Shown here piece by piece: positions 1 through 64,000 of a stretch of 64,000 nucleotides of DNA. The stretch's first letter is position 1. The number at the start of each line of letters is the position of its first letter. The DNA is from Vagococcus hydrophili (GTDB lineage: Bacteria; Bacillota; Bacilli; Lactobacillales; Vagococcaceae). The stretch spans positions 1,736,001-1,800,000 of the forward strand of contig NZ_CP049887.1 of the NCBI RefSeq assembly GCF_011304195.1, in the 5' to 3' direction. A program made the position numbers and the translations under genes. The notes beneath the pieces were generated by a model. It was not told the origin of the DNA. It worked only from the letters and a program-made list of their open reading frames with translations, and made no database searches.

Positions 1-2
1 GG

Positions 3-167
3 CATTCTGTCATTGTCATTGAACATCAAATCGATGTGATTAAGGCTAGTCATTGGTTGATTGAGATGGGAAGCGGTGCTGGAGAACTTGGTGGAGAGCT
101 AATTGCAGAAGGAACGGTTGAAGAAATAAAGAATAATCCGAAATCACTGACTGGAGGGTATTTATAA
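3..167 (+). CDS. UvrA-like ABC ATPase, C-terminal fragment
   Basis: Only the last 54 codons are inside the window, read in frame 3 to a TAA at 165-167. The fragment contains HSVIVIEHQIDVIKASHWLIE and then a glycine-rich GAGELGG stretch, which matches the end of UvrA-family proteins, where the second ATPase H-loop is followed by a short tail ending in TG(R/G)(F/Y)L. It may be a UvrA paralogue of the drug-resistance type rather than the repair UvrA, because the residues after the H-loop differ from the usual IDLGPEGG. The next gene starts one base after its stop, so the two are probably co-transcribed. Confidence 0.7.
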   Translation, partial: HSVIVIEHQIDVIKASHWLIEMGSGAGELGGELIAEGTVEEIKNNPKSLTGGYL

Positions 168-1124
168 ATGAAGAAACCTTGTTTTACGAAAGAACAAATT
201 GAGACGTTAGAGCAAATGATTAGAAGTCAGTATTCTAATATTCAAGGATTAAAGGTGACAAAAAACAATCAAGAAGTTTTCATGAAAAGCTTTAATCAAG
301 TTGAGGAAGGTGAAAAATACAATATTGCCTCAGTGACTAAGAGTATTTTGTCTTTACTAATCGGAATAGCGATTGACCAAAAGTTGATTAAGGGTGTGGA
401 TGAACCTGTGATGAGTTTTTTCCCTGAGTATGACTTTAGGGATGATAACCTCCTTCGAGACAAGATTACGATTAGGGACTTATTGACAATGACCACGCCG
501 TTTCCTTTTCCAAGTATGCAGGAATCTTTTTCAAGAATGTGTCGTCAGGAAGATTGGATTAAATATGGTTTAGAGATGATGGGAAGAGGAGATTTAAAGG
601 GCGGGTTTAAGTACTCTACAATTGGTTCTCACATTCTATCAGCTGTCTTAACCAAAGTTACTAAAATGAGTGCAAGAGAATTTGCTAATCTATACTTATT
701 TACGCCTCTTAAAATTAAACCGATTCCTTTTTATTCAATGACCTATGATGAGGAGCATTTATTTGGTAAGAAAGTTCAAGGATGGGTCATGGATCCAAGT
801 GGCATATCTGCTGGTGGTTGGGGATTAACTTTGAGCATTGATGAAATGACTAAAATTGGACAGCTATACTTAAATGACGGTGTTTGGAATCATCAACAAG
901 TGGTTAGTTCTAAGTGGTTGGAAGAATCCAGACAAGTGAATGCCAATCACTATGGCTATATGTGGTGGCTAGGTGAAAGTGATGAAGTCATGGCAATTGG
1001 TTCAGGAGGTAGTTTAATTTATGTTCATCTCAAAGAAAAAATTGTGATAGCCATTGCATCGACGATTATTTTAAAACCAAGAGATCGAAAAGAACTACTG
1101 CAAGAAATAGTTAGTTGTCTGTAG
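168..1124 (+). CDS. Beta-lactamase-family serine hydrolase
   Basis: A 318-residue protein of the class C beta-lactamase / penicillin-binding-protein-like hydrolase family. Ser55 and Lys58 form the SVTK catalytic motif. Tyr149 begins a YST motif at the position of the usual YxN, and a glycine/serine-rich GSGGS near residue 285 takes the place of the KTG box. No signal peptide is visible, so it is probably cytosolic and more likely an esterase-type hydrolase than a resistance enzyme. A GGAGGG ribosome site lies inside the end of the upstream UvrA-like gene, which suggests translational coupling. The substrate cannot be told from sequence. Confidence 0.75.
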   Translation: MKKPCFTKEQIETLEQMIRSQYSNIQGLKVTKNNQEVFMKSFNQVEEGEKYNIASVTKSILSLLIGIAIDQKLIKGVDEPVMSFFPEYDFRDDNLLRDKITIRDLLTMTTPFPFPSMQESFSRMCRQEDWIKYGLEMMGRGDLKGGFKYSTIGSHILSAVLTKVTKMSAREFANLYLFTPLKIKPIPFYSMTYDEEHLFGKKVQGWVMDPSGISAGGWGLTLSIDEMTKIGQLYLNDGVWNHQQVVSSKWLEESRQVNANHYGYMWWLGESDEVMAIGSGGSLIYVHLKEKIVIAIASTIILKPRDRKELLQEIVSCL

Positions 1125-1205
1125 CTTAAATATCTGTTAAAGACATCAAGATGTGTTCTGATAAGGTATAATCTTAGTAAAGTAGTAAAAAGGAGATTAT
1201 TAGAG

Positions 1206-2102
1206 ATGAAAAATACTTATGAATCAGACTATTGGCACCGTATTTATCATTTACAAGATTATATAGAATCACATCCAACAGAACATTTTACGGCGGAAGA
1301 ATTGGTTAAGGAATCTGGTTTTTCAAAGTATCATTTTCATCGTATTTTTAAAGCAATGACGCATGAATCTTTATACCAATTTATTACGCGAACAAAGATG
1401 GAATGGGCACAAGGATTACTGAAACATCGTCAGGATTTATCGATTACAGCGATTTCTTTTGAACTAGGTTTCAGTGATTCGGCTGTCTTTTCAAGAAGCT
1501 TTAAAACGTATTACGGGATGTCACCAAAAGAGTTTCGTGATGGACAGTCTACTGAGTATCTTGAAGTTCAAAAAAAGAAAAGAAGAATAGTACCCCAAAA
1601 AAGCAATATAAACGTTGAGTGTGAAATTAAAAAGATAGATAGATTAAAGGTTCTTTATCAAAGAAAAATAGGTGCCTACCATGAATTGGATGGTTATGAA
1701 AAAATATTGGGAGACATATTTAATTACGCAATGACTCATCAGATGTTAGATACTAAACAATCAAAGCCATTAGCTATTTACCATAGTAATCCAGAGATAG
1801 GTTTGGAAGAAAATCAACGAACAAGTATTGGGATGATAGTGAAAGAAGATATCACAGAGAACGGCGTATCTGATTTTGGGATTTTAACAATTGATTCAGG
1901 ATTATTTGCTATCTTTACTTTTAAAATTAAGCAAAATCAGTATAGAGAAGCTTGGGATTATGTTTACGGCTATTGGCTACCTAAAAGTGGGTTTGTTCCA
2001 AGAAATAATTTTCCATTTGAAGTGTATTTAAACAATCCGATGGAAGATAGTCGAAATGAACATCATGTGGCTATTTATGTGCCAGTTGAAAAAATGAACT
2101 AA
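1206..2102 (+). CDS. AraC-family regulator with effector-binding domain
   Basis: A 298-residue regulator. Residues about 10-110 carry the two AraC helix-turn-helix motifs (FTAEELVKESGFSKYHFHRIFK, then ITAISFELGFSDSAVFSRSFK with the family signature). Residues about 145-298 resemble a GyrI-like/SOUL-type small-molecule binding domain, the architecture of Rob/SoxS-like multidrug sensors. An AGGAG ribosome site precedes the ATG, and a TATAAT at 1167-1172 is a likely -10 element. The gene stands alone and ends at a strong terminator shared with mprF. The ligand and targets are unknown. Confidence 0.8.
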   Translation: MKNTYESDYWHRIYHLQDYIESHPTEHFTAEELVKESGFSKYHFHRIFKAMTHESLYQFITRTKMEWAQGLLKHRQDLSITAISFELGFSDSAVFSRSFKTYYGMSPKEFRDGQSTEYLEVQKKKRRIVPQKSNINVECEIKKIDRLKVLYQRKIGAYHELDGYEKILGDIFNYAMTHQMLDTKQSKPLAIYHSNPEIGLEENQRTSIGMIVKEDITENGVSDFGILTIDSGLFAIFTFKIKQNQYREAWDYVYGYWLPKSGFVPRNNFPFEVYLNNPMEDSRNEHHVAIYVPVEKMN

Positions 2103-2119
2103 GAATGATAATCATAAAA

Positions 2120-2167
2120 AATAAGAGAAGGAGATGAACTTGATATAAGTCATCTTCTTCTCTTATT
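2120..2167. terminator. Bidirectional terminator between araC-type gene and mprF
   Basis: An inverted repeat pairs AATAAGAGAAG-GAGATGA with TCATCT-TCTTCTCTTATT across a short loop. It is A-rich on the left and T-rich on the right, so it can end both convergent transcripts. Confidence 0.8.
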
Positions 2168-2184
2168 TGTGAAGTTACTTGGAG

Positions 2185-4725
2185 TTAAACGTCTTTTTCA
2201 TCAGCCTTTTTTTTCGGATGAATGGTACGGTAACTTTGTGCTAAAGCTTGCGAGACAAGTAGTCGTCTTGGATAAACTAAGTATCTCGGTTGCCAATTTG
2301 GTTTGAATTTATTTTTATAGTTTCTAAGTCCTTTAAATGAATAAAGGCTAGATGAATTATGATAAATACTTGTTGTAACGGTACTTAACAAGCTATTTGA
2401 TTTTTCAAAAGTACTAGATAAAGGAGCCATGCCTAAATTAAAGACTGTATAGTCATTGTCTTTTGCCCAAAGGATGAGATTTAAATAAAGTAAGTCCATC
2501 ATTTGAATAGTGTCGTGTTCTTTCCAGCGGATTAAATCCACAGAAATTTTTCCTTCTACATACGCAGGCATCATAGAAGCAAAAGCGATGACCTGACCTT
2601 CTTTATCACGGATTGTGGCTACATCTTGTTTCAGTAAGTATTCAGAATTAAAGTCCCCAAGAGAAAAACTCATCTCTTTACGGTCTCCCAACCATTCATC
2701 AGAAACAGGCTTTAACTCAGCGATTAATTCATCAGATGAAGCTTCAATTTGGAAGGATAATTCTTCTTGCTCTTGCTTGTTTAGTAGTTGTCTAAAGACT
2801 TTTCCTTTGTTACCAGACGTTTTAAAAACAGTGACATCCATTTCGCCTTCTTCACCTAAGTTAAAGAGGGTGTAGTTAAGTTCAGTATAGATATGAATGT
2901 TATCAGTCGTTGTTTGATAGAAAACAATTTCTTTACCAATACTTGTGGCATAATCATGAACGTCTTTGATAAATGGAAAGAAGTTTTCACTATTACCCAC
3001 AGGATCACCTAAAACTAAAACGTAATATGATTTTTCTTGATAGATAAGCCCTGTTTCTAATTCTTTATTGACTAGAACTTTATTAGAAGGTAAAAAGCCT
3101 AGATTAGCTAAGTTACTACCTGAATAGGTTTCTAAAATTTCTTCAAAATCTACTCGTTCACCACTCATGTTTTCTTGATGTGTTTGTAGTTCAAAGGTGT
3201 ACTTATGACGTAAACGGTAACGATTGAAAAGAACATAGCCAAACCAAAGCAGAGAAATAGCTAAGGGATAGAGATAGACTTCTTTAAGAATATTTAAACC
3301 ATAATAATCAGCAGTATAATAGGTTGTCTGCATAATAAAAGCCATGAGCAATAAAGTAATCAACCAAATCACTTTTTCACGGCGGAAACGAACCGTGACA
3401 TAACTCGTAAAACTTTTACGAGAAAGGAATAAAACAAGTCCAAAAATGACTGAACAGATAATCCCTTCAATAATAAGTAAGGTATTGAATAAGAATAATT
3501 GGCAAACTAGAATAGTGCTTAAAAGAATAATGAGATTTCTAAAGGCTTCTCTTGAACCATATAGAATGCCTAAATAGTTTGGAATCATATAAATAGTAGC
3601 CAGTGTATAGAGAACACAGCCAAATAGTAAGTAATTATTAGGTTCTTCAACAGCAATATAGAAAAGACCAAACACAGAATCTTGTAAGAAGAAGAGCGTA
3701 CCGATAGAGAACAGAACGACTATTAGCCAGCGACTAAGGGTTTGAACTCTTTTCTTTGTAATATCCACAAAAATTGTACCGAATTCTTTTGTAAAGATAA
3801 CCATGTTATTATCAGTGCTAAATTTATCTTTGATAATTAGTTGCATCTCACTGATAGATAAAATCAAGCCTAAAAAGAAAGGTAAAATATAATAAGCTAA
3901 ACGGTAAAAAACAAGTGCAAGTAACACAGGTCCTTCTTTAATATCAAATTGATGAGTCATGCCAAGTAAAAAGATGACATCAAAAGCACCTAATCCACCT
4001 GGAACCATACTGATTAAACCAGCAATGGTAGCAATAATAAAGACACTTTCCATTGCCCAAAAGGAGACGTTAACACCGACAAATTTTAAGGCTAAATGCA
4101 TGACAATTCCTACAAATAAATAGTCCATTACTGAGACACACGTATACTTTAAACTAAGAAATCGATCGGTATCAACAGGTGGTTTGACGATAGTGACAAG
4201 TAGAAAAATAGGAAGTAACGCAGCTAAGATAAACAGCCCTATTTTTAAAATTGGTTTTTGTTCAAGTAAATAAGAAGCTGAAAAAACATTTCCCACAACG
4301 AGAATCGACAGAACACCAATTCCTGTAATCATTGATAAGAGTAAAAGTGAGATACTTTTCTTTAAATGACTCTTTTGGTTTTCGGTAGAGGTATAAGATT
4401 GAAAATAATTATAGCGAATCGTAGAACCGATGATCCCTCCAAATCCAATTAATGTATTTAAAGAATTAATAATCCAACTCATTTTAATTGTTTTTAAAAT
4501 GGGTACCTTTAATTTTTGTGACCTCACTAGAACTAAGTCATAAAGACTTAAAATCCAAATCCCAAGCAAACTGACTGAAATTAAGACGACAATTGAAGTG
4601 ATTGATCTGTTTTGGATGATATTATAGACATCCTTAAAGTTAATTGACGAAAGTTCTGATTTTAATTTCCAAAAAGAAATTAGAAAGATGGAAAAGGCGA
4701 CAAAAAACTTAAGAAACTTCTTCAT
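2185..4725 (-). CDS. mprF: Phosphatidylglycerol lysyltransferase/flippase MprF
   Basis: An 846-residue membrane protein with the MprF layout. About 14 hydrophobic segments fill residues 1-510 (flippase region, with the conserved MVPGGLGAFD stretch). A cytosolic GNAT-like aminoacyl-transferase domain follows (about 540-830), with GDPVG, VDLIRW and FNLGMAPLSS motifs. The family uses Lys-tRNA to add lysine to phosphatidylglycerol and moves the product to the outer leaflet, which lowers negative surface charge and protects against cationic peptides. The length is typical. It is monocistronic, with AGGAG ahead of the ATG. The exact amino acid transferred cannot be told from sequence. Confidence 0.93.
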   Translation of the reverse strand: MKKFLKFFVAFSIFLISFWKLKSELSSINFKDVYNIIQNRSITSIVVLISVSLLGIWILSLYDLVLVRSQKLKVPILKTIKMSWIINSLNTLIGFGGIIGSTIRYNYFQSYTSTENQKSHLKKSISLLLLSMITGIGVLSILVVGNVFSASYLLEQKPILKIGLFILAALLPIFLLVTIVKPPVDTDRFLSLKYTCVSVMDYLFVGIVMHLALKFVGVNVSFWAMESVFIIATIAGLISMVPGGLGAFDVIFLLGMTHQFDIKEGPVLLALVFYRLAYYILPFFLGLILSISEMQLIIKDKFSTDNNMVIFTKEFGTIFVDITKKRVQTLSRWLIVVLFSIGTLFFLQDSVFGLFYIAVEEPNNYLLFGCVLYTLATIYMIPNYLGILYGSREAFRNLIILLSTILVCQLFLFNTLLIIEGIICSVIFGLVLFLSRKSFTSYVTVRFRREKVIWLITLLLMAFIMQTTYYTADYYGLNILKEVYLYPLAISLLWFGYVLFNRYRLRHKYTFELQTHQENMSGERVDFEEILETYSGSNLANLGFLPSNKVLVNKELETGLIYQEKSYYVLVLGDPVGNSENFFPFIKDVHDYATSIGKEIVFYQTTTDNIHIYTELNYTLFNLGEEGEMDVTVFKTSGNKGKVFRQLLNKQEQEELSFQIEASSDELIAELKPVSDEWLGDRKEMSFSLGDFNSEYLLKQDVATIRDKEGQVIAFASMMPAYVEGKISVDLIRWKEHDTIQMMDLLYLNLILWAKDNDYTVFNLGMAPLSSTFEKSNSLLSTVTTSIYHNSSSLYSFKGLRNYKNKFKPNWQPRYLVYPRRLLVSQALAQSYRTIHPKKKADEKDV

Positions 4726-4962
4726 TGATAACAGCTCCTTTATTTTTTATGTTTATATATCAATCATAACAGTCAATCAATTACAGGTAAATAAAAATCA
4801 ATTTATTTAAGTTGTGTTCATAAAAAATAACATTTCAAATTTTTAGAATGAGAGTTTAATAAGAAAAAAAGTGATTCAGTTTTCTAATTTGAACTTAAGA
4901 AGTGACACATGTTAGAATTCGACTTTGTAAGAAAAAAATAGAAATGAAAGAAGGGGTTATCA

Positions 4963-5781
4963 ATGATTAAATCATACAAACAAGTCTCGGCTGAAGAAAG
5001 AACACAGGTTTGGAATGAAAGTTTTTCTGGCTATCAAACATCAATGAATATGACGGAGGAACAATTAGATAATCGTTTAAAGCATTTACAGCTTTGTGAA
5101 GACTCTTCTTTTATTATCTACGAAGATAATAAGCCAGCAGGGATCACGCTTTACGGAGACAAAATAATCAATAATCAAAAAATAGCTTGGGTCGGTGGTT
5201 TAGCTGTTCATCCTGATTTTAGAAAAAATGGAATCGGTGTTTCTCTACTTAATCAAGTAGAAGAAATAGCAAAAAAATCAGATGTAGAGACTATTACCTT
5301 AGAAGTAATCACTGAAAATATGGGTGCTTTAAAACTTTATGAGAAAAATGGCTATGAAGCTAAAAGAAAAGTTTCCGTTCTTGAAGGAGAACTACCGGCA
5401 GGAAATGATGATCGTTTAATGTTCGATAGAATTCAAACAGTTCAAGATGATGATCATATCACGATTCCTTGGCAAAATAGAAAACAACATGGACATCAAG
5501 TCTTTTTGATTAACACTAAAGAACAAGGAACTGTTGGGGAAATGGTGTGTGACTTTGATGAAGAAAATGACACTTTAATTATTTATCAATTGTCACTACT
5601 TGAAACCAAACGATTACAAGAAGTTTTAGTAGCCTTAAAACAAAAATTTGGAGCTAAAAAATTTAAAGCATTGAATTTATTAGCTGATTCTTATGAAGTT
5701 GGTTTACTGAAAGATTATGGATTTGAAGTGACGATGGAAAGATTTCAAATGGAAAAAGATTTATTAAAACAATCGTCTTAG
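4963..5781 (+). CDS. GNAT-family N-acetyltransferase
   Basis: A 272-residue protein with an N-terminal GNAT domain. The acetyl-CoA binding loop is recognisable around residues 82-100 (GGLAVHPDFRKNGIGVSLL), followed by the typical LEV-TENMGALKLYEKNGY strand and helix. The C-terminal 120 residues form a second, degenerate GNAT-like half ending in LLKDYGFEV. An AAGAAGGGG ribosome site precedes the ATG. It sits alone between divergent mprF and the riboswitch-controlled ATPase. The substrate is unknown. Confidence 0.8.
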   Translation: MIKSYKQVSAEERTQVWNESFSGYQTSMNMTEEQLDNRLKHLQLCEDSSFIIYEDNKPAGITLYGDKIINNQKIAWVGGLAVHPDFRKNGIGVSLLNQVEEIAKKSDVETITLEVITENMGALKLYEKNGYEAKRKVSVLEGELPAGNDDRLMFDRIQTVQDDDHITIPWQNRKQHGHQVFLINTKEQGTVGEMVCDFDEENDTLIIYQLSLLETKRLQEVLVALKQKFGAKKFKALNLLADSYEVGLLKDYGFEVTMERFQMEKDLLKQSS

Positions 5782-5816
5782 TAGAATATATTTTCAGAAA
5801 TTTTCAAACAAAGAGG

Positions 5817-5845
5817 TTGCGGATTTTGTGAATATTTGATATTAT
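5817..5845 (+). promoter_or_regulatory. Promoter of the riboswitch-controlled ATPase
   Basis: TTGCGG at 5817-5822 and TATTAT at 5840-5845 are separated by 17 bp. They lie just ahead of the riboswitch, where transcription should start. Confidence 0.55.
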
Positions 5846-5861
5846 AACTTTACAATAATTT

Positions 5862-5975
5862 AACCTCTTAGGGGAGTAACCAGTAGCTAAACGAATTAGG
5901 TAGCTGCGCTAATGTCAACAGTAAGTTAACAGAAATGTTTTCTGGTATTAGATGAAATGGTGAGACTTAAGACAA
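5862..5975 (+). ncRNA. yybP-ykoY (Mn2+) riboswitch aptamer
   Basis: The leader has the class landmarks in order: a P1 5' strand (CCTCTTA) running into GGGGAGTAAC at 5871-5880, a central GTCAACAG, and a closing GTGAGACTTAAG at 5960-5971. TCTTA at the start can pair with TAAGA at the end to close P1. The class senses Mn2+. The P1 3' strand is also the 5' arm of the terminator at 5962-5997, so the aptamer and terminator exclude each other, as expected for an ON switch with metal. Related leaders control P-type ATPases in Lactococcus and Streptococcus. Confidence 0.8.
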
Positions 5976-6005
5976 GTATTTACTTGTCTTAAGTCTCTTT
6001 TTTGT
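5962..6005 (+). terminator. Riboswitch expression-platform terminator
   Basis: A perfect 17-bp inverted repeat (5962-5978 with 5981-5997) is followed by a T-rich run. Its left arm overlaps the 3' strand of the aptamer's closing stem. Confidence 0.85.
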
Positions 6006-6051
6006 TTTTCATGGGTACTCCTGATAAGAAAAGAAAGGGTAGGGATCTTGA

Positions 6052-8700
6052 TTGGAAAAGAAAATATATCAAGTCGGTATTGAAGATGTCATAAAAGAAG
6101 TTAATTCCTCAAAAGAAGGATTAACAGGAAGTGAGGCAAAAACTCGCTTAGAAAAAAACGGCTACAATCAATTAAAAGAAGCACCTAAAAAGACAAGCTT
6201 TGCTTTATTTTTAGAAACATTTAAAGATGCAATGGTGATTGTTTTATTAATTGTCGCTATCATTCAAATGGCGATGGGCTCTTACATTGAGTCACTTGTT
6301 ATTTTTGCGGTTCTTTTAATGAACTCAGTAGTCAGCGTGATTCAAACAAAAAAAGCAGAAGGTTCACTTGATGCTTTAAAGAGTCTATCAGCGCCTGATG
6401 CGAAAGTCATTCGTGAAGGAAAAGAAATGAGCATCCCTGCAAAAGAAGTGGTTGTAGGCGACGTGGTTATTTTAGAAGCAGGTGATTATGTTCCTGCTGA
6501 CGGTCGCTTACTTGATGCGGGTTCTTTAAAAGTGGATGAGGGTATGCTAACTGGTGAATCTGTTCCAGCTGAAAAAACGCTAGACGTTATTTCAGAAGTT
6601 GTTCCAATTGGAGATCGTAGTAACATGGTCTTTAGTGGCACAATCGTAACATATGGTCGAGGTCTGTTTCTTGTTACAGCTATAGGAAATGACACTGAAA
6701 TTGGAGAGGTAGCAACGTTACTTGAAAGTACAGTTGATCAAAAAACACCATTACAGCGTGGTTTAGATAGTTTTAGTAAAAAACTTAGTTTAGCTATCTT
6801 AGTTTTATCATTAGTTATTTTAGGTGTTCAAGTCGCTAGAATTATGATAAATGGTGGTTCTGGTGACATGACGGCTGATTTATTAAATGCCTTTATGTTT
6901 GCTGTGGCTGTGGCTGTAGCCGCCATTCCAGAAGCATTACAATCAATTGTGACGATTGTTTTATCTATCGGAACCAAACAAATGGCAAGTCAAAATGCCA
7001 TCATTCGTAAACTTCCCGCAGTAGAAACTTTGGGTTCGACAAGTGTGGTATGTACGGATAAAACAGGAACACTGACACAAAATAAAATGACAATTGTTGA
7101 TTTTTACTTACCAATCGAGCAGTCTAAAGAGGAATTATCTGATGTAAGTAAATGGAGCCATTCGTTTAAGAAATTAATGGAAATCAGCTTACTGGCTAAT
7201 GATGCAACGATTAATGAAGATAATCAAAAATTAGGTGATCCAACAGAAATTGCCTTTCTGGATTATAGCGATACGTTAAATCATTCATATCGTGAGGTAA
7301 GACAAAATCATCCTCGTTTACAAGAACTACCATTTGATTCTGATCGAAAATTAATGTCGACACTACATTTAATTGATGGTGAACATTTACTATTAACAAA
7401 AGGTGGACCAGATGTTCTTTTAGGTCGTAGCTCGAAAATTTTATTAGATAATGAAGTTGTCCCATTAACAGAAGATATTCTAGCTAAGATTCAAGAACAG
7501 AATGAAGCCTTCTCAAATCGTGCCTTACGCGTCTTGGCGTTTGCATACAAACCTTTAGAAAATCGTGAATTAGCTTTAGAAGATGAAGATGATTTAATTT
7601 TCGTTGGTCTAATGGCAATGATTGATCCACCGAGAGACACGGTAACTCAAGCTGTAACGGACGCTAAAAGCGCTGGAATTAAAACAGTGATGATTACAGG
7701 AGATCACAAGACAACAGCTGTAGCAATTGCTCGTGAGATTGGTATCTTCGAAACAGATGATTTAGCATTAACAGGCACAGAATTAGATGCGTTAACAGAA
7801 GATGAATTAATGGAGCGTTTAGAAAGAATTTCAGTTTATGCTCGTGTGTCGCCAGAAAATAAAATCCGAATTGTCAAAGCTTGGCAAGCAAAAGGTCATG
7901 TGTCAGCAATGACAGGAGACGGTGTGAATGACGCACCAGCCTTAAAACAAGCCGACATCGGAATTGCCATGGGTACAGGAACAGACGTAGCTAAAGATGC
8001 GGCTGCCATGATTTTAACAGACGATAACTTTGCTTCAATTATTAGTGCTGTAAAAGTGGGGCGCAATGTCTTTGATAATATTAAAAAAGCGATTGCTTAT
8101 CTATTTGCAGGTAACTTAGGAGCAATCATTGCGATTCTGTTTGCTCTAGTTATGGATTGGGCAAACCCATTTACAGCCTTACAATTACTATTTATTAACT
8201 TAGTCAATGATTCATTACCAGCGATTGCTCTAGGGATGGAAAAAGCTGAACCAACGATTATGAAACGCTCACCAAGAAATCCAAATGCAGGTATTTTCAC
8301 TGGAAAAACATTAACATCGGTAACGTATCGTGGAATTATTATTGCTGTAGCTGTGATTTTTGCACAGTGGTTAGGTATGAGAGAATCAGCTGAGTTAGGT
8401 GTGGCAATGGCCTTCTCAACATTAATTTGGAGCCGTACCCTGCAAACATTCCCAGCAAGATCTAATAGTGAAACAGCCATTAAAGCAGGATTTTTCTCTA
8501 ACAAAACGGTCTTAGTTTCTGTAGCAGTGTGTTCTGTGCTTTACGGAGTAACATTGATTCCTGGAATAAGACAAGTCTTCTCATTACCAGCTTCATTCTC
8601 ATTAAATGATATTGCGATGTCAATTGGTTTAGCCATTGTAGCAACTCTTTTAATGGAAGTAACTAAATTAGTATTAGGTGCTGTTCAAAAAAATAAATAA
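6052..8700 (+). CDS. Cation-transporting P-type ATPase, probable Mn2+/Ca2+ exporter
   Basis: An 882-residue P2-type ATPase with an N-terminal cation-ATPase domain, an actuator loop with LTGES, the phosphorylated Asp336 in CTDKTGTLTQNK, a hinge TGDGVNDAP, and about ten membrane helices. The M4 motif reads AVAAIPEALQSIVTI, the form seen in streptococcal CaxP/MgtA-type pumps rather than the SERCA IPEGL. The start is a TTG about 8 bases after AGGGTAGGGA. With a yybP-ykoY leader, the best role is Mn2+ efflux under manganese excess. Ca2+ transport is the alternative, and older annotations of this family often say calcium. Confidence 0.85.
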   Translation: MEKKIYQVGIEDVIKEVNSSKEGLTGSEAKTRLEKNGYNQLKEAPKKTSFALFLETFKDAMVIVLLIVAIIQMAMGSYIESLVIFAVLLMNSVVSVIQTKKAEGSLDALKSLSAPDAKVIREGKEMSIPAKEVVVGDVVILEAGDYVPADGRLLDAGSLKVDEGMLTGESVPAEKTLDVISEVVPIGDRSNMVFSGTIVTYGRGLFLVTAIGNDTEIGEVATLLESTVDQKTPLQRGLDSFSKKLSLAILVLSLVILGVQVARIMINGGSGDMTADLLNAFMFAVAVAVAAIPEALQSIVTIVLSIGTKQMASQNAIIRKLPAVETLGSTSVVCTDKTGTLTQNKMTIVDFYLPIEQSKEELSDVSKWSHSFKKLMEISLLANDATINEDNQKLGDPTEIAFLDYSDTLNHSYREVRQNHPRLQELPFDSDRKLMSTLHLIDGEHLLLTKGGPDVLLGRSSKILLDNEVVPLTEDILAKIQEQNEAFSNRALRVLAFAYKPLENRELALEDEDDLIFVGLMAMIDPPRDTVTQAVTDAKSAGIKTVMITGDHKTTAVAIAREIGIFETDDLALTGTELDALTEDELMERLERISVYARVSPENKIRIVKAWQAKGHVSAMTGDGVNDAPALKQADIGIAMGTGTDVAKDAAAMILTDDNFASIISAVKVGRNVFDNIKKAIAYLFAGNLGAIIAILFALVMDWANPFTALQLLFINLVNDSLPAIALGMEKAEPTIMKRSPRNPNAGIFTGKTLTSVTYRGIIIAVAVIFAQWLGMRESAELGVAMAFSTLIWSRTLQTFPARSNSETAIKAGFFSNKTVLVSVAVCSVLYGVTLIPGIRQVFSLPASFSLNDIAMSIGLAIVATLLMEVTKLVLGAVQKNK

Positions 8701-8709
8701 TCAATCAAT

Positions 8710-8753
8710 CTGTTACGTAGTACCTTAATTAGGTTTACGTGACAGGTTTTTTT
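8710..8753 (+). terminator. Terminator after the P-type ATPase
   Basis: The hairpin CTGT-ACGTA-ACCT / AGGT-ACGT-ACAG is followed by eight T. Confidence 0.75.
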
Positions 8754-8880
8754 TATCGAATAAAAATGAACGGTTAAATTATTTAAAAAAAGAGCATAAT
8801 ACTTTGGTTTAGCTGATAAACAAGTTAAAATTAAGGGGTTAAGGGAGAACTATTTTCAAAAATACAACCCTTTTTTGTGG

Positions 8881-8909
8881 TTGACTTTTTACCTAAAAAT
8901 GTGGATTAT
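8881..8909 (+). promoter_or_regulatory. Promoter of the OatA-like gene
   Basis: TTGACT at 8881-8886 and GATTAT at 8904-8909 have a 17-bp spacer, about 40 bp before the gene. Just upstream, 8834-8876 contains GGGGTT and AACCC followed by T6, a possible weak terminator. I see nothing else in 8754-8880. Confidence 0.5.
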
Positions 8910-8948
8910 GTATCGTAGAGGATTAGTTAGGGTTTATTTAGAAAGGAA

Positions 8949-10661
8949 ATGCATTTGAAAAAATATTATCACGGTTTGGACGGATTGCGAACGATTGCAA
9001 TTATTGGAGTGGTTCTCTATCATTTATTACCCAATGTTTTTAAAGGTGGGTTTTTAGGAGTACCATTATTCTTCTCAATTTCAGGATTTTTAATCACAGC
9101 ACCTCTAATAGAAGAAAAGAAAAAGTCGGAACATATTAATTATAAAAAATTTTATTTAAAAAGAATTAAACGAATTTATCCTTCTATGGTAATCATGCTA
9201 GTGGTTGTTGGATTAATAGCACTTATTGTTGAGAAGGATCAAGGGTACTGGATGGAGGCGATTAGTTCTCTTTTAGGAGTTAATAATTTATGGCAACTAA
9301 ACAATCAAGTGTCCTATTTTGAACAGTTTAAAGACTTAAATTTGTTGAAACATTTATGGTCTTTATCTGTAGAATTACAGTTTTACCTTATTATGCCGTT
9401 GATTGTTGGAAAATTTGTTAACAAGAAGAATGGTGTGAACCGATTAAGAGAATTTTTGGTTATCATGACGTTATTATCTTGGTTGATAATGATGACAGTC
9501 TTTTTGTTTAAAGGAAATTCAACAGTTTATTACCTATTTACAGCGAGATTTTTCTCCTTTAGTATGGGCTCAATTGTGAGTATTTTATATTTTAATCATA
9601 ATCTAAAACGTAATTTTAACCATAGTTTAGTGACGATTGGCTTAATGCTGATTGCTCTATTCGTTATTTCGGATTATAAGCCGTCTACGTATTTAGTTGG
9701 CATGTTTGCATTTAGTTTACTAGGAGCCTTTACTATTTGGTCAGTGGTATCTAATGATAAGATTGATCAATTATTTTCTAATAAATTTTTTCAGTTTATT
9801 GGATTAAGAAGCTATGATATCTTTTTATGGTATTATCCAGTCTTAGCTTTGTATCAAAAATATGTCAAATGGGATGGAAGTTTACCAACGTTTCATATAA
9901 CCGTACAACTTTTAATTATTTTAGCTTTAAGTAATTTCTCTTATTATCTTTCTCAGTATATTGTAGGTAAGAGAGAAAAGAAAAACACATTACAATTAGT
10001 AATCGCTGTGGAGTGTTTATTCTTAGTGGGAATCACGGTGACAGCGGGGACGATGATTTTAAACCATCAGAAAGAAACAAAAATAGAAGTAGCAACAAGT
10101 TCGTCTAGTAGTGAAATTTCCAAGAATATTACTAAAGAACCTGAGCAAAAAAAAGCAACCGAGACAACAACTAAACCAGAACCTAAAAAAGAAGTAAATA
10201 GTATTCTTTTTTTAGGTGATTCTGTCATGCTTGGAGCGGAAGAAAAAATTAAAGAAACCTTTAATGGCAAACAGTTAGAAGTTAAAGCGCGTGTTGGAAA
10301 ACAACCTTATGAAATCTTAACCGATCTAGAAGAAACAGATTTGACTCAGTATGAAATGGTTGTTATTGGTGTTGGAAATAATGGATTAGTACGAAAAAAT
10401 GAATTTGACCAAATTGTTAATGAACTTGAAAATAAACGAATTATTTTTGTAACAACGGCTGTCGAGATGCCTTGGAAAGTACCAAGTAATAATATCTTAA
10501 AAGAGTACGATAAAAATAATAAGAATATTGAATTGTTTGATTGGGATACTTATGTAGCCCAGCATCCTAATGAAGGACTGTTAGAAGAAGATGGCATTCA
10601 TTTAACGCTTAGAGGACAAGAAGAGTATACGCGATTACTTAAAGAAGTGATTGAGAAATAG
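8949..10661 (+). CDS. oatA: OatA-like peptidoglycan O-acetyltransferase
   Basis: A 570-residue protein with two domains. Residues 1-370 form an acyltransferase-3 membrane domain of about 10-11 helices (starting YYHGLDGLRTIAIIGVVLYH, with the GLDGLRxxA signature). A serine/threonine/lysine-rich linker follows, then an extracellular SGNH esterase-like domain from about 415. The catalytic Ser425 lies in LFLGDSVM, and Asp548 and His551 lie in DGIHL. The family moves acetyl groups across the membrane onto muramic acid O-6, giving lysozyme resistance. An acetylated secondary polymer is possible instead. It is monocistronic. Confidence 0.85.
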   Translation: MHLKKYYHGLDGLRTIAIIGVVLYHLLPNVFKGGFLGVPLFFSISGFLITAPLIEEKKKSEHINYKKFYLKRIKRIYPSMVIMLVVVGLIALIVEKDQGYWMEAISSLLGVNNLWQLNNQVSYFEQFKDLNLLKHLWSLSVELQFYLIMPLIVGKFVNKKNGVNRLREFLVIMTLLSWLIMMTVFLFKGNSTVYYLFTARFFSFSMGSIVSILYFNHNLKRNFNHSLVTIGLMLIALFVISDYKPSTYLVGMFAFSLLGAFTIWSVVSNDKIDQLFSNKFFQFIGLRSYDIFLWYYPVLALYQKYVKWDGSLPTFHITVQLLIILALSNFSYYLSQYIVGKREKKNTLQLVIAVECLFLVGITVTAGTMILNHQKETKIEVATSSSSSEISKNITKEPEQKKATETTTKPEPKKEVNSILFLGDSVMLGAEEKIKETFNGKQLEVKARVGKQPYEILTDLEETDLTQYEMVVIGVGNNGLVRKNEFDQIVNELENKRIIFVTTAVEMPWKVPSNNILKEYDKNNKNIELFDWDTYVAQHPNEGLLEEDGIHLTLRGQEEYTRLLKEVIEK

Positions 10662-10664
10662 TAA

Positions 10665-10711
10665 AAAAGATTCTAAAGATAAGATGAACATCTATCTTTA
10701 GAATCTTTTTT
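10665..10711. terminator. Bidirectional terminator, oatA / histidine kinase
   Basis: GATTCTAAAGATA pairs with TATCTTTAGAATC. The hairpin is flanked by A-run and T-run tails and serves both converging genes. Confidence 0.85.
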
Positions 10712-10713
10712 AG

Positions 10714-12105
10714 TTATAAATTAATTTTAAAAACCATTCCTGTATTTTCTCTGTTCGGAGTAAAACTAATCTCATACTGATAAAAATCAGCAAGTTGTTT
10801 AACAAAAAACAACCCAAGTCCAGAACCACCATCGTTTCTATTTCTTGCAAAATCAGGTCGGTAGAAGGGGTCAAATATTTTCATTAAAATATCTTCTTCT
10901 AGTGGTATACAGTTATTCTCAATGGTTATCATTTTTTGTTGATAGGTAATCTTAATTTGACTTTGATCGAAGGAGTATCGATAAGCATTATTAATAATAT
11001 TAGATAAAATTCGGGTTAAATCTTCTGGATTTACTAAAACTGAATCCTCAGAAATGTTGAGTAGAAAGTCTTTTTTACCTTGGTTGGGTAGTAATTTATT
11101 TGCTTCGATAAGTGGTGAAATTAAATCTTTCAGATTAACTTTTTCCAATGATTTTTTTTTATTAACACTCTCGGTCAGTTTATAAACTGAGGTGATTTCT
11201 GAAATAAGTTTGGTTTGCTGATTCAGTAATTCTTGGCATTTTTTTAAGTAGGTTTCATGATCTTGATACTTTCCGATATTTAAGCTCATACCTTCAACTA
11301 ACCCAGACATAATCGCAACAGGTGTTTTTAATTCATGAGCAGCACTCTGAACAAAATAAGCTTTATTTTTCTCAGCTTCTTTTCTTTTATCCACTTCTTT
11401 TTCTAAAGAATGAATGGCTTCTTTTAGTGTGTCATTTAAATGAGTAATATCATTTGCTAAGTCAGATATTTCATCTTTTCCACTAATATGACAGGTGACA
11501 TCTTGTTCAAAATCAACCATTTTTCGCGTGTTCTCTGAGACTAAACGGATTCTCTTGGTAGATAACTTTGAATAAATAAGAGCAGCGATCATTCCTAAAA
11601 GAAGAGAGATACCTATTATGTACGGAGCCAAATCTAGAAGAACACGTTTAGCGTCTGAGATGGGTTGTGAGTAAATCTCAGTGACTAAGGTGTACTCTGT
11701 GCCTTCTTTATCCTTAAATGATTTTCTTTGAATAATTAGTCCTGGAAAAGTTGTTATTAGCTCTTTTGATGAGGGTTCCTTAGTTAATTCTTCAGTGTTT
11801 TTTTGATCATCAAATATGAAAAAAGTACTTGTATTAGGGAAAGATTCCGAGAGCAAGTTTCCATTTTTGTCCAGCAATTTATAAGCATAATTAAAATCTA
11901 AAGAAGAATCAATGATGTGTTTAATCTCATCGAAGGATTTCTTTTCAAAAGAACTAATTAATTCTTCTGTTTTACTGGTTGCTTCTTTTTTTAGTTTGTT
12001 CTCATAATAACTAGGCATCCACAGATAGAGGGTTAATAGAGTGACAAGAGAAACAAGACTGATGATGCCGGTGGTATAGAAGAAATTTTTCATCCATATT
12101 TTCAT
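10714..12105 (-). CDS. Sensor histidine kinase
   Basis: A 463-residue kinase with a transmembrane segment at about 10-33, an extracellular sensor of about 125 residues, a second membrane helix near 160-180, and a HAMP-like linker. The HisKA H-box is AHELKTPVAIMSGL, and the HATPase domain has NIINNAYRYSF (N box), IFDPFYRPD (F box) and GGSGLGLFFVKQL (G2 box). It overlaps its response regulator by 4 bp (ATGA). The divergent ABC transporter plus lipoprotein next door is a plausible target, as in antimicrobial-sensing modules, but the signal is unknown. Confidence 0.88.
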   Translation of the reverse strand: MKIWMKNFFYTTGIISLVSLVTLLTLYLWMPSYYENKLKKEATSKTEELISSFEKKSFDEIKHIIDSSLDFNYAYKLLDKNGNLLSESFPNTSTFFIFDDQKNTEELTKEPSSKELITTFPGLIIQRKSFKDKEGTEYTLVTEIYSQPISDAKRVLLDLAPYIIGISLLLGMIAALIYSKLSTKRIRLVSENTRKMVDFEQDVTCHISGKDEISDLANDITHLNDTLKEAIHSLEKEVDKRKEAEKNKAYFVQSAAHELKTPVAIMSGLVEGMSLNIGKYQDHETYLKKCQELLNQQTKLISEITSVYKLTESVNKKKSLEKVNLKDLISPLIEANKLLPNQGKKDFLLNISEDSVLVNPEDLTRILSNIINNAYRYSFDQSQIKITYQQKMITIENNCIPLEEDILMKIFDPFYRPDFARNRNDGGSGLGLFFVKQLADFYQYEISFTPNRENTGMVFKINL

Positions 12106-12770
12106 TTTGAAACCTCTAATTTATAACCAATACCAGTGACTGTCTGAATAGTAACTTCAGGCAGTTTTTTGCGAATGTTTTTAAAATGATTATCTAGTAA
12201 TCGGTTATCCAAGTTATCTTCATATCCCCAAACATTATAAATTATTTGTCCACGAGGAATAACTGTATTCGGACGCTTAGTTAAACAAGCTAAAATTTCA
12301 AACTCTTTTTTTGTTAACTCAACTAATTGATCATTATACGTGACTTGATAATCTTCATAAGAGATATCTAAGTCGCCTAATAATTTGTCAGAATTTATTT
12401 GATTATCAGGTCTAGAACGTCGTAACACAGCTTCGATTCGTTTAACTAAAATAGAAGGGGAAAAAGGTTTAGTGATGTAGTCATCAATGTGTTGATTGAA
12501 ACTAGCTAATTGTGTGTACTCATCATCTAGGGCAGTCATCATGATAATGGGGACACTGCTTGTTGTACGAATATTTTTCAAAACATCTAACCCGCTAATT
12601 TTAGGAAGCATAATATCTAGTAAAATTAAGTCAAAATTTTGCTCATTAAATACAACTAAACCTTCCTCGCCATTAATCGCAGTAGTTACTTTAAAGTTAG
12701 CATCCATTAAAAATTCTGAAACAATCTCACTTAACATCTCTTCATCTTCTATTAATAAAATATGTGTCAT
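12102..12770 (-). CDS. OmpR-family response regulator
   Basis: A 222-residue regulator. The receiver domain at 1-120 has an acidic EDE pocket, the phospho-acceptor Asp in LILLDIMLP near residue 52, a conserved Thr in MMTA and the Lys in TKPFSP. The winged-helix DNA-binding domain follows (about 128-220, with VELTKKEFEIL and NVWGYEDNLDNRLLDNH). It is the first gene of the two-gene operon with the kinase. It lies head-to-head with the ABC operon, 160 bp apart. Confidence 0.9.
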   Translation of the reverse strand: MTHILLIEDEEMLSEIVSEFLMDANFKVTTAINGEEGLVVFNEQNFDLILLDIMLPKISGLDVLKNIRTTSSVPIIMMTALDDEYTQLASFNQHIDDYITKPFSPSILVKRIEAVLRRSRPDNQINSDKLLGDLDISYEDYQVTYNDQLVELTKKEFEILACLTKRPNTVIPRGQIIYNVWGYEDNLDNRLLDNHFKNIRKKLPEVTIQTVTGIGYKLEVSK

Positions 12771-12930
12771 AACGATTCACCTCTCATGGTTTATTATCTT
12801 TATTGTAACAAAAAAATAAGATAATAATTTTGAACTATCAAAAAAACAGAAAAAAAACAGATGGAACATACATGATACAGAGATGTATTTCGTATGATAG
12901 AACTATCAACAAATTGAGAGGACGAGAGAC

Positions 12931-13590
12931 ATGCTTGAAATAAAAAATATTACCAAAATTTATAATCCTAAACACGCTCAACCTTTAAAAGCATTGAAAG
13001 GAATTAATTTAACTTTCAATGCGGGTGAATTTATTTGTATTTTAGGAAAATCAGGATCAGGAAAATCAACATTACTTAATATTTTAGCAGGATTTGATCA
13101 GCCAAGTTCTGGTGAAGTTTTATTAAATGGGAAAGACATTTCAAAATTTTCAGGAATAGAGATGGCGGATTACCGAAAAGATAAGATTGGCTTTGTTTTT
13201 CAGGATTTCCAATTATTGGATCATTTAAGTGTCTTTGAAAATGTCAAAATCGGCTTAGCTATGGAAGCGAGTATCACGAAGGAAAAGAAAGATGAATTAG
13301 TTAATGATATTTTGTACAAGGTGGGGCTAACCAAACATGCTGATCACAAACCTTCAGAGTTATCTGGTGGTCAAAAACAACGTGTTTCAATCGCTAGAGC
13401 GTTAGTGAAACAACCAGATATTTTGATTGCTGACGAACCCACAGGCGCACTTGATAGTGAAACTTCTGTGGAGATTATGAATTTATTGAAACAGATATCT
13501 CAATCTGGAAAACTCGTCATTGTTGTGACTCACGATGAAGAATATGCTCACATGGCAACAGAAATTGTGACACTTGTTGATGGGATGTAA
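12931..13590 (+). CDS. ABC transporter ATP-binding protein (MacB/LolD type)
   Basis: A 219-residue ATPase with Walker A GKSGSGKSTL, signature LSGGQKQR, Walker B ILIADEPTGALD and H-loop THDEEY. The family drives tripartite-type or lipoprotein/peptide-related transport with an FtsX-fold permease, encoded next. GAGAGGACGAGAG precedes the ATG. The protein ends abruptly at VTLVDGM. In another frame the next codons read IKIEHTENLP straight into the permease, so the two genes may once have been one fused ORF. Confidence 0.87.
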   Translation: MLEIKNITKIYNPKHAQPLKALKGINLTFNAGEFICILGKSGSGKSTLLNILAGFDQPSSGEVLLNGKDISKFSGIEMADYRKDKIGFVFQDFQLLDHLSVFENVKIGLAMEASITKEKKDELVNDILYKVGLTKHADHKPSELSGGQKQRVSIARALVKQPDILIADEPTGALDSETSVEIMNLLKQISQSGKLVIVVTHDEEYAHMATEIVTLVDGM

Positions 13591-13622
13591 TTAAAATAGA
13601 GCATACTGAAAATCTACCCACA

Positions 13623-14876
13623 GTGATAGATGAGACAACGCTTAAATCACTCTCACATAAACGATCCTTCGAAAAGAAAATGATTTTCAAATTAACCGCT
13701 CAAAAAATGCGGGAAAATCGTTGGCGATATTTATTAGTTAGTATCGGTTTAATTATTGGAATTGCTTCTTTATCTATTGCTTTTGGACTAAATAACGGTT
13801 TGAAATCTTACGTTAATTACATTAATACTAAAATTGTTGATGAGAAAAAGATTGTTATTGGTAAAAATGAAGAAATAACATCAGATGATATTTTTAAATT
13901 AAAGCAGAATAAAAATGTTATTTTAGCACAAGATGAGTACACGATGACGGCTAAAGATGCAAAATCTACTGAGTTGGGTAAAGATTCCGAGTTTAATGTG
14001 AAATCGGTAGTACCTAAAGAATATCAAGATAAGTTTGCGAAACCGAGCGTAACAGAAGGTAAACTTCCAGAAGATGGGAAGAAAGAAATTATTTTACCGA
14101 TGAGCATGGCGAAAAAATTAGCTAAAGATAAATCGCCAAATTCTTTAATAGGGCAAACAGTCAACTTAAAATTTTTAGCTAAAGACGAGGTCAATCAGTA
14201 CCCATCAAGATGGGATAATCAAGAGTTTAAAGTGACCGGTATTACTGAAAAAGCTTTAGTAGGGGAAGATTTCGCTTATATACCTTATGATACCCATAAA
14301 GATATCGTGAAACGTTCGCGCTTTTTAGGCAAAGAAGCAGATATTCCAACTGATAATATGAGTGTTTACGTAAAAAATAAGGAAGCCGTAGAATCAGTTT
14401 ATGATGCGTTTAAAAAGGATTATAAAGTAACTAGACCCTCAGATGTTTTGAAAGAATTAACCAACGTCTTTAAAAATTTAAATACAATCGTGTTAATCGC
14501 TGCCATCTTAATTTTAATTATTTCAGCGATTATGATTGGGATTATTCTATTTATTAGTGTCTTAGAGAGACGGCGAGAAATTGGCTTGTTTATCTCAGTT
14601 GGTGCAACCAAAAAGGATATTAAAAAATTATTCTTATCAGAAGCTTTATTTATTGGAACACTGGCCTCTGTGTCAGGTGTTGCTCTTTCAGTTGTTCTGA
14701 AATTTTTAATTAATCCATTAGTTATTAAAATGATGAACTATCCAGTATTTGAACCAAGTATTATTACATGTAGTGCAGCGATTATTTTTGGTGTAGTTGT
14801 CAGTGTTCTAGCAAGTTTCATTCCAGCAACTAAAGCAGCTAACTTGTTACCAATTGATTTACTTAGAAGAAATTAG
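13623..14876 (+). CDS. ABC transporter permease, FtsX/MacB fold
   Basis: A 417-residue permease with one helix near 35-55, a large extracellular domain (about 60-300, MacB_PCD-like), and three C-terminal helices with the FtsX signature VLERRREIGLFISVGATKKDI. The start is uncertain. GTG 13623 has no ribosome site, ATG 13680 has only a weak one, and the frame is open back to 13581. This absence of an initiation site supports a fusion with the preceding ATPase broken by a 1-2 base frameshift, or a programmed shift. The lipoprotein gene follows 18 bp downstream. Confidence 0.8.
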   Translation: MIDETTLKSLSHKRSFEKKMIFKLTAQKMRENRWRYLLVSIGLIIGIASLSIAFGLNNGLKSYVNYINTKIVDEKKIVIGKNEEITSDDIFKLKQNKNVILAQDEYTMTAKDAKSTELGKDSEFNVKSVVPKEYQDKFAKPSVTEGKLPEDGKKEIILPMSMAKKLAKDKSPNSLIGQTVNLKFLAKDEVNQYPSRWDNQEFKVTGITEKALVGEDFAYIPYDTHKDIVKRSRFLGKEADIPTDNMSVYVKNKEAVESVYDAFKKDYKVTRPSDVLKELTNVFKNLNTIVLIAAILILIISAIMIGIILFISVLERRREIGLFISVGATKKDIKKLFLSEALFIGTLASVSGVALSVVLKFLINPLVIKMMNYPVFEPSIITCSAAIIFGVVVSVLASFIPATKAANLLPIDLLRRN

Positions 14877-14894
14877 AAAAGAGGAAAAATAAAA

Positions 14895-16397
14895 ATGAAG
14901 AAAAAATTAATCGTAATGACCCTTTCAGCAGTCATCTTAGGAAATATGGCGGCGTGTCAGGCAAAAAATAAAAAGGAAGAAACAAAGACGAGCCAAACAG
15001 AACAAGTCGCAACGGATAATAAAGAAACAGGTCAGCAAATGCCAACGTTATCTAAAAAAGAAATCGTGGCTTTAATGCCTGAGGTTGCTAAAAAAGCTAA
15101 AAAAATAATGGTGGATAATGGAGAAAAAATTCATCCTTCATTTAATATGAAAGACAAACAAATCTTGATTGTTAGTAACATTGCTAAAACGGCTTATTTA
15201 GTTAATAGTCAGGATGAGAAATTTGGAAAGAAAGATGAAGCTGTCGAGTATTCAACAGATACTATTATAGATAAACAAATTATGACAGGTGCTTTTGGTG
15301 AAACTGAATTTAATGGCAAAAAAACTTACTTTTATAATATAGATAATCAAATGGGACTGATTCAGAGTCAAGAGAAAGAAGAACAGAGTAACGAGATTGT
15401 AAGAACTGTTCTTCATGAAGGCATCCATATGTATTTACAACCAGTTATTGAGAAAGGTGAAAAAGTAGCTTCATTAGAGAGTGCAGGAACAGAAGCTAAA
15501 CGTGCTTTGTCATACCCAATACCTATTGAGGATCGAATTAATCGAGCACAGCAAGCTTACTTTTACCGAGAAGCCTTGAAAGCAAAATCAGAGGAAGAGA
15601 AAATTAGTTTGATCAAGAAAGGTAATTTTTATTACAAAAAATTCACTGACTCTAATCCTGATAATGCTAAAAAAGAAGTATTTGATCGTATTGAGGGACA
15701 ACCAACTTACTCGGAAGCTAGAGGACTTGCAACTGTGACTGGAAAAAACACAGACGATAAAACCTTGAATGATGAAACAATTAAAAATATTTTGAAAGAT
15801 TACCGAGTAAGTGATGAGATGCTACAAATGGGAATGGAAGACATGGAATATTATTCAGTTGGTTCACTTGCTTACGGGAATATTCAAGTTTTAAATCAAA
15901 TGAAAGAAGTTCAAGAAACGAATCAAAATCCTGTTCAGCACCTGTATGAAAAGTATGGTGTTGAAGAAAATAAAGGTAATGAAGAATTGACTAAAGGAAT
16001 CAAAACCCAATTCGAAGAACAAAATGAGCAATTAAAACAACAAATTGATGGTGTCGATAAAAAAGTTAAAGATGCTGAATATACGAAAATAAAAGTTAAT
16101 CTACCTGAAAAAATTGATGGATTTGAATTACACACTAATTCTGTAAATTATAAATTCCAAGAAAAAGAAGGAACGATTGAAACAATTTCTCAAGAATTAA
16201 AACTGGGAGAAAATCGTTTGAAACTGACACAATCCGAATTAATTAAGACAACTGAAAATGGAAAAGAAGTTTACTATTTAATGGTTCCTAAAAAAGATGT
16301 TGAGATTAAAGGAGATAAAGTTAGTATTCAATCAAAAGACATTCAAGTCTTTGATCAAAACTTTAAGAAAAATGGCGAGATGCTAGAGTTAAATTAA
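14895..16397 (+). CDS. Lipoprotein with HEGIH zinc-peptidase-like motif
   Basis: A 500-residue secreted lipoprotein. The signal peptide ends in a lipobox-like MAAC with the lipidated Cys21, followed by a lysine/threonine-rich linker. Residues 168-182 read IVRTVLHEGIHMYLQ, an HExxH metal-binding motif (His174, Glu175, His178), and further Glu residues downstream could complete zinc ligation. The C-terminal 120 residues are beta-rich and poorly characterised. It is the third gene of the ABC operon and probably works with that transporter at the surface. I do not recognise a named family. Confidence 0.7.
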   Translation: MKKKLIVMTLSAVILGNMAACQAKNKKEETKTSQTEQVATDNKETGQQMPTLSKKEIVALMPEVAKKAKKIMVDNGEKIHPSFNMKDKQILIVSNIAKTAYLVNSQDEKFGKKDEAVEYSTDTIIDKQIMTGAFGETEFNGKKTYFYNIDNQMGLIQSQEKEEQSNEIVRTVLHEGIHMYLQPVIEKGEKVASLESAGTEAKRALSYPIPIEDRINRAQQAYFYREALKAKSEEEKISLIKKGNFYYKKFTDSNPDNAKKEVFDRIEGQPTYSEARGLATVTGKNTDDKTLNDETIKNILKDYRVSDEMLQMGMEDMEYYSVGSLAYGNIQVLNQMKEVQETNQNPVQHLYEKYGVEENKGNEELTKGIKTQFEEQNEQLKQQIDGVDKKVKDAEYTKIKVNLPEKIDGFELHTNSVNYKFQEKEGTIETISQELKLGENRLKLTQSELIKTTENGKEVYYLMVPKKDVEIKGDKVSIQSKDIQVFDQNFKKNGEMLELN

Positions 16398-16412
16398 TAT
16401 CAAAAGATAAGT

Positions 16413-16440
16413 CTAGTCGATTGATTAGACTTATTTTTGA
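16413..16440 (+). terminator. Terminator of the ABC-lipoprotein operon
   Basis: AAGTCTA pairs with TAGACTT across a 10-base loop and is followed by ATTTTTG. Confidence 0.65.
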
Positions 16441-16485
16441 TTATTTGTTAAGCTGATAATTCAAAGCGAAGGAGGGAAGTAATCA

Positions 16486-16551
16486 ATGAAAAAAAGAGCA
16501 TTAAACTATTTGCCTTTAGGCATTGGTTATCAAACTGCTATTTTCTTCTAA
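16486..16551 (+). CDS. Putative 21-residue peptide
   Basis: ATG 16486 follows a near-perfect ribosome site, AAGGAGGGAAGT, at good spacing. It opens a 21-codon frame that begins MKKRALNYLPLGIGYQ and ends IFF before TAA. The product is basic at the start and hydrophobic at the end. It could be a leader peptide, a small membrane peptide, or the remnant 5' end of a lost membrane-protein gene. The perfect hairpin at 16554-16591 directly follows, ahead of ridA. No family is recognised. Confidence 0.35.
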   Translation: MKKRALNYLPLGIGYQTAIFF

Positions 16552-16553
16552 AA

Positions 16554-16591
16554 TAGTCTAACTTATGAGTGGTAACCTAGAAGTTAGACTA
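16554..16591 (+). repeat. Perfect 11-bp hairpin ahead of ridA
   Basis: TAGTCTAACTT (16554-16564) pairs exactly with AAGTTAGACTA (16581-16591). No T-run follows, so it is not a standard terminator. It lies between the 21-codon ORF and the ridA ribosome site. Confidence 0.6.
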
Positions 16592-16612
16592 TGAAAGAAT
16601 AGAGGGAAAAAG

Positions 16613-17005
16613 ATGAATCAAATTATCAGAAAAAATCCAACAACTTTAGCAGCTCCAGTAGGAGAGTATAGCCATGTCACTGTTATCCCTAAAAATAGTA
16701 CCTTGTATACTTTTTCAGGGCAGATTGGTATTGATCAAGAAAACAGGATTCCTGAGAGCCATACAAAACAAGTAGAGAATACCTTTAAGAATATTAAAAA
16801 GGCACTTGAATCAGAAGGTCTAACGGAACAAAATATTATTAAAGTTAATATTTGGTCAGTAGATGAAATCGATTGGGATCATTTTTATATTGTCTGGAGT
16901 GAGATGTTTCCAGTGAATCCTTCCATGACGATTGCTTATATATCAGCACTTGGATTACCTGAGATAAAAATTGAAATCGAAATACTTGCAGCAAAAGTAG
17001 ATTGA
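16613..17005 (+). CDS. RidA-family protein
   Basis: A 130-residue protein of the RidA/YjgF/UK114 family, trimeric enzymes that hydrolyse reactive enamine/imine intermediates from PLP enzymes. Family features include APVGEYSHV near the start, FSGQIGID, QVENTFKNIKKALESEG, VNIWSVDEIDWDHF and the end LPEIKIEIE-AKVD. The canonical Arg105-containing motif (RxxVxV) is not seen: the text there is YISALGLPEIKIE. It may therefore be a RidA subgroup without deaminase activity. GAGGGAAAAAG precedes the ATG. Confidence 0.8.
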   Translation: MNQIIRKNPTTLAAPVGEYSHVTVIPKNSTLYTFSGQIGIDQENRIPESHTKQVENTFKNIKKALESEGLTEQNIIKVNIWSVDEIDWDHFYIVWSEMFPVNPSMTIAYISALGLPEIKIEIEILAAKVD

Positions 17006-17027
17006 TGACAAAATAAATTAAATATCA

Positions 17028-17065
17028 AGAGAGACTAATCAAAAAAAGATTGGTCTCTTTTTTTG
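17028..17065 (+). terminator. Terminator after ridA
   Basis: AAGAGAGAC-AATC pairs with GATT-GTCTCTT and is followed by T7. Confidence 0.8.
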
Positions 17066-17132
17066 ATAAAGTGTCCCAAATGATAAAGTTGAAACGTTAT
17101 AAAGAGTATAAGGCGATGAAAGGGTGTGGCCT

Positions 17133-17648
17133 ATGAGGAAAAAGCGGCAATTCTTTGAACGAATTTATCAAGAATATGAGCAAAAAATTTATCATGTGGC
17201 ATATTCTATTTTAAATAATGAAGAGCAAGCTGAAGATACAACACAAGATGTTTTTGAGGAACTGTTTAAAAATTTAGATAAACTTATTGAATTTGATTCA
17301 TTAGATTTAAAAAAATATATTTTAAGAGTTTCAAAAAATAAAGCGATTGATTTGTACCGAAAAAATAAATCTCAAATTAATTATCTGAAAGATATAAAAG
17401 AACGAAGCACAAAGGATTTTTCAGAGTCAAATGTGGAAGAAAAGTTAGAAGAATTAGTAACGAAAGATAAATATGCAGAAGTTGTCAAACTATTATCAAA
17501 AAAATCAGTCAAATCATTTATTTATGTTGTTTACTATGGGTTAACGCCTAAAGAAGCTAGTTTGATTTTAAATGAGAAAGAAGAAACAGTAAGAAAGAGA
17601 GTTCAGAGAGCGACCAATAAAATAAAAGAAGTTATGGAGGTAACATAA
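17133..17648 (+). CDS. ECF-type RNA polymerase sigma factor
   Basis: A 171-residue sigma-70-family factor with region 2 at about 10-75 (AEDTTQDVFEELFKNLDKL, ILRVSKNKAIDLYRK) and region 4 at about 115-168 (GLTPKEASLILNEKEETVRKRVQRA, helix-turn-helix). I chose ATG 17133 because GAAAGGG sits 8 bases upstream. The GTG at 17124 overlaps that site. The partner gene starts one base after the stop, so this is a sigma/anti-sigma pair. The regulon is unknown. Confidence 0.85.
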   Translation: MRKKRQFFERIYQEYEQKIYHVAYSILNNEEQAEDTTQDVFEELFKNLDKLIEFDSLDLKKYILRVSKNKAIDLYRKNKSQINYLKDIKERSTKDFSESNVEEKLEELVTKDKYAEVVKLLSKKSVKSFIYVVYYGLTPKEASLILNEKEETVRKRVQRATNKIKEVMEVT

Positions 17649-19049
17649 ATGAAAGAATTTGAGCAATTAGTAATAGAGGAATTTGCAGAAAAATTATCTT
17701 TAGAAGATTTTGATAATTATGAAGGTGTTCATACGTTTTCATTAACTTATCAAAAGAAAAGAAAAAAATTACAAAAAAAAATTAATAAACAAGGTCATTT
17801 AACAGAGTGGTCAACCAATAAATTAGCAGCTGCTGCAGTATTTATGATTATCGTGCCAACAACTGCATACGGAGCAAAAACTTTTTATGAGTGGTATGTA
17901 AATAAAAATAATCATGAACTAACGATTAGTTTAAAAAATGAAGACGAGAAAAAATCAGCTAAAAAGTATTATCAATTAGCATTAGGTGATGTTCCAAAAG
18001 AGATGGAACTAGAAGGGAATCATTTAAATTTTAAAAATCAACAATCAAAGGAAGGTGTGATATTTAACCTATGGCGTATTCGTAAGGATGTTAGTTTTCA
18101 AGAACTCTCTACTGAATCATACGAAGAAAAAAGTATTTCAGGCCATAAAAGTATGATTGTTAAAAAAGTAGAGGACGAGTTAGATAGCTTTAATCGAACA
18201 GTTTATATGGTTTTTGAGAAAGAACATATTTTAGTTGAAGCAAGTGTGGCAAAAAATATGTCCGATGAAGCGCTCCTTAAAATCTTAGAAAAAGTGAGTT
18301 TAAAAGAAGTAGAGAAAGAGAAAAGTGACTATATCTTTGATGAAAAAGATTTTGAAAAACGTTTTGCTGATTATTTTGACTCAAAAGAAGAGAAAATAAA
18401 AGGACTACCTAAAAATAGTGATAATTTATATCAAGCCGATGAATCAATAAATTATAAAGTACAGGATAAACATATTTCTTTTGATTTAAATAGTGTGGAA
18501 GTTTTAGATAATATCAATGCAGTCTCTGATAAACAAGGTTTTAATCAAGAATCTCTGAATCATGTAAAATCACTAGAAATGTTAGATGACAAAGGTCAGT
18601 TGAAAAAATTTAAACAAAAAGAATATCAATCAGGTGATGGTATCAATGAAGTCAATAAAGTTGTTGCTGAAAGGGAAGTTCAGCCAAAATTTGTTTACTT
18701 AAGTGGGACAGTAAAAAATCTATCTAATAAAAAAATAACAGATTTATATATGACAGGAACTGTGGCGTATCTTGAAGAAAAAAATCAACAATTTAATTAT
18801 ATTGATGATAAAAATAAAATGTATTTACCACAATCACAAACGCTAAATATTGATTACTTTAATGCTGGAAATAAAGGGAAAAACGATTTTATAACTTTAG
18901 AACCTAATGAAACAGTGACCTATCAATTTGGATTTTTTGTTGACGAAGATAAATTAGATAAGATGTTTCTGCCAATCGTTCCTTTTGATAAAGATCACGA
19001 TATGATGAATTTGGACGACAATAGAATTTGGATGGATATCAGACAGTAA
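17649..19049 (+). CDS. Membrane anti-sigma factor (DUF4179-like)
   Basis: A 466-residue protein with a cytosolic N-terminus (1-55, sigma binding), one transmembrane helix (about 58-78, LAAAAVFMIIVPTTAYG), and a large extracellular part (80-466) rich in beta structure, resembling the DUF4179 group. It abuts the sigma gene, with GGAGG inside the sigma 3' end, so it is translationally coupled and probably holds the sigma factor inactive until a surface signal arrives. The function is inferred from context. Confidence 0.72.
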   Translation: MKEFEQLVIEEFAEKLSLEDFDNYEGVHTFSLTYQKKRKKLQKKINKQGHLTEWSTNKLAAAAVFMIIVPTTAYGAKTFYEWYVNKNNHELTISLKNEDEKKSAKKYYQLALGDVPKEMELEGNHLNFKNQQSKEGVIFNLWRIRKDVSFQELSTESYEEKSISGHKSMIVKKVEDELDSFNRTVYMVFEKEHILVEASVAKNMSDEALLKILEKVSLKEVEKEKSDYIFDEKDFEKRFADYFDSKEEKIKGLPKNSDNLYQADESINYKVQDKHISFDLNSVEVLDNINAVSDKQGFNQESLNHVKSLEMLDDKGQLKKFKQKEYQSGDGINEVNKVVAEREVQPKFVYLSGTVKNLSNKKITDLYMTGTVAYLEEKNQQFNYIDDKNKMYLPQSQTLNIDYFNAGNKGKNDFITLEPNETVTYQFGFFVDEDKLDKMFLPIVPFDKDHDMMNLDDNRIWMDIRQ

Positions 19050-19070
19050 AAATTTAAGGAGAGGATCAGC

Positions 19071-19253
19071 ATGAAATCAATTATGTCTTTCATAAAAGAA
19101 AATGATGATTATGTTCTAGTGGTCATGATCTGCTTAACAACTTTTTTCATGATTTCAGTAGATAAAGATTTACTTATTATTTTAGTCTTTCTAAGTATCA
19201 TACTATTCCCAATCATCTTTTTATGGAGTTTGGTGAAATTTATTAACAAATGA
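19071..19253 (+). CDS. Small two-helix membrane protein
   Basis: 60 residues preceded by AAGGAGAGGATCAGC. Two hydrophobic segments (about 13-32 and 34-57) flank a short SVDKD turn. It lies 21 bp after the anti-sigma gene in the same direction, so it is probably the third gene of that operon. No family is recognised. A weak hairpin at 19274-19298 follows. Confidence 0.6.
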   Translation: MKSIMSFIKENDDYVLVVMICLTTFFMISVDKDLLIILVFLSIILFPIIFLWSLVKFINK

Positions 19254-19317
19254 TCAAGAGAAAGTTTAAGTATGAGGGTGACTTTTTAGTTCATCCTCTA
19301 TTCTGTTATATTTATAC

Positions 19318-19394
19318 TAACCGGTTGACATATAAAGATTAATCCTTTATACTCTTTTTAAAGAAAACGTTTACCTATTTGTGTCAATCGGTTA
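19318..19394 (+). promoter_or_regulatory. Sucrose-operon promoter with paired operators and cre
   Basis: The -35 TTGACA (19325-19330) and -10 TATACT (19348-19353) have a 17-bp spacer. TAACCGGTTGACA (19318-19330) overlaps the -35, and its inverted copy TGTCAATCGGTTA (19382-19394) lies about 40 bp after the -10, matching at 12 of 13 positions. Both are probable operators for the LacI-type regulator encoded downstream. Between them AGAAAACGTTTACC (19362-19375) fits a CcpA cre at 12 of 14 positions, though it could also be a LacI-type site. Confidence 0.65.
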
Positions 19395-19418
19395 TCATAA
19401 AGAGCAGGAGGAATCATA

Positions 19419-20693
19419 ATGTCGAAATTTAAACAGTCTTTAAAAAATTCATCGTACTTACAAAGCTCATTAACCTTATTTTTATTTTTTGCTTCATGGG
19501 GGATTTGGTGGTCATTCTTTCAATTATGGTTAACATCTGAAACAAATGGTTTGGGATTAAGTGGAAGCGCTGTTGGTAAAGTGTTTTCAGTCAATTCTTT
19601 AGTGACCTTAATTTTAATGTTCATCTACGGTACTTTACAAGATAAACTTGTGATAAAAAGACACCTGTTGATCTTTACTTCATGTGTCTCAAGTTTAGTA
19701 GGCCCTTTCTTTATTTATATTTATGGTCCGCTTCTGAAAAACAATTTCACAGTTGGTTTAGGAGTGGGAGCTCTGTTCTTATCTGCAGGTTACTTATCGG
19801 CTGTAGGAATCTTTGAAGCTGTCTCTGAAAGATTTAGTCGCCTTTTTGATTTTGAGTATGGACAAGCTAGAGCTTGGGGCTCATTGGGTTATGCGGTTGT
19901 AGCATTAGTGGCAGGGTTCCTATTTGTTAAAAATCCAGCTCTTAACTTTTGGGCGGGTTCATTTTTTGGAATATTACTCTTACTAAATTTATTATTTTGG
20001 AAACCTAAAAAAGAACGAGAAGAAAATGAAACATTGGCAAATGAAGAAGCAGAAGCAAGTGTACCAAGCATTAAAGAAATGTTATCTTTACTTAAATCAT
20101 CTCATTTATGGGCAATTATTATATTCATTATGTTTACTTGGACTTTCTATAATGTTTTTGACCAACAAATGTTTCCGGGTTTTTATACAAGCTTATTTTC
20201 AACAGCAGCTTTAGGAGAAAAAACCTATGGCACGCTAAACGCGGTTCAAGTTTTCTGTGAAGCATTGATGCTAGGCATCGTTCCAATGATTATGAAAAAA
20301 ATTGGTGTAAGAAATACCTTATTAACTGGTGTTGCTTTAATGGCAATTAGAATTGGTTTGTGTGGTTTTGCGTCAACTCCAATGCTTGTTTCAGGGATTA
20401 AGATGCTACATGCCATTGAAGTTCCTATGTTTATTTTACCCATGTTTCGTTATTTCACGTTGCATTTTGATATTAAATTATCAGCAACGTTATATATGAT
20501 TGGTTTTCAAATTGCAGCTCAAATTGGTCAGGTAATTTTATCTACTCCTTTAGGAATACTTAGAGATAACGTGGGCTACTCAACCACATTTAAAATTATC
20601 TCAGGGATTGTTATTTTGGCGGCTGGATATGCGTTTGTCATTTTGAAGAAGGATGATGAAGACGTTCAAGGTGATCCATTTATCCGTAGTTAA
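19419..20693 (+). CDS. cscB: Sucrose/oligosaccharide:H+ symporter (LacY/CscB family)
   Basis: A 424-residue major facilitator with twelve hydrophobic segments. The N-terminus (FFASWGIWWSFFQLWL) and the loop 2-3 motif YGTLQDKLVIKRHLL match the oligosaccharide:H+ symporter (LacY/CscB) family. A long cytosolic loop near 200-220 separates the two halves. Next to an intracellular GH32 hydrolase that lacks a signal peptide, the expected role is import of unphosphorylated sucrose or short fructans. AGGAGGAATCATA precedes the ATG. It is the first gene of the operon. Confidence 0.82.
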   Translation: MSKFKQSLKNSSYLQSSLTLFLFFASWGIWWSFFQLWLTSETNGLGLSGSAVGKVFSVNSLVTLILMFIYGTLQDKLVIKRHLLIFTSCVSSLVGPFFIYIYGPLLKNNFTVGLGVGALFLSAGYLSAVGIFEAVSERFSRLFDFEYGQARAWGSLGYAVVALVAGFLFVKNPALNFWAGSFFGILLLLNLLFWKPKKEREENETLANEEAEASVPSIKEMLSLLKSSHLWAIIIFIMFTWTFYNVFDQQMFPGFYTSLFSTAALGEKTYGTLNAVQVFCEALMLGIVPMIMKKIGVRNTLLTGVALMAIRIGLCGFASTPMLVSGIKMLHAIEVPMFILPMFRYFTLHFDIKLSATLYMIGFQIAAQIGQVILSTPLGILRDNVGYSTTFKIISGIVILAAGYAFVILKKDDEDVQGDPFIRS

Positions 20694-20719
20694 TAAAAAA
20701 AAGAAAGTGAGCGATAATT

Positions 20720-22153
20720 ATGTTAAAAAAACCCGTAAAATTAACCGATGAAAGATATAGATTAGGTTACCATGTTTCAGCAAGTCAAGGATGGATTAAT
20801 GATCCAAATGGTTTTTGCTATTTCAACGGCTACTACCATATTTTTTTCCAGCATCATCCTTATAGCTCAGAATGGGGTCCCATGCATTGGGGACATGCTA
20901 GAAGTAAAGACTTAGTTCATTGGGAGGAATTACCAATTGCCTTAACGCCTGGTGATATTGAAGACAAGGACGGTTGTTTCTCAGGAAGTGCCATTGTAAA
21001 AGACGATGTGATGTATCTATTTTATACAGGTCATCACTATTACGGAGACAATGATCCGGATCATTTTTGGCAAAATCAAAACATGGCTTATAGTAAAGAT
21101 GGTATTCACTTTACGAAATATGAAAACAATCCGATAATTGAAAAAGAACCAGAAGACAATACGCATCATTTTAGAGATCCTAAAGTATGGCTATATGAAG
21201 ATAAGTATTACATGATTTTAGGAAGCCAAGGGAAAGATGGTTTAGGCCGTGGTATTATCTATACCTCTTCGGATTTGATTAATTGGGATTATGAAGGTGA
21301 CATGTCTAAAGCAAGTAGTTTAGCAGATGAGGGGTTTATGTGGGAATGCCCAGACTTCTTTCATTTAGATAGAAAAGAAGTGTTGTTATTATCTCCTCAA
21401 GGAATGGAGGAGAGTGGAAAAAACTATTTAAATCTTTTTCAAACAGGCTATTTTGTTGGTCAACATGATTATTTGACGAATACGTTCCATCGTGAGGAGT
21501 TCACTGAATTAGATAGAGGTCATGATTTTTATGCAACTCAAACAACAGAAGTACCTGATGGACGCCGAATTGTTTTTGGGTGGATGGCGATGTGGGAAAG
21601 TGATATGCCTGAAAAAGTTGATGGCTGGGCTGGAGCGTTGACTCTTCCAAGAGAATTAAGGTTAAAAGATAATCATCTATATATGAGTCCAGTTAAAGAG
21701 TTAGAAAAGTTGAGAACAGATCAGGGACAAGATCATCATATTAATAAAAAAGGTGAAGTGATCCTTGCTGAATCTGTGTCGTCTACTGAAATTTTAATCG
21801 AGGTTGATTTAAGAAATACAGAGAATCAAGAAATGACTTTTGCTTTAAAAGATAAAGAAAATGAATCGATCTTAAGTTTAACCTATTCTCAAAATAATCA
21901 GGAATTAATTTTAAACCGAGAAGATGTTTCTGATCCACGTTTTGGTATGATTCAAGAAGCTGAAGAATTATCACTGCGAGTGTTTATTGATAAAAGTTCG
22001 GTGGAAATTTTTATCAATGAAGGAGAAGTAGTATTTACAGAACGATTTTATGCTGAAGAGGCACCAAATTTCACGATTGAAACAACTAAACAAACTGAAG
22101 TTGAGAGTACTGTTTACAAGTTAAATCACTCAGCGATCACTTACTTAAGTTAA
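20720..22153 (+). CDS. cscA: Intracellular GH32 beta-fructofuranosidase (sucrose hydrolase)
   Basis: A 477-residue glycoside hydrolase family 32 enzyme with a five-bladed propeller followed by a beta-sandwich from about 340. Catalytic residues are in place: Asp28 in WINDPNG, Asp153 in FRDP and Glu209 in WECPDFF. FSGSAI and HDFYATQT are also present. There is no signal peptide, so it acts in the cytosol on sugar brought in by the symporter 26 bp upstream, giving glucose and fructose. Because the partner is a symporter and not a PTS, free sucrose is a likelier substrate than sucrose-6-phosphate. Confidence 0.87.
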   Translation: MLKKPVKLTDERYRLGYHVSASQGWINDPNGFCYFNGYYHIFFQHHPYSSEWGPMHWGHARSKDLVHWEELPIALTPGDIEDKDGCFSGSAIVKDDVMYLFYTGHHYYGDNDPDHFWQNQNMAYSKDGIHFTKYENNPIIEKEPEDNTHHFRDPKVWLYEDKYYMILGSQGKDGLGRGIIYTSSDLINWDYEGDMSKASSLADEGFMWECPDFFHLDRKEVLLLSPQGMEESGKNYLNLFQTGYFVGQHDYLTNTFHREEFTELDRGHDFYATQTTEVPDGRRIVFGWMAMWESDMPEKVDGWAGALTLPRELRLKDNHLYMSPVKELEKLRTDQGQDHHINKKGEVILAESVSSTEILIEVDLRNTENQEMTFALKDKENESILSLTYSQNNQELILNREDVSDPRFGMIQEAEELSLRVFIDKSSVEIFINEGEVVFTERFYAEEAPNFTIETTKQTEVESTVYKLNHSAITYLS

Positions 22154-22156
22154 TTA

Positions 22157-22203
22157 AAAAGGTCACGCCTGACAAAAAGTGGTTAGTCAGAGGGTGATCT
22201 TTT
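22157..22203 (+). terminator. Terminator between GH32 gene and lacI-type gene
   Basis: An imperfect stem pairs AAAAGGTCACGCCTGAC with GTCAGAGGGTGATCTTTT. The T-run is short, so read-through is possible. Confidence 0.55.
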
Positions 22204-22257
22204 GTGTTATTCTATGGTTAATGGGAATTAGCTGAGTGAATGAAAGAGGGAAAACAG

Positions 22258-23244
22258 ATGCGTCCAAAGTTAGAAGATGTTGCCAAAGAAGCCAATGTAT
22301 CTAAGACGACAGTTTCACGAGTTTTGAATAATCGTGGCTATTTGAGTCAAGAAACAATAAAAAAAGTGAATGAAGCGATTAAAAAATTAAATTATCAGCC
22401 TAACGTAGTAGCCAGACAATTGTTTAATAAAAAGACAAATATTATTGGTTTAATTTTTCCGACCGTTGCGAATCCTTTTTTTGGTGAATTAATTGAAGCC
22501 TTAGAGCAAAAACTTTATGCAGCAGGTTACAAGGTACTAATCGGAAGTTCCATGAATAATCCTCAAAAAGAAGCAGATTTTTTGAATCAATTATTATCAG
22601 AACAAGTTGATGGTTTGATTGTAGGAACCCATAATCAAGGCATACAAGAGTATCGTTCTGAAAATTTACCGGTTGTTTCTATTGATCGGGTTATGAATAA
22701 AGATATACCTGTAATTGAGTCGGATAATTATGCTGGTGGAGTGTTAGCAACGAAGCGTTTAATTGAATCTGGTGCTAAAAATATCTTACATACTAACGGA
22801 CCAATAAAACTCGAAACCCCTGCTAAGAGGAGACGAGAAGCTTACGAAGATACAATGAGAGAATTTGGTTTAGAACCTCAAACGATTGTTTTGGATTTTA
22901 ATATCTCATACCTTGAAAAGCGAGAAATTTTTGAAAAGATGTTTACAGATTATCCAGAGGTGGAAGGGATTTTTGCATCCAATGATATTGATGCTGCCTT
23001 GATACTACAGGTAGCAAAAAAATTAGGTAAGAATGTTCCAAAAGATTTATTAGTTGTAGGTTATGATGGAACGAAGATGACGAGAAGTATTCTGCCAGAA
23101 TTAACAACGATTGTTCAACCAATCAATGAAATAGCGGAAACCGCTATTCAAGTGTTACAACAAAGAATTAATAAAGAGATGACTGAAGATGAATATATTT
23201 TACCAGTGAGCTTGTATAAAGGCGAAACTGGAAGTTTTGAATAG
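22258..23244 (+). CDS. LacI-family sucrose operon regulator
   Basis: A 328-residue LacI/GalR regulator. The helix-turn-helix (PKLEDVAKEANVSKTTVSRVLNN) starts at residue 3 and is followed by a YQPNVVARQL hinge and a periplasmic-binding-protein-like effector domain (IGLIFPTVANPFFGELIEA, IDRVMN, GYDGT). I chose ATG 22258 because GAGGG lies 7 bases upstream and the domain then begins at the N-terminus; 22240 is the alternative. It follows the transporter and hydrolase and probably binds the paired operators at 19318 and 19382. Confidence 0.87.
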   Translation: MRPKLEDVAKEANVSKTTVSRVLNNRGYLSQETIKKVNEAIKKLNYQPNVVARQLFNKKTNIIGLIFPTVANPFFGELIEALEQKLYAAGYKVLIGSSMNNPQKEADFLNQLLSEQVDGLIVGTHNQGIQEYRSENLPVVSIDRVMNKDIPVIESDNYAGGVLATKRLIESGAKNILHTNGPIKLETPAKRRREAYEDTMREFGLEPQTIVLDFNISYLEKREIFEKMFTDYPEVEGIFASNDIDAALILQVAKKLGKNVPKDLLVVGYDGTKMTRSILPELTTIVQPINEIAETAIQVLQQRINKEMTEDEYILPVSLYKGETGSFE

Positions 23245-23278
23245 AGTATGACGAAATTTGTCATACTCTATTTTTTTA
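23242..23278 (+). terminator. Terminator after lacI-type gene
   Basis: TAGAGTATGAC pairs with GTCATACTCTA and is followed by T7. The stem begins at the stop codon. Confidence 0.85.
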
Positions 23279-23321
23279 GGTAAATTAAAATAAGAATTTC
23301 TTTTGATTTACCTAAGAAAAA

Positions 23322-23354
23322 TGTCACACCCTTGTCACAGGAGCGCCGTATACT
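23322..23354 (+). promoter_or_regulatory. Direct-repeat operator and -10 of the phosphoesterase/TCS operon
   Basis: TGTCAC occurs at 23322 and again at 23333, an 11-bp period typical of tandem OmpR-family binding sites. A -10 TATACT lies at 23349-23354, and there is no good -35, as expected for an activated promoter. The operon's own response regulator is the obvious candidate. Confidence 0.5.
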
Positions 23355-23389
23355 AATTTTTAATAACTGAAATTCGGAGGAAAAAAATA

Positions 23390-24250
23390 ATGAAAAAAAA
23401 GCGTTTATTAAAAATAAGTGGGTGGGTTATCCTATTATTAGTTGGTATACTGGGATGTTTAATTTTTTATACCGTAAAAATCGAACCTTATCAAATTAGA
23501 TTAAAAGAATATGTATCCATTAAAAATAAGCAATCTAAAACAGAAATAAAAGTGGTTCAATTTTCAGATGTTCACATTAAAGAAGATTATACCTACCAAA
23601 ACTTGGCAAAAGTGGTTGATAAAATCAATGAACAAAAACCAGATTTTGTCATTTTTTCAGGTGACTTATATGATAATTATTCCATTTATAATGATGATCA
23701 AAACATCATTCGTGAGTTAGGTCGAATAAAAGCAACTTACGGTAAAGTTGCCATTTGGGGTAATCGAGATTATGGTGGTGGTGCAGGCAGAAATTATCCT
23801 GGAATCATGCAAGCAGCTGATTTTATGTTATTATCAAATCAAACAGAACGCTTTACTTTAGAAAATGGAAAAACAATTTCCTTTACAGGAATTGATGATA
23901 TGTTGTTAGGATCTCCTGATACAAGCGTGGGAGTAAATAGTATGGAAGCTGTTTATAGTATCTTTTTAACTCACGAGCCTGATTATTTAAAGGATTACCG
24001 AGTTGAAGGCTTTGATATTATTTTGGCAGGTCATAGTCACGGAGGACAAATCAAAGTTCCTTTCTTTCCTTCAATTAATGAAACTGGCTTAACTTTTCAT
24101 GCGCATTCTAAAGAATATAGCAGTGGTTTTTATGATTTTGAAAAAAAAGGCGATAAAAAATTATATGTTAATTCAGGCGTTGGAACCACACATATTTCTG
24201 CAAGATTTGGAGTTGTACCTGAAATAACATTATTTAGAATAGTCATTTAA
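23390..24250 (+). CDS. Membrane-anchored metallophosphoesterase (YkuE-like)
   Basis: A 286-residue protein with an N-terminal signal-anchor helix (about 8-28) and a calcineurin-like phosphoesterase domain outside the cell. Metal motifs are in order: FSDVHIKE (DxH), FSGDLYDN (GDxxD), WGNRDYGGG (GNRD), HEPDY and AGHSHGGQ (GHxH). The family includes YkuE-type lipid or wall phosphodiesterases. It is followed 12 bp later by a two-component system, so it is probably a member or target of that envelope response. Confidence 0.82.
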   Translation: MKKKRLLKISGWVILLLVGILGCLIFYTVKIEPYQIRLKEYVSIKNKQSKTEIKVVQFSDVHIKEDYTYQNLAKVVDKINEQKPDFVIFSGDLYDNYSIYNDDQNIIRELGRIKATYGKVAIWGNRDYGGGAGRNYPGIMQAADFMLLSNQTERFTLENGKTISFTGIDDMLLGSPDTSVGVNSMEAVYSIFLTHEPDYLKDYRVEGFDIILAGHSHGGQIKVPFFPSINETGLTFHAHSKEYSSGFYDFEKKGDKKLYVNSGVGTTHISARFGVVPEITLFRIVI

Positions 24251-24262
24251 GGAAGTGAAAAA

Positions 24263-24913
24263 ATGGAAATTTTATTAGCTGAAGATGATTTACAAATGAA
24301 AAAAATTATCAAAATTTATTTAGAAAAAGAAGGTTATGTAGTCACCACCGTATCAAACGGAGTTGAAGCAATGGATATCTTGGTCAAAAAAGAATTTGAT
24401 TTAATTATTTTGGATTGGATGATGCCTAAAAAAGATGGCGTGACGGTATGTAAAGAAATCAGACAAATTAATTTACCAATTAAAATCTTAATGGTAACAG
24501 CTAAAAATTCTTCTGTGGATGAGTTACGTGGTTTGGTTGCAGGAGCGGATGATTATATTACTAAACCATTTGATATGGCTATTTTATTAGTTAAAATTAA
24601 GAAGATGATCAAATCAGAATATGTACTAACCGTTAATAATCTTAGTTTAAATCCTACGACCAGAGAAGTTAAAGACTCAGGAGTTTGTATTGATTTGACT
24701 AAAAGAGAGTATGATCTGCTGAGTTATTTTATGTGCAATCTTAATATTGTGCTAACCCGGGAACAATTACTAGATAATGTTTGGGGGATGAATTATGAAG
24801 GTGATACTCGAACGGTGGACACTCATGTGAAGAGATTACGAAAAAAAATCGGGGAGCAGTTTATTATGACTAAAATTGGTGTGGGTTACGTTATGGAGAG
24901 CTCTCATGAATAA
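24263..24913 (+). CDS. OmpR/VanR-type response regulator
   Basis: A 216-residue regulator with a receiver domain (EDD pocket, Asp in LIILDWMMPKKDG near residue 52, VTA, TKPFD) and a C-terminal winged helix (IDLTKREYDLL, NVWGMNYEGDTRTVDTHVKRLRKK). The WMMPKKDG form is like VanR-type regulators. The stop overlaps the start of the kinase gene. It probably binds the 11-bp-spaced TGTCAC repeats upstream of the operon. Confidence 0.9.
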   Translation: MEILLAEDDLQMKKIIKIYLEKEGYVVTTVSNGVEAMDILVKKEFDLIILDWMMPKKDGVTVCKEIRQINLPIKILMVTAKNSSVDELRGLVAGADDYITKPFDMAILLVKIKKMIKSEYVLTVNNLSLNPTTREVKDSGVCIDLTKREYDLLSYFMCNLNIVLTREQLLDNVWGMNYEGDTRTVDTHVKRLRKKIGEQFIMTKIGVGYVMESSHE

Positions 24914-26285
24914 ATTATCCAGAAAATTTATGATAGGCATCATCTTTATCTTAACCACAACAGCTTTAGTAGCTATTTTAATCAATAAAAACTATGTGGC
25001 TAAGTATTACGTATCGCAAAAGAAAGATGAGTTAAGGCGTGTCTCTGAGCAATTTATGACAGAAATGAAAGAAACTAACTTTGAAATAGCTAGTAAAAAA
25101 TTAGAGGAAGAAGAAAAAATTACCATTGTCAAAGCTTATAAAAAGCAAACGAATGACGAAGTGAACAATGACTTAAGGGAGTCTTTTAAAAAGAAAGGCA
25201 TTGGTTTCAAAAAATTATGGTTATGGGGTCAAGATTATGAACAGGTGATGGTTGGAAATGAGCGAATTAATTTATATGAGCAAGAAAAGCTGAATTATAG
25301 CTTGCTGGTTGATTATCGGTCTAATGAAGAAGAACTATACGCCATTGGAATGATTGTCCCCAATATTACAGATTCTTTTTATATTATTAATACTTTCTTT
25401 GCTATTATTATCTCGATTACAATTATTATTTCACTTATTTTTATTGCAATTTTAGTTAGAAAGATTGTAAAACCATTGAATCAAATAGAGTTATTCGCAG
25501 TGAATATGGGGGACGGTAAGTATACTCCATTAAAGATTGAAACAAAGGATGAACTTGAGGAAGTCGCTAATACATTAAATAGAATGGGAGAGGACATTCT
25601 ATCTTATCAAGCCGAATTAACCAACAAAAATCAACAAATGGAAGACTTGCTTAACAATGTAGCCCATGATTTGAAAACCCCAGTTTCTTTAATTAAACTC
25701 TATTCAGAAGGAATTAAAGATGAGCTAGATGATGGGACGTTTTTAGAGACGATTATTGAACAAAGTAACAACATGAGCCTCATGATTGAAGAATTACTTC
25801 TAATTTCAAAAATTGATAAAGAAAAGCTTATTTTTACTGAATTTAATCTATCTGAGATGGTACATAAAAATCTAAATGAGTATCAAACCTTAATGAAAGA
25901 AAGACAAATTAAACTATGTAGTCATGTTGAACCTGACATTATGTTCACAAGTCATTTAGTCTGGTTGAATTCAATTTTTTCCAATTTAATATCTAATGGG
26001 ATAAAATATACATCACAAGATAAATTAAAGGTGACATTAGAAAAAATAGATGAGGTGATATTTTTTGAAATATCGAATCAGTTTGATAATGAAGGCTTAG
26101 ATTTAACGCAAATTTGGGAACCTTATTATGTTGGTGAGAAATCTAGAAGTAAGGAATTATCAGGAACAGGCTTAGGGTTATATCATGTGAAGAAGATGGT
26201 TGATAAATTAGATTTATTGATTGATGTAACAGTCATTGATCATGAAATTATCTTTAAATTAAGCATGAGAAATGAGGAGAGATAA
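24906..26285 (+). CDS. Sensor histidine kinase partner
   Basis: A 459-residue kinase with membrane helices near 8-28 and about 160-185 flanking an extracellular sensor, a HAMP segment (VRKIVKPLNQIE), H-box NNVAHDLKTPVSLIKLYSEG, N-box FSNLISNGIKYT and G-box GTGLGLYHVKKM. ATG 24906 overlaps the regulator's stop by 8 bp. Starting here places the first membrane helix at the N-terminus, unlike the longer GTG 24876 reading. Confidence 0.88.
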   Translation: MNKLSRKFMIGIIFILTTTALVAILINKNYVAKYYVSQKKDELRRVSEQFMTEMKETNFEIASKKLEEEEKITIVKAYKKQTNDEVNNDLRESFKKKGIGFKKLWLWGQDYEQVMVGNERINLYEQEKLNYSLLVDYRSNEEELYAIGMIVPNITDSFYIINTFFAIIISITIIISLIFIAILVRKIVKPLNQIELFAVNMGDGKYTPLKIETKDELEEVANTLNRMGEDILSYQAELTNKNQQMEDLLNNVAHDLKTPVSLIKLYSEGIKDELDDGTFLETIIEQSNNMSLMIEELLLISKIDKEKLIFTEFNLSEMVHKNLNEYQTLMKERQIKLCSHVEPDIMFTSHLVWLNSIFSNLISNGIKYTSQDKLKVTLEKIDEVIFFEISNQFDNEGLDLTQIWEPYYVGEKSRSKELSGTGLGLYHVKKMVDKLDLLIDVTVIDHEIIFKLSMRNEER

Positions 26286-26589
26286 TGATCGGAATAAGTG
26301 CTTGTTTAGGTGGAATTCCTTGTATTAAATAATTAATTACTCTTGTTAAAGAGGGCAAAGCAGAGATGGTTTGTCCAAAAGTGTTAGCTAGCCTTCCAAT
26401 CCCAAGAAATCTAGCTGAAATCATTGGTGGTAATGGTGAGGATGTTTGGTGTGGACGTGCCCGAGTGATTGAAAATACAGGTGCTGATTGCCACAGAGGT
26501 ATATAAAGAAGGCGCTAAGAAAGCTTATTTGATTTTAAAAGAAAAAGGGATGACAGTTTATTCAGATGAAGAGTGGATTAAAGTATAAG
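26285..26589 (+). pseudogene. Decayed DUF523/YbbK-family gene
   Basis: The reading starts MIGISACLGGIPC, the family's N-terminal cysteine motif, and overlaps the kinase stop by 1 bp. It meets an in-frame TAA at codon 16, continues with MVCPKVLASLPIPR and IGGNGEDVW, then needs a frameshift near 26495 to resume as TEVYKEGAKKAYLILKEKG. The conserved SPSCG segment expected after LILKEK is missing, so an internal deletion is also likely. It cannot give a full protein. The premature stop is TAA, not UGA, so it is not a selenoprotein. Confidence 0.75.
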
Positions 26590-26652
26590 CTGTTTTATTT
26601 TATGTTTAAAAGTTAACAATAGAGGTCTATTTATCTGGAAAGAAAGATAGCA

Positions 26653-27415
26653 ATGAAAATTTTAATTACAGGAGCAAGTGGTAATATAGGTTTAAATATA
26701 ACAGAGTATCTATTAAAAAATCATGAAGTTGTTGCAACTGATATCAATTTAGAGCCATTAACCAAAAAGTTTTTAAATTTTAATAATATAATAATACAAA
26801 AACTAGATATTACTGATCAAGAAAGTTGTCATCATTTAGTGAATGATAATTTTGATTGGGTTATTCATCTAGGTGGCATTCCTCATCCGGATAGTTCTTT
26901 TGAAGAGTTATTAGAGTTAAATATAAGAGGTACTTACAATATTTTAGACTCTTTAGTTGGAAATTAGTATACAAAAGTCGTAGTGGCATCAAGTGCTCAA
27001 GTTAATGAAGGACAGCCAGTTGACGTACAGACCAATGAAGAGATGTTAACGGCTCCCAAAAATTTATATGGTGTCTCTAAGACTTATGTGGAGCAGCTGA
27101 GTCATTATTATGTTCATCAAAAAGGCTTAACTATTTTTGCTTTAAGAATTGGCGCCTATGATGAGATTGAAAGGACTAAAACCAAACTAAACCAAACTAA
27201 ACCGAAGAGATTTAAGTGCTTACCTCGATCCTGCTGATTTTAATCATATGATTGATTGTTTATTGAATTATACAGGTAATAAGAAATACGGGGTGTATAA
27301 TTGTATTTCAGATAATACATATAAGCGTTTAGATATTACAAAGGCAAGAGAAGAATTAAGTTATCAGCCTAAGTTTGATGCGTTTAAATTATTTGGTTAT
27401 GAATTTAAAGATTAA
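26653..27415 (+). pseudogene. Decayed NAD-dependent epimerase/dehydratase gene
   Basis: It begins MKILITGASGNIGLNITEYLL, an extended-SDR Rossmann start with GxxGxxG. An in-frame TAG at 26965-26967 interrupts it. The same frame then continues with SSAQVNEG and the catalytic-type YGVSKTYVEQL (YxxxK). Near 27180-27210 the frame is lost and resumes one frame over as RDLSAYLDPADFNHM, running to TAA at 27413. The shift coincides with a tandem 10-bp repeat (CAAACTAAAC), a likely slippage event. Total length about 250 codons, normal for the family. Confidence 0.8.
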
Positions 27416-27591
27416 CTTTTTACCTTATGTGACTTAGTCGAAACTTTAGTCATCCATTGGTTTTGTGTAGTCATATTGTATAATATCTTGCTTAATGGTT
27501 TTAATTTCAACTCCAAAACTTAAAAAATAAGTTGTTAAGATATTAAGATAGATATGAAGTTGTTTTTAAAGTGATAGGAGTGAGATGGAAA

Positions 27592-28278
27592 ATGCCGTTT
27601 TTAATAAATAAAGGGGTGGAAATTCATTATTTAACCTCTAAAGGAAAAACAAACAAGCAATCACCACTTATTTTTATTCCTGGTATGTTAGGGAGTTGCG
27701 AGCAATATCAACAAGAGTTAGAAGTTTTCTTACCAAGACAATCGTTGTCTGTGAGTTTAAGAGGGTGTGGGCAAAGCGGTAAACCTAAAACAGGCTACTC
27801 ATTTTTAGAGCATTGTTCCGATATAGAGTCAGTGATAAAGGAGAGAAAGTATAAATCAGTTTTTTTATTTGCTTATTCGAGGAGTGTGCCTTTCGCTCTT
27901 AATTTGGCCATTAGAAATCAAAAGTTAGTACGGGGATTAATTTTGTATGATTATCCAGCCAAATTTTCTGAACTAACAGATGAATGGGTAGCCAAAAATG
28001 AAGATAAGCATTTAAAAGCATTACAACAAGAACTAGGTAGTTGCGATTTAAGAGATGACTTAGGAAAAATAAATTGTCCTGTCCTGATTTTGGCTGGCGT
28101 AAAAAGTGATAGCCTTTTGCTAGAGACAGATAAAAAAGATTATATGAATAAATTAGCCAATTGTCAGATTGTAACTTTAAAGAATTCTGGACATGATATT
28201 GATATTAAAGATTATGACACATTAATTTTTGATATGAAGCAATTTATGGAAGAAATTGAAAAAGGAGAGTTTTATTAA
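27592..28278 (+). CDS. Alpha/beta-hydrolase fold protein
   Basis: A 228-residue protein with an oxyanion-strand motif PGMLGSCEQYQQ, SLRGCGQSGKP, a nucleophile elbow FAYSRSVPF (Ser in a GxSxG-like turn where both glycines are replaced), an acid strand LILAGVKSD and the catalytic His in NSGHDID. It is probably a small esterase or lipase. ATG 27592 is used, with AGGAG 11 bases upstream; GTG 27571 would add 7 residues. It stands alone before the glycine reductase operon, and the substrate is unknown. No clear terminator follows in 28279-28376. Confidence 0.72.
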   Translation: MPFLINKGVEIHYLTSKGKTNKQSPLIFIPGMLGSCEQYQQELEVFLPRQSLSVSLRGCGQSGKPKTGYSFLEHCSDIESVIKERKYKSVFLFAYSRSVPFALNLAIRNQKLVRGLILYDYPAKFSELTDEWVAKNEDKHLKALQQELGSCDLRDDLGKINCPVLILAGVKSDSLLLETDKKDYMNKLANCQIVTLKNSGHDIDIKDYDTLIFDMKQFMEEIEKGEFY

Positions 28279-28376
28279 AATTTGAGTTGAAAGTAGTTAT
28301 TTTTTAAGAATATGAAAAGAATTTTTTAATAAAACTTTTTACTTACTAATTATTGTGATAACATGAGCATGTAAAG

Positions 28377-28389
28377 GTAAGCGGTTACA
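28377..28389 (+). promoter_or_regulatory. Candidate CcpA cre site ahead of the grd operon
   Basis: GTAAGCGGTTACA fits the catabolite-responsive element core (GWAANCGNTWNCA) at every position. It lies 25 bp before the small UGA-containing ORF, and no clear -35/-10 pair was found nearby. Glucose repression of the operon is inferred. Confidence 0.5.
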
Positions 28390-28413
28390 AAATAAAATTG
28401 CGAGGTGATTACA

Positions 28414-28530
28414 ATGTGGACACATTTTACATGACAAAGAAAACATAACGAACACGGTTGTTCAATGGAACAATTAAATAAGACAAAACAGTCAGAGAAA
28501 CAAGGTGACTTTTTGTGCATTTCTACGTAA
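28414..28530 (+). CDS. Candidate 38-residue selenoprotein or Sec-sensing leader
   Basis: ATG 28414 follows GAGGTGATTACA, a strong ribosome site. The frame runs six codons (MWTHFT), hits TGA at 28432-28434, and if that is read as selenocysteine continues for 31 more codons to TAA 28528. After Sec7 the peptide reads QRKHNEHGCSMEQLNKTK, has Cys16 and Cys35 and is basic and polar. A hairpin with a GGT-containing loop lies 15 bases after the UGA, the arrangement of a bacterial SECIS. The next gene is grdX, and the operon encodes three certain selenoproteins. I do not recognise a family. It may instead be a short leader that reports Sec-tRNA supply. Confidence 0.55.
28450..28463 (+). promoter_or_regulatory. 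SECIS-like hairpin in the small ORF
   Basis: GAACA pairs with TGTTC around a CGGT loop. GGT is the ninth codon counting UGA as one. In E. coli fdhF it is the eighth, and in grdB here also the eighth. Confidence 0.5.
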
Positions 28531-28584
28531 TGAAAGCATGAAAAGCCGATTTGTTTGTCTGACTATTTTTTTGGAGGTAAAGAG

Positions 28585-28965
28585 ATGATTTTAGTAACCA
28601 ACAACCCAAAGGTAAGTAAGGAGATTAAGGAAATCCCTGTTTGTTTTTTAGAAGTTGAGTATGGGGACGTTTTTAAAGAAGTTAGGCGACTTATTGTAGA
28701 AGACAAGATGATTCTACTAACACATCCTTTAAGCGGTAGTATCAAGCCAAACGAAACCTACTACAAATCAGTGGTTTTAAAACCAAGTTCGTCAGACTCA
28801 ATAGATATAGAGAGTTTGGATTACATTGATCAGGGCATTGAAGTTTATCAGAAGTTTATGAAAAACAAAATGCGACCTAATTGGACACAAAAAGTGTTAG
28901 AAGATTTTGCTTTTGTGGATTATTACTTGATTAAAGATACCCTAACTCGAATTCCTAACCATTAA
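28585..28965 (+). CDS. grdX: GrdX family protein
   Basis: 126 residues, opening MILVTNNPKV and containing LLTHPLSGSIKPNETYY, which matches GrdX, the small protein of unknown function found at the head of clostridial glycine/betaine reductase operons. I chose ATG 28585 because TTGGAGGTAAAG lies directly upstream. It is 54 bp after the candidate small selenoprotein and 100 bp before grdE. No catalytic motif is evident, and its role (regulation or assembly) is not settled in the family. Confidence 0.8.
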   Translation: MILVTNNPKVSKEIKEIPVCFLEVEYGDVFKEVRRLIVEDKMILLTHPLSGSIKPNETYYKSVVLKPSSSDSIDIESLDYIDQGIEVYQKFMKNKMRPNWTQKVLEDFAFVDYYLIKDTLTRIPNH

Positions 28966-29065
28966 TCAGTTAACTCCCACAATTGTGGTGGTCATAAATA
29001 TGCTTGAAAGGAAGTGGCATTTTTTGTAGTTGTTGTAACCAAATAAATACTATAGAGGTGAGAGA

Positions 29066-30352
29066 ATGAAGTTAGAACTAGGAAACATTAAGATTAACCA
29101 AGTTATCAAAAGTAATGAAAATAAAATAGCTGATCATACTCTTTATATTGATGAACAGGCTATCATTGATTTCGTTTTAGAGGATGATCGAATTAGTAAA
29201 TGTACGATTGAAATCGCAAATCCTGGAGATAAAACTAGAATTACACCGGTGAAAGATGTGATTGAACCTAGATGTAAGGTGGACTCAAAAGCAGAAATTT
29301 TTCCAGGTGTGATTGGAAAGATGAGTGGCGTTGGTGAAGGTCGAACTCATGTCTTAAAAGGATGTGCAGTTATGACGGTTGGTAAAATTGTTGGCTTCCA
29401 AGAAGGAATTGTTGATATGACAGGTCCTGGGGCTGAACAGACACCGTTCTCAAAACTAATTAATATTTGTTTAGTGTTAGAACCTACAGAAGGGCTAGAT
29501 CCTCACGTTTATGAAGAAGCAGCTAGATTTGCTGGTCTTAAAGTGGGAAGTTTCTTAGGTAAATTAGGTGAATCGATTGAACCTGATGAAATCACTACAT
29601 ATGAAACAAAACCATTATTAAAACAAATTGAAGAGTTCCCAGATTTACCAAAAGTAGGCTATGTTTACATGTTACAAACACAAGGTTTATTACATGATAC
29701 CTATGTTTACGGAGCTGATGCAAAACACATTATTCCAACAATTCTTTATCCAACAGAAGTCATGGATGGAGCGATTTTAAGCGGAAACTGTGTGTCTGCC
29801 TGTGATAAAAACACAACCTATCATCATTTAAATAACCCAGTGATTCATGACTTATATAACCGTCATGGTAAAGATATTAACTTTATGGGCGTTATTATTA
29901 CCAACGAAACCGTTTATTTAGCAGACAAAGTAAGATCTAGTGATTTTTCAGCTAAATTAGCCGAATATCTAGGCTTAGATGGGGTCATTATTACTCAAGA
30001 AGGTTTCGGAAATCCAGATACCGACTTAATTATGAACTGTAAGAAGATTGAAGAAAAACAAATTAAAACAGTGATTGTAACCGATGAATATGCTGGTCGT
30101 GATGGCGCAAGTCAATCATTGGCGGATGCTGATCCATTGGCGGACGCAGTAGTTACAGGTGGAAATGCCAATGAAGTTATTGTCTTACCTCCAATGGAAA
30201 AATTAATCGGTCAATTAGATTATGTGGATGTGATTGCGGGTGGGTTTGATGGTAGCTTACGTGAAGACGGAAGTATCGAAGTAGAGCTACAAGCCATCAC
30301 AGGAGCAACGAATGAAATCGGATTTAACTTAACCTCAGCTAAAGGTTATTAA
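29066..30352 (+). CDS. grdE: Glycine reductase component B, subunits alpha/beta proprotein GrdE
   Basis: A 428-residue proprotein of the substrate-specific component PB of glycine reductase. The self-cleavage site is present: Asn241-Cys242 in LSGNCVSACDKNT. In the family the Cys becomes an N-terminal pyruvoyl group that binds glycine as a Schiff base. With GrdB it presents glycine to selenoprotein A for reduction to acetyl phosphate and ammonia. AGAGGTGAGAGA precedes the ATG, and grdA1 follows 26 bp later. Confidence 0.93.
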   Translation: MKLELGNIKINQVIKSNENKIADHTLYIDEQAIIDFVLEDDRISKCTIEIANPGDKTRITPVKDVIEPRCKVDSKAEIFPGVIGKMSGVGEGRTHVLKGCAVMTVGKIVGFQEGIVDMTGPGAEQTPFSKLINICLVLEPTEGLDPHVYEEAARFAGLKVGSFLGKLGESIEPDEITTYETKPLLKQIEEFPDLPKVGYVYMLQTQGLLHDTYVYGADAKHIIPTILYPTEVMDGAILSGNCVSACDKNTTYHHLNNPVIHDLYNRHGKDINFMGVIITNETVYLADKVRSSDFSAKLAEYLGLDGVIITQEGFGNPDTDLIMNCKKIEEKQIKTVIVTDEYAGRDGASQSLADADPLADAVVTGGNANEVIVLPPMEKLIGQLDYVDVIAGGFDGSLREDGSIEVELQAITGATNEIGFNLTSAKGY

Positions 30353-30378
30353 AAAAAAGAAAATAAGGAGGCAATCTT

Positions 30379-30846
30379 ATGTCTTTAGATAATAAAAAGA
30401 TTGTTGTCATTGGTGACCGAGACGGTATACCAGGCTTAGCAATCGAAACGTGTTTAGAAGGCACATCAACTGAAGTAATCTTTTCTTCAACTGAGTGTTT
30501 TGTCTGAACGGCAGCAGGTGCAATGGACTTAGAAAATCAACGTCGTGTCAAAGAAGCGGCTGAAAAATACGGAGCAGAAAATGTCGCCGTATTAATCGGT
30601 GCAGCAGAAGGTGAAGCAGCAGGACTTGCTGCAGAAACTGTGACAAACGGAGATCCAACATATGCCGGTCCATTAACCAATGAACAGCTAGGTTTAGCTG
30701 TCTACCATGTAGTCGAACCAGAATTCAAAGCATTCGTCGATGAAGCAGTTTACGAAGACCAAATCGGAATGATGGAAATGGTCTTAGACGTAGACGATAT
30801 CATTGAAGAGGTGTCGAGCATTAGGAAAGAATATTCGAAGTACTAA
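30379..30846 (+). CDS. grdA: Glycine reductase selenoprotein A, copy 1 (UGA = Sec43)
   Basis: 155 residues when TGA at 30505-30507 is read as selenocysteine. The redox motif is [13 protein letters not shown] (Cys40, Sec43), the hallmark of GrdA. The carboxymethyl group from glycine is carried as a selenoether on this residue before transfer to component C. Without readthrough only a 107-residue C-terminal piece (from 30523) would be called. AAGGAGGCAATCTT precedes ATG 30379. It is almost identical to copy 2 at 33701; I count two silent differences (codon 34 ATC/ATA and one GGT/GGA). Confidence 0.95.
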
Positions 30847-31012
30847 TTAAAGTAGTAAAAAAAGCGTTTAGCTCCAAGCAACTGGAGCGAATTATAAACA
30901 ATCCACGATTTTCGGATTGATTATAATTTGTGAAGTTGTCGTAGGAGTTGCCTTTTGAACTCGGATTAAAAAAGTAGTGAAAAAATCGTTTTGCTCTGAG
31001 TAACTGGAGAAA
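30847..31012 (+). repeat. Structured intergenic repeat after grdA1: one full and one partial unit
   Basis: A full unit (about 30847-30967) folds as an outer stem CTCC..GCAACT with AGTTGT..GGAG and an inner stem AATTATAA-A-CAATCC with GGATTG-A-TTATAATT, closed by a short loop. A second unit starts at about 30968 but stops after the outer 5' arm (CTCTGAGTAACTGGAG). Compared with the copies after grdA2, the arms differ by compensating changes. The rest of the gap to grdB is the ribosome-site region. Confidence 0.75.
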
Positions 31013-31047
31013 AACTAGCAGTAGTAAGTTCTTAAAGGAGGAAAAAA

Positions 31048-32349
31048 ATGGCTAAATATAGAGTAGTTCATTATATCAATCAATTCTATGCTGGAATTGG
31101 TGGAGAAGAAAAAGCAGATATTAAACCAAGCACAAAAGCTGAAATCGTTGGACCTGGAATTGCTTTTAAAGGTGCTTTAGGTGAAGACGTAGAAATCGTA
31201 GGAACAGTTATTTGTGGGGATAGTTATTTTAATGAAAATTTAGACTCAGCTTTAAAAGAAGTCATGGAAATGATCGCTTCATACAAACCGGATTTAGTAA
31301 TTGCTGGACCTGGATTTAATGCGGGGCGTTACGGAATGGCTTGCGGGGCAGTTACTAAAGCAGTTATGGAAGAAATGAACATTCCAGCTGTAACAGGTCT
31401 TTATGAGGAAAATCCTGGAACTGATATGTACAAAAAAGATGCGTACATCGTTCAAGTAGGAAACAGTGCAGCAACTATGCGTAAAGCTGTTCCTGTTATT
31501 GCTAAATTAGCTCTTAAATTATTAAACAAAGAGATCGTTACTCCAGAAGTAGACGGCTACTTTGTTCGTGGACGTAAAAATTATGAAATGGCTGATCGTG
31601 GTTCAAAACGTGCTGTTAATATGCTCGTTAGTAAATTAAAAGGCGAAGATTTTGTGACAGAATACCCAATGCCAGAATTTGACAATGTGGAACCGGGGCA
31701 ACCAGTGAAAGACATGAAACATGCCAAGATTGCTTTAGTAACATCTGGTGGTATTGTGCCTAAAGGAAATCCAGACCATATTGAATCAAGTAGTGCATCT
31801 AAATTTGGTAAATATGATATTTCAGGAGTCACGGACTTAACAGAAGCAACTTACGAAACAGCTCATGGTGGTTATGACCCAGTTTATGCCAATCAAAATG
31901 CGGATCGTGTCTTACCAGTGGACGTTTTACGTGAATTAGAAGAAACGGGAGAAATTGGCGAAATTTATCCTTATTTCTATACAACAGTTGGTAATGGAAC
32001 ATCTGTTGCGAATGCTAAAAAATACGCAGCTGAAATTGCCAAAGATTTGGTGAGAGATGGTGTAGATGCCGTTATATTAACATCCACCTGAGGTACCTGT
32101 ACTCGTTGCGGTGCAACGATGGTTAAAGAGATTGAAAAAACTGGTATTCCAGTGGTTCATATTTGTACAGTCGTGCCAATTTCACTAACAGTTGGGGCAA
32201 ATAGAATTGTTCCAGCAATTGCGATTCCTCACCCACTTGGTAACCCAAGCTTGGATGAAAAAGAAGAGAAAAAACTTCGTATGAAATTGGTTAAAAAAGC
32301 GCTAAGTGCGTTAGAAACACCAGTTGAAGATCAAACTGTTTTTGAATAA
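31048..32349 (+). CDS. grdB: Glycine reductase selenoprotein B, subunit gamma GrdB (UGA = Sec348)
   Basis: 433 residues when TGA at 32089-32091 is read as selenocysteine. The motif is STUGTCTRCGATM (Sec348 followed by CxxC-type cysteines). It is the gamma subunit of component PB, whose selenocysteine attacks the Schiff-base-bound glycine from GrdE. Conventional calling splits it at 32091 into a 347-residue protein and a false gene at 32119. A perfect 6-bp hairpin with a GGT loop follows the UGA. AAAGGAGGAAAAAA precedes the ATG. Confidence 0.95.
32104..32118 (+). promoter_or_regulatory. SECIS hairpin of grdB
   Basis: CGTTGC pairs perfectly with GCAACG around a GGT loop, beginning 12 bases after the UGA. 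GGT is the eighth codon counted from UGA, as in E. coli fdhF, where the loop GGU binds SelB. Confidence 0.7.
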
Positions 32350-32380
32350 AAACAGTTTGTAAGTTGAAGGAGTGACTATT

Positions 32381-33343
32381 TTGGAAGAAATTTATGACGT
32401 AGTAATTATTGGTGGCGGGCCTTCTGGTTTAACAGCAGCGCTTTACAATGCGCGTGCCAGATTAAAAGTTCTGGTTTTAGAAAAAACCAAACTAGGTGGC
32501 CAAATTGCCTTAACTCATGAAATTGCTAACTTTCCAGGTTCTGTGGTGGGCCCTGATGAAAAAGAGCCTTCTGGTCCACAGTTGATTAAGAGAATGGCAG
32601 ATCAAGCGACAACATATGGTGCTGAAATCTTAGTTGGAAAAGAAGTGACTTCCCTTGATTTAGAAGGGAAAGTGAAACGTGTTGTTTGTGCGGATGGAAC
32701 AGCTTATGACACAAGAACGGTCATTTGTTCAAACGGAGCTACACCGAGACCAATTGGTTGTTCTGGTGAGAAAGAGCTTCAAGGTAAAGGCGTGTCATAT
32801 TGTGCAACTTGTGATGGTGCTTTCTTTGAAGATTTAGAAGTTTATGTTGTAGGTGGTGGGAATTCGGCAGTAGAAGAAGCCGAATTCATCACAAGTTTTG
32901 CTAGAAAAGTAACGATTCTGCAAAATTTAAGCCATTTAACAGCGGATGAAATTGCGATTGAACAAGCGAAGAAAAATCCTAAAATCGAGTATAAATTTAA
33001 CACGGTAATCGAAGAAATTCGAGGTGATGGTTTAGTGGAAGCGATGGTGATTAAGAACAATGAAACAGGTGAATTAACCACTATTGAAGCAGATGAAGAT
33101 GATGGCACTTTTGGTATCTTTGTTTTTATCGGCTATATTCCTAAAACAGATCTTTATAAAGGGATTCTTGAATTAGATCCGTGGGGTTATATTAAAACCA
33201 AAGAAGATATGGCAACTTCCTTACCTGGTGTGTTTGCAGCAGGTGACATTAGACCTAAAACTTTGCGTCAAGTAATTACAGCAGCAGGAGATGGAGCGAT
33301 TGCTGCTCACTCTGCTCAAAAATACGTTGAGGCAATGAATTAA
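32381..33343 (+). CDS. trxB: Thioredoxin reductase
   Basis: A 320-residue flavoprotein with the N-terminal FAD motif GGGPSGLTAALYNARA, the redox pair Cys141-Cys144 in CATCDGAFF, a second Rossmann motif GGGNSAVEEA and the closing GVFAAGDIR. It reduces the thioredoxin that re-reduces GrdA after each turnover. I chose TTG 32381, 8 bases after AAGGAG, over the GTG at 32372 that overlaps this site. It lies between grdB and trxA as part of the operon. Confidence 0.9.
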   Translation: MEEIYDVVIIGGGPSGLTAALYNARARLKVLVLEKTKLGGQIALTHEIANFPGSVVGPDEKEPSGPQLIKRMADQATTYGAEILVGKEVTSLDLEGKVKRVVCADGTAYDTRTVICSNGATPRPIGCSGEKELQGKGVSYCATCDGAFFEDLEVYVVGGGNSAVEEAEFITSFARKVTILQNLSHLTADEIAIEQAKKNPKIEYKFNTVIEEIRGDGLVEAMVIKNNETGELTTIEADEDDGTFGIFVFIGYIPKTDLYKGILELDPWGYIKTKEDMATSLPGVFAAGDIRPKTLRQVITAAGDGAIAAHSAQKYVEAMN

Positions 33344-33361
33344 GGAAAAGGAGACGAGTAA

Positions 33362-33685
33362 ATGATTGAATTAACGGTAGATAATTTTGAAGAAGAAGTA
33401 CTAAAAAAAGATAAACCAGTTCTTGTGGATTGGTGGGGTGAAACCTGTGAAAACTGTTTGGCTATTATGCCAGCAGTGGAAGAATTAGCTGCAACTTACG
33501 CTGATAATTTGTATTTCACTAAATTTAATACGTCTCAAAAGAAAGTTCGTCGTTTTTGTATTCAACATAAAATAATGGGATTACCTGTTATTTCCATTTA
33601 TCAAAATGGTGAAAAAATTGCTGAAGTCGCAAAAGATGACTGTACGAAAGAAAATATCGAAGCGATGATTAAGAAATATATTTAA
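33362..33685 (+). CDS. trxA: Thioredoxin of the glycine reductase operon
   Basis: A 107-residue thioredoxin with active site WWGETCENCLAIMP (Cys29, Cys32). It departs from the standard WCGPC, as grd-linked thioredoxins of clostridia also do, presumably to suit GrdA. The cis-proline motif (GLPVISIY) is present. AAAAGGAGACGAGTA precedes the ATG, and it starts 18 bp after trxB. Confidence 0.92.
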   Translation: MIELTVDNFEEEVLKKDKPVLVDWWGETCENCLAIMPAVEELAATYADNLYFTKFNTSQKKVRRFCIQHKIMGLPVISIYQNGEKIAEVAKDDCTKENIEAMIKKYI

Positions 33686-33700
33686 AAGGGAGGAAGACAG

Positions 33701-34168
33701 ATGTCTTTAGATAATAAAAAGATTGTTGTCATTGGTGACCGAGACGGTATACCAGGCTTAGCAATCGAAACGTGTTTAGAAGGCACATCAACTGAAGTAA
33801 TATTTTCTTCAACTGAGTGTTTTGTCTGAACGGCAGCAGGTGCAATGGACTTAGAAAATCAACGTCGTGTCAAAGAAGCGGCTGAAAAATACGGAGCAGA
33901 AAATGTCGCCGTATTAATCGGAGCAGCAGAAGGTGAAGCAGCAGGACTTGCTGCAGAAACTGTGACAAACGGAGATCCAACATATGCCGGTCCATTAACC
34001 AATGAACAGCTAGGTTTAGCTGTCTACCATGTAGTCGAACCAGAATTCAAAGCATTCGTCGATGAAGCAGTTTACGAAGACCAAATCGGAATGATGGAAA
34101 TGGTCTTAGACGTAGACGATATCATTGAAGAGGTGTCGAGCATTAGGAAAGAATATTCGAAGTACTAA
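33701..34168 (+). CDS. grdA: Glycine reductase selenoprotein A, copy 2 (UGA = Sec43)
   Basis: The same 155-residue protein as copy 1, with TGA at 33827-33829 as Sec43 in [13 protein letters not shown]. Similarity to copy 1 begins at the start codon: the ribosome sites differ (here GGGAGGAAGACAG). It continues past the stop into the first bases of the downstream repeat. Near identity with only silent differences suggests a recent duplication or ongoing gene conversion. A second copy may raise the amount of GrdA, which is needed in excess over the other components. Confidence 0.95.
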
Positions 34169-34454
34169 TTAAAGTAGTGAAAAAATCGTTTTGCTCTGAG
34201 TAACTGGAGGAATTCATAAACAATCCATGGTTTTCGGATTGATTATGAATTGTGAAGTTACCGAAGGAGCAGATTTTTGAACTCGGATTAAATAGCGTGA
34301 TGAAAAAAGCGGTTAGCTCCGAGTAACTGGAGGTAATCACAAACAATCCATGGGCTTCGGATTGATTGTGATTAGTGAAGTTACCGAAGGAGTTGCTTTT
34401 TGAATCCGGACTAACAAGAGTGATGAAAAAGTGTTTAGCTCCAAGCAATTGCAG
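34169..34454 (+). repeat. Structured intergenic repeat after grdA2: two full units and a partial
   Basis: Units start at about 34169, 34289 and 34411; the last is cut after about 44 bases. In the full units the inner stems are AATTCATAA/TTATGAATT and TAATCACAA/TTGTGATTA, each followed by a conserved A-A mismatch and CAATCC/GGATTG. The outer stem is GTAACT/AGTTAC plus CTC(C/T)/GGAG. The pairing is kept while the sequence changes. ACTCGGA at one unit's end can also pair with TCCGAGT at the next unit's start. Confidence 0.8.
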
Positions 34455-34477
34455 TAAATGCCAGATAACAAAAACCA

Positions 34478-34506
34478 GACGAGACTGGCTTTAAGTCAGC
34501 CTCGTT
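34478..34506 (+). repeat. Hairpin upstream of grdC
   Basis: ACGAG-CTG pairs with CAG-CTCGT around a 9-base loop, with one mismatch. No long T-run follows, so it may be a processing or stabilising hairpin rather than a terminator. Confidence 0.5.
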
Positions 34507-34529
34507 CTTTCAAGGAAGGAGATTAAAGA

Positions 34530-36062
34530 ATGAACTTTCCAGTTTTAAAAGGAAGTAGTTATGTTCTCGTTCATACACCAGACATGATTGAACACAACGG
34601 AACAACACAAACAACTGAAAAAATAACGAACCCTGATAGCGACTATTTAAAAACACTTTACGACAACATGAGAACGTATGACGAGGTCTTAAATTACGCA
34701 CCAAATCAAACGTTTATTGGTAATATGAATTATTCTGAATTAAAAGAGATGGAACAACCTTGGGTAAATCAACCTGTTGAAGGGAAACGATTCAGTGATA
34801 AAGGTGAAATTATGCCTGAATTGGAATTTTACGGTTTAATGCAAATTTCTGATGTCTTTGAGTTGGTTCATTTGGAAGAGAGTTTTGCTGAGAAGGTTAA
34901 GACAGCTTTAAGTGAACATCAACTTTTTGAAGACGATGCAGCAAAAATTAAAGAGGGTCAAAAACGTGAGTGGCTGCAAGAACAACTGGATGAACATGAA
35001 GCAGAAGGTCTTTATTACAACCGTGAGTTAGTGGGTTGTGTGACTCGTGCTCATGAGATAGATGTTAACTTAAATGCTCATGTGATGCTTGAAAATTTAG
35101 CAGTTAAAGCCAGTGGTATTTTAGCCTTGAGACATTTACTAAATGAAAAAGGTATGGACCCAAGTGAGATTGATTACGTCATTGAATGTAGTGAAGAAGC
35201 TTGTGGTGACATGAATCAGCGTGGTGGCGGTAACTTTGCTAAGTCCATTGCTGAAATGTGTGGTTGTGTGAATGCGACAGGGAGTGATTTAAGAAGTTTC
35301 TGTGCGGCACCAACTCATGCCTTAATTTCTGCTGCCTCATTTGTCAAAGCAGAAACCTATAAAAATGTTGTCATTGTAGCTGGTGGAGCTGTGGCGAAAC
35401 TTGGCATGAACGGTAAATCACATGTGGCCAAAGGTTTACCAATTTTAGAAGATGTACTAGGTGGATTTGCCGCTCTTATTAGTGAAAATGACGGCGTTCA
35501 TCCAGTTCTTAGAACAGACTTTGTGGGTCGTCATACAGTGTCTAGTGGTTCAAGTCCACAAGCAGTTACTAGTGCATTAATTGCTGATCCATTATTGAAA
35601 GCTGGTTTAACAGTTAAAGATGTGGATGTGTATTCAGTTGAAATGCAAAATCCTGATATCACCAAGCCAGCTGGGGCAGGAGATGTGCCGCTTGCTAATT
35701 TGAAAATGATTGGTGCAATTGGTGTCTTGAAGAAACAAATGGAGAAAAAAGATTTGATGACCTTTGTTAATGAAAAATCAATTCCAGGTTGGGCACCAAC
35801 TCAGGGGCATATTCCAAGTGGGATTCCTTATTTAGGATTTGCGATTGATGATTTAACGACTGGCGATAAAAATCGTGCCATGATTGTTGGTAAAGGGTCT
35901 CTGTTCTTAGGTCGAATGACCAATCTGTTTGACGGTGTCTCTATCATTATGGAGCGAAATACTGGTGAAGTCAGTGCAGATAATGGGTCAATCAAAGAAA
36001 CAGTGAAGTCAGAAATGGCTGAAGTTTTGCGACATTTCGCTAAAAAATTATCAGAAGATTAG
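34530..36062 (+). CDS. grdC: Glycine reductase component C, subunit beta GrdC
   Basis: A 510-residue subunit of component PC, related to ketoacyl-ACP synthase III (FabH-like). Visible landmarks include EYG-like FYGLMQISDVFEL, VIECSEEACGDMNQRGGGN, CGCVNATGSDLRSFCAAPTHALI and GWAPTQGHIPSGIPYLGF. Component C converts the carboxymethyl selenoether on GrdA to an enzyme-bound acetyl thioester and then acetyl phosphate. AAGGAAGGAGATTAAAGA precedes the ATG. The length is normal for GrdC. Confidence 0.92.
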   Translation: MNFPVLKGSSYVLVHTPDMIEHNGTTQTTEKITNPDSDYLKTLYDNMRTYDEVLNYAPNQTFIGNMNYSELKEMEQPWVNQPVEGKRFSDKGEIMPELEFYGLMQISDVFELVHLEESFAEKVKTALSEHQLFEDDAAKIKEGQKREWLQEQLDEHEAEGLYYNRELVGCVTRAHEIDVNLNAHVMLENLAVKASGILALRHLLNEKGMDPSEIDYVIECSEEACGDMNQRGGGNFAKSIAEMCGCVNATGSDLRSFCAAPTHALISAASFVKAETYKNVVIVAGGAVAKLGMNGKSHVAKGLPILEDVLGGFAALISENDGVHPVLRTDFVGRHTVSSGSSPQAVTSALIADPLLKAGLTVKDVDVYSVEMQNPDITKPAGAGDVPLANLKMIGAIGVLKKQMEKKDLMTFVNEKSIPGWAPTQGHIPSGIPYLGFAIDDLTTGDKNRAMIVGKGSLFLGRMTNLFDGVSIIMERNTGEVSADNGSIKETVKSEMAEVLRHFAKKLSED

Positions 36063-36073
36063 AGGTGAAGCAA

Positions 36074-37231
36074 GTGTCAAATTCAGTAAAAGAAGTAATG
36101 AGTGAAATATTAATTGAGATGGCTGAAAGTTTGGAGTCTAATCGTTATTATGATGATATTAAGATTGGTTTGACGATTGATGGTAGTGAGCACGGCTCGA
36201 CTGTCATGGAAGAAGCTTTACACATCATTCAAAATCGAGCTAATTTTAAAATCGTTTTAATTGGAACTCACGTTGATTGGGTGACTGATTATGAGCATTA
36301 TGTAACCGAATGTGAAGCTGACAATCATAAAAAAATGGAAGAGTTATTAAGTGAAGGAGTCATTCAAGGCTGTGTAACACTTCATTATACGTTTCCAATT
36401 GGTGTTTCAACGGTTGGGCGTGTGGTTGTACCGAGTACTGGAAAAGAAATGTACCTTGCTACAACAACTGGAACAACCAGTTCTAATCGAATTGAAGCCA
36501 TGGTTAAAAATAGTATAAATGGTATCATAGCAGCGAAAACTTGTGGCATTCAACAGCCAACTGTTGGTATTTTAAATATTGATGGGGCTAATTCTGTTGA
36601 ACGCGTGTTAAAAGAATTAAAAGAAAATGGCTATGACTTAACCTTTGCTAAAAGTCAGCGAGCAGATGGAACGATTACCATGAGAGGAAATGACCTCCTA
36701 ATGGGAACCCCTGATGTGATGGTTTGTGATAGTTTAACTGGAAACCTGTTAATGAAGCTTTTTTCAGCCTATCAAACTGGAGGTAACTATGAAGCGGTTG
36801 GCTACGGTTATGGTCCAGGGATTGGTGATAGTGAGATTCAAAATGTTTGTATCATATCAAGAGCAAGTGGCGCCCCTGTTATTGCTAACGCTCTTCAATA
36901 TGCCTATGAACTCGCTAAAGGTAACTTAAAAAAGATAAGTAAAAATGAATATGCTGAAGCTAAAAAAGCAAAACTATCAGAACTATGTAATGGCTTAAAT
37001 CAAAAACAAAAAAACTCCTCACCAGAGGAAAGTGTCCCAGTTCCTGAAAAAGAAATCGTGACGAAAGAAATTTCAGGAATTGACGTTTTAGATTTAGATG
37101 ATGCATTGCTTGTTTTGTGGAAAGAAAAGATATATGCAGAAAGTGGTATGGGATGTACGGGTCCAATTATTTTAGTGAATGAAAAAAATATTGATCAGGC
37201 AAAACAACTACTGGAAAAAGATTATTTGTAA
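36074..37231 (+). CDS. grdD: Glycine reductase component C, subunit alpha GrdD
   Basis: A 385-residue subunit of component PC, related to PlsX-type phosphate acyltransferases. It releases acetyl phosphate by phosphorolysis. A conserved C-terminal cysteine, Cys361 in SGMGCTGPIIL, corresponds to the acetyl-carrying cysteine of the family. I chose GTG 36074, 8 bases after GAGG; the GTG at 36065 overlaps the ribosome site. It lies 11 bp after grdC and ends at a terminator. Confidence 0.92.
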   Translation: MSNSVKEVMSEILIEMAESLESNRYYDDIKIGLTIDGSEHGSTVMEEALHIIQNRANFKIVLIGTHVDWVTDYEHYVTECEADNHKKMEELLSEGVIQGCVTLHYTFPIGVSTVGRVVVPSTGKEMYLATTTGTTSSNRIEAMVKNSINGIIAAKTCGIQQPTVGILNIDGANSVERVLKELKENGYDLTFAKSQRADGTITMRGNDLLMGTPDVMVCDSLTGNLLMKLFSAYQTGGNYEAVGYGYGPGIGDSEIQNVCIISRASGAPVIANALQYAYELAKGNLKKISKNEYAEAKKAKLSELCNGLNQKQKNSSPEESVPVPEKEIVTKEISGIDVLDLDDALLVLWKEKIYAESGMGCTGPIILVNEKNIDQAKQLLEKDYL

Positions 37232-37263
37232 CTAATGAATGTATGAATGAAAATGAATGATAG

Positions 37264-37296
37264 CCTCTTTAGACTGGCGTCTTGAGAGGTTTTTTG
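37264..37296 (+). terminator. Terminator of the glycine reductase operon
   Basis: CCTCT-TAGAC pairs with GTCTT-AGAGG around TGGC and is followed by T6. Confidence 0.8.
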
Positions 37297-37377
37297 GTGT
37301 GTTATCATAAAAGAATAAAACAAACTGTATACATTTCTAACGGTTCAAACGTTTATATATTAAAGGAGGTTAAATAG

Positions 37378-37878
37378 ATGAGGAAAGGAGATAGCTTGGA
37401 TCAGTTCTTACTTGATTTAGGGAATCAGTGTTATCGGTTATTGATTGCAAAAGGTGCTAGCCCTCATGAAGCGGAAGATGTTGTTCAAGAAGCTTATTAT
37501 AAATTAATAAAGATAGTACCTGAACTAAAAGAATCACAAATAAAAGCTTGGTTCTTTCGAGTGGCGTTAAACCAATTTATTGATGAAAAAAGAAAGATTA
37601 AGAGACTAGTATTGGTTGAGCAAACTTTTTTTGATGATCACCCCAAAAAGATGGATGATTATCAAAGAATAGTTGATTTAGATCAAATTGAGTGTCAATT
37701 AGAATCTGTAAAACCTGAATATCAAGAAATTCTCATATTAAAATACTACTATGGATTATCCTACTTAGAAATCTCAGATATATTAGAAATTAAGCCAGAT
37801 TCAGTTAAACAAAAACTAGCCAGAGCAAGAAAAAGTGCCATAAAAGAAAGGAATGATGGAGATGGAACCCAATTTTGA
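37378..37878 (+). CDS. ECF-type sigma factor (second)
   Basis: A 166-residue sigma-70-family factor with region 2 (EAEDVVQEAYYKLIKIVPEL, FRVALNQFIDEKRK) and region 4 (YYGLSYLEISDILEIKPDSVKQKLARARK). A GGAGGTTAAATAG site precedes ATG 37378. The anti-sigma gene overlaps its 3' end. It is distinct from the pair at 17133. The target promoters are unknown. Confidence 0.85.
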   Translation: MRKGDSLDQFLLDLGNQCYRLLIAKGASPHEAEDVVQEAYYKLIKIVPELKESQIKAWFFRVALNQFIDEKRKIKRLVLVEQTFFDDHPKKMDDYQRIVDLDQIECQLESVKPEYQEILILKYYYGLSYLEISDILEIKPDSVKQKLARARKSAIKERNDGDGTQF

Positions 37879-38788
37879 AAAGACGCTAAAAAAAGCTAAG
37901 TTGAAAAATACGCTACGAATTATTTTAATTACGATTGTAACCTTGCTAATCACGATACCATTATTTTATTCTTTGAGTAATAAAATTGTGGGTAAACAAT
38001 CGGATAGATTAAATGATTTTTTATTTTTAAGAAATCGAATAGCTGAGCCTAATATCCAAATAGATTCACAAGTTTTATCTTATTCATCTGCTACAGGAGG
38101 GGAAATCGTTTCTAACAGATCAAAAGATATTTCAGGTTATGTAGTACCATGGGACACAATAAGAGCGACGTACTCATTATTTTCTTCAAACGTCGATCAC
38201 AATGAATTGTTATCTGGGCTACATTGGACCGAAAAAAACACCTATTCGTATAATAAACAAACAAAACAAAAAGTAGCAGATTTTTATCATCCAGATGTGA
38301 ATTATAGTGGTTATTTAAAAGAGATGCCGAATGATTTAAAATTAATGGATGAGAAAAAATCAGAAGTTACAGAGATGGCGATTTCCTTTGATAAACCAGT
38401 AAAATGGAAAGAGGTCAAAGCAGACATTCCCAAAGGAGTCACAGTGAAATGGCTATACATGGGATCTAATATACCTGACAAAAAGCCCATGGGACCACCA
38501 GGAATGGATAATTACGGATTTAGTCCAGACATGGAGCAGGAACAAGATTCTTTTGAAGGTTTTCTTGATGACTTAAAGCAATACGATGACCGAAAAACAG
38601 ACGAAGAAATTCAAAAGATTTTAAAGAAATCAAAAGATAAATCACTTTCTGATACTGAAATTTTAGGTATTTTAGTGACCGGAGAAAATAAAGATTTAAA
38701 GAAAATGCAAAAATTTTCTCATTTACGAGCTGCCTCAGTTGGTGTCACAGTCGAGACAAACCCATACATCAAAGTTGAAAAAGAATAA
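37862..38788 (+). CDS. Anti-sigma factor with sigma-regulator domains
   Basis: About 308 residues with a short cytosolic N-terminus, one membrane helix (about 20-40, IILITIVTLLITIPLFYSL) and an extracellular domain resembling the Sigma_reg_N/Sigma_reg_C family of Bacillus-type anti-sigma proteins (EVTEMAISFDKPVKW, ILGILVTG near the end). It overlaps the sigma gene by 17 bp or more. The start may be 37853, 37856 or 37862; I prefer the last for ribosome-site spacing. Confidence 0.75.
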   Translation: MEPNFEKTLKKAKLKNTLRIILITIVTLLITIPLFYSLSNKIVGKQSDRLNDFLFLRNRIAEPNIQIDSQVLSYSSATGGEIVSNRSKDISGYVVPWDTIRATYSLFSSNVDHNELLSGLHWTEKNTYSYNKQTKQKVADFYHPDVNYSGYLKEMPNDLKLMDEKKSEVTEMAISFDKPVKWKEVKADIPKGVTVKWLYMGSNIPDKKPMGPPGMDNYGFSPDMEQEQDSFEGFLDDLKQYDDRKTDEEIQKILKKSKDKSLSDTEILGILVTGENKDLKKMQKFSHLRAASVGVTVETNPYIKVEKE

Positions 38789-38845
38789 ACAGTTTATAGG
38801 ATATATTATCTAAATATTAAAAGATAAATTAATAGAGTTATAATT

Positions 38846-38864
38846 TATAATGATTCTCATTTAC
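38846..38864. promoter_or_regulatory. Possible Fur-type box
   Basis: TATAATGATTCTCATTTAC matches the 19-bp Fur consensus at 14 positions. It stands in the 366-bp gap before the flavoprotein gene, but a terminator at 38938 lies between it and that gene, so its target is unclear. Confidence 0.25.
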
Positions 38865-38937
38865 AATACAAATTAAGTTCATATATAAAATTAGTATCTT
38901 AAATAGAACAAATAAAAGCAATTTTTATTTAAAAATG

Positions 38938-38970
38938 AAGAGTGGATTGATTGAATCCACTCTTTTTATA
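38938..38970 (+). terminator. Terminator in the gap before the flavoprotein gene
   Basis: AAGAGTGGATT pairs with AATCCACTCTT around GATTG and is followed by T5. Apart from the weak Fur-type box, I see nothing else in 38789-39130. Confidence 0.8.
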
Positions 38971-39154
38971 ATACACAAATCAAATAAAACATGTTCGATA
39001 GAGATGTTTAATGACTTTTTTAGTATAAATGTTCACAATTTTTTAGAAGAATTCTTATTTACAAAGGTTATTTTTAGTTAAAACAAGCGATTGCTTTTGT
39101 GAAACTTATAACTTATAATAGCCGAGTTAACAAATTTAGGAGGAAGATTTTTTT

Positions 39155-40912
39155 ATGAAAAAGATGTTACAAGGTTTATTTGTCGGTATTCTTTGTTTCT
39201 CACTAGTGGCTTGCTCGTCTGGTAGTTCAAAGGACGGTAAGTTTGAAGGTGAAGCAAAAGGCGCTAACGGTCTCATCAAAGTTGAAGTGACTGTTAAAAA
39301 GGACAAGATTGAAAACATTAAAGTCATTGAAAGTAGTGAAACTGATGGTGTTTCTGATTTGGCTTTAAAACAAATTCCTGATGCAATTATTAAAGATCAG
39401 GGGTTAGACGTGGACGCTGTGACAGGAGCTTCATCAACAAGTAAAGCAGTTGTTGATGCAGTTAAAAATGCTCTTGAAAAATCAAGTGTCGATATTGCGG
39501 CAATGTCGAAAGTGAAAGCTAACTTACCTAAAGCAAAAGAAGTTAGTAAAACAGATTATGATGTTGTAGTTATTGGTGGTGGTGGTGCTGGACTTTCAGC
39601 TGCTATTACTGCTGCAGAAAAAGGTAGCGAAGTTGTGTTACTAGAAAAATTACCAGTTCTTGGTGGAAACACAATGATTTCTGGTGGTGAAATGGCAGCT
39701 CCTAGTAACTGGTTACAAAAAGAACAAGGAATTAAAGACAGTAAAGACCAATTTTACGAAGATATTATCAAAGGTGGGGACGCTGAGAATGATCCTGAAT
39801 TGGTTCGTGTTTTAGCAGATAATGCATTATCTGCAGCTGAATGGTTAAGAGATGACGTAAAAGTTGAATTTGAAGATTATTTACTATTCTTTGGTGGTCA
39901 TTCAGTTAAAAGAAGTTTAGTTCCAAAAGATGCTTCAGGTGCCGAATTAGTTAAGAAATTAGAGAAAAAAGCAAAAGATAGCGGTGTGACATTGTTAACC
40001 AATGCAGACGCTAAAAAAATTACCGCAAAAGACGGTAAAGGTGACTTGAATCAAGTAGAAGCGAAAGTAAATGAAAAAGATATTACTTTCTCAGCTAAAA
40101 AGGGAATAGTTGTGGCTTCTGGTGGATTTGGTGCTAACTTAGAAATGCGTAAAAAATATAATAAAGACATGGATGAAAAAATCCTATCAACAACAAGTAC
40201 AGGAAGTATGGGTGACGGAATTGTGATTGGTGAAGGCATTGGTGCTGGAACAACAGACATGGAATATATCCAAACATACCCAACGTGTGATCCTGAAACA
40301 GGTCGTTTATTATATGTAGGTGACGTTCGTATGGAAGGTTTATCAATCTTAGTTAACAAAGAAGGTAAACGTTTTGTGGAAGAACTAGAACGTCGTGATG
40401 TGATTTCAAAAGCTGTGACAAAACAATCTGATGGACATTCTTATATGTTCTGGGATCAAGCAGCTATGGATAAATCAAAAGTAGATAAAACGCATAAAAA
40501 AGAATACGAAAGCTTAATCAATCGTGGTCTTTTAGTAAAAGCTGATACAGTTGAAGAAGCAGCGAAACATTTTGAAATTGATGCCAAAGAACTACAAAAA
40601 ACTGTAGATACTTACAATCGATATGCAAAAGATGGCAAAGATAAAGACTTCAACAAACGTGGTGAGTTAGTAGCCTTTGGTGAAGGTCCTTACTACATCA
40701 TGAAATCAATTCCAGCCGTTCACCATACAATGGGTGGCTTAACAATTAATACAAAAGCACAGTTACTTGATGGTGATAAAAAAGTGATCCCTCATGTTTA
40801 TGCAGCAGGAGAGGTAACTGGAGACGTACATGGTACTAACCGTTTAGGCTCTGATGCCATTGCTGATATTATTGTCTTTGGACGTATTGCTGGGGAAGAA
40901 GTAACAAAATAA
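39155..40912 (+). CDS. Secreted FMN/FAD flavoprotein reductase (fumarate reductase-like)
   Basis: A 585-residue lipoprotein. The signal peptide ends in LVAC (lipidated Cys20). Residues about 30-110 form an FMN-binding domain with DAVTGASSTS, where ApbE links FMN to a threonine. From about 130 a FAD-binding fumarate reductase/succinate dehydrogenase flavoprotein domain follows (VVIGGGGAGLSAAITAAEKG, GGNTMISGGEM, HHTMGGL, GTNRLGSDAI). Such surface enzymes reduce fumarate, urocanate or similar acceptors with electrons delivered through extracellular flavin chains. The acceptor here is unknown. It is monocistronic. Confidence 0.85.
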   Translation: MKKMLQGLFVGILCFSLVACSSGSSKDGKFEGEAKGANGLIKVEVTVKKDKIENIKVIESSETDGVSDLALKQIPDAIIKDQGLDVDAVTGASSTSKAVVDAVKNALEKSSVDIAAMSKVKANLPKAKEVSKTDYDVVVIGGGGAGLSAAITAAEKGSEVVLLEKLPVLGGNTMISGGEMAAPSNWLQKEQGIKDSKDQFYEDIIKGGDAENDPELVRVLADNALSAAEWLRDDVKVEFEDYLLFFGGHSVKRSLVPKDASGAELVKKLEKKAKDSGVTLLTNADAKKITAKDGKGDLNQVEAKVNEKDITFSAKKGIVVASGGFGANLEMRKKYNKDMDEKILSTTSTGSMGDGIVIGEGIGAGTTDMEYIQTYPTCDPETGRLLYVGDVRMEGLSILVNKEGKRFVEELERRDVISKAVTKQSDGHSYMFWDQAAMDKSKVDKTHKKEYESLINRGLLVKADTVEEAAKHFEIDAKELQKTVDTYNRYAKDGKDKDFNKRGELVAFGEGPYYIMKSIPAVHHTMGGLTINTKAQLLDGDKKVIPHVYAAGEVTGDVHGTNRLGSDAIADIIVFGRIAGEEVTK

Positions 40913-40919
40913 ATTATTT

Positions 40920-40953
40920 AGCATCCTTTACTTATTGAAAGTGAAGGGTGTTT
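40920..40953 (+). terminator. Terminator after the flavoprotein gene
   Basis: GCATCCTT-ACTT pairs with AGT-AAGGGTG and is followed by T5. Confidence 0.65.
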
Positions 40954-40997
40954 TTATGTTAGACTGATAGTATATAAATTCACGAGGAGGAAAGAAG

Positions 40998-41318
40998 ATG
41001 AAATTTGGGATTATTTTAGAAACGAAAGAACATGAGAAAGCGTGGAATGCCGTCCGTTTTTGTGTGACATCTTTAAAACAAGGTCACGAGGTAAAGTTAT
41101 TCTTAATGGGTGAAGCAGTTGAAATTGAATCAATCAAAGATGAACAATACGATGTAGTGGATCAATTAGCTAAATTCACAGAGTTAAAAGGTGAATTATT
41201 AGCTTGTGGAACGTGCTTAATTTCACGTCATTTAGATAAGTCAACTGCTTGTCCAATTTCAACGATGATTGATTGTGTGGAGATGGTGGAGTGGGCAGAT
41301 AAAGTCGTTACTTTCTAG
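40998..41318 (+). CDS. DsrE-family protein
   Basis: A 106-residue protein of the DsrE/TusD-like fold, opening KFGIILETKEHEKAWNAVRF and with GHEVKLFLMGEAVE. A LLACGTCLISR segment near residues 72-82 supplies two cysteines, as in sulfur-relay members. AGGAGGAAAGAAG precedes the ATG. No other sulfur-relay gene is next to it, so the role is open; a link to selenium or sulfur handling would be speculation. Confidence 0.75.
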   Translation: MKFGIILETKEHEKAWNAVRFCVTSLKQGHEVKLFLMGEAVEIESIKDEQYDVVDQLAKFTELKGELLACGTCLISRHLDKSTACPISTMIDCVEMVEWADKVVTF

Positions 41319-41402
41319 ATTAAAAAATACAAATCGTCTTTCTTGTTCTATGAAACAGACTTATATATAATGAGAGTCATCAAAAGAAAAGAGGAAACGA
41401 GT

Positions 41403-41864
41403 ATGGCTTATCAAGTTGATTTTAAAGAAGTTTCAACAATCGGTTTAGAAAGTTCACCTGTCGCAGAAAAATTAGCAGGTTTAAGAGCGAATGAAGCAAG
41501 GTATTTTTGGAACAAATATAAACATGTCTTTGTGACAAAATCAGTATCAGATGAACCAGATACTTTAAAGTGGATTGAAACAATTTTACTTGAAAGAGAC
41601 TTAACTTTTCCCTATAAAGCCCTTGAAGTATCAAGTTTTGAAGTTGAAGGCATAAAAATGGCTTATGTTTTCTATGAGAATGGCTTATCGATCAACGTCA
41701 TGTATACGCTAGAAGATGGCGGTAAACGTGCTGTGGGCTTTAAGTTGTCAGATACAATGGAGATTCCTGTTGAATTTGAAGGGAAATTTAAATTTGCTCG
41801 TCAGAAATCAAAATTAGCTGGTGAAATAAGAGGTAGTTATTTCGTCATTAAAGGAAGTTATTAA
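41403..41864 (+). CDS. Conserved hypothetical protein
   Basis: 153 residues starting at ATG 41403 after GAGGAAACGAGT; the longer frame from 41343 lacks a ribosome site. It is soluble, with no signal peptide, mixed alpha/beta and no cysteines. The second half is beta-rich (AVGFKLSDTMEIPVEFEGKF, GEIRGSYFVIKGSY). No family or motif is recognised. It stands alone with a terminator behind it. Confidence 0.55.
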   Translation: MAYQVDFKEVSTIGLESSPVAEKLAGLRANEARYFWNKYKHVFVTKSVSDEPDTLKWIETILLERDLTFPYKALEVSSFEVEGIKMAYVFYENGLSINVMYTLEDGGKRAVGFKLSDTMEIPVEFEGKFKFARQKSKLAGEIRGSYFVIKGSY

Positions 41865-41870
41865 AGATAG

Positions 41871-41932
41871 AAACAATAATTTTTAAAAAATCTCACTGAT
41901 TGAGGTTGGCAAAAAATTATTGTTTTTTTAGA
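41871..41932 (+). terminator. Long-loop terminator after the hypothetical gene
   Basis: AACAATAATTTTT pairs with AAAAATTATTGTT across a loop of about 30 bases and is followed by T-rich sequence. In 41933-42178 I see only a TATAAT at 42110-42115, the probable -10 of the yebC gene, with no good -35. Confidence 0.6.
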
Positions 41933-42178
41933 AAATAAAAAAATAGGGTATGTTCACCTAAAATGAAAAGAAATGATAAGGTTTTAATTTTTTATCTGTG
42001 CTTTTGATATGCCATTTTGGAATATCAAAAGTAAGGGGAATAAAAGAATAAATTCACTATATTTCATCATTTTTTTGATAAAAGACTATAAATTTTCTGA
42101 TATTGCGAGTATAATGAAACAGGATATTTTGAAAAAAATAGGCAAATAAAAGAGAATATAAGAAAGTGAAGTGAAATT

Positions 42179-42895
42179 ATGGGACGTAAATGGGCAAATA
42201 TTGTCGCTAAGAAAACGGCTAAGGACGCTAACAACAGTAAAATTTATGCAAAATTCGGTATTGAGATTTATGCAGCAGCAAAATCAGGTGAACCTGATCC
42301 GCATTCTAACCAAAAATTACGTTTCGTTATTGAGCGTGCTAAAACTTATAATGTACCAAAACACATTATTGACCGTGCGATTGAAAAAGCGAAAGGTTCA
42401 GGAGATGAAACTTATTCTGAATTACGCTATGAAGGATTTGGTCCGAATGGTTCAATGGTCATCGTAGACACATTAACAAATAACGTTAACCGTACAGTAG
42501 CTGACGTACGTGCGGCATTTAATAAAAACGGTGGAAACATGGGCGTTTCTGGAGCTGTTGCTTATATGTTTGATAACACAGCTATCTTTGGTTTTGCAGG
42601 AACTGACGTGGATGATATTTTTGAATTCTTAATGGAAAAAGAAATTGATGTTCGTGACGTTTTTGAAGAAGAAGGTCAAATCATCGTTTATGGTGAATCA
42701 ACTGATTTCCATGTGATTCAAGAAGCATTAAAAGAAAAAGGCATCGAAGAATTTTCAGTAGCGGAGATTCAAATGTTAGCTCAAAGTGAAGTTGAGTTAA
42801 CTGGTGATGATTTAGCTCATTTCGAAAAAATGATTGATGTTTTAGACGAGTTAGAAGATGTACAAAGTATTTATCATAACGTTGAATTAGATTAG
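42179..42895 (+). CDS. yebC: YebC/PmpR-family regulator / translation factor
   Basis: A 238-residue protein of the YebC/TACO1 family, with the typical start [27 protein letters not shown] and [35 protein letters not shown]. The [10 protein letters not shown]-terminus is the form common in enterococci and lactobacilli, paralogous to the E. coli KWSKIQHKK form. It is reported variously as a DNA-binding regulator and as a factor easing ribosome stalling at proline stretches. Monocistronic. Confidence 0.9.
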
Positions 42896-42900
42896 AAATG

Positions 42901-42941
42901 AGAAGCGATTAAGTCGGAGGAAACTGACTTAATCGCTTTTT
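42901..42941. terminator. Terminator between yebC and citI
   Basis: AAGCGATTAAGTC pairs with GACTTAATCGCTT and is followed by T7. The convergent arrangement makes a shared terminator likely. Confidence 0.85.
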
Positions 42942-42944
42942 TTA

Positions 42945-43889
42945 CTATTCTTTTATTAATCCTAAAATCTTCCAAGCCGTTTTCTCATCTAAGAACAAAT
43001 CGGTGAAAAAATGCCCTCTAAGAGCACCTAAACAGGCAACTGATTTAAACTTACTGTTACAAATACCAATTCGTTTATTAATGACGAAAACCTCTTTTAG
43101 TGTTAGTCCAAAAGTTTTATCCTCGCTGTTTATAAATTCACCTTGATCATTAAAAGGCCGACCGTATAAAAAACCAACACATTCATTCATATTAGGGAAA
43201 AGTAAATTTTTATGGTTATTCCAAGAGTCTACAGATTCTATCGAACTTGGTGTCCCAATACCAGAAATTAATATATCTGCGTGAGCAGCTGTTGATAATG
43301 TTTTAGCCATTAAAGGTTCAAGAGACATAAGTTCTCGAGCTGTGTCATTAATAATATAAAGAGGAATGCTTAGAGTAAGATAAGACGATTCATAACAATC
43401 AGCCGCTTTTTGTACAAGCCTTGTTGATCCAGCTAATGAATTGTACTTTCCGATTTCTCCAATGAACTGAGTAAAGACAAGATCTTCTCTTTGTGTCTTT
43501 TTAAATTGATCGATGACTTTAAAAACACTATCTCCCCAAGATAAAGCAACAATTTTAGATTGTTGGATAAAAGACTGTGTATAGTCAGCCACAAATTTTG
43601 AAAAGAATAAATCTTGATTAGAAACATCTTCTGTATCTTTTAAAATATAGACATTAGTTGTTGAAAAATATTTTTTAAAGATATTTTCTAAATCGTAATT
43701 TCTTGCATGTGGTGAGTTAATCGATATTGTAACAACTTGCTTTTCTTTAGCTTCTTCAATGTACTTCATAACTCTATAGCGACTTAAATCATATTTTTTA
43801 GCTAATTCACTAATATTAATATCATTTAAATAATAATCTTCACATAGTTTAACGAGTAATGACTCATTGTTTATTAAATCTTCATTCAT
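42945..43889 (-). CDS. citI: SorC/DeoR-family citrate regulator (CitI-like)
   Basis: A 314-residue regulator with an N-terminal helix-turn-helix (INISELAKKYDLSRYRVMKYIEEAKE) and a SorC-type sugar-binding domain (ALSWGDSVFKVIDQF, ADILISGIGTPSS, GICNSKFKSVACLGALRG). It is divergent from citM, the position of CitI, the citrate-responsive activator of Weissella and lactococcal cit operons. I chose the ATG at 43889 because AAGGAG lies upstream on the minus strand; the longer TTG reading from 43910 runs through this site. Confidence 0.83.
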   Translation of the reverse strand: MNEDLINNESLLVKLCEDYYLNDINISELAKKYDLSRYRVMKYIEEAKEKQVVTISINSPHARNYDLENIFKKYFSTTNVYILKDTEDVSNQDLFFSKFVADYTQSFIQQSKIVALSWGDSVFKVIDQFKKTQREDLVFTQFIGEIGKYNSLAGSTRLVQKAADCYESSYLTLSIPLYIINDTARELMSLEPLMAKTLSTAAHADILISGIGTPSSIESVDSWNNHKNLLFPNMNECVGFLYGRPFNDQGEFINSEDKTFGLTLKEVFVINKRIGICNSKFKSVACLGALRGHFFTDLFLDEKTAWKILGLIKE

Positions 43890-43999
43890 AAAAAATTTCT
43901 CCTTAATCAAATCATAGCTAATCCCATTATATCAACATTTTAATAAAAAATCCTTTTTCATTTTTTAAAAATACTATATATTTTTTTAAAAATAAAAAA

Positions 44000-44055
44000 A
44001 TAAACGCTTTTATTTTCAAAATGAAAATGTTATACTTTTTTTATCAAAATGAAAA
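44000..44055 (+). promoter_or_regulatory. cit operon control region: twin operators, cre and -10
   Basis: TTTTCAAAATGAAAA (44013-44027) and TTATCAAAATGAAAA (44041-44055) are near-identical and 28 bp apart; the first extends to a palindrome. They are candidate CitI sites. ATAAACGCTTTTA (44000-44012) fits a cre at 11 of 13 positions. A -10 TATACT at 44031-44036 lacks a good -35, which suits an activated promoter. Confidence 0.55.
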
Positions 44056-44069
44056 AAGGAGAGATTGAT

Positions 44070-45206
44070 TTGAATGATGTTTTTGAAATTCATAAAAAAA
44101 ACATAGGTGTTTTAAGTTTAAAAACAACAGAAGAAGTTCACGACAATCAAGATTTGGCAAAAATGTACACACCAGGAGTTGCTGAATTGAGTTTAATGAT
44201 TGAGAAAGATCATGATTTAGCAAGAGAATTGACAATCAGCGGAAAATTGGTAGCGGTTGTAACAGATGGAACTGCCGTTTTAGGATTGGGAAATGTTGGC
44301 GATCAAGCAGGACTTCCAATTGTAGAAGGAAAGTCATTACTGTATAAAACATTAGCAGACGTTGACGCGATTCCCTTAGCGATTAAACAAAAATCTGTGG
44401 ATGAGATTGTGGATACGATTGCTAATTTAGAGCACAGTTTTGCAGGGATTCACTTAGAAGATATTTCAGCTCCTCAATGTTTTGAAATTGAAGAAAAACT
44501 TCAAGAAAGAGTTTCGATACCTGTTTATCATGATGATCAAGAAGGAACTGCAATTGTTGTTTTGGCTGGATTAATCAATGCGGCTAAACTGGCAAATAAG
44601 CCAATGTCAGAATTAAAAGTTTTAATTAACGGTGTTGGGGCATCAGGACTTGCTACAGCAGAACTGCTTTTTAAAGTCGGTGTCACTCATTTGACGCTAG
44701 TAGATAAACAAGGTGTACTTAAAGTTACTGACAAAACATTAAATAAATACCAACGTCAGCTTGTTGAAAAATTAGCAGAAAATAAAAATGTAACCACTTT
44801 ATCGGAAGCAATCGTTGGACAAGATGCTTTCATTGGTTTATCTGATGGCAATGTGTTAACAGAAAAAATGGTAGAAAGTATGAGTTCATCAGCTATTGTC
44901 TTTGCATTAGCAAATCCGGTGCCAGAAATAGATCCAGAGCTTGCTAAAAAAGCAGGAGCAAAACTTATCGCAACAGGCTCATCTAAATATCCTAATCAAG
45001 TGAATAATATTTTAGCTTTTCCGGGATTATTTAAAGGATTACTTTTATCTAAGGCTAAGAAAGTTGATTTAGAGTTACAAATAGAAGTGGCTAATAGTTT
45101 AGCTGATTTGGTGACAGAACCAAGTACAGAGAAGTTTATTCCCAATGTTTTTGATTCAGGAGTTGTAGAAGCAGTGACTCAAGCTGTTTTAAACTATAAA
45201 AAATAA
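44070..45206 (+). CDS. citM: Malic enzyme-type oxaloacetate decarboxylase CitM
   Basis: About 378 residues of the malic enzyme family: KMYTPGVAELS, VAVVTDGTAVLGLGNVG, GIHLEDISAPQCFEIE, YHDDQEGTAIVVLAGL (metal site) and the NAD(P) motif LINGVGASGLATAELL. In LAB citrate clusters this enzyme decarboxylates the oxaloacetate from citrate lyase to pyruvate. TTG 44070 is preferred, 7 bases after AAAGGAGAG; ATG 44049 lies upstream of that site and inside the operator. It is the first gene of the cit operon, 18 bp before citP. Confidence 0.87.
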   Translation: MNDVFEIHKKNIGVLSLKTTEEVHDNQDLAKMYTPGVAELSLMIEKDHDLARELTISGKLVAVVTDGTAVLGLGNVGDQAGLPIVEGKSLLYKTLADVDAIPLAIKQKSVDEIVDTIANLEHSFAGIHLEDISAPQCFEIEEKLQERVSIPVYHDDQEGTAIVVLAGLINAAKLANKPMSELKVLINGVGASGLATAELLFKVGVTHLTLVDKQGVLKVTDKTLNKYQRQLVEKLAENKNVTTLSEAIVGQDAFIGLSDGNVLTEKMVESMSSSAIVFALANPVPEIDPELAKKAGAKLIATGSSKYPNQVNNILAFPGLFKGLLLSKAKKVDLELQIEVANSLADLVTEPSTEKFIPNVFDSGVVEAVTQAVLNYKK

Positions 45207-45224
45207 AAGATGAGGATGAATGAA

Positions 45225-46529
45225 ATGGTTGAAAAGTTAAAAAAGTTTAAGATTGGTTTTATTCCATTACCACTATACGCAATTTTAGTGTTAGCGTATG
45301 TTGCAATGACGATCAGTGACATTGTTCCAGAGAAAGACATGTTAGTAGCTTTAGGTATTATGACTGTATTCGCTTATTTATTAGAAGAAATTGGTAAAAA
45401 TATTCCCGTATTAAAAAATTTAGGTGGAAAAGTATTGGTTGTTACTTTCTTACCTGCGTTCTTAGTTTATAAAAACTGGTTACCACAAAGTACAGTTACA
45501 GTTGTTAGTGATTTTATGAACAATAATAACTTTTTAATGTTCTTTATCACGTTACTTGTGGTAGGAAGTATTGCTTCAATGAATCGCCACACATTAATCA
45601 AAGCAACATCTCGTATTTTAGTTATTTTGATTTTATGCGATGTGATTGGTTCCTTAGTTGGGACTGGTGTTGGGGTTATGTTAGGCATGTCAGCGTGGCA
45701 AGCATACTTTTTCGTTGTAGCACCTATTATGGCTGGTGGTGTTGGTGAGGGTGCGATGCCTTTATCTATTGGTTATGCCGCTATTATGTCTGGTATGAGT
45801 CAAAATGACATTTTTGGTAAAATTTTACCTTGTGTTATGTTAGGAAGTTTAGTTGCCGTATTATTAGCAGGAATTTTACGTAAAATTGGGGAAAAGAAAC
45901 CTCACTTAACGGGTAATGGTAAACTGATTGATGGTGATGATGAAAAATTAGAAAATCTAAAAGCATCATCTGGAGCAATCAGTATTGATAAAACATTGAT
46001 AGCAGGAGTCGTTGCGATTACGATTTATTTCCTAGCAGTTTATGTGGAACATTTAATTCATCAACTACTCGGTTTCTCTATTCCTTCTCCAGTTATTTTG
46101 TTAGTATCGTTAATGGGAGCAAAAATGTTAGGGTTTATTCCTAAAGACGTTGAAGAAGGTGGAGCCTCACTTTACGGATTCACTGTAAAAGGAATTACAC
46201 CGCCACTTTTATTTGGTGTTGGGGTTGCTAAAACAGACTGGGAAGAATTAATTCAAGTTTTTAAAAGTCCAGCGATTATCGTGACAATCGTTGCAACTGT
46301 TTGTGCCATTGTTTTAACAGCATATATTGCAGCTAAGTTTTTAAAAATGTACCCAGTTGATACAGCAATTGCCGTTTCTTGTTGTAGTGGACAAGGTGGT
46401 ACTGGCGCATTAGCTATCTTAGCCTCAGGTGACAGAATGGTCCTTATGCCATTTGCACAAGTAGCTGTTCGTTTAGGTGGAGCAATGACTGTTACTTTCG
46501 CCATATTCTTAATGGGATTATTATCGTAG
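45225..46529 (+). CDS. citP: Citrate/2-hydroxycarboxylate transporter CitP
   Basis: A 434-residue member of the 2-hydroxycarboxylate transporter family with about 11 helices. Both signature GGxG re-entrant loops are present, GGVGEGAMP and CSGQGGTGAL, and a C-terminal Arg lies in AQVAVRLGGAM where the family binds the substrate carboxylate. It probably exchanges citrate for lactate or imports citrate with protons or sodium; ion coupling cannot be read from sequence. ATG 45225 is preferred, 9 bases after GAGG; ATG 45210 is possible. Confidence 0.87.
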   Translation: MVEKLKKFKIGFIPLPLYAILVLAYVAMTISDIVPEKDMLVALGIMTVFAYLLEEIGKNIPVLKNLGGKVLVVTFLPAFLVYKNWLPQSTVTVVSDFMNNNNFLMFFITLLVVGSIASMNRHTLIKATSRILVILILCDVIGSLVGTGVGVMLGMSAWQAYFFVVAPIMAGGVGEGAMPLSIGYAAIMSGMSQNDIFGKILPCVMLGSLVAVLLAGILRKIGEKKPHLTGNGKLIDGDDEKLENLKASSGAISIDKTLIAGVVAITIYFLAVYVEHLIHQLLGFSIPSPVILLVSLMGAKMLGFIPKDVEEGGASLYGFTVKGITPPLLFGVGVAKTDWEELIQVFKSPAIIVTIVATVCAIVLTAYIAAKFLKMYPVDTAIAVSCCSGQGGTGALAILASGDRMVLMPFAQVAVRLGGAMTVTFAIFLMGLLS

Positions 46530-46544
46530 AGAGGAAGAAAAATT

Positions 46545-47555
46545 ATGTTTAATCAAGCGAACATCACAAGATTATTTTTAAGTAATAAAAAAACTTTATC
46601 AGATTGGAAAACATTGATGCTAGATTCTGGGATTGAACGTTTTTCAAATGAAGAGGTGATGTTGCTTGATTCAACGTATGGTATTTATGAGGAAGAAAGA
46701 TTAGTTGCTACTGTTTCAATTAGTGGCTCATTGGTTAAATATATAGCCATCTTAGATGAATTTAGGCAAGAGGGTAGTGTATTTAATCGACTGGTTTCTC
46801 ATGCTCTACAAGAATTAGCGAGTGAACAAGTTTTCCATGTGTTTGTCCTAACTAAACTTAAGTTTCAACAAAGTTTTGAATACTTAGGCTTTAAGTTGAT
46901 AGCTGCCACTGATCAAGTTGCTTTTTTAGAGTATGGTATACCAACAATTGAGAATTTTCTAGAAAAAATACCTCAAAAAAATGTCACTAAAAAAGCAAGT
47001 ATCGTTATGAATGCTAATCCTTTTACGAAAGGACATTATCATTTAATCGAAACAGCTGCGAATGAAAATGATTGGGTCTATGTGTTTGTTGTAGAAAAAG
47101 AGCAGGATGTTTTTTCTACAAAGGACCGTTTAGAAATGATTCGACAAGGAACAAAAAAATTAACGAATGTGACAGTTATTTTAGGTGGTGACTATATGAT
47201 TAGTCCTTTTACCTTTCCAATGTACTTTTTAAGACAAAATGATGAAGCGACTAAAGTTCAGACAACATTAGATGCGACAATTTTTAAAGCAAGTATCGCT
47301 TCTTATTTAGGTATTTCTACGAGATATGTTGGAGAAGAACCTTTATCCCAAATGACTGAAACATATAATCAAGCATTAAAAGAAAATTTAGAACCCGAAA
47401 TAGATGTAAAAATAATCCCTAGAATAATGACAGAAACAGGAAAGATTATCTCAGCAACCAATGTCAGAAAACATGTTGCTACTGGAGATTTATCAGCTAT
47501 TCTTGAGTTTGTTCCAAAAACAACTTATGACTATTTAGTTAGATTAAAGAAGTAA
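46545..47555 (+). CDS. citC: [Citrate lyase] acetate:SH-ligase CitC
   Basis: A 336-residue enzyme with a GNAT-like N-terminal half and a C-terminal nucleotidyl-transferase-like domain (MNANPFTKGHYHLIETAA, and SATNVRKHVATGD near the end, equivalent to the ISxTxxR motif). It uses ATP and acetate to acetylate the thiol of the prosthetic group on CitD, which switches citrate lyase on. AGAGGAAGAAAAATT precedes the ATG; it follows citP by 15 bp. Confidence 0.9.
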   Translation: MFNQANITRLFLSNKKTLSDWKTLMLDSGIERFSNEEVMLLDSTYGIYEEERLVATVSISGSLVKYIAILDEFRQEGSVFNRLVSHALQELASEQVFHVFVLTKLKFQQSFEYLGFKLIAATDQVAFLEYGIPTIENFLEKIPQKNVTKKASIVMNANPFTKGHYHLIETAANENDWVYVFVVEKEQDVFSTKDRLEMIRQGTKKLTNVTVILGGDYMISPFTFPMYFLRQNDEATKVQTTLDATIFKASIASYLGISTRYVGEEPLSQMTETYNQALKENLEPEIDVKIIPRIMTETGKIISATNVRKHVATGDLSAILEFVPKTTYDYLVRLKK

Positions 47556-47568
47556 AGGAGTTTAAAAA

Positions 47569-47862
47569 ATGAAAATAGAAAATACAGCAGTTGCAGGAAC
47601 TTTAGAATCTAGTGATGTTCAAATCATGATTTCTGAAGGTAAAGAAGGTATTACAATTGATTTAGAAAGCCAAGTATTAGAGCAGTTTGGTAGACAAATT
47701 AAACAAGTGATTTTAGATACTTTAACAGCATACGATATAACTGATGCTCAATTAAAGGTTGTAGATAAAGGTGCCTTAGATTGTGTGATTAAAGCAAGAT
47801 TAACAGCGGCTATTCACAGATCTCTAGGTATCCAGCACAAAGAAACACCGTGGGAGGTTTAA
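47569..47862 (+). CDS. citD: Citrate lyase acyl carrier protein (gamma) CitD
   Basis: 97 residues. The site for the phosphoribosyl-dephospho-CoA prosthetic group is Ser14 in AGTLESSDVQI, the same position as in the characterised enzyme. AAAGGAGTTTAAAA precedes the ATG. It carries the acetyl/citryl group between CitF and CitE. Confidence 0.94.
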   Translation: MKIENTAVAGTLESSDVQIMISEGKEGITIDLESQVLEQFGRQIKQVILDTLTAYDITDAQLKVVDKGALDCVIKARLTAAIHRSLGIQHKETPWEV

Positions 47863-47867
47863 AGTAA

Positions 47868-48776
47868 ATGAAAATGAAAGAACGTTTAAGAAGAACAATG
47901 ATGTTTGTTCCGGGAAATAATCCAGCTATGATTAAAGATGCAGGTATTTACGGGGCAGATTCAATTATGTTCGATTTAGAAGATGCGGTTGCTATGACTG
48001 AAAAAGATGCAGCTAGAATGTTAGTTTATCAAGCTATTCAAACAGTTGATTATGGTAATACTGAAGTAGTTGTAAGGATTAATGATTTACATTCTGAATT
48101 TGGTCGTGCTGATATTTTTGCCGTTGTTAAAGCTGGTGTAGATGTGATTCGTTTGCCAAAAACTGAGTATCCAGAAGATGTCATTGAAGTCGATGAGGTC
48201 ATTCAAGAAGCGGAAGAACATTTTGGCATTCCAGTAGGAACAACTCTTATGATGGCTGCGATTGAGGGTGCGGCTGGTGTACTGAATGCTCCTGCGATTG
48301 CTAAAGCTTCTGATCGATTAATTGGTATTGCGATTGGTGCCGAAGATTATGTAACGAATATGAAAACAAAACGTTATCCAGATGGAAAAGAATTGTTCTT
48401 TGCTCGTAGTATGATTGTTCATGCAGCTCGTGCGGCAGGAATTTCCGCTTTTGATACGGTATATTCTAATGTTGATAATACAGAAGGATTCTTAAATGAA
48501 GTTAAATTGATTCATCAATTAGGTTTTGACGGAAAATCATGTATAAATCCTAGACAAATTCCATTAGTTAATAGCGTGTATCAACCAACAACAAAAGAAA
48601 TAGAAAATGCGTTGAATGTGGTTGCTGCTATTGAAGAAGCAAAAGCAAAAGGTTCAGGCGTTATTTCATTAAATGGAAAAATGATTGATAAACCAATTGT
48701 AGAGAGAGCTGAGAGAGTCATTCGATTAGCAAAAGCGTCTAACTTAATGGATGAGGAGGGAAATATTTATGAGTAG
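47868..48776 (+). CDS. citE: Citrate lyase beta subunit (citryl-ACP lyase) CitE
   Basis: A 302-residue HpcH/HpaI-family subunit: [24 protein letters not shown] (metal), [22 protein letters not shown] and [10 protein letters not shown]. It cleaves citryl-ACP to acetyl-ACP and oxaloacetate. The stop overlaps the start of citF by 8 bp (ATGAGTAG), showing tight coupling. Confidence 0.94.
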
Positions 48777-50307
48777 AGAGCTACCCAAAGATATCTTAAA
48801 AAAATATGAAACAACCTTTAGTACTGTGGAGCTTCCTTCAGTTGAAGTGAATCGTGTGGCACCGAAAGTAACAACTGTCACAAATAAAATGGAAAAAGTT
48901 CTTCCTACTATCAAAGAAGCAGTTGAAAAAACAGGTTTAAAAGATGGTATGACGATTTCTTTCCATCATCATTTGAGAGAAGGAGACTTTGTTTTTAATC
49001 AAGTGATGGCTGTTATTAAAGAGATGGGAATTAAAGATTTAACCTTAGCACCAAGTTCTTTAACAAACGTTATGAATGAGATGGTTATTGAGTGTATTAA
49101 AGCAGGAATAGTTTCTCACATCACAAGTAGTGGAATGCGTGGCAGTTTAGGTGAGTTTATCTCACGTGGTGGTATGGAGAATCCAGTTATTTTACGTTCT
49201 CATGGGAATCGACCTCGTGCCATTGAATCAGGCGAAATTAAAATAGATGTTGCCTTTTTAGGTGTTCCAACAACTGATAATTATGGAAATGCGAATGCTG
49301 TTTACGGGAAATCTGTTTTTGGTTCTTTAGGCTATGCCAAAGTTGATGCACAGTACGCAGATAAAGTCGTTTTAATCACGGATAACTTAGTTCCTTATCC
49401 TAATACACCAATCAGTATCCCGCAAACACAAGTAGATTATATTGTGGAAGTTGATGCCATTGGTAATCCAGATAAAATTGGTGCTGGAGCAACTCGTTTT
49501 ACCAAAGATCCAAAAGAATTGAAAATTGCTGAGACAGTGAAAGATGTTATTGTTAACTCACCTTATTTTAAAGAAGGATTTTCATTCCAAACGGGAACGG
49601 GTGGGGCAGCTTTAGCCGTGACTCGTTATTTAAAAGAAGAAATGAAAGCTAAAGACATTAAGGCGTCATTTGCTTTAGGTGGTATCACGAAACCAACTGT
49701 GGAATTACTAGAAGAAGGTTTGGTTGCTAAAGTATTAGATGTTCAAGATTTTGATAAAGGTGCAGCAGAGGGAATGGCACAATTTGAAAATCAACAAGAA
49801 ATTGATGCGTCATTTTATGCAGGTCCTCATAATAAGGGGGCAGTTGTTAATCAACTAGATGTAGTTATTTTATCTGCTTTAGAGATTGATACTCAGTTCA
49901 ATGTGAATGTTATGACTGGATCAGATGGTGTTTTAAGAGGAGCTATCGGAGGACATCAAGATGCAGCAACTGCTAAGTTAACGATTATTTCAGCACCTCT
50001 TGTTCGTGGTAGAATACCAACAGTTGTTAAAGATGTGACAACTTTAATTACACCAGGATCAAGTATTGATGTTCTTGTTACAGAAATTGGTATTGCGATT
50101 AATCCGTTACGTCAAGATTTAGTAGATATCTTTAAAAATATTAAACGTATTCCTGTATTTACAATCGAAGAGTTACAACAACGCGCTGAAAAAATTGTGG
50201 GTGTTCCAGAACCTTTGCAGTTTACAAATCGTGTGGTTGCTTGTATCGAATATCGTGATGGCTCACTATTAGATGTTGTGAAAGAAATTAAACCTTATAA
50301 AGAATAG
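48769..50307 (+). CDS. citF: Citrate lyase alpha subunit (citrate:acetyl-ACP transferase) CitF
   Basis: A 512-residue CoA-transferase-like subunit that exchanges citrate for acetate on the ACP. It begins [16 protein letters not shown] 48769 has GAGGAGGG upstream, whereas the longer frame at 48751 would start inside citE without a site. Landmarks include [47 protein letters not shown], and [15 protein letters not shown]. Confidence 0.94.
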
Positions 50308-50317
50308 GAGAATTTAG

Positions 50318-50854
50318 ATGATATTTGGATCAGGTGTAGAACAAACAGTGGAAGACATGCTAAGACATAGGGAACAACGAATGATGTTCCAAAAGAAATT
50401 GTTAAACGATAATGAAGAAGTAACCCTTATTTCTTATACCATGAATATACCTGGTCCAATTAAAAATAATTCAGCTATTTTTGAAATGTTTAATTATGGT
50501 TTTGGACTGATAGAACAAGCATTAAAAAACGAAAAGGTTGAGATTATTTATCAAAAAATAATTCAGCTACCAAGTGGAAATGACGGATTTTTTCTAGTGA
50601 AAGAACTACCTATTCCGGTAAAAGAGTTAACAATGAAATTAGAGGAACAAAGTGAATTTGGTCGTTTACTAGATATTGATATTTTGTCTATAGAACAGGA
50701 AGAATTAATTCAAGTAAGTCGATCACACTTTAAGGAAAATCCGAGAAAATGCTTATTGTGTTCCGCTGATGCCAAAAATTGTGCGAGAAGTCGAAAGCAT
50801 TCTGTGGAAGAATTACAAATTAAAATAAATGAAATTTATGAAAGGATGACGTAA
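50318..50854 (+). CDS. citX: Apo-citrate lyase phosphoribosyl-dephospho-CoA transferase CitX
   Basis: A 178-residue enzyme that attaches the prosthetic group to CitD. It has the N-terminal LRHREQRMMFQKKLL helix, TMNIPGPIKNN, the FGRLLDIDI signature (G-R-L-x-D-x-D) and a C-terminal CLLCSADAKNCARSRKHS cysteine motif typical of the family. It sits 10 bp after citF. Confidence 0.92.
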   Translation: MIFGSGVEQTVEDMLRHREQRMMFQKKLLNDNEEVTLISYTMNIPGPIKNNSAIFEMFNYGFGLIEQALKNEKVEIIYQKIIQLPSGNDGFFLVKELPIPVKELTMKLEEQSEFGRLLDIDILSIEQEELIQVSRSHFKENPRKCLLCSADAKNCARSRKHSVEELQIKINEIYERMT

Positions 50855-50856
50855 AG

Positions 50857-51720
50857 GTGGAACAAGCGGTAAAAAAAATAGCTCAGCAAGCTCAATTAGG
50901 GTTATTGTACGAAGTATCTTGTTTTCCTAAACCCGGTTTAGTTGATCCAATTGATTCAGGTTCTCATAATGATATGGATTATTTTACCTTTTTGGAAAGT
51001 AGTGTTGTTTTGTTACCTTTCTTTGAAGAATTCATTCAAGTAGGGTATGAGTTGAAATATCTGCCAATTACTGAAACTTTCAAAAAAATTAGAAAAATTG
51101 GTGTTTTAGCAGAGAATGAAATGCTTCATGTGACGCAAAATGTGAACACGCATAAAGGAGTTATTTTTTCATTAGGTATTTTCTTAACGATTTGTGGTAG
51201 GTTAGAAGTTTGGAAAAATGATGTTAGTTTAAAGCAATTCCAAATGGAAATAAAAGAGATGACATGTGATTTGTTAAATGATTTTGAAAACTTACCTAAT
51301 GATAAAAGTGAGTTAACTTTTGGAGAAAAATTGTTTGTGGAACATGGAATGACTGGGATTCGAGGCGAAGCTCAATCTGGTTATCCAAGTGTGTTTGACT
51401 ATGGCTTAACTTTCTATGATAAGTATCAAGGTAAAAATAATGAACAATTAATTGATACGTTGATGTTTTTATCACTTCATGTAGAAGATACTAACTTGAT
51501 TAAACGGAGTCAGAGTATTTCAGTATTTGAATCGTACCGAGAAATGGCAAATAATTTTCTTGAGTTAGGCGGTTACTCGACTGAGTCAGGGCTGAACTAT
51601 CTAAATAAATTAAATAGGCTGTTAAAAGAAAAAAATTGGAGCTTAGGTGGAAGTGCGGATACTTTGATATTGGTTGTTTTTGTTTCGAAATTAGTGAAGT
51701 TAGGATATTTGAAAAAGTAA
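50857..51720 (+). CDS. citG: Triphosphoribosyl-dephospho-CoA synthase CitG
   Basis: A 287-residue enzyme that makes the citrate lyase prosthetic group precursor from ATP and dephospho-CoA. It has LLYEVSCFPKPGLVDPIDSGSHNDMDYFTF, NTHKGVIFSLG and GIRGEAQSGYPSVFDYG, with metal-binding His/Asp residues. The start is GTG 50857, 3 bp after the citX stop, with AAGGATG upstream. It is the last cit gene, and the operon lacks a biotin oxaloacetate decarboxylase, leaving that step to CitM. No strong terminator is visible in 51721-51857. Confidence 0.92.
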   Translation: MEQAVKKIAQQAQLGLLYEVSCFPKPGLVDPIDSGSHNDMDYFTFLESSVVLLPFFEEFIQVGYELKYLPITETFKKIRKIGVLAENEMLHVTQNVNTHKGVIFSLGIFLTICGRLEVWKNDVSLKQFQMEIKEMTCDLLNDFENLPNDKSELTFGEKLFVEHGMTGIRGEAQSGYPSVFDYGLTFYDKYQGKNNEQLIDTLMFLSLHVEDTNLIKRSQSISVFESYREMANNFLELGGYSTESGLNYLNKLNRLLKEKNWSLGGSADTLILVVFVSKLVKLGYLKK

Positions 51721-51857
51721 GTTAAATGTGTACGAAAGTAACTATTTGTAAGTTTTTTTGGATAATCATTAAATTTAACACAAATTTAAAAATAAACCGT
51801 CCAAACTTACTAAGTTCTTAACCTTTAATTGATATACTCAAATAAAGGAGGGATAGT

Positions 51858-52007
51858 ATGGGATTTTGGGTAATGATTTCTTTACTATTTTTAGGTTTAC
51901 TTTTATTTTCTATTGGAAATAAAAAGGCTAAGCGATTTAGTGTATTTTTTAAATTGAGTGGTAGTATTTGCTTGTTAGTAGCTATCTGGCTAGGATTTCC
52001 TAAATAA
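51858..52007 (+). CDS. 49-residue two-helix membrane protein
   Basis: ATG 51858 follows AAAGGAGGGATAGT. The product has a hydrophobic segment at about 4-19 (WVMISLLFLGLLLFSI), a basic turn NKKAKR, and a second at 34-47 (GSICLLVAIWLGF). A -10-like TATACT lies about 25 bp upstream, and a terminator follows. It is too short for ordinary gene callers and no family is recognised. Confidence 0.6.
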   Translation: MGFWVMISLLFLGLLLFSIGNKKAKRFSVFFKLSGSICLLVAIWLGFPK

Positions 52008-52033
52008 GGTTCAATTCTTTTTTTATAAAATTA

Positions 52034-52075
52034 AAGGTGATTAGATGTAATTACAGAATCTAATCGCTTTTTACT
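52034..52075 (+). terminator. Terminator after the 49-residue protein
   Basis: GTGATTAGAT pairs with ATCTAATCGC around a 10-base loop and is followed by T5. Confidence 0.7.
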
Positions 52076-52189
52076 ATACTTTTATATATATATTAAACCT
52101 AAAATCAAAAACAAACCAATTGTTATCTTTCCACATTTTACCCCCGTTAGTATATAATAATCCTATCAAACAAAAAAAGGATGGATGAC

Positions 52190-53167
52190 ATGAAAGGTAT
52201 TTTAGTTTCAGAATTTGGTAGTAGTGATGTTTTAAATTATACAGAATTACAAAGCGTACCAGTTGGGGACGACGAGGTAAGAATATCTTTAAAAGCAGTG
52301 GGAATTAATCCTGTTGAAACCTATATCCGTCAAGGAACATACAGTCTTTTACCAGAATTACCATACACACCAGGCAAAGATGGTGCTGGAATTATCGAAG
52401 AAATTGGTAAAAACGTTACAGAATTTAATGTAGGAGATCGAGTTTTTGTCTCAGTTGGAGGAAACAAGGGTCGTGGTACTTATGCAGAAGAAATAATTTG
52501 TAACACGGAATTTATCTATCCATTACCAGATAATTTAAACTTTGAAGAAGGCGCAGCCCTTGGAACAGCTGGAATGACGGCTGTTCATGCCCTTCATCAA
52601 AAAGGAAAAATTAAACCTGGTGATTATGTGTTAATTCACGGTGCAACGGGTGGTGTGGGGAATTTAGCTGTACAATTAGCTAAGTTACATGGTGCTATTG
52701 TTATTGCCACAGCGGGTAGCATTGAAGGGATGACCATGCTAGAAAAATTAGGAGCTGATTTCGTTCTTAACCATCGTGAAGAAAATTATCTAACTGTGAT
52801 TGATGACATCACAAAAAATCACGGTATTGATGTGATTATTGAGATGTTAGCTAATGTTAATTTAGGTAAAGATTTAGAAGTCATGGCGTTAAATGGTCGA
52901 GTAGTGATTGTTGGAAATCGTGGTGAGGTGACGATTAACCCGCGCTTGATGATGACCAAAGACGTTCAGGTGATGGGATTTATTTCAGCAAACATGACAC
53001 AAACAGAACGAAAAGAAAACAGCCATCAATTGGTTGCAGCTTTAAAATCAGGGGTTAGACCAGTCATTGAGCAGATTTTCTCCCTTGAAGATGCTCATAA
53101 AGCGCAAGATTTTATGATGAGTGAACGCAAAACCTTAGGTAAAATTGTGCTGAAAGTGGGGGAATAA
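52190..53167 (+). CDS. Quinone oxidoreductase-like zinc-independent dehydrogenase
   Basis: 325 residues of the medium-chain dehydrogenase family, quinone oxidoreductase branch: the N-terminal catalytic domain with GINPVETYIRQG, PYTPGKDGAGIIEEIG, and the NADPH motif IHGATGGVGNLAVQLAKLHGA. The zinc-binding cysteines are absent, as in QOR enzymes. ATG 52190 is preferred, with AAAGGATGGATGAC upstream; 52181 overlaps it. It is paired with the small gene 3 bp downstream. The physiological substrate is unknown. Confidence 0.82.
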   Translation: MKGILVSEFGSSDVLNYTELQSVPVGDDEVRISLKAVGINPVETYIRQGTYSLLPELPYTPGKDGAGIIEEIGKNVTEFNVGDRVFVSVGGNKGRGTYAEEIICNTEFIYPLPDNLNFEEGAALGTAGMTAVHALHQKGKIKPGDYVLIHGATGGVGNLAVQLAKLHGAIVIATAGSIEGMTMLEKLGADFVLNHREENYLTVIDDITKNHGIDVIIEMLANVNLGKDLEVMALNGRVVIVGNRGEVTINPRLMMTKDVQVMGFISANMTQTERKENSHQLVAALKSGVRPVIEQIFSLEDAHKAQDFMMSERKTLGKIVLKVGE

Positions 53168-53170
53168 TCC

Positions 53171-53494
53171 ATGAAAGATAGTTTATTAAAAGAACTCCAA
53201 CAGCATGTGGCGTCTGAAAAAACGTATCTTGGCGATGGGTATTACCGAATTAGAGAAAAATCTGAGAAAGAAGTGGAGTTAGCTTTTCTTTTGATGGACC
53301 CTTGTGGTGGTAGTGTCGTAAATCCGCAAATCACCTTAGTGAAGGCTAAAGATAATTGGGAACCGGTAAAACTAATTGATTTAGGAATTAGCCCAACTGA
53401 AATGTATGAGGTGAGTGAAGAAACAGCTGAAAAACTTAAAGCTAGGTTGGATGAATTAGTTGGAAAATTTCAAGGCGCGATTAGCTCTAATTAA
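53171..53494 (+). CDS. Conserved hypothetical protein
   Basis: A 107-residue soluble protein beginning MKDSLLKELQQHVASEKTYL, with LLMDPCGGSVVNPQITLV and a C-terminal helix. It starts 3 bp after the oxidoreductase stop with GGGGGAAT-like sequence upstream, so the two are co-translated. No family or catalytic motif is recognised. Confidence 0.6.
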   Translation: MKDSLLKELQQHVASEKTYLGDGYYRIREKSEKEVELAFLLMDPCGGSVVNPQITLVKAKDNWEPVKLIDLGISPTEMYEVSEETAEKLKARLDELVGKFQGAISSN

Positions 53495-53502
53495 TATAAG
53501 AT

Positions 53503-53547
53503 AAAAAATCAGAAAGCGGGAAATTGCCACGCTTTCTGATTTTTTTT
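53503..53547. terminator. Bidirectional terminator before the ABC exporter
   Basis: AAAAAATCAGAAAGCG pairs with CGCTTTCTGATTTTTT. It serves the converging oxidoreductase and ABC genes. Confidence 0.85.
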
Positions 53548-55285
53548 ATTTAAATTGAGCATCATAGAGTGCTCGATATTTACCTGATTTATTCAACAAT
53601 TCAGTATGAGTACCAGTTTCAACAATCCGCCCATCTTCCATTACGATAATCTGATCAGATTTTTGAATCGTGGAAAGACGGTGAGCAATCACTAAAGAAG
53701 TTCTGTGGCTTAATAATGAATCCAGAGAAGCTTGAATGTAGCGCTCTGATTCATTGTCTAAAGAAGCGGTTGCCTCATCTAAAATCAAAAGCGGGGCATT
53801 TTTTAAGAAGGTTCTGGCGATGGCGATTCGTTGTTTTTGTCCACCAGAAAGTTTTATTCCACGTTCTCCAACTTCGGTTTGAAGGTTATCTGGCAGAGAG
53901 TTAACAAAATCTGCTAATTTTGCTGCATGAACAGCATTTTCAATCTCAGATTCTGTTTTTCCTTCTGATCCATATAAAATATTTTCTAAAATAGTCCCAT
54001 CAATTAACTCAATATCCTGCGTAACTAAACTAATATGTTGTCTCAAAGAAGTCAGAGTATAGTCTTCTATGGGATGATGATCAATCAAAATCTGGCCGCT
54101 TGTCACGTCATACAAACGTTCAAGGAGTTTCGTAATCGTTGTCTTTCCAGAACCAGACACGCCAACCAAAGCAGTCATTTTACCTTGCTCTATTTCAAAA
54201 GAAATATCTTTTAATATCGGTTGTCCGTTTGAATAGCTGAAATTAACGTGATCAAAAACAATACTTTCTTTAATTTCAGATAGATGTAAGGGGACTTTAC
54301 GATCAATGACAGTTGGCTGAACCTCGTAGAGTTCAACGATTCTGTTGTAAGACACCACAGCTTGTTGAAAGCGACTCACCATTTGAGTGAACGAACGAAT
54401 CGGTGTTTGTAGCATTTTTAGATAAGCCAGATAAGCAACTAATTCACCAATTGTTTGTCTGCCTTGGGTAATAGAAAATCCTGAATAAAGCAAAACAATC
54501 GCCATGCCAAGATAGTTAACTAGATCAATACTTGGAGCAAAAATTGTTTGATAAGACATGGCTTCAATGTAATTGGCTTTATTTTTATTGTTTAATTCTT
54601 CAAAAGTTTGGCTCTCATTTTTTTCATTGACGAAGGTTTTAATTAATAAAATAGAGGTCAAACTATTTTGTAAATGGTTATTGATTTCAGATGTAGAACT
54701 TCTGACTTTTCGAAAAGCTTGTTTAATGTGTTTACTGAAGAACAGATTTAGTAAGTAAAGCAGCGGAAAGGTAAGCGTGATTAACAATGTTAGGGTGACA
54801 TCCTGAAACAACATAAAACCATAGATAAAAATAAAGGTGAAGAGGTTCGAGACTAATTTCAAACTTTGAGGCGAAATTAAATCTTGGAGGGTCTTCACAT
54901 CACTTGTTAAACGTGTCATCAAATCTCCTGTTTTGGCATTTTCAAAAAATGAAAAATCTAAACCTAATAAATGTTGATATAAATCATTTCGTAATTGTGT
55001 AATCATGTTTTGACTTAAACGACTCATCATCATGGTGGAAAGATAGGTGAGGGCGCTTAAGAAAGAAGCACAAACAAGCAGCAACATCACTTGAGTAAAA
55101 ATAAGAGACATGGATTTTTCTGGAATAGCGTGATCAATGATTTTTTGTGTAATTTGAGGAATGTTGAATTCAAAAAAGGAGATGCCTAGTAATAAAATGA
55201 AACTAATAAAAAGCTTCTTTTTTTCGTTTTTTAAAGAATGTCCTAAAAAATGTAACATGTCTAAAATATTGTCGTTTTTATTCAA
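53546..55285 (-). CDS. ABC exporter, fused membrane and ATPase domains (BmrA/MsbA type)
   Basis: A 579-residue half-transporter with six helices in residues 1-310 (ABC_membrane; TRLTSDVKTLQD, QQAVVSYNRIVELYE) and an ATPase at 340-575 (Walker A GVSGSGKTTITKLL, signature LSGGQKQRIAIAR, Walker B LLILDEATASLD, H-loop IAHRLST). It probably works as a homodimer for drug or lipid export. It is monocistronic on the minus strand with AGGAGGGA ahead of the ATG. Confidence 0.87.
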   Translation of the reverse strand: MNKNDNILDMLHFLGHSLKNEKKKLFISFILLLGISFFEFNIPQITQKIIDHAIPEKSMSLIFTQVMLLLVCASFLSALTYLSTMMMSRLSQNMITQLRNDLYQHLLGLDFSFFENAKTGDLMTRLTSDVKTLQDLISPQSLKLVSNLFTFIFIYGFMLFQDVTLTLLITLTFPLLYLLNLFFSKHIKQAFRKVRSSTSEINNHLQNSLTSILLIKTFVNEKNESQTFEELNNKNKANYIEAMSYQTIFAPSIDLVNYLGMAIVLLYSGFSITQGRQTIGELVAYLAYLKMLQTPIRSFTQMVSRFQQAVVSYNRIVELYEVQPTVIDRKVPLHLSEIKESIVFDHVNFSYSNGQPILKDISFEIEQGKMTALVGVSGSGKTTITKLLERLYDVTSGQILIDHHPIEDYTLTSLRQHISLVTQDIELIDGTILENILYGSEGKTESEIENAVHAAKLADFVNSLPDNLQTEVGERGIKLSGGQKQRIAIARTFLKNAPLLILDEATASLDNESERYIQASLDSLLSHRTSLVIAHRLSTIQKSDQIIVMEDGRIVETGTHTELLNKSGKYRALYDAQFK

Positions 55286-55359
55286 AAAAATCCCTCCTAT
55301 TCCTCTTTAAATATTCTTAAGACAACCATATTCTCGTTTGCTTGAAAAGTCAATTTAAT

Positions 55360-55415
55360 GAGAAAAAAAGTACACTTCTAAAGTTAGTTTTATAATCTAA
55401 CTTTAGAAGTGTACT
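55360..55415 (-). terminator. Terminator of the pduS-pduT operon
   Basis: A perfect 19-bp stem (55369-55387 with 55397-55415) has a 9-base loop and, on the minus strand, a T7 tail. Confidence 0.85.
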
Positions 55416-55423
55416 AAGTCTAT

Positions 55424-55978
55424 TTAAAACACCAAGCTATGAATTAACTCTTTTCTAGGATTAGGTAAGACAATGTGATTAATAATCATGGCTTCATCTT
55501 TAGCGCCTTCAATCCCAGCTTCAACGGCGGCTTTAACTGCATCTACGTCACCAGTTAGAACAACAAAAGATTTACCTGCAATACCAGTTGCGAGTTGTAA
55601 ACTAATTAAATCAACATTAGCTGCCTTAACTGCAAAATCAGCGGCGATAATTGAACCAGCAGCGGAGTAATATTCAATGGCACCAATGGCTTTCGTATTT
55701 TCAGGTACATGAGTCATGTTAATCGCTCGAATGACTTGTGGATCAATTCGCGGAATGATGAGTTTTCCTACAACGTGCATGCCACCGATTCTAGCACCTT
55801 CTTCAATGGATTGACTAATTGAATCCACTCGTCCAGAAATTAAAATGTAATATTTTCCAGGACAGCTAGCTTTTGCCGAAATTAATTCGCAATCTGCCGC
55901 TTTTAGCATATAATCAACTGCTTCAATTCCTTTAGCAATACTGTTTAATTCTAAAAATCCTAATGTATCAATTGCCAT
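55424..55978 (-). CDS. pduT: PduT-like tandem-BMC shell protein
   Basis: 184 residues made of two bacterial-microcompartment domains (about 1-90 and 95-180), the layout of PduT. Cys39 in AKASCPGKYY corresponds to the PduT cysteine that holds a 4Fe-4S cluster at the pore of the trimer. It would pass electrons through the shell, possibly to or from PduS, whose gene ends 2 bp upstream in the same operon. PduT members usually belong to propanediol compartments, yet here it flanks eut genes. Confidence 0.87.
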   Translation of the reverse strand: MAIDTLGFLELNSIAKGIEAVDYMLKAADCELISAKASCPGKYYILISGRVDSISQSIEEGARIGGMHVVGKLIIPRIDPQVIRAINMTHVPENTKAIGAIEYYSAAGSIIAADFAVKAANVDLISLQLATGIAGKSFVVLTGDVDAVKAAVEAGIEGAKDEAMIINHIVLPNPRKELIHSLVF

Positions 55979-55980
55979 AA

Positions 55981-57333
55981 TTAAGCCACATCCTTTTTAA
56001 TTTGAATTAATGAATCACTCACGCAGATGACTTCACCAGAAATACTGGCGTGAATCGGTGCGCCTAGTTTACCTTCATCCATATCAGCAATTAACTGACC
56101 CTTTTCAACACGGTCGCCTTTTTTGACTACTGGTTGGCAAGGAGCCCCAATGTGCATTTTTAACGGAATAAAAACTTCATCAGGTTCAAAAGTAATCAAT
56201 TGACTTAAATCATTATTCACATATTTTTCTAAGCCCATTTTAAGAAGAATATTTTTAGGCGGTGTTTTTTGATACTCTCGCATAGGTTGTGGAATTAACT
56301 CTTCTCCGTTGTACTCATAGCGAATGCCTTTTTCAGCTAAACGCTGTTTCACGTAAATATTAACTTGTCTTGGAGATAAAGACATAGGACAAGCAATGAC
56401 TTCACAAATACCACATTCACAACAAAGAATGGCTTGTTTCCAAATAGGGTCATCATCAATGTCATTTGGCACATCACTTGTTGCGAGATGTCGCATGACT
56501 TGGTGAGGATGTAAAGGAATCCCAATTTGGAAACGAGGACACAGTTGAGTACATAAACGACACTGAATACAAGCGGCTTTTGCTTGGGTAATGATTTGAC
56601 TCATTTGGCGCTCATGTAGTGAATAGAGATATTCTTTTTCTTCTAGAATAATAATTCCAGAGGTTGTTTTTGTGACGACTTGATCATGAAAATTGTTATG
56701 ATTGCCAATTTTCCCCATCATTGGTCCACCATTTAAAAAGATAAACTGTTTTAAAGGTGTGCCACCAGCTAGTTCTAAACAAGTTGAAAAAGACGTGCCA
56801 ATTGGGACAAGAATCATGGTTGGTTTGTTCACTTCACCTGTTACGGTAATTAATTTTTGAGTCACAGGCGTTTCGTGCTCCATCGCTTCATAAATATTTA
56901 GCATGGTGGTAATGTTTGAAACAATACAGCCAACTTGTAAAGGAATGCCAGTTGGTGGAACAGTTCGTCCAGTCACTTCAAAGACCATCACTTGTTCGTC
57001 CCCTGCAGGATAAAAATTCTCCATTTTGTGAATCGTAATCGGGGCATTTTGTTCTTTGATTGCGGCTTCTAGGCAGGCAATCTCTTCATGGTAATAATCT
57101 TTTGTTGCAATCACAATGTGTTCACATTCCACAGTTTTTCCAACTGCTGTGATTGCCTTAATGCACTCACTGGCAAAATGTTTCATCACATAGTGGTCAG
57201 TTTTTAAGAGAGGCTCGCATTCAGCAGCATTGATGATGAGATACTCAGCTTTAGCATTTAATTTTTTGGATGTTGGAAAGCCAGCGCCACCAGCACCGAC
57301 AATTCCTGATTTGTGAATTTTTTCTAATAGCAT
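55981..57333 (-). CDS. pduS: PduS-like cobalamin reductase (RnfC-type flavo/iron-sulfur protein)
   Basis: A 450-residue protein related to RnfC/Nqo1. It has an NADH/FMN-binding region (GIVGAGGAGFPTSKKL, NAAECEPLLKTDH), an SLBB segment, two ferredoxin-type clusters (CIQCRLCTQLCP and CCECGICEVIACP) and a C-terminal biotinyl-like domain. PduS reduces cob(III)alamin inside the compartment so that the adenosyltransferase can rebuild coenzyme B12. It starts at 57333, divergent from the eut operon, with no strong promoter recognised. Confidence 0.9.
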   Translation of the reverse strand: MLLEKIHKSGIVGAGGAGFPTSKKLNAKAEYLIINAAECEPLLKTDHYVMKHFASECIKAITAVGKTVECEHIVIATKDYYHEEIACLEAAIKEQNAPITIHKMENFYPAGDEQVMVFEVTGRTVPPTGIPLQVGCIVSNITTMLNIYEAMEHETPVTQKLITVTGEVNKPTMILVPIGTSFSTCLELAGGTPLKQFIFLNGGPMMGKIGNHNNFHDQVVTKTTSGIIILEEKEYLYSLHERQMSQIITQAKAACIQCRLCTQLCPRFQIGIPLHPHQVMRHLATSDVPNDIDDDPIWKQAILCCECGICEVIACPMSLSPRQVNIYVKQRLAEKGIRYEYNGEELIPQPMREYQKTPPKNILLKMGLEKYVNNDLSQLITFEPDEVFIPLKMHIGAPCQPVVKKGDRVEKGQLIADMDEGKLGAPIHASISGEVICVSDSLIQIKKDVA

Positions 57334-57482
57334 TTAATCACCTACAATTATTTATTTTTTAATGTAGAGGTCGTTGTCACGTTCAATTGTAAGCTCTTAA
57401 CTTTTTTAAATCAATCATAATTAACAAAAATGTTTATAAATGAAAACGATTATCAGTCTCGTCTTGTGAAAAAAGTATAAGC

Positions 57483-57511
57483 TAGACGGACTATTTAAAT
57501 TTTGCTATAAT
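57483..57511 (+). promoter_or_regulatory. Promoter of the left eut operon
   Basis: TATAAT at 57506-57511 with TAGACG at 57483-57488, 17-bp spacer. It lies 35 bp before the ANTAR leader. Confidence 0.5.
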
Positions 57512-57543
57512 GTGGAACGAGTCAATAATTCAAATTAAATAAA

Positions 57544-57611
57544 GGACTTACACAGTGGTGAGTTCAACTTGCAAAGGCGCAAAAAGATTAAGTTCTTTTT
57601 GCGTCTTTTTT
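57544..57611 (+). promoter_or_regulatory. ANTAR (EutV) antitermination leader with overlapping terminator
   Basis: Hairpin 1 is ACTTAC-[ACAGTG]-GTGAGT (57546-57563) and hairpin 2 is TTGC-[AAAGGC]-GCAA (57569-57582). Both have six-base loops with A at position 1 and G at position 4, the ANTAR recognition pattern. A terminator, GCGCAAAAAG with CTTTTTGCGT plus T7 (57577-57611), shares the 3' arm of hairpin 2. EutV binding should block the terminator and allow transcription of the operon. Confidence 0.82.
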
Positions 57612-57633
57612 TATAAATGGAGGGATGAAGTTG

Positions 57634-58731
57634 ATGAAAGCTAAAGAGATTTTTCAGTTACCGTCAGGGGTTACGTTGAAAAACAGGTTAATTTTTGCGC
57701 CGATTTCAACCATGGAAGACCCGCTTGATGGAAAGATGACATCAGATGAACTCAATTTTTTTAAATTAAGAACGGGGGCTGTTGGGGCAATTGTTGTGGG
57801 CTCTGCCTATGTTTCCCCAGATGGTCGAGGATATGGTAACAATATAAGTATCACTCATGACAGGTACATAGATAGTTTGAGTCAAGTGGCTTCAACCATT
57901 CAACAAGATAATACCAAAGCTTTCTTACAAATTTATCATGCTGGAGCTAATGCTAAATCAAAAAAATGGTGTGTGAGCTGTGAATCTCAAAATATCGTTG
58001 AAGAAAAAGACTATCAAGAATTATCAACAGCAGAAATTGAAAGAATAATCAAGGATTACCAAGAGGCAGTTTTAAGAGCTATTAAAGCTGGTTTTGATGG
58101 TGTTGAGTTACACATGGCGAATTCTTATTTACCAAACCAATTTATGATGCCAAGTTGGAATGTAAGGCAGGACGAGTGGGGTGGATCAAGAGAAAGACGT
58201 TTAAATTTTGCTAAACGCATCATTGAATCATCTTTAGAAGTTATCAAACAACATGCCAAAACTCCTTTTGCTTTAGGAATTCGATTTTCACTTGAAGATA
58301 CGATGCTACTGGAGGATAATGAAAGAGATCAATCGTTCAAAGAATCACTAATGATTTTAAAAGAACTAGATAACATGACTCTCGATTATGTTCATGTCAC
58401 TAGTTCGGATATATTAAGCAAAAAAGAATTAGAAGGTTATTCATTTGAACTACTAGATATTTTAAAACAAGTGCTACTAAAAACACCTTTAATCGGTTCA
58501 GGTAATTTACTTCAAGCTGAATCAGTAGAAAAAACCTTAGAGAAAACTGAATTAGCCTCTGCTTGTCGACCCTTTATTTTTCAACCAGATTGGGCACAAT
58601 GCATTCTAAATCAAGAAGAAGTGGTGTTACCGAATAATCAGTTAACAGGTGAGATGAGGCAAACATATCAAATTCCAAGAAATTTATGGCGAGGCATTTT
58701 AGAAGCGTCAGATTGGTACTTATACAGATAA
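57634..58731 (+). CDS. Old-yellow-enzyme family NADH:flavin oxidoreductase
   Basis: A 365-residue TIM-barrel flavoprotein of the OYE family: LKNRLIFAPISTM, AFLQIYHAGANAK, GFDGVELHMANSYLPNQFMMPSWNVRQDEWGGS (substrate/FMN region) and IGSGNLLQAESVEK. It lacks the C-terminal iron-sulfur domain of 2,4-dienoyl-CoA reductases. It is the first gene after the ANTAR leader, so it is expected to respond to ethanolamine through EutV. I know of no standard eut role for it. ATG 57634 is preferred, 9 bases after GGAGGG. Confidence 0.8.
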   Translation: MKAKEIFQLPSGVTLKNRLIFAPISTMEDPLDGKMTSDELNFFKLRTGAVGAIVVGSAYVSPDGRGYGNNISITHDRYIDSLSQVASTIQQDNTKAFLQIYHAGANAKSKKWCVSCESQNIVEEKDYQELSTAEIERIIKDYQEAVLRAIKAGFDGVELHMANSYLPNQFMMPSWNVRQDEWGGSRERRLNFAKRIIESSLEVIKQHAKTPFALGIRFSLEDTMLLEDNERDQSFKESLMILKELDNMTLDYVHVTSSDILSKKELEGYSFELLDILKQVLLKTPLIGSGNLLQAESVEKTLEKTELASACRPFIFQPDWAQCILNQEEVVLPNNQLTGEMRQTYQIPRNLWRGILEASDWYLYR

Positions 58732-58756
58732 ATTAAAAGAAGAAGAGGAAATAATT

Positions 58757-59101
58757 ATGTCAGATAAAACAAGAGTGATACAAGAATCAGTTCCAGGGCG
58801 TCAGATAACCATTGCCCACGTGATTGCTAGTCCAGATAAGAGAGTCTATGAAAAAATTGGCTTGTTTGATTGTGAAAAAGAAGCCTTAGGTATTCTAACC
58901 ATTACACCAGGTGAAGCAGCGATTGTGGCGGCGGATGTGGCTTCAAAAGCAGCAGCAGTAACAGTTGCTTTTATGGACCGATTTAGTGGAACGGTTGTCT
59001 TAGCAGGGGACGTCACAGCGGTTGAAGCAAGTATTGAAATGGTGAACAGCACTTTAAATGAATTGTTACAAATTCAAAGTGCGCCTGTTACAAAATCATA
59101 A
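58757..59101 (+). CDS. EutS/PduU-type BMC shell protein, first copy
   Basis: A 114-residue circularly permuted BMC-domain protein: an N-terminal segment RVIQESVPGRQITIAHVIASP that forms the family's beta-barrel plug, and a BMC core with GILTITPGEAAIVAADVASKA and FMDRFSGTVVLAGDV. It is a hexameric shell tile. A second paralogue is encoded at 61789. The name could equally be PduU. Confidence 0.88.
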   Translation: MSDKTRVIQESVPGRQITIAHVIASPDKRVYEKIGLFDCEKEALGILTITPGEAAIVAADVASKAAAVTVAFMDRFSGTVVLAGDVTAVEASIEMVNSTLNELLQIQSAPVTKS

Positions 59102-59119
59102 AAAGCAAGTGGGATGAAA

Positions 59120-59563
59120 ATGAAAAAAATTATGTTTATAGGTGCAGTTGGCACAGGGAAAACAACACTAACACAGAGACTTCAAGGTTTGGATATTACT
59201 TACCAAAAAACGCAAGCTATCGAATCAAGTCAATATATTGTGGATACACCAGGAGAATTTGTACAACGTCGTCAATTTTACAGTGCCCTTCAAGTGACAT
59301 CCAGTGGGGTCGATTGTATTGGTATTCTGCAATGTGTGGACGAAAAATTCAATACTTTTCCACCAGGATTTGGCTCAATGTTTTCAAAACCGGTGATAGG
59401 GATTATTACTAAGATGGATAAAACAGATGATCCCGAACTGATTAAGAAGGCTGAACAATCGTTAAGAAGTTCAGGTGCAAGAGAAATTTTTAAAGTCTCA
59501 TCGATTGAGGATGATGGCATCAAAGAATTATTAGCCTATTTAGAGTATGAGGAGGAAGCGTAA
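59120..59563 (+). CDS. eutP: EutP/PduV-type small GTPase-like protein
   Basis: A 147-residue P-loop protein: MKKIMFIGAVGTGKTTLTQRL (Walker A), VDTPGEF (G3) and ITKMDK (G4). EutP of Salmonella has been described as an acetate kinase linked to ethanolamine use, and PduV as a compartment-associated GTPase. ATG 59120 gives better ribosome-site spacing than 59114. It overlaps the next gene by one base (TAATG). Confidence 0.87.
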   Translation: MKKIMFIGAVGTGKTTLTQRLQGLDITYQKTQAIESSQYIVDTPGEFVQRRQFYSALQVTSSGVDCIGILQCVDEKFNTFPPGFGSMFSKPVIGIITKMDKTDDPELIKKAEQSLRSSGAREIFKVSSIEDDGIKELLAYLEYEEEA

Positions 59564-60126
59564 TGGCAAAAATATACACTAAAACCGGAGACAAAGGCGA
59601 AACAAGTATTATTGGCGGTGAAAAAGTCGCTAAATGTTCTAATCGTGTGGAAAGTTATGGAACAATTGACGAACTTAATTCTTTTATTGGAATCATTGTT
59701 AGTCATATGAAAAATAGTCAAGATGTAAAAAAAGACTTGGCTGAAATCCAACAAATTTTATTTGATTGTGGGACAGATATGGCAACGCCCAATAGCACCA
59801 AAGGGTATCGTACAGCAGAAACTTCAACAAAGTGGCTAGAAGAGTGTATTGATAAATATTTAATCTCACCACCACCCATTACGGAGTTTATCATCCCTGG
59901 CGGTGATCCTGTTGCAAGTGAACTGCATTTTGCGAGAACCATTGCTAGAAGAGCTGAACGGATTGTGGTAGCCACTAGTTTAGAAGCTGAAATTAACGCA
60001 GAAGTATTGAAATTTTTAAATCGGTTATCAGATTATTTCTTTGCAGCAGCAAGGCTCATTAACTACCGTGAAAACCGTCCAGACGTTAGCTATCGTAGAA
60101 ATAGTCAGGTTTTTTATAACGATTAA
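59563..60126 (+). CDS. PduO-type cob(I)alamin adenosyltransferase
   Basis: 187 residues: IYTKTGDKGETSIIGGEKVAKCSNRVESYGTIDELNSF, and FARTIARRAERIVV and LNRLSDYFFAAARLIN, all conserved in PduO-type ATP:cob(I)alamin adenosyltransferases. It supplies adenosylcobalamin for ethanolamine ammonia-lyase. Enterococcal eut loci place this gene (often named eutT) at the same position before the B12 riboswitch. GAGGAGGAAGCGT precedes the ATG. Confidence 0.92.
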   Translation: MAKIYTKTGDKGETSIIGGEKVAKCSNRVESYGTIDELNSFIGIIVSHMKNSQDVKKDLAEIQQILFDCGTDMATPNSTKGYRTAETSTKWLEECIDKYLISPPPITEFIIPGGDPVASELHFARTIARRAERIVVATSLEAEINAEVLKFLNRLSDYFFAAARLINYRENRPDVSYRRNSQVFYND

Positions 60127-60145
60127 TGAATCGTTTTCATTTTTT
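60118..60145 (+). terminator. Terminator at the end of the left eut operon
   Basis: AACGATT pairs with AATCGTT around AATG and is followed by T-rich sequence. The stem includes the stop codon of the adenosyltransferase. Confidence 0.65.
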
Positions 60146-60214
60146 ACTTTAAAAGTGTTGTCATACACAAAGTAATATGTTAATATCGACACATAGATTG
60201 AAAAATTTAATTAT

Positions 60215-60360
60215 TTAGATGGAACTTTGGTGAAATTCCAAGACGGTCCCGCCACTGTAATAAGCAGATTGCTTTAAGTCAGGTCTTTCTAATAAATTAA
60301 ACTTGGTACTTACTGTTCCGTGGTAGATCAGTGGGAGTTAGGAAACCAAAACGTAACGTT
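60215..60360 (+). ncRNA. Cobalamin riboswitch (EutX-type leader RNA)
   Basis: Core motifs appear in order: GGTGAAATTCC, the B12 box GACGGTCCCGCCACTGTAA (60242-60260) and AAGTCAGGTC (60275-60284). A CAGTGGGA at about 60330 could pair with the B12-box region. It stands between the adenosyltransferase and eutG, the place of the Enterococcus EutX/Listeria Rli55 RNA, and is followed by an ANTAR element. Confidence 0.9.
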
Positions 60361-60450
60361 TTCTGACATTTAGCCGCTTGTTTTATTACAGTGCGTACCA
60401 TATTCGATACTGATAAAAACACAACGATTCGTGTTTTAATAAAGCAATAG

Positions 60451-60516
60451 GCAAATGGAGAGACTTACTACTTGGTAGGTTGTAGCACAAAGGGGTGCTA
60501 TCCTTGCCTTTTTTGT
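60451..60516 (+). promoter_or_regulatory. ANTAR element and terminator downstream of the B12 riboswitch
   Basis: Hairpin 1 is ACTTAC-[TACTTG]-GTAGGT (60463-60480) and hairpin 2 is TAGCAC-[AAAGGG]-GTGCTA (60483-60500). The second loop has the ANTAR A1/G4 pattern; the first does not. AAGG near 60490 can pair with CCTT at 60502-60505 before T6, and GGCAA at 60450-60454 can pair with TTGCC. In related bacteria, the B12-free RNA exposes these hairpins and sequesters EutV. Confidence 0.7.
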
Positions 60517-60533
60517 TTTCTAATTAATATAAT
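60504..60533 (+). promoter_or_regulatory. Possible eutG promoter
   Basis: TTGCCT (60504-60509) and TATAAT (60528-60533) with an 18-bp spacer; the -35 overlaps the terminator of the riboswitch RNA. Confidence 0.4.
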
Positions 60534-60546
60534 AGTTGGCAATGAC

Positions 60547-60594
60547 GCTACCGAAAGAACCTTTTTGATAAGGGTATTTTTGGTGGCTTTTTTT
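60547..60594 (+). terminator. Second terminator/attenuator before eutG
   Basis: GCTACC pairs with GGTGGC, with an inner ACC/GGGT, followed by T7. It ends 18 bp before the eutG start, so it is an attenuator rather than a gene-end terminator. Confidence 0.65.
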
Positions 60595-60612
60595 ATTATC
60601 GGAGGTGGAAAA

Positions 60613-61725
60613 GTGAAACAAATTAAATTTAGTACAGAAATTTACATGGGAAGTGATGCATTAAGTTTCTTAGGCACATTTGAAAATGAACGCATTTGTA
60701 TTGTGACAGATAAGTTCATGGTCGAATCAGGAATGATTGATTATGTGATAAGTGAAATTAATGATTCCAATGCGTATGAAGCGTTTATGGATATCGTCCC
60801 AGATCCAACCATTGAAAATGTTGTTAGTGGTGTGGAGAAATTAGCTGAGTTTAAACCAACACAAATCATCGGTTTTGGTGGAGGGTCAGCCATTGATGCG
60901 TCAAAAGCAATCAAATTAATGGGCGTTGAACTTGGACTAATTGAAGCAGCGAAGTTAATCATTATTCCAACAACAAGTGGAACAGGTTCTGAGGTTACTA
61001 ACTTTTCAGTAATTACTAATAAAAAGGAAAATTTAAAATACCCATTAGTGGATGACCGATTACAACCAGAAGTGGCAATTTTAGATCCACGATTGGTTAA
61101 ATCAGTTCCTCCTGTTATTACGGCAGACACAGGGATGGATGTTTTAACTCATGCTTTAGAAGCTTATGTTTCAACAGAAGCAACAGTTTTCTCAGATGCC
61201 TTGGCAGAAAAAGCTGTGGAGTTAATCTTTAACTATTTGGAAAGAGCTTATAAAAATGGTGAAGACATGGAAGCAAGAGAGCAAGTTCACTACGCTTCAT
61301 GTTTAGCAGGTCTTGCTTTTAACCAAGCGTCACTGGGATTATGTCATGGTATTGCGCATACGATTGGTGGTAAATTACATTTAGCTCACGGTCGAATTAA
61401 CGGCGTGTTACTTCCTTCAATTGTTCAATACAATGGAAATGAAAGTCAACGAGCGTTAGAGCGTTATGCTTTACTCGCTAAGAAACAAGGTCTTTCTAAT
61501 TCTCGAGGTAAAATGGGTGTTAGAAACTTGATTAACGAAATAACTAGTCTAAGATCAAAACTGAACATGCCAAGTAACTTTATCGAAGCTGGACTAACAA
61601 AAGAAGATGTGGCACCTTTTATCAGTCAAATCAGTGAACAAGCACTACTTGATCCAACAACGAAGACTAACCCAAAAGCACCAACAGTGGAAGATGTTAG
61701 AAAAATTGTGACAAATTTATTTTGA
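60613..61725 (+). CDS. eutG: Iron-containing alcohol dehydrogenase EutG
   Basis: 370 residues of the iron-dependent alcohol dehydrogenase family: GFGGGSAIDASKAIKLM (NAD site), PTTSGTGSEVTNFSVI, DVLTHALEAYVST and GICHGIAHTIGG-type LGLCHGIAHTIGGKLHLAHGRING (metal histidines). It reduces acetaldehyde from ethanolamine breakdown to ethanol and recycles NAD+ inside the compartment. The start is GTG 60613 after GGAGGTGGAAAA; an open frame upstream from 60472 is only the leader. Confidence 0.9.
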   Translation: MKQIKFSTEIYMGSDALSFLGTFENERICIVTDKFMVESGMIDYVISEINDSNAYEAFMDIVPDPTIENVVSGVEKLAEFKPTQIIGFGGGSAIDASKAIKLMGVELGLIEAAKLIIIPTTSGTGSEVTNFSVITNKKENLKYPLVDDRLQPEVAILDPRLVKSVPPVITADTGMDVLTHALEAYVSTEATVFSDALAEKAVELIFNYLERAYKNGEDMEAREQVHYASCLAGLAFNQASLGLCHGIAHTIGGKLHLAHGRINGVLLPSIVQYNGNESQRALERYALLAKKQGLSNSRGKMGVRNLINEITSLRSKLNMPSNFIEAGLTKEDVAPFISQISEQALLDPTTKTNPKAPTVEDVRKIVTNLF

Positions 61726-61788
61726 TTATAGAGTGATGACAAGGGTATAATACTTTTATAGTAAATAAAAGTGGAAAGGACGAGCGTC

Positions 61789-62133
61789 TTGGAAGAAAAA
61801 CAACGATTGATTCAAGAATATGTTCCAGGTAAACAAGTAACGATGGCTCATATTATCGCGAATCCAACTCAAGACAGTTATGACAAGCTAGGTTTGATGA
61901 ATGAAGGGTATGGTTCAATCGGAATCTTAACTATTTCACCAAGTGAAGCAGCCATCATAGCAGTTGATTACGCTCTAAAATCAGGAGATGTTGAAATTGG
62001 TTTTATTGATCGATTTAGTGGAACGGTTATTCTAACAGGAGATTTATCTTCAATGGAAGCAGCCTTCTCAAATACTCTTAGATTTTTAGAAGAAACATTA
62101 GATTTTGCTAGTACAGTAGTCACCAAAACATAG
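61789..62133 (+). CDS. eutS: EutS BMC shell protein, second copy
   Basis: A 114-residue circularly permuted BMC protein starting (M)[20 protein letters not shown], close to enterococcal EutS. TTG 61789 is chosen from AAAGGA upstream and this family N-terminus; GTG 61771 would add six residues. Core motifs are [14 protein letters not shown] and [15 protein letters not shown]. Together with the copy at 58757 the locus has two EutS/PduU paralogues. The gap to eutG contains only a TATAAT-like box. Confidence 0.9.
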
Positions 62134-62176
62134 ACGTTTTGAAAAAGTAAAATGATAAAAGCTAGGAGTGAAGCTC

Positions 62177-62749
62177 GTGAAAGGAAAAGTTATCATTGTC
62201 GATGATGAACCTCTTACAAGAGTAGACTTAAGAGACATGTTAGAATTAGAAAACTATGATGTTGTCGGTGAGGCAGCAGATGGCTTTGAAGCAATTGAGT
62301 TGGCTAAAAAGCATCATCCAGATTTAATTATTATGGATGTTCAAATGCCACTTTTAGACGGTTTAAGTGCTGGTAAGAAGATTATGAATGAAAAATTAGC
62401 AAGTGCTATTTTGATGTTAACTGCTTATAGCGATGTGAGTAATCGACAAAAAGCCATGAGTTTTGGGGCAGCAGGTTACTTAGTCAAACCATTAGATGAA
62501 AAATCCTTTATCCCAATGGTGGAAATGGCGATCACTAAAGGCAATCAAGTGGAAAAGCTTGAAAAAAATGTGGATAAGCTGTCTGAAAAACTTGAACAAA
62601 GAAAAATGATTGAAAAGGCAAAAGGAATCCTAATGGCAAAACAAGCTTTGTCAGAAGAAGATGCTTATCAACATATTCGTAAATTGAGTATGGATAAGAG
62701 ATGCCCAATGATTGATGTGGCTGAAATGCTTGTGATGGCAAATGATTGA
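62177..62749 (+). CDS. eutV: EutV, ANTAR-domain response regulator
   Basis: A 190-residue regulator with a receiver domain (IIVDDEPLTR, phospho-Asp in LIIMDVQMPLLDG, LTAYSD, VKPLDEKSF), a coiled-coil linker and a C-terminal ANTAR RNA-binding domain (EQRKMIEKAKGILMAKQALSEEDAYQHIRKLSMDKR). On phosphorylation by EutW it dimerises, binds paired hexaloop hairpins and prevents termination. Two such leaders are visible in this window. GTG 62177 is chosen, 8 bases after AGGAG. Confidence 0.94.
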   Translation: MKGKVIIVDDEPLTRVDLRDMLELENYDVVGEAADGFEAIELAKKHHPDLIIMDVQMPLLDGLSAGKKIMNEKLASAILMLTAYSDVSNRQKAMSFGAAGYLVKPLDEKSFIPMVEMAITKGNQVEKLEKNVDKLSEKLEQRKMIEKAKGILMAKQALSEEDAYQHIRKLSMDKRCPMIDVAEMLVMAND

Positions 62750-64000
62750 GTCAAGGATTCGAGAATTAAGTCAGAAGTATTCTAGTTTAAGTGATTCAGA
62801 TATTGATGAGTTAATAAAAGAGGCAAAACGGATTGAAGAAACAAATAAATATCGTGAAGAAGATGTTTTCATTGATATCTTATCAGATGTAACAGATGAA
62901 GCGGTCGTTGTCTATCACCGCAGACCTTGCGAAAATGAATCGATATATAGTGAAAATGTTGTAGGAAAAATTGCTAAAAGGCTCAATGAACCAGGTGTTT
63001 ATCGGACCTTTGAAACAGCTCTTATTACAGAAGGACTTCTTGCAAAGACGCAAGAGAATCACTGGATAAGGCAAAAAGTTTTTCCTTTACGAAATAATAA
63101 AAAAACAATTGGTGTCCTTATTGTGGAATTTCCAGTTAAAGAGATCAGGGGTGAAGCTATCACTGAGAATTCTCAAAAAGACTTGGACGTACCGGATGCT
63201 ACAACTGTGTTTTACAATTCTTTAATGGATAACCTAGACGAAGCTATTCTTATATTTGATGCCAACGGTTATCTTGTAATGAATAATGAAGTAGCCAATA
63301 GTTATTACTTCCATTTTGGATACATGGAGAAAATAATTGGTCTTCATTATGACAATTTATCTTTAGATACATCAACCTTTGAGCAAATGATTTACTTAAA
63401 AGGAACTGAAAAGTGGTGTAACATTCGCGAAAAAGAAATTGTTTTTGGTAGTTCTCATTTTCAAATGAAGCGATTCTTTGATGAGAAGACGGGCATGTTT
63501 ACCATGATCTTACATGATAAAACAGAAATTTATAATCGAGAAGTTGAAATTGTGGAAAAATCGGTGGCAATTAAAGAAATTCATCACCGAGTAAAAAATA
63601 ATCTGCAAAGTATTGTTTCTCTCTTAAGAATTCAGTCCAGACGTTCGAACAATCAAGAGGTTGTGAAGGTGCTTCGAGAAAGTGAATATCGAATTTTAGC
63701 TATTTCTGCCACACATGAATTATTATCTAAAAAAATTGATAATGATATCAGTTTAGCAGAAGTGTTAGACGTGACAATTTCCAATTGTTACCGGGCATTT
63801 TTAGATAACAAGAAAGTCATTATTGAAAAGAATATTGACGAAACAGTTGTCCTAGATAGTGATAAAACAGTTACCGTGGCTTTAATAACCAATGAATTAT
63901 TACAAAATAGCTTTGAACATGGTTTCTTGAAAGAAAGTAAAACAAACAAAATTAAAGTGGATGTCATTCGATTAGAAGACAATATGGTGTCAGTGTCTGT
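62742..64000 (+). CDS. eutW: EutW sensor histidine kinase, cut by the window end
   Basis: The frame is open from ATG 62742, overlapping eutV by 8 bp, to the end of the window (at least 419 codons). No membrane helix is seen, so it is cytosolic. An N-terminal sensor (about 40-150) is followed by a PAS-like domain (about 165-280), then the H-box of the HisKA_2 type, IKEIHHRVKNNLQSIVSLLRIQ, and the start of the ATPase domain (TNELLQNSFEHGF). It senses ethanolamine in enterococci and phosphorylates EutV. Confidence 0.92.
   Translation, partial: MIESRIRELSQKYSSLSDSDIDELIKEAKRIEETNKYREEDVFIDILSDVTDEAVVVYHRRPCENESIYSENVVGKIAKRLNEPGVYRTFETALITEGLLAKTQENHWIRQKVFPLRNNKKTIGVLIVEFPVKEIRGEAITENSQKDLDVPDATTVFYNSLMDNLDEAILIFDANGYLVMNNEVANSYYFHFGYMEKIIGLHYDNLSLDTSTFEQMIYLKGTEKWCNIREKEIVFGSSHFQMKRFFDEKTGMFTMILHDKTEIYNREVEIVEKSVAIKEIHHRVKNNLQSIVSLLRIQSRRSNNQEVVKVLRESEYRILAISATHELLSKKIDNDISLAEVLDVTISNCYRAFLDNKKVIIEKNIDETVVLDSDKTVTVALITNELLQNSFEHGFLKESKTNKIKVDVIRLEDNMVSVS

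Follow-up and report, generated by a model that had tools for sequence, protein, structure and literature searches.

A UGA-containing leader ORF before the glycine reductase operon of Vagococcus hydrophili and its relatives, a candidate attenuator that senses selenocysteine decoding

Ahead of the glycine reductase operon of Vagococcus hydrophili lies a short reading frame that is interrupted by a UGA after six codons. Does this frame encode a small selenoprotein, or is it a leader whose translation controls the operon behind it? The initial annotation left the choice between these two readings open. We analyse the question in a window of 64,000 nucleotides (contig NZ_CP049887.1), by which we mean the whole stretch of DNA under study, taken from a host genome that is a single contig of 3.05 Mb. 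Positions are those of the window, and all parts of the leader and of the operon described here are on the + strand.

The layout proposed for this leader in the initial annotation is correct to the base. A ribosome-binding site, GAGGTGA (28402..28408, SD score 7), is followed by an ATG at 28414, six codons encoding MWTHFT (28414..28431), an in-frame UGA at 28432..28434 that we predict to be a Sec codon (context UGAC, with C as the next base in 11 of the 13 leaders compared below), and a post-UGA frame (28435..28530) of 31 sense codons that ends in TAA at 28528-28530. If the UGA is translated as Sec, the product has 38 residues, MWTHFTU-QRKHNEHGCSMEQLNKTKQSEKQGDFLCIST. A candidate extended -10-like promoter, TTGTG-A-TAACAT, is found by eye at 28353..28364, with the start site expected near 28371, and the pattern TGTGN-TANNNT is seen by eye 5' of the leader in nine comparison loci as well (L001, L002, L003, L005, L006, L009, L046, L048 and L061). 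A sigma-70 consensus scan of the window reports no promoter on the + strand, and the placement of the leader ORF at the 5' end of a transcript rests on the by-eye promoter.

The assignment of the genes behind the leader to a glycine reductase operon is also right. The first regular gene is grdX (28585..28965; NF038093, E 1.3e-38), with its own ribosome-binding site GGAGG at 28573..28577. It is followed by a grdE-type component B subunit (29066..30352; NF040793, 668.5 bits, under the cut-off of 780 for that family), by grdA (30379..30846) with an in-frame UGA at 30505, and by the 5' part of grdB (31048..32129) with a UGA at 32089 and an Rfam match to SECIS_4 at 32092-32129. Among named records, the closest GrdX to that of the window is from Vagococcus fluvialis, with 82% identity. 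The window has two grdA copies (30523-30846 and 33845-34168) with the same 107 residues after the UGA and an identical UGA context. Elsewhere, at 60193-60341, it carries an adenosylcobalamin riboswitch (98.6 bits).

In bacteria, the SECIS hairpin of a Sec-decoded UGA lies just downstream, and the hairpin with a CGGT loop that had been noted 15 bases past the UGA is present at 28450..28463. It reads GAACA-CGGU-UGUUC, or equivalently GAAC-ACGGUU-GUUC, and its closing C is 21 nt from the U of the UGA, with 15 spacer bases after the stop codon. Counting the UGA as codon 1, the GGT falls at codon 9, versus codon 8 in grdB and in E. coli fdhF, as the sequences confirm; in nucleotides, fdhF has CAGGTCTG at 19 nt from its UGA and the window grdB has C-GGT-G at 20 nt. 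In the leaders of the window's family (f1), the closing C is exactly 21 nt from the UGA in six of seven, the seventh (L006) having a variant hairpin, and in the six leaders of two other families (f5, which includes Atopobacter and Facklamia, and f7) the distance is 16-18 nt from the U. A GGU or GU apical loop is thus found 3' of the UGA at a spacing (21 and 16-18 nt) close to the 19 nt of fdhF. A hairpin loop between C and G is common to all 13 leaders. Read from the alignment, the 8-mer CANGKTTG is present in 10 of them; the departures are L059 and L060, which have CTAGTTTA, and L006, which has GAGC-GGTTGC-GCTC. For the stem we counted 11 leaders, omitting L059 and L060 because their loops differ. 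In these, 90.9% of the stem cells are paired and three of the four pairs show two-sided changes. Shuffles reach the observed number of paired cells in 39/500 cases, the two-sided cells in 8/500, the covariation score in 14/500, and the pair types in 190/500. An Rfam search of 28300-28650 gives no SECIS family at E up to 10, only noise; the grdB element does match SECIS_4.

The SECIS-type hairpin is the minimum-energy local fold in only six of the 13 leaders (L005, L006, L008, L009, L048 and L059), and in the other seven, the window included, a different local fold wins. In the window, the winner is an 8-bp hairpin, GGUUGUUC-AAUG-GAACAAUU (28456..28475), which is mutually exclusive with the SECIS hairpin and has -5.9 versus -2.2 kcal/mol in the folding of naked RNA. 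This competitor is kept, and wins, in the window and in the two species closest to it, and is perhaps a pausing or anti-SECIS element.

We find the same arrangement upstream of grdX in 13 genomes: a ribosome site, a short frame (6-12 pre-UGA codons with the starts used, other starts being possible), a UGA, and a SECIS-type hairpin 16-21 nt on. The carriers are seven of nine genomes with grdX in f1 (L001, L002, L003, L005, L006, L008 and L009), five of ten in f5 (L046, L048, which is the same as Atopobacter L022, L053, L059 and L060), and one of two in f7 (L061). The UGA is present in 13/13 while the peptide diverges, a count to be read knowing that the leaders were collected by seeking a UGA. 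GrdX itself occurs in 9/29 f1 genomes and in 26 of the 395 genomes of an order sample (nine f1, ten f5, two f7 and five f3); family searches around genomes G135 and G109 gave 10/76 and 2/27, and a phylum sample 91/398. Two f1 genomes with grdX and selB have no UGA leader, V. elongatus (L004/L011) and V. acidifermentans (L007/L024); in L004, an ORF with a UGA does occur 286 nt upstream, without a SECIS-type hairpin loop. The leader is found in none of 12 Enterococcus grdX loci (0/5 from the order sample and 0/7 named), in none of the 28 best-scoring more distant loci drawn from the 91 positive genomes of the phylum sample, and in none of four second-copy GrdX loci (L072-L075). About 21 of those 28 distant loci have a glycine-riboswitch sequence by eye, and the loose UGA ORFs that occur there fall inside the riboswitch.

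The carriers have the means to decode the codon. SelB is above cut-off in 14/29 f1 genomes, including all nine with GrdX (at G000:C1:1991648 in the genome of the window), and in 17/17 further GrdX genomes tested, with 2/14 control genomes also above the cut-off (E. coli and M. jannaschii). A tRNA-Sec is above the gathering score in 16/16 genomes tested, including all 13 carriers (at 1977875 in the genome of the window), and also in 5/14 controls. Both selB and tRNA-Sec are thus above cut-off in 13/13 carriers, and in one genome, G025, the leader sits between selB and grdX. The Sec machinery is necessary company of the leader and no predictor of it, since the tested Enterococcus and Facklamia genomes also have selB. 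We consider that the leader UGA is very probably decoded as Sec.

Could such a leader be an accident, a short ORF with an ordinary stop next to an unrelated constitutive attenuator or operon-separating terminator? Taken singly, two of its parts would allow it: the 31-codon open frame by itself has P ~0.12 under a Markov model, no more than expected by chance, and the SECIS-type hairpin is not the minimum-energy fold of the window. The combination is another matter, with 13 leaders at a fixed spacing. Among 65 oriented grdX loci, a match to the 8-mer class lies 40-260 nt upstream in 12, with 0.09 expected, and there are three matches in 491 kb away from grdX; the 8-mer rule misses L006, and the counts favour the motif as it was partly derived from the tested loci. 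This tally of 65 leaves aside second retrievals of the same genomes, four loci on the same contigs as order-sample loci (L018, L025, L027 and L028), a Synergistales MAG (L029) and the second-copy loci L104 and L105; L016 and L026 are Facklamia genomes already counted in it. In three whole genomes, the pattern TGA-N18-CANGKTTG has 29 matches versus 22 for a reversed control pattern, and a stem of at least 4 pairs together with a start codon and ribosome site is found in 3/29, namely the grdX leader of each genome. Because the motif was partly drawn from the same loci, this is not an independent test. A first scan built solely on the known GGU-loop idea finds five of the seven f1 leaders, and on both strands of the 64-kb window it gives seven rows, one being this leader and six covering three other places. 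With the leader unique in three whole genomes and so concentrated before grdX, we regard the explanation by chance as hardly credible.

A looser scan for UGA leaders also took in the selB regions of the 14 selB-positive f1 genomes, the prd region of the genome of the window, and nine grd or sel regions of other families. It returns 31 rows, of which 12 are grdX leaders and 19 are others, mostly with TTG or GTG starts, set aside by eye. The pattern scan of the three whole genomes leaves no UGA leader before another Sec operon. The genome of the window also has, near C1:1.98 Mb (L030, L112), a D-proline-reductase-like cluster in which a PrdB-like gene contains an in-frame UGA, adjoining selD-like, selB and cysteine-desulfurase-like genes (all names except selB assigned by eye); no UGA leader is recognised there in the loose scan.

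If the UGA is decoded, the product could matter as a protein. The initial annotation offered a genuine 38-residue selenoprotein (Sec7, Cys16 and Cys35), which would be the first gene of the operon, and the good ribosome site, the Sec-type UGA and the SECIS-like hairpin all suit this possibility, as does a GCSMEQ stretch common to three close species. The bases that encode this stretch, however, are those of the two overlapping hairpins. Compared with V. fluvialis, the window differs in 10 of its 31 post-UGA codons, nine non-synonymously and one synonymously. Genome G004 lacks one base between the 8-bp hairpin and the terminator described below, which shifts the frame and gives an unrelated tail, NNQNSQRNRVACCAFLLDKYAQ; the shifted frame is still open into the terminator, and the hairpin is kept. 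The other carriers have unrelated post-UGA peptides, of 2-4 codons only in L046, L053, L059 and L060, and among the loci upstream of grdX we see neither protein-level conservation around or after the Sec nor Cys homologues. We reject the selenoprotein on the substitution pattern, the frameshift and the short tails, and consider it very improbable. Frameshifting differences had been named beforehand as a refuting observation, and the one in G004 does count against the selenoprotein; it leaves the reading as a leader untouched.

There is evidence for the frame itself being kept open. In all seven f1 leaders, neither of the other two frames is as long as the post-UGA frame, which has 31-65 codons. 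The openness P values for five lineages, with the window clade counted once, are 0.12, 0.0215, 0.026, 0.078 and 0.013, and combining them by hand with Fisher's method gives ~0.0003. The six leaders of f5 and f7 give no support for openness (P 0.19-0.89). In the window's family, then, judging by these comparisons, what is kept is the openness of the frame and not the peptide.

What the open frame leads into is an element that, like the competing 8-bp hairpin, is absent from the initial annotation, an intrinsic-terminator-like structure at 28490..28572, directly before the grdX ribosome site. It consists of a hairpin (28490-28564) of 30 pairs with -32.7 kcal/mol (z -5.64, 0/200 shuffles as good), followed by an A and a T7 tract. 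Its 5' arm (28490-28523) is inside the post-UGA frame, and the leader TAA falls in its 8-nt loop. A simple terminator scan of the window reports no terminator, presumably because the stem is interrupted. Across three species, 97.8% of the terminator pair cells are kept; in these three sequences there are two two-sided pairs, which is not significant as covariation (105/500 shuffles). The leading edge of a ribosome is ~15 nt past its P site. When the RNA behind an assumed ribosome edge near 28444 is removed, the terminator is the minimum-energy fold, with -39.8, and with the assumed edge near 28540 the terminator is gone (-6.1). By folding, a predicted intrinsic terminator lies between the leader and the first gene and is exclusive with one of the two ribosome positions.

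The terminator-like hairpin provides a concrete mechanism for a leader in which readthrough reports selenium supply, the reading that the comparison supports well. Transcription would start just upstream, and translation of the leader ORF would begin at 28414. The ribosome would then meet two competitors at the UGA (28432), SelB with Sec-tRNA and release factor 2. When SelB with charged Sec-tRNA is present, it would dock on the SECIS hairpin (28450-28463) and the UGA would be read as Sec; the ribosome would then travel to the TAA at 28528, covering the whole 5' arm and the loop of the terminator, so that RNA polymerase would continue into grdX-grdE-grdA-grdB. When selenium or Sec-tRNA is short, release factor 2 would end translation at the UGA, ~45 nt before the terminator; the hairpin would form and transcription would end in the T7 tract, short of grdX. 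Expression of the operon would then be confined to cells able to produce selenocysteine, and other cells would be spared the mRNA for an enzyme that requires Sec in both GrdA and GrdB. The competing 8-bp hairpin (28456-28475) may restrain the insertion of Sec, or it may delay RNA polymerase to let the ribosome catch up, which is the role of the pause hairpin in trp leaders. We put the probability that the window carries such a Sec-sensing leader-peptide attenuator, in which readthrough controls the terminator, at about 0.7. The analysis shows the sequence anatomy, the conservation, the presence of the Sec machinery and the computed RNA folds; from them we infer Sec insertion at the leader UGA, termination in vivo and a response to selenium.

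The relatives appear to keep the sensor, the UGA with its SECIS, and to vary the output, which would be a terminator, coupling, or possibly masking of a ribosome site. A T7 tract after the hairpin is found in the window, V. fluvialis and G004 (z -5.0, -5.0 and -4.9), and L009 has a hairpin with z -5.9 and a T7 at its end. L005, L006 and L008 have hairpins with z -1.9, -3.7 and -2.9 and a weak T tract or none. There is no significant fold before grdX in L048, L059, L060 and L061 (z 0.27, 1.04, -0.09 and 0.48), and L046 has z -2.1. The readthrough frame crosses the grdX start in L006, L048 and L061 and stops 4 nt before grdX in L009, an arrangement suggestive of coupling. L053 has its grdX ribosome site within a stable stem (z -3.56), an output that is possibly ribosome-site masking. 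The idea of a single mechanism is weakest for the four leaders with short tails (L046, L053, L059 and L060). In three of them, the second stop is within the 5' arm of the proposed hairpin, and therefore readthrough would still be expected to open that hairpin. With short tails in 4/13 and no support for openness outside f1, the leaders cannot all act through readthrough to a terminator.

These same short-tail leaders, with almost no post-UGA frame, are where a different use of the hairpin has to be weighed, namely as a SelB operator, with bound SelB-Sec-tRNA controlling translation of grdX and no readthrough of the UGA. The grdX ribosome site buried in the L053 stem (z -3.56) fits an operator of this kind, and a SelB autoregulation system in E. 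coli is mentioned in PMC8124441. An operator of the selAB type has no translated in-frame UGA, and here a started UGA frame is found in 13/13, including the four with almost no post-UGA frame. The operator leaves unexplained both this started frame, with its in-frame UGA at a fixed spacing in every leader, and, in f1, the open post-UGA frame across the hairpin and the T7 terminator. We consider it unlikely.

The six leaders outside f1 (L046, L048, L053, L059, L060 and L061) have a feature of their own, R-U-P at the UGA (CGY-UGA-CCR), extended to R-x-R-U-P in five of them. It possibly reflects a constraint on the nascent chain or on the RNA. One could imagine that these leaders sense termination at the UGA, by the level of release factor 2 or by a tnaC-like arrest peptide, and not selenium, with R-UGA-CCR as the arrest signal. 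An Arg directly before UGA-CCR in all six fits that idea, and UGAC, found in 11/13 leaders, is a poor termination context. Among the f1 leaders, however, the pre-UGA peptide ends in Arg in only one of seven (L005), and termination sensing explains neither the conserved hairpin at its fixed spacing nor why the leaders stand before a Sec-enzyme operon in genomes that decode Sec; we find it quite improbable as an alternative. Under the preferred reading of a Sec-sensing leader, the Arg-U-Pro ends of this group could point to an additional nascent-chain effect.

Textbooks describe attenuators that respond to the codons of ordinary amino acids. In leaders of the trpL and hisL type, formation of an intrinsic terminator ahead of the operon depends on where a ribosome stands on a short leader frame, and the candidate leader would share with them a short translated leader and a terminator governed by ribosome position. 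A conserved regulatory codon for the sensed amino acid is found here too, as the UGA in 13/13 leaders that were selected for a UGA. Unlike in trpL and hisL, the sensed codon would be UGA-Sec with its own SECIS, the logic would be reversed, with abundant charged tRNA letting the ribosome continue and switching the operon on, and a separate antiterminator hairpin would not be needed. The SECIS elements of fdhF and grdB have the same loop type; there, the UGA encodes the active-site Sec of an enzyme, whereas the product here is a non-conserved peptide. In E. coli, Thanbichler and Boeck reportedly described in 2002 an autoregulation of selAB by SelB through a SECIS-like element. A SECIS-like hairpin in a 5' leader that ties expression to SelB and Sec-tRNA would be common to both; selAB is reported to be feedback on the machinery with no decoded UGA, whereas the leader of the window has an ORF with its own start, a UGA in that frame, codons that stay open past the UGA and a terminator-like hairpin, all ahead of a Sec-enzyme operon. 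These building blocks, attenuation and SECIS, are known. We found no description of Sec-codon attenuation in titles and abstracts, a weak absence since most subscription journals were outside the search, and in the accessible part of PMC13188914 "leader" and "attenuat" have 0 occurrences.

A comparison in position is offered by the glycine riboswitch (RF00504), which precedes the grd operon of C. difficile according to PMC11477304 and PMC10880999. It has the same position and target operon as the UGA leader and senses glycine by an aptamer. Among the loci run through Rfam, RF00504 is before grdX in 9/9 from Enterococcus and absent in 5/5 with a UGA leader (L009, L022, L046, L053 and L061), and the window has none at gathering. 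A further type of leader is seen in five loci of one Facklamia-like genus (L047, L049, L050, L051 and L054), ~130 nt before grdX and after a TATAAT box. By eye, it has the form GAAC..AGTGCRRCC-loop-GGYT..GTTC with GCACTRGYGT just before the ribosome site, and AGTGC can pair with GCACT (8 bp in L051) in a likely pseudoknot. It matches no Rfam family at gathering in L047, L049, L051 and L054, with only noise at E up to 10 in L049, and is possibly a novel riboswitch. Also by eye, a ATGTGAAWAAAACACAAT-like motif stands just before the grdX ribosome site in Enterococcus loci (L013, L014, L017, L023 and others) and in L011 and L024, the two Vagococcus without the UGA leader; it is perhaps the operator of a CRP/FNR-type regulator.

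We think it reasonably likely, on these comparisons, that the leaders form a cis-regulatory family in Lactobacillales-type bacteria that measures decoding of the 21st amino acid, in which the contest of SelB-Sec-tRNA and release factor 2 at the UGA sets operon expression through terminators, coupling or ribosome-site masking depending on the species, and that the UGA leader occupies the place that the glycine riboswitch holds in Enterococcus. The grd operon would then have three types of leader in related bacteria, a riboswitch, a UGA leader and the Facklamia element. If this is true, recoding of a stop codon would itself be usable as a sensor, the supply of selenium would act on an energy-conserving selenoenzyme at transcription, before the cell pays for its costly mRNA and proteins, the contest between SelB and release factor 2 in vivo would become measurable from transcript levels, and these bacteria would possess a compact natural selenium switch.
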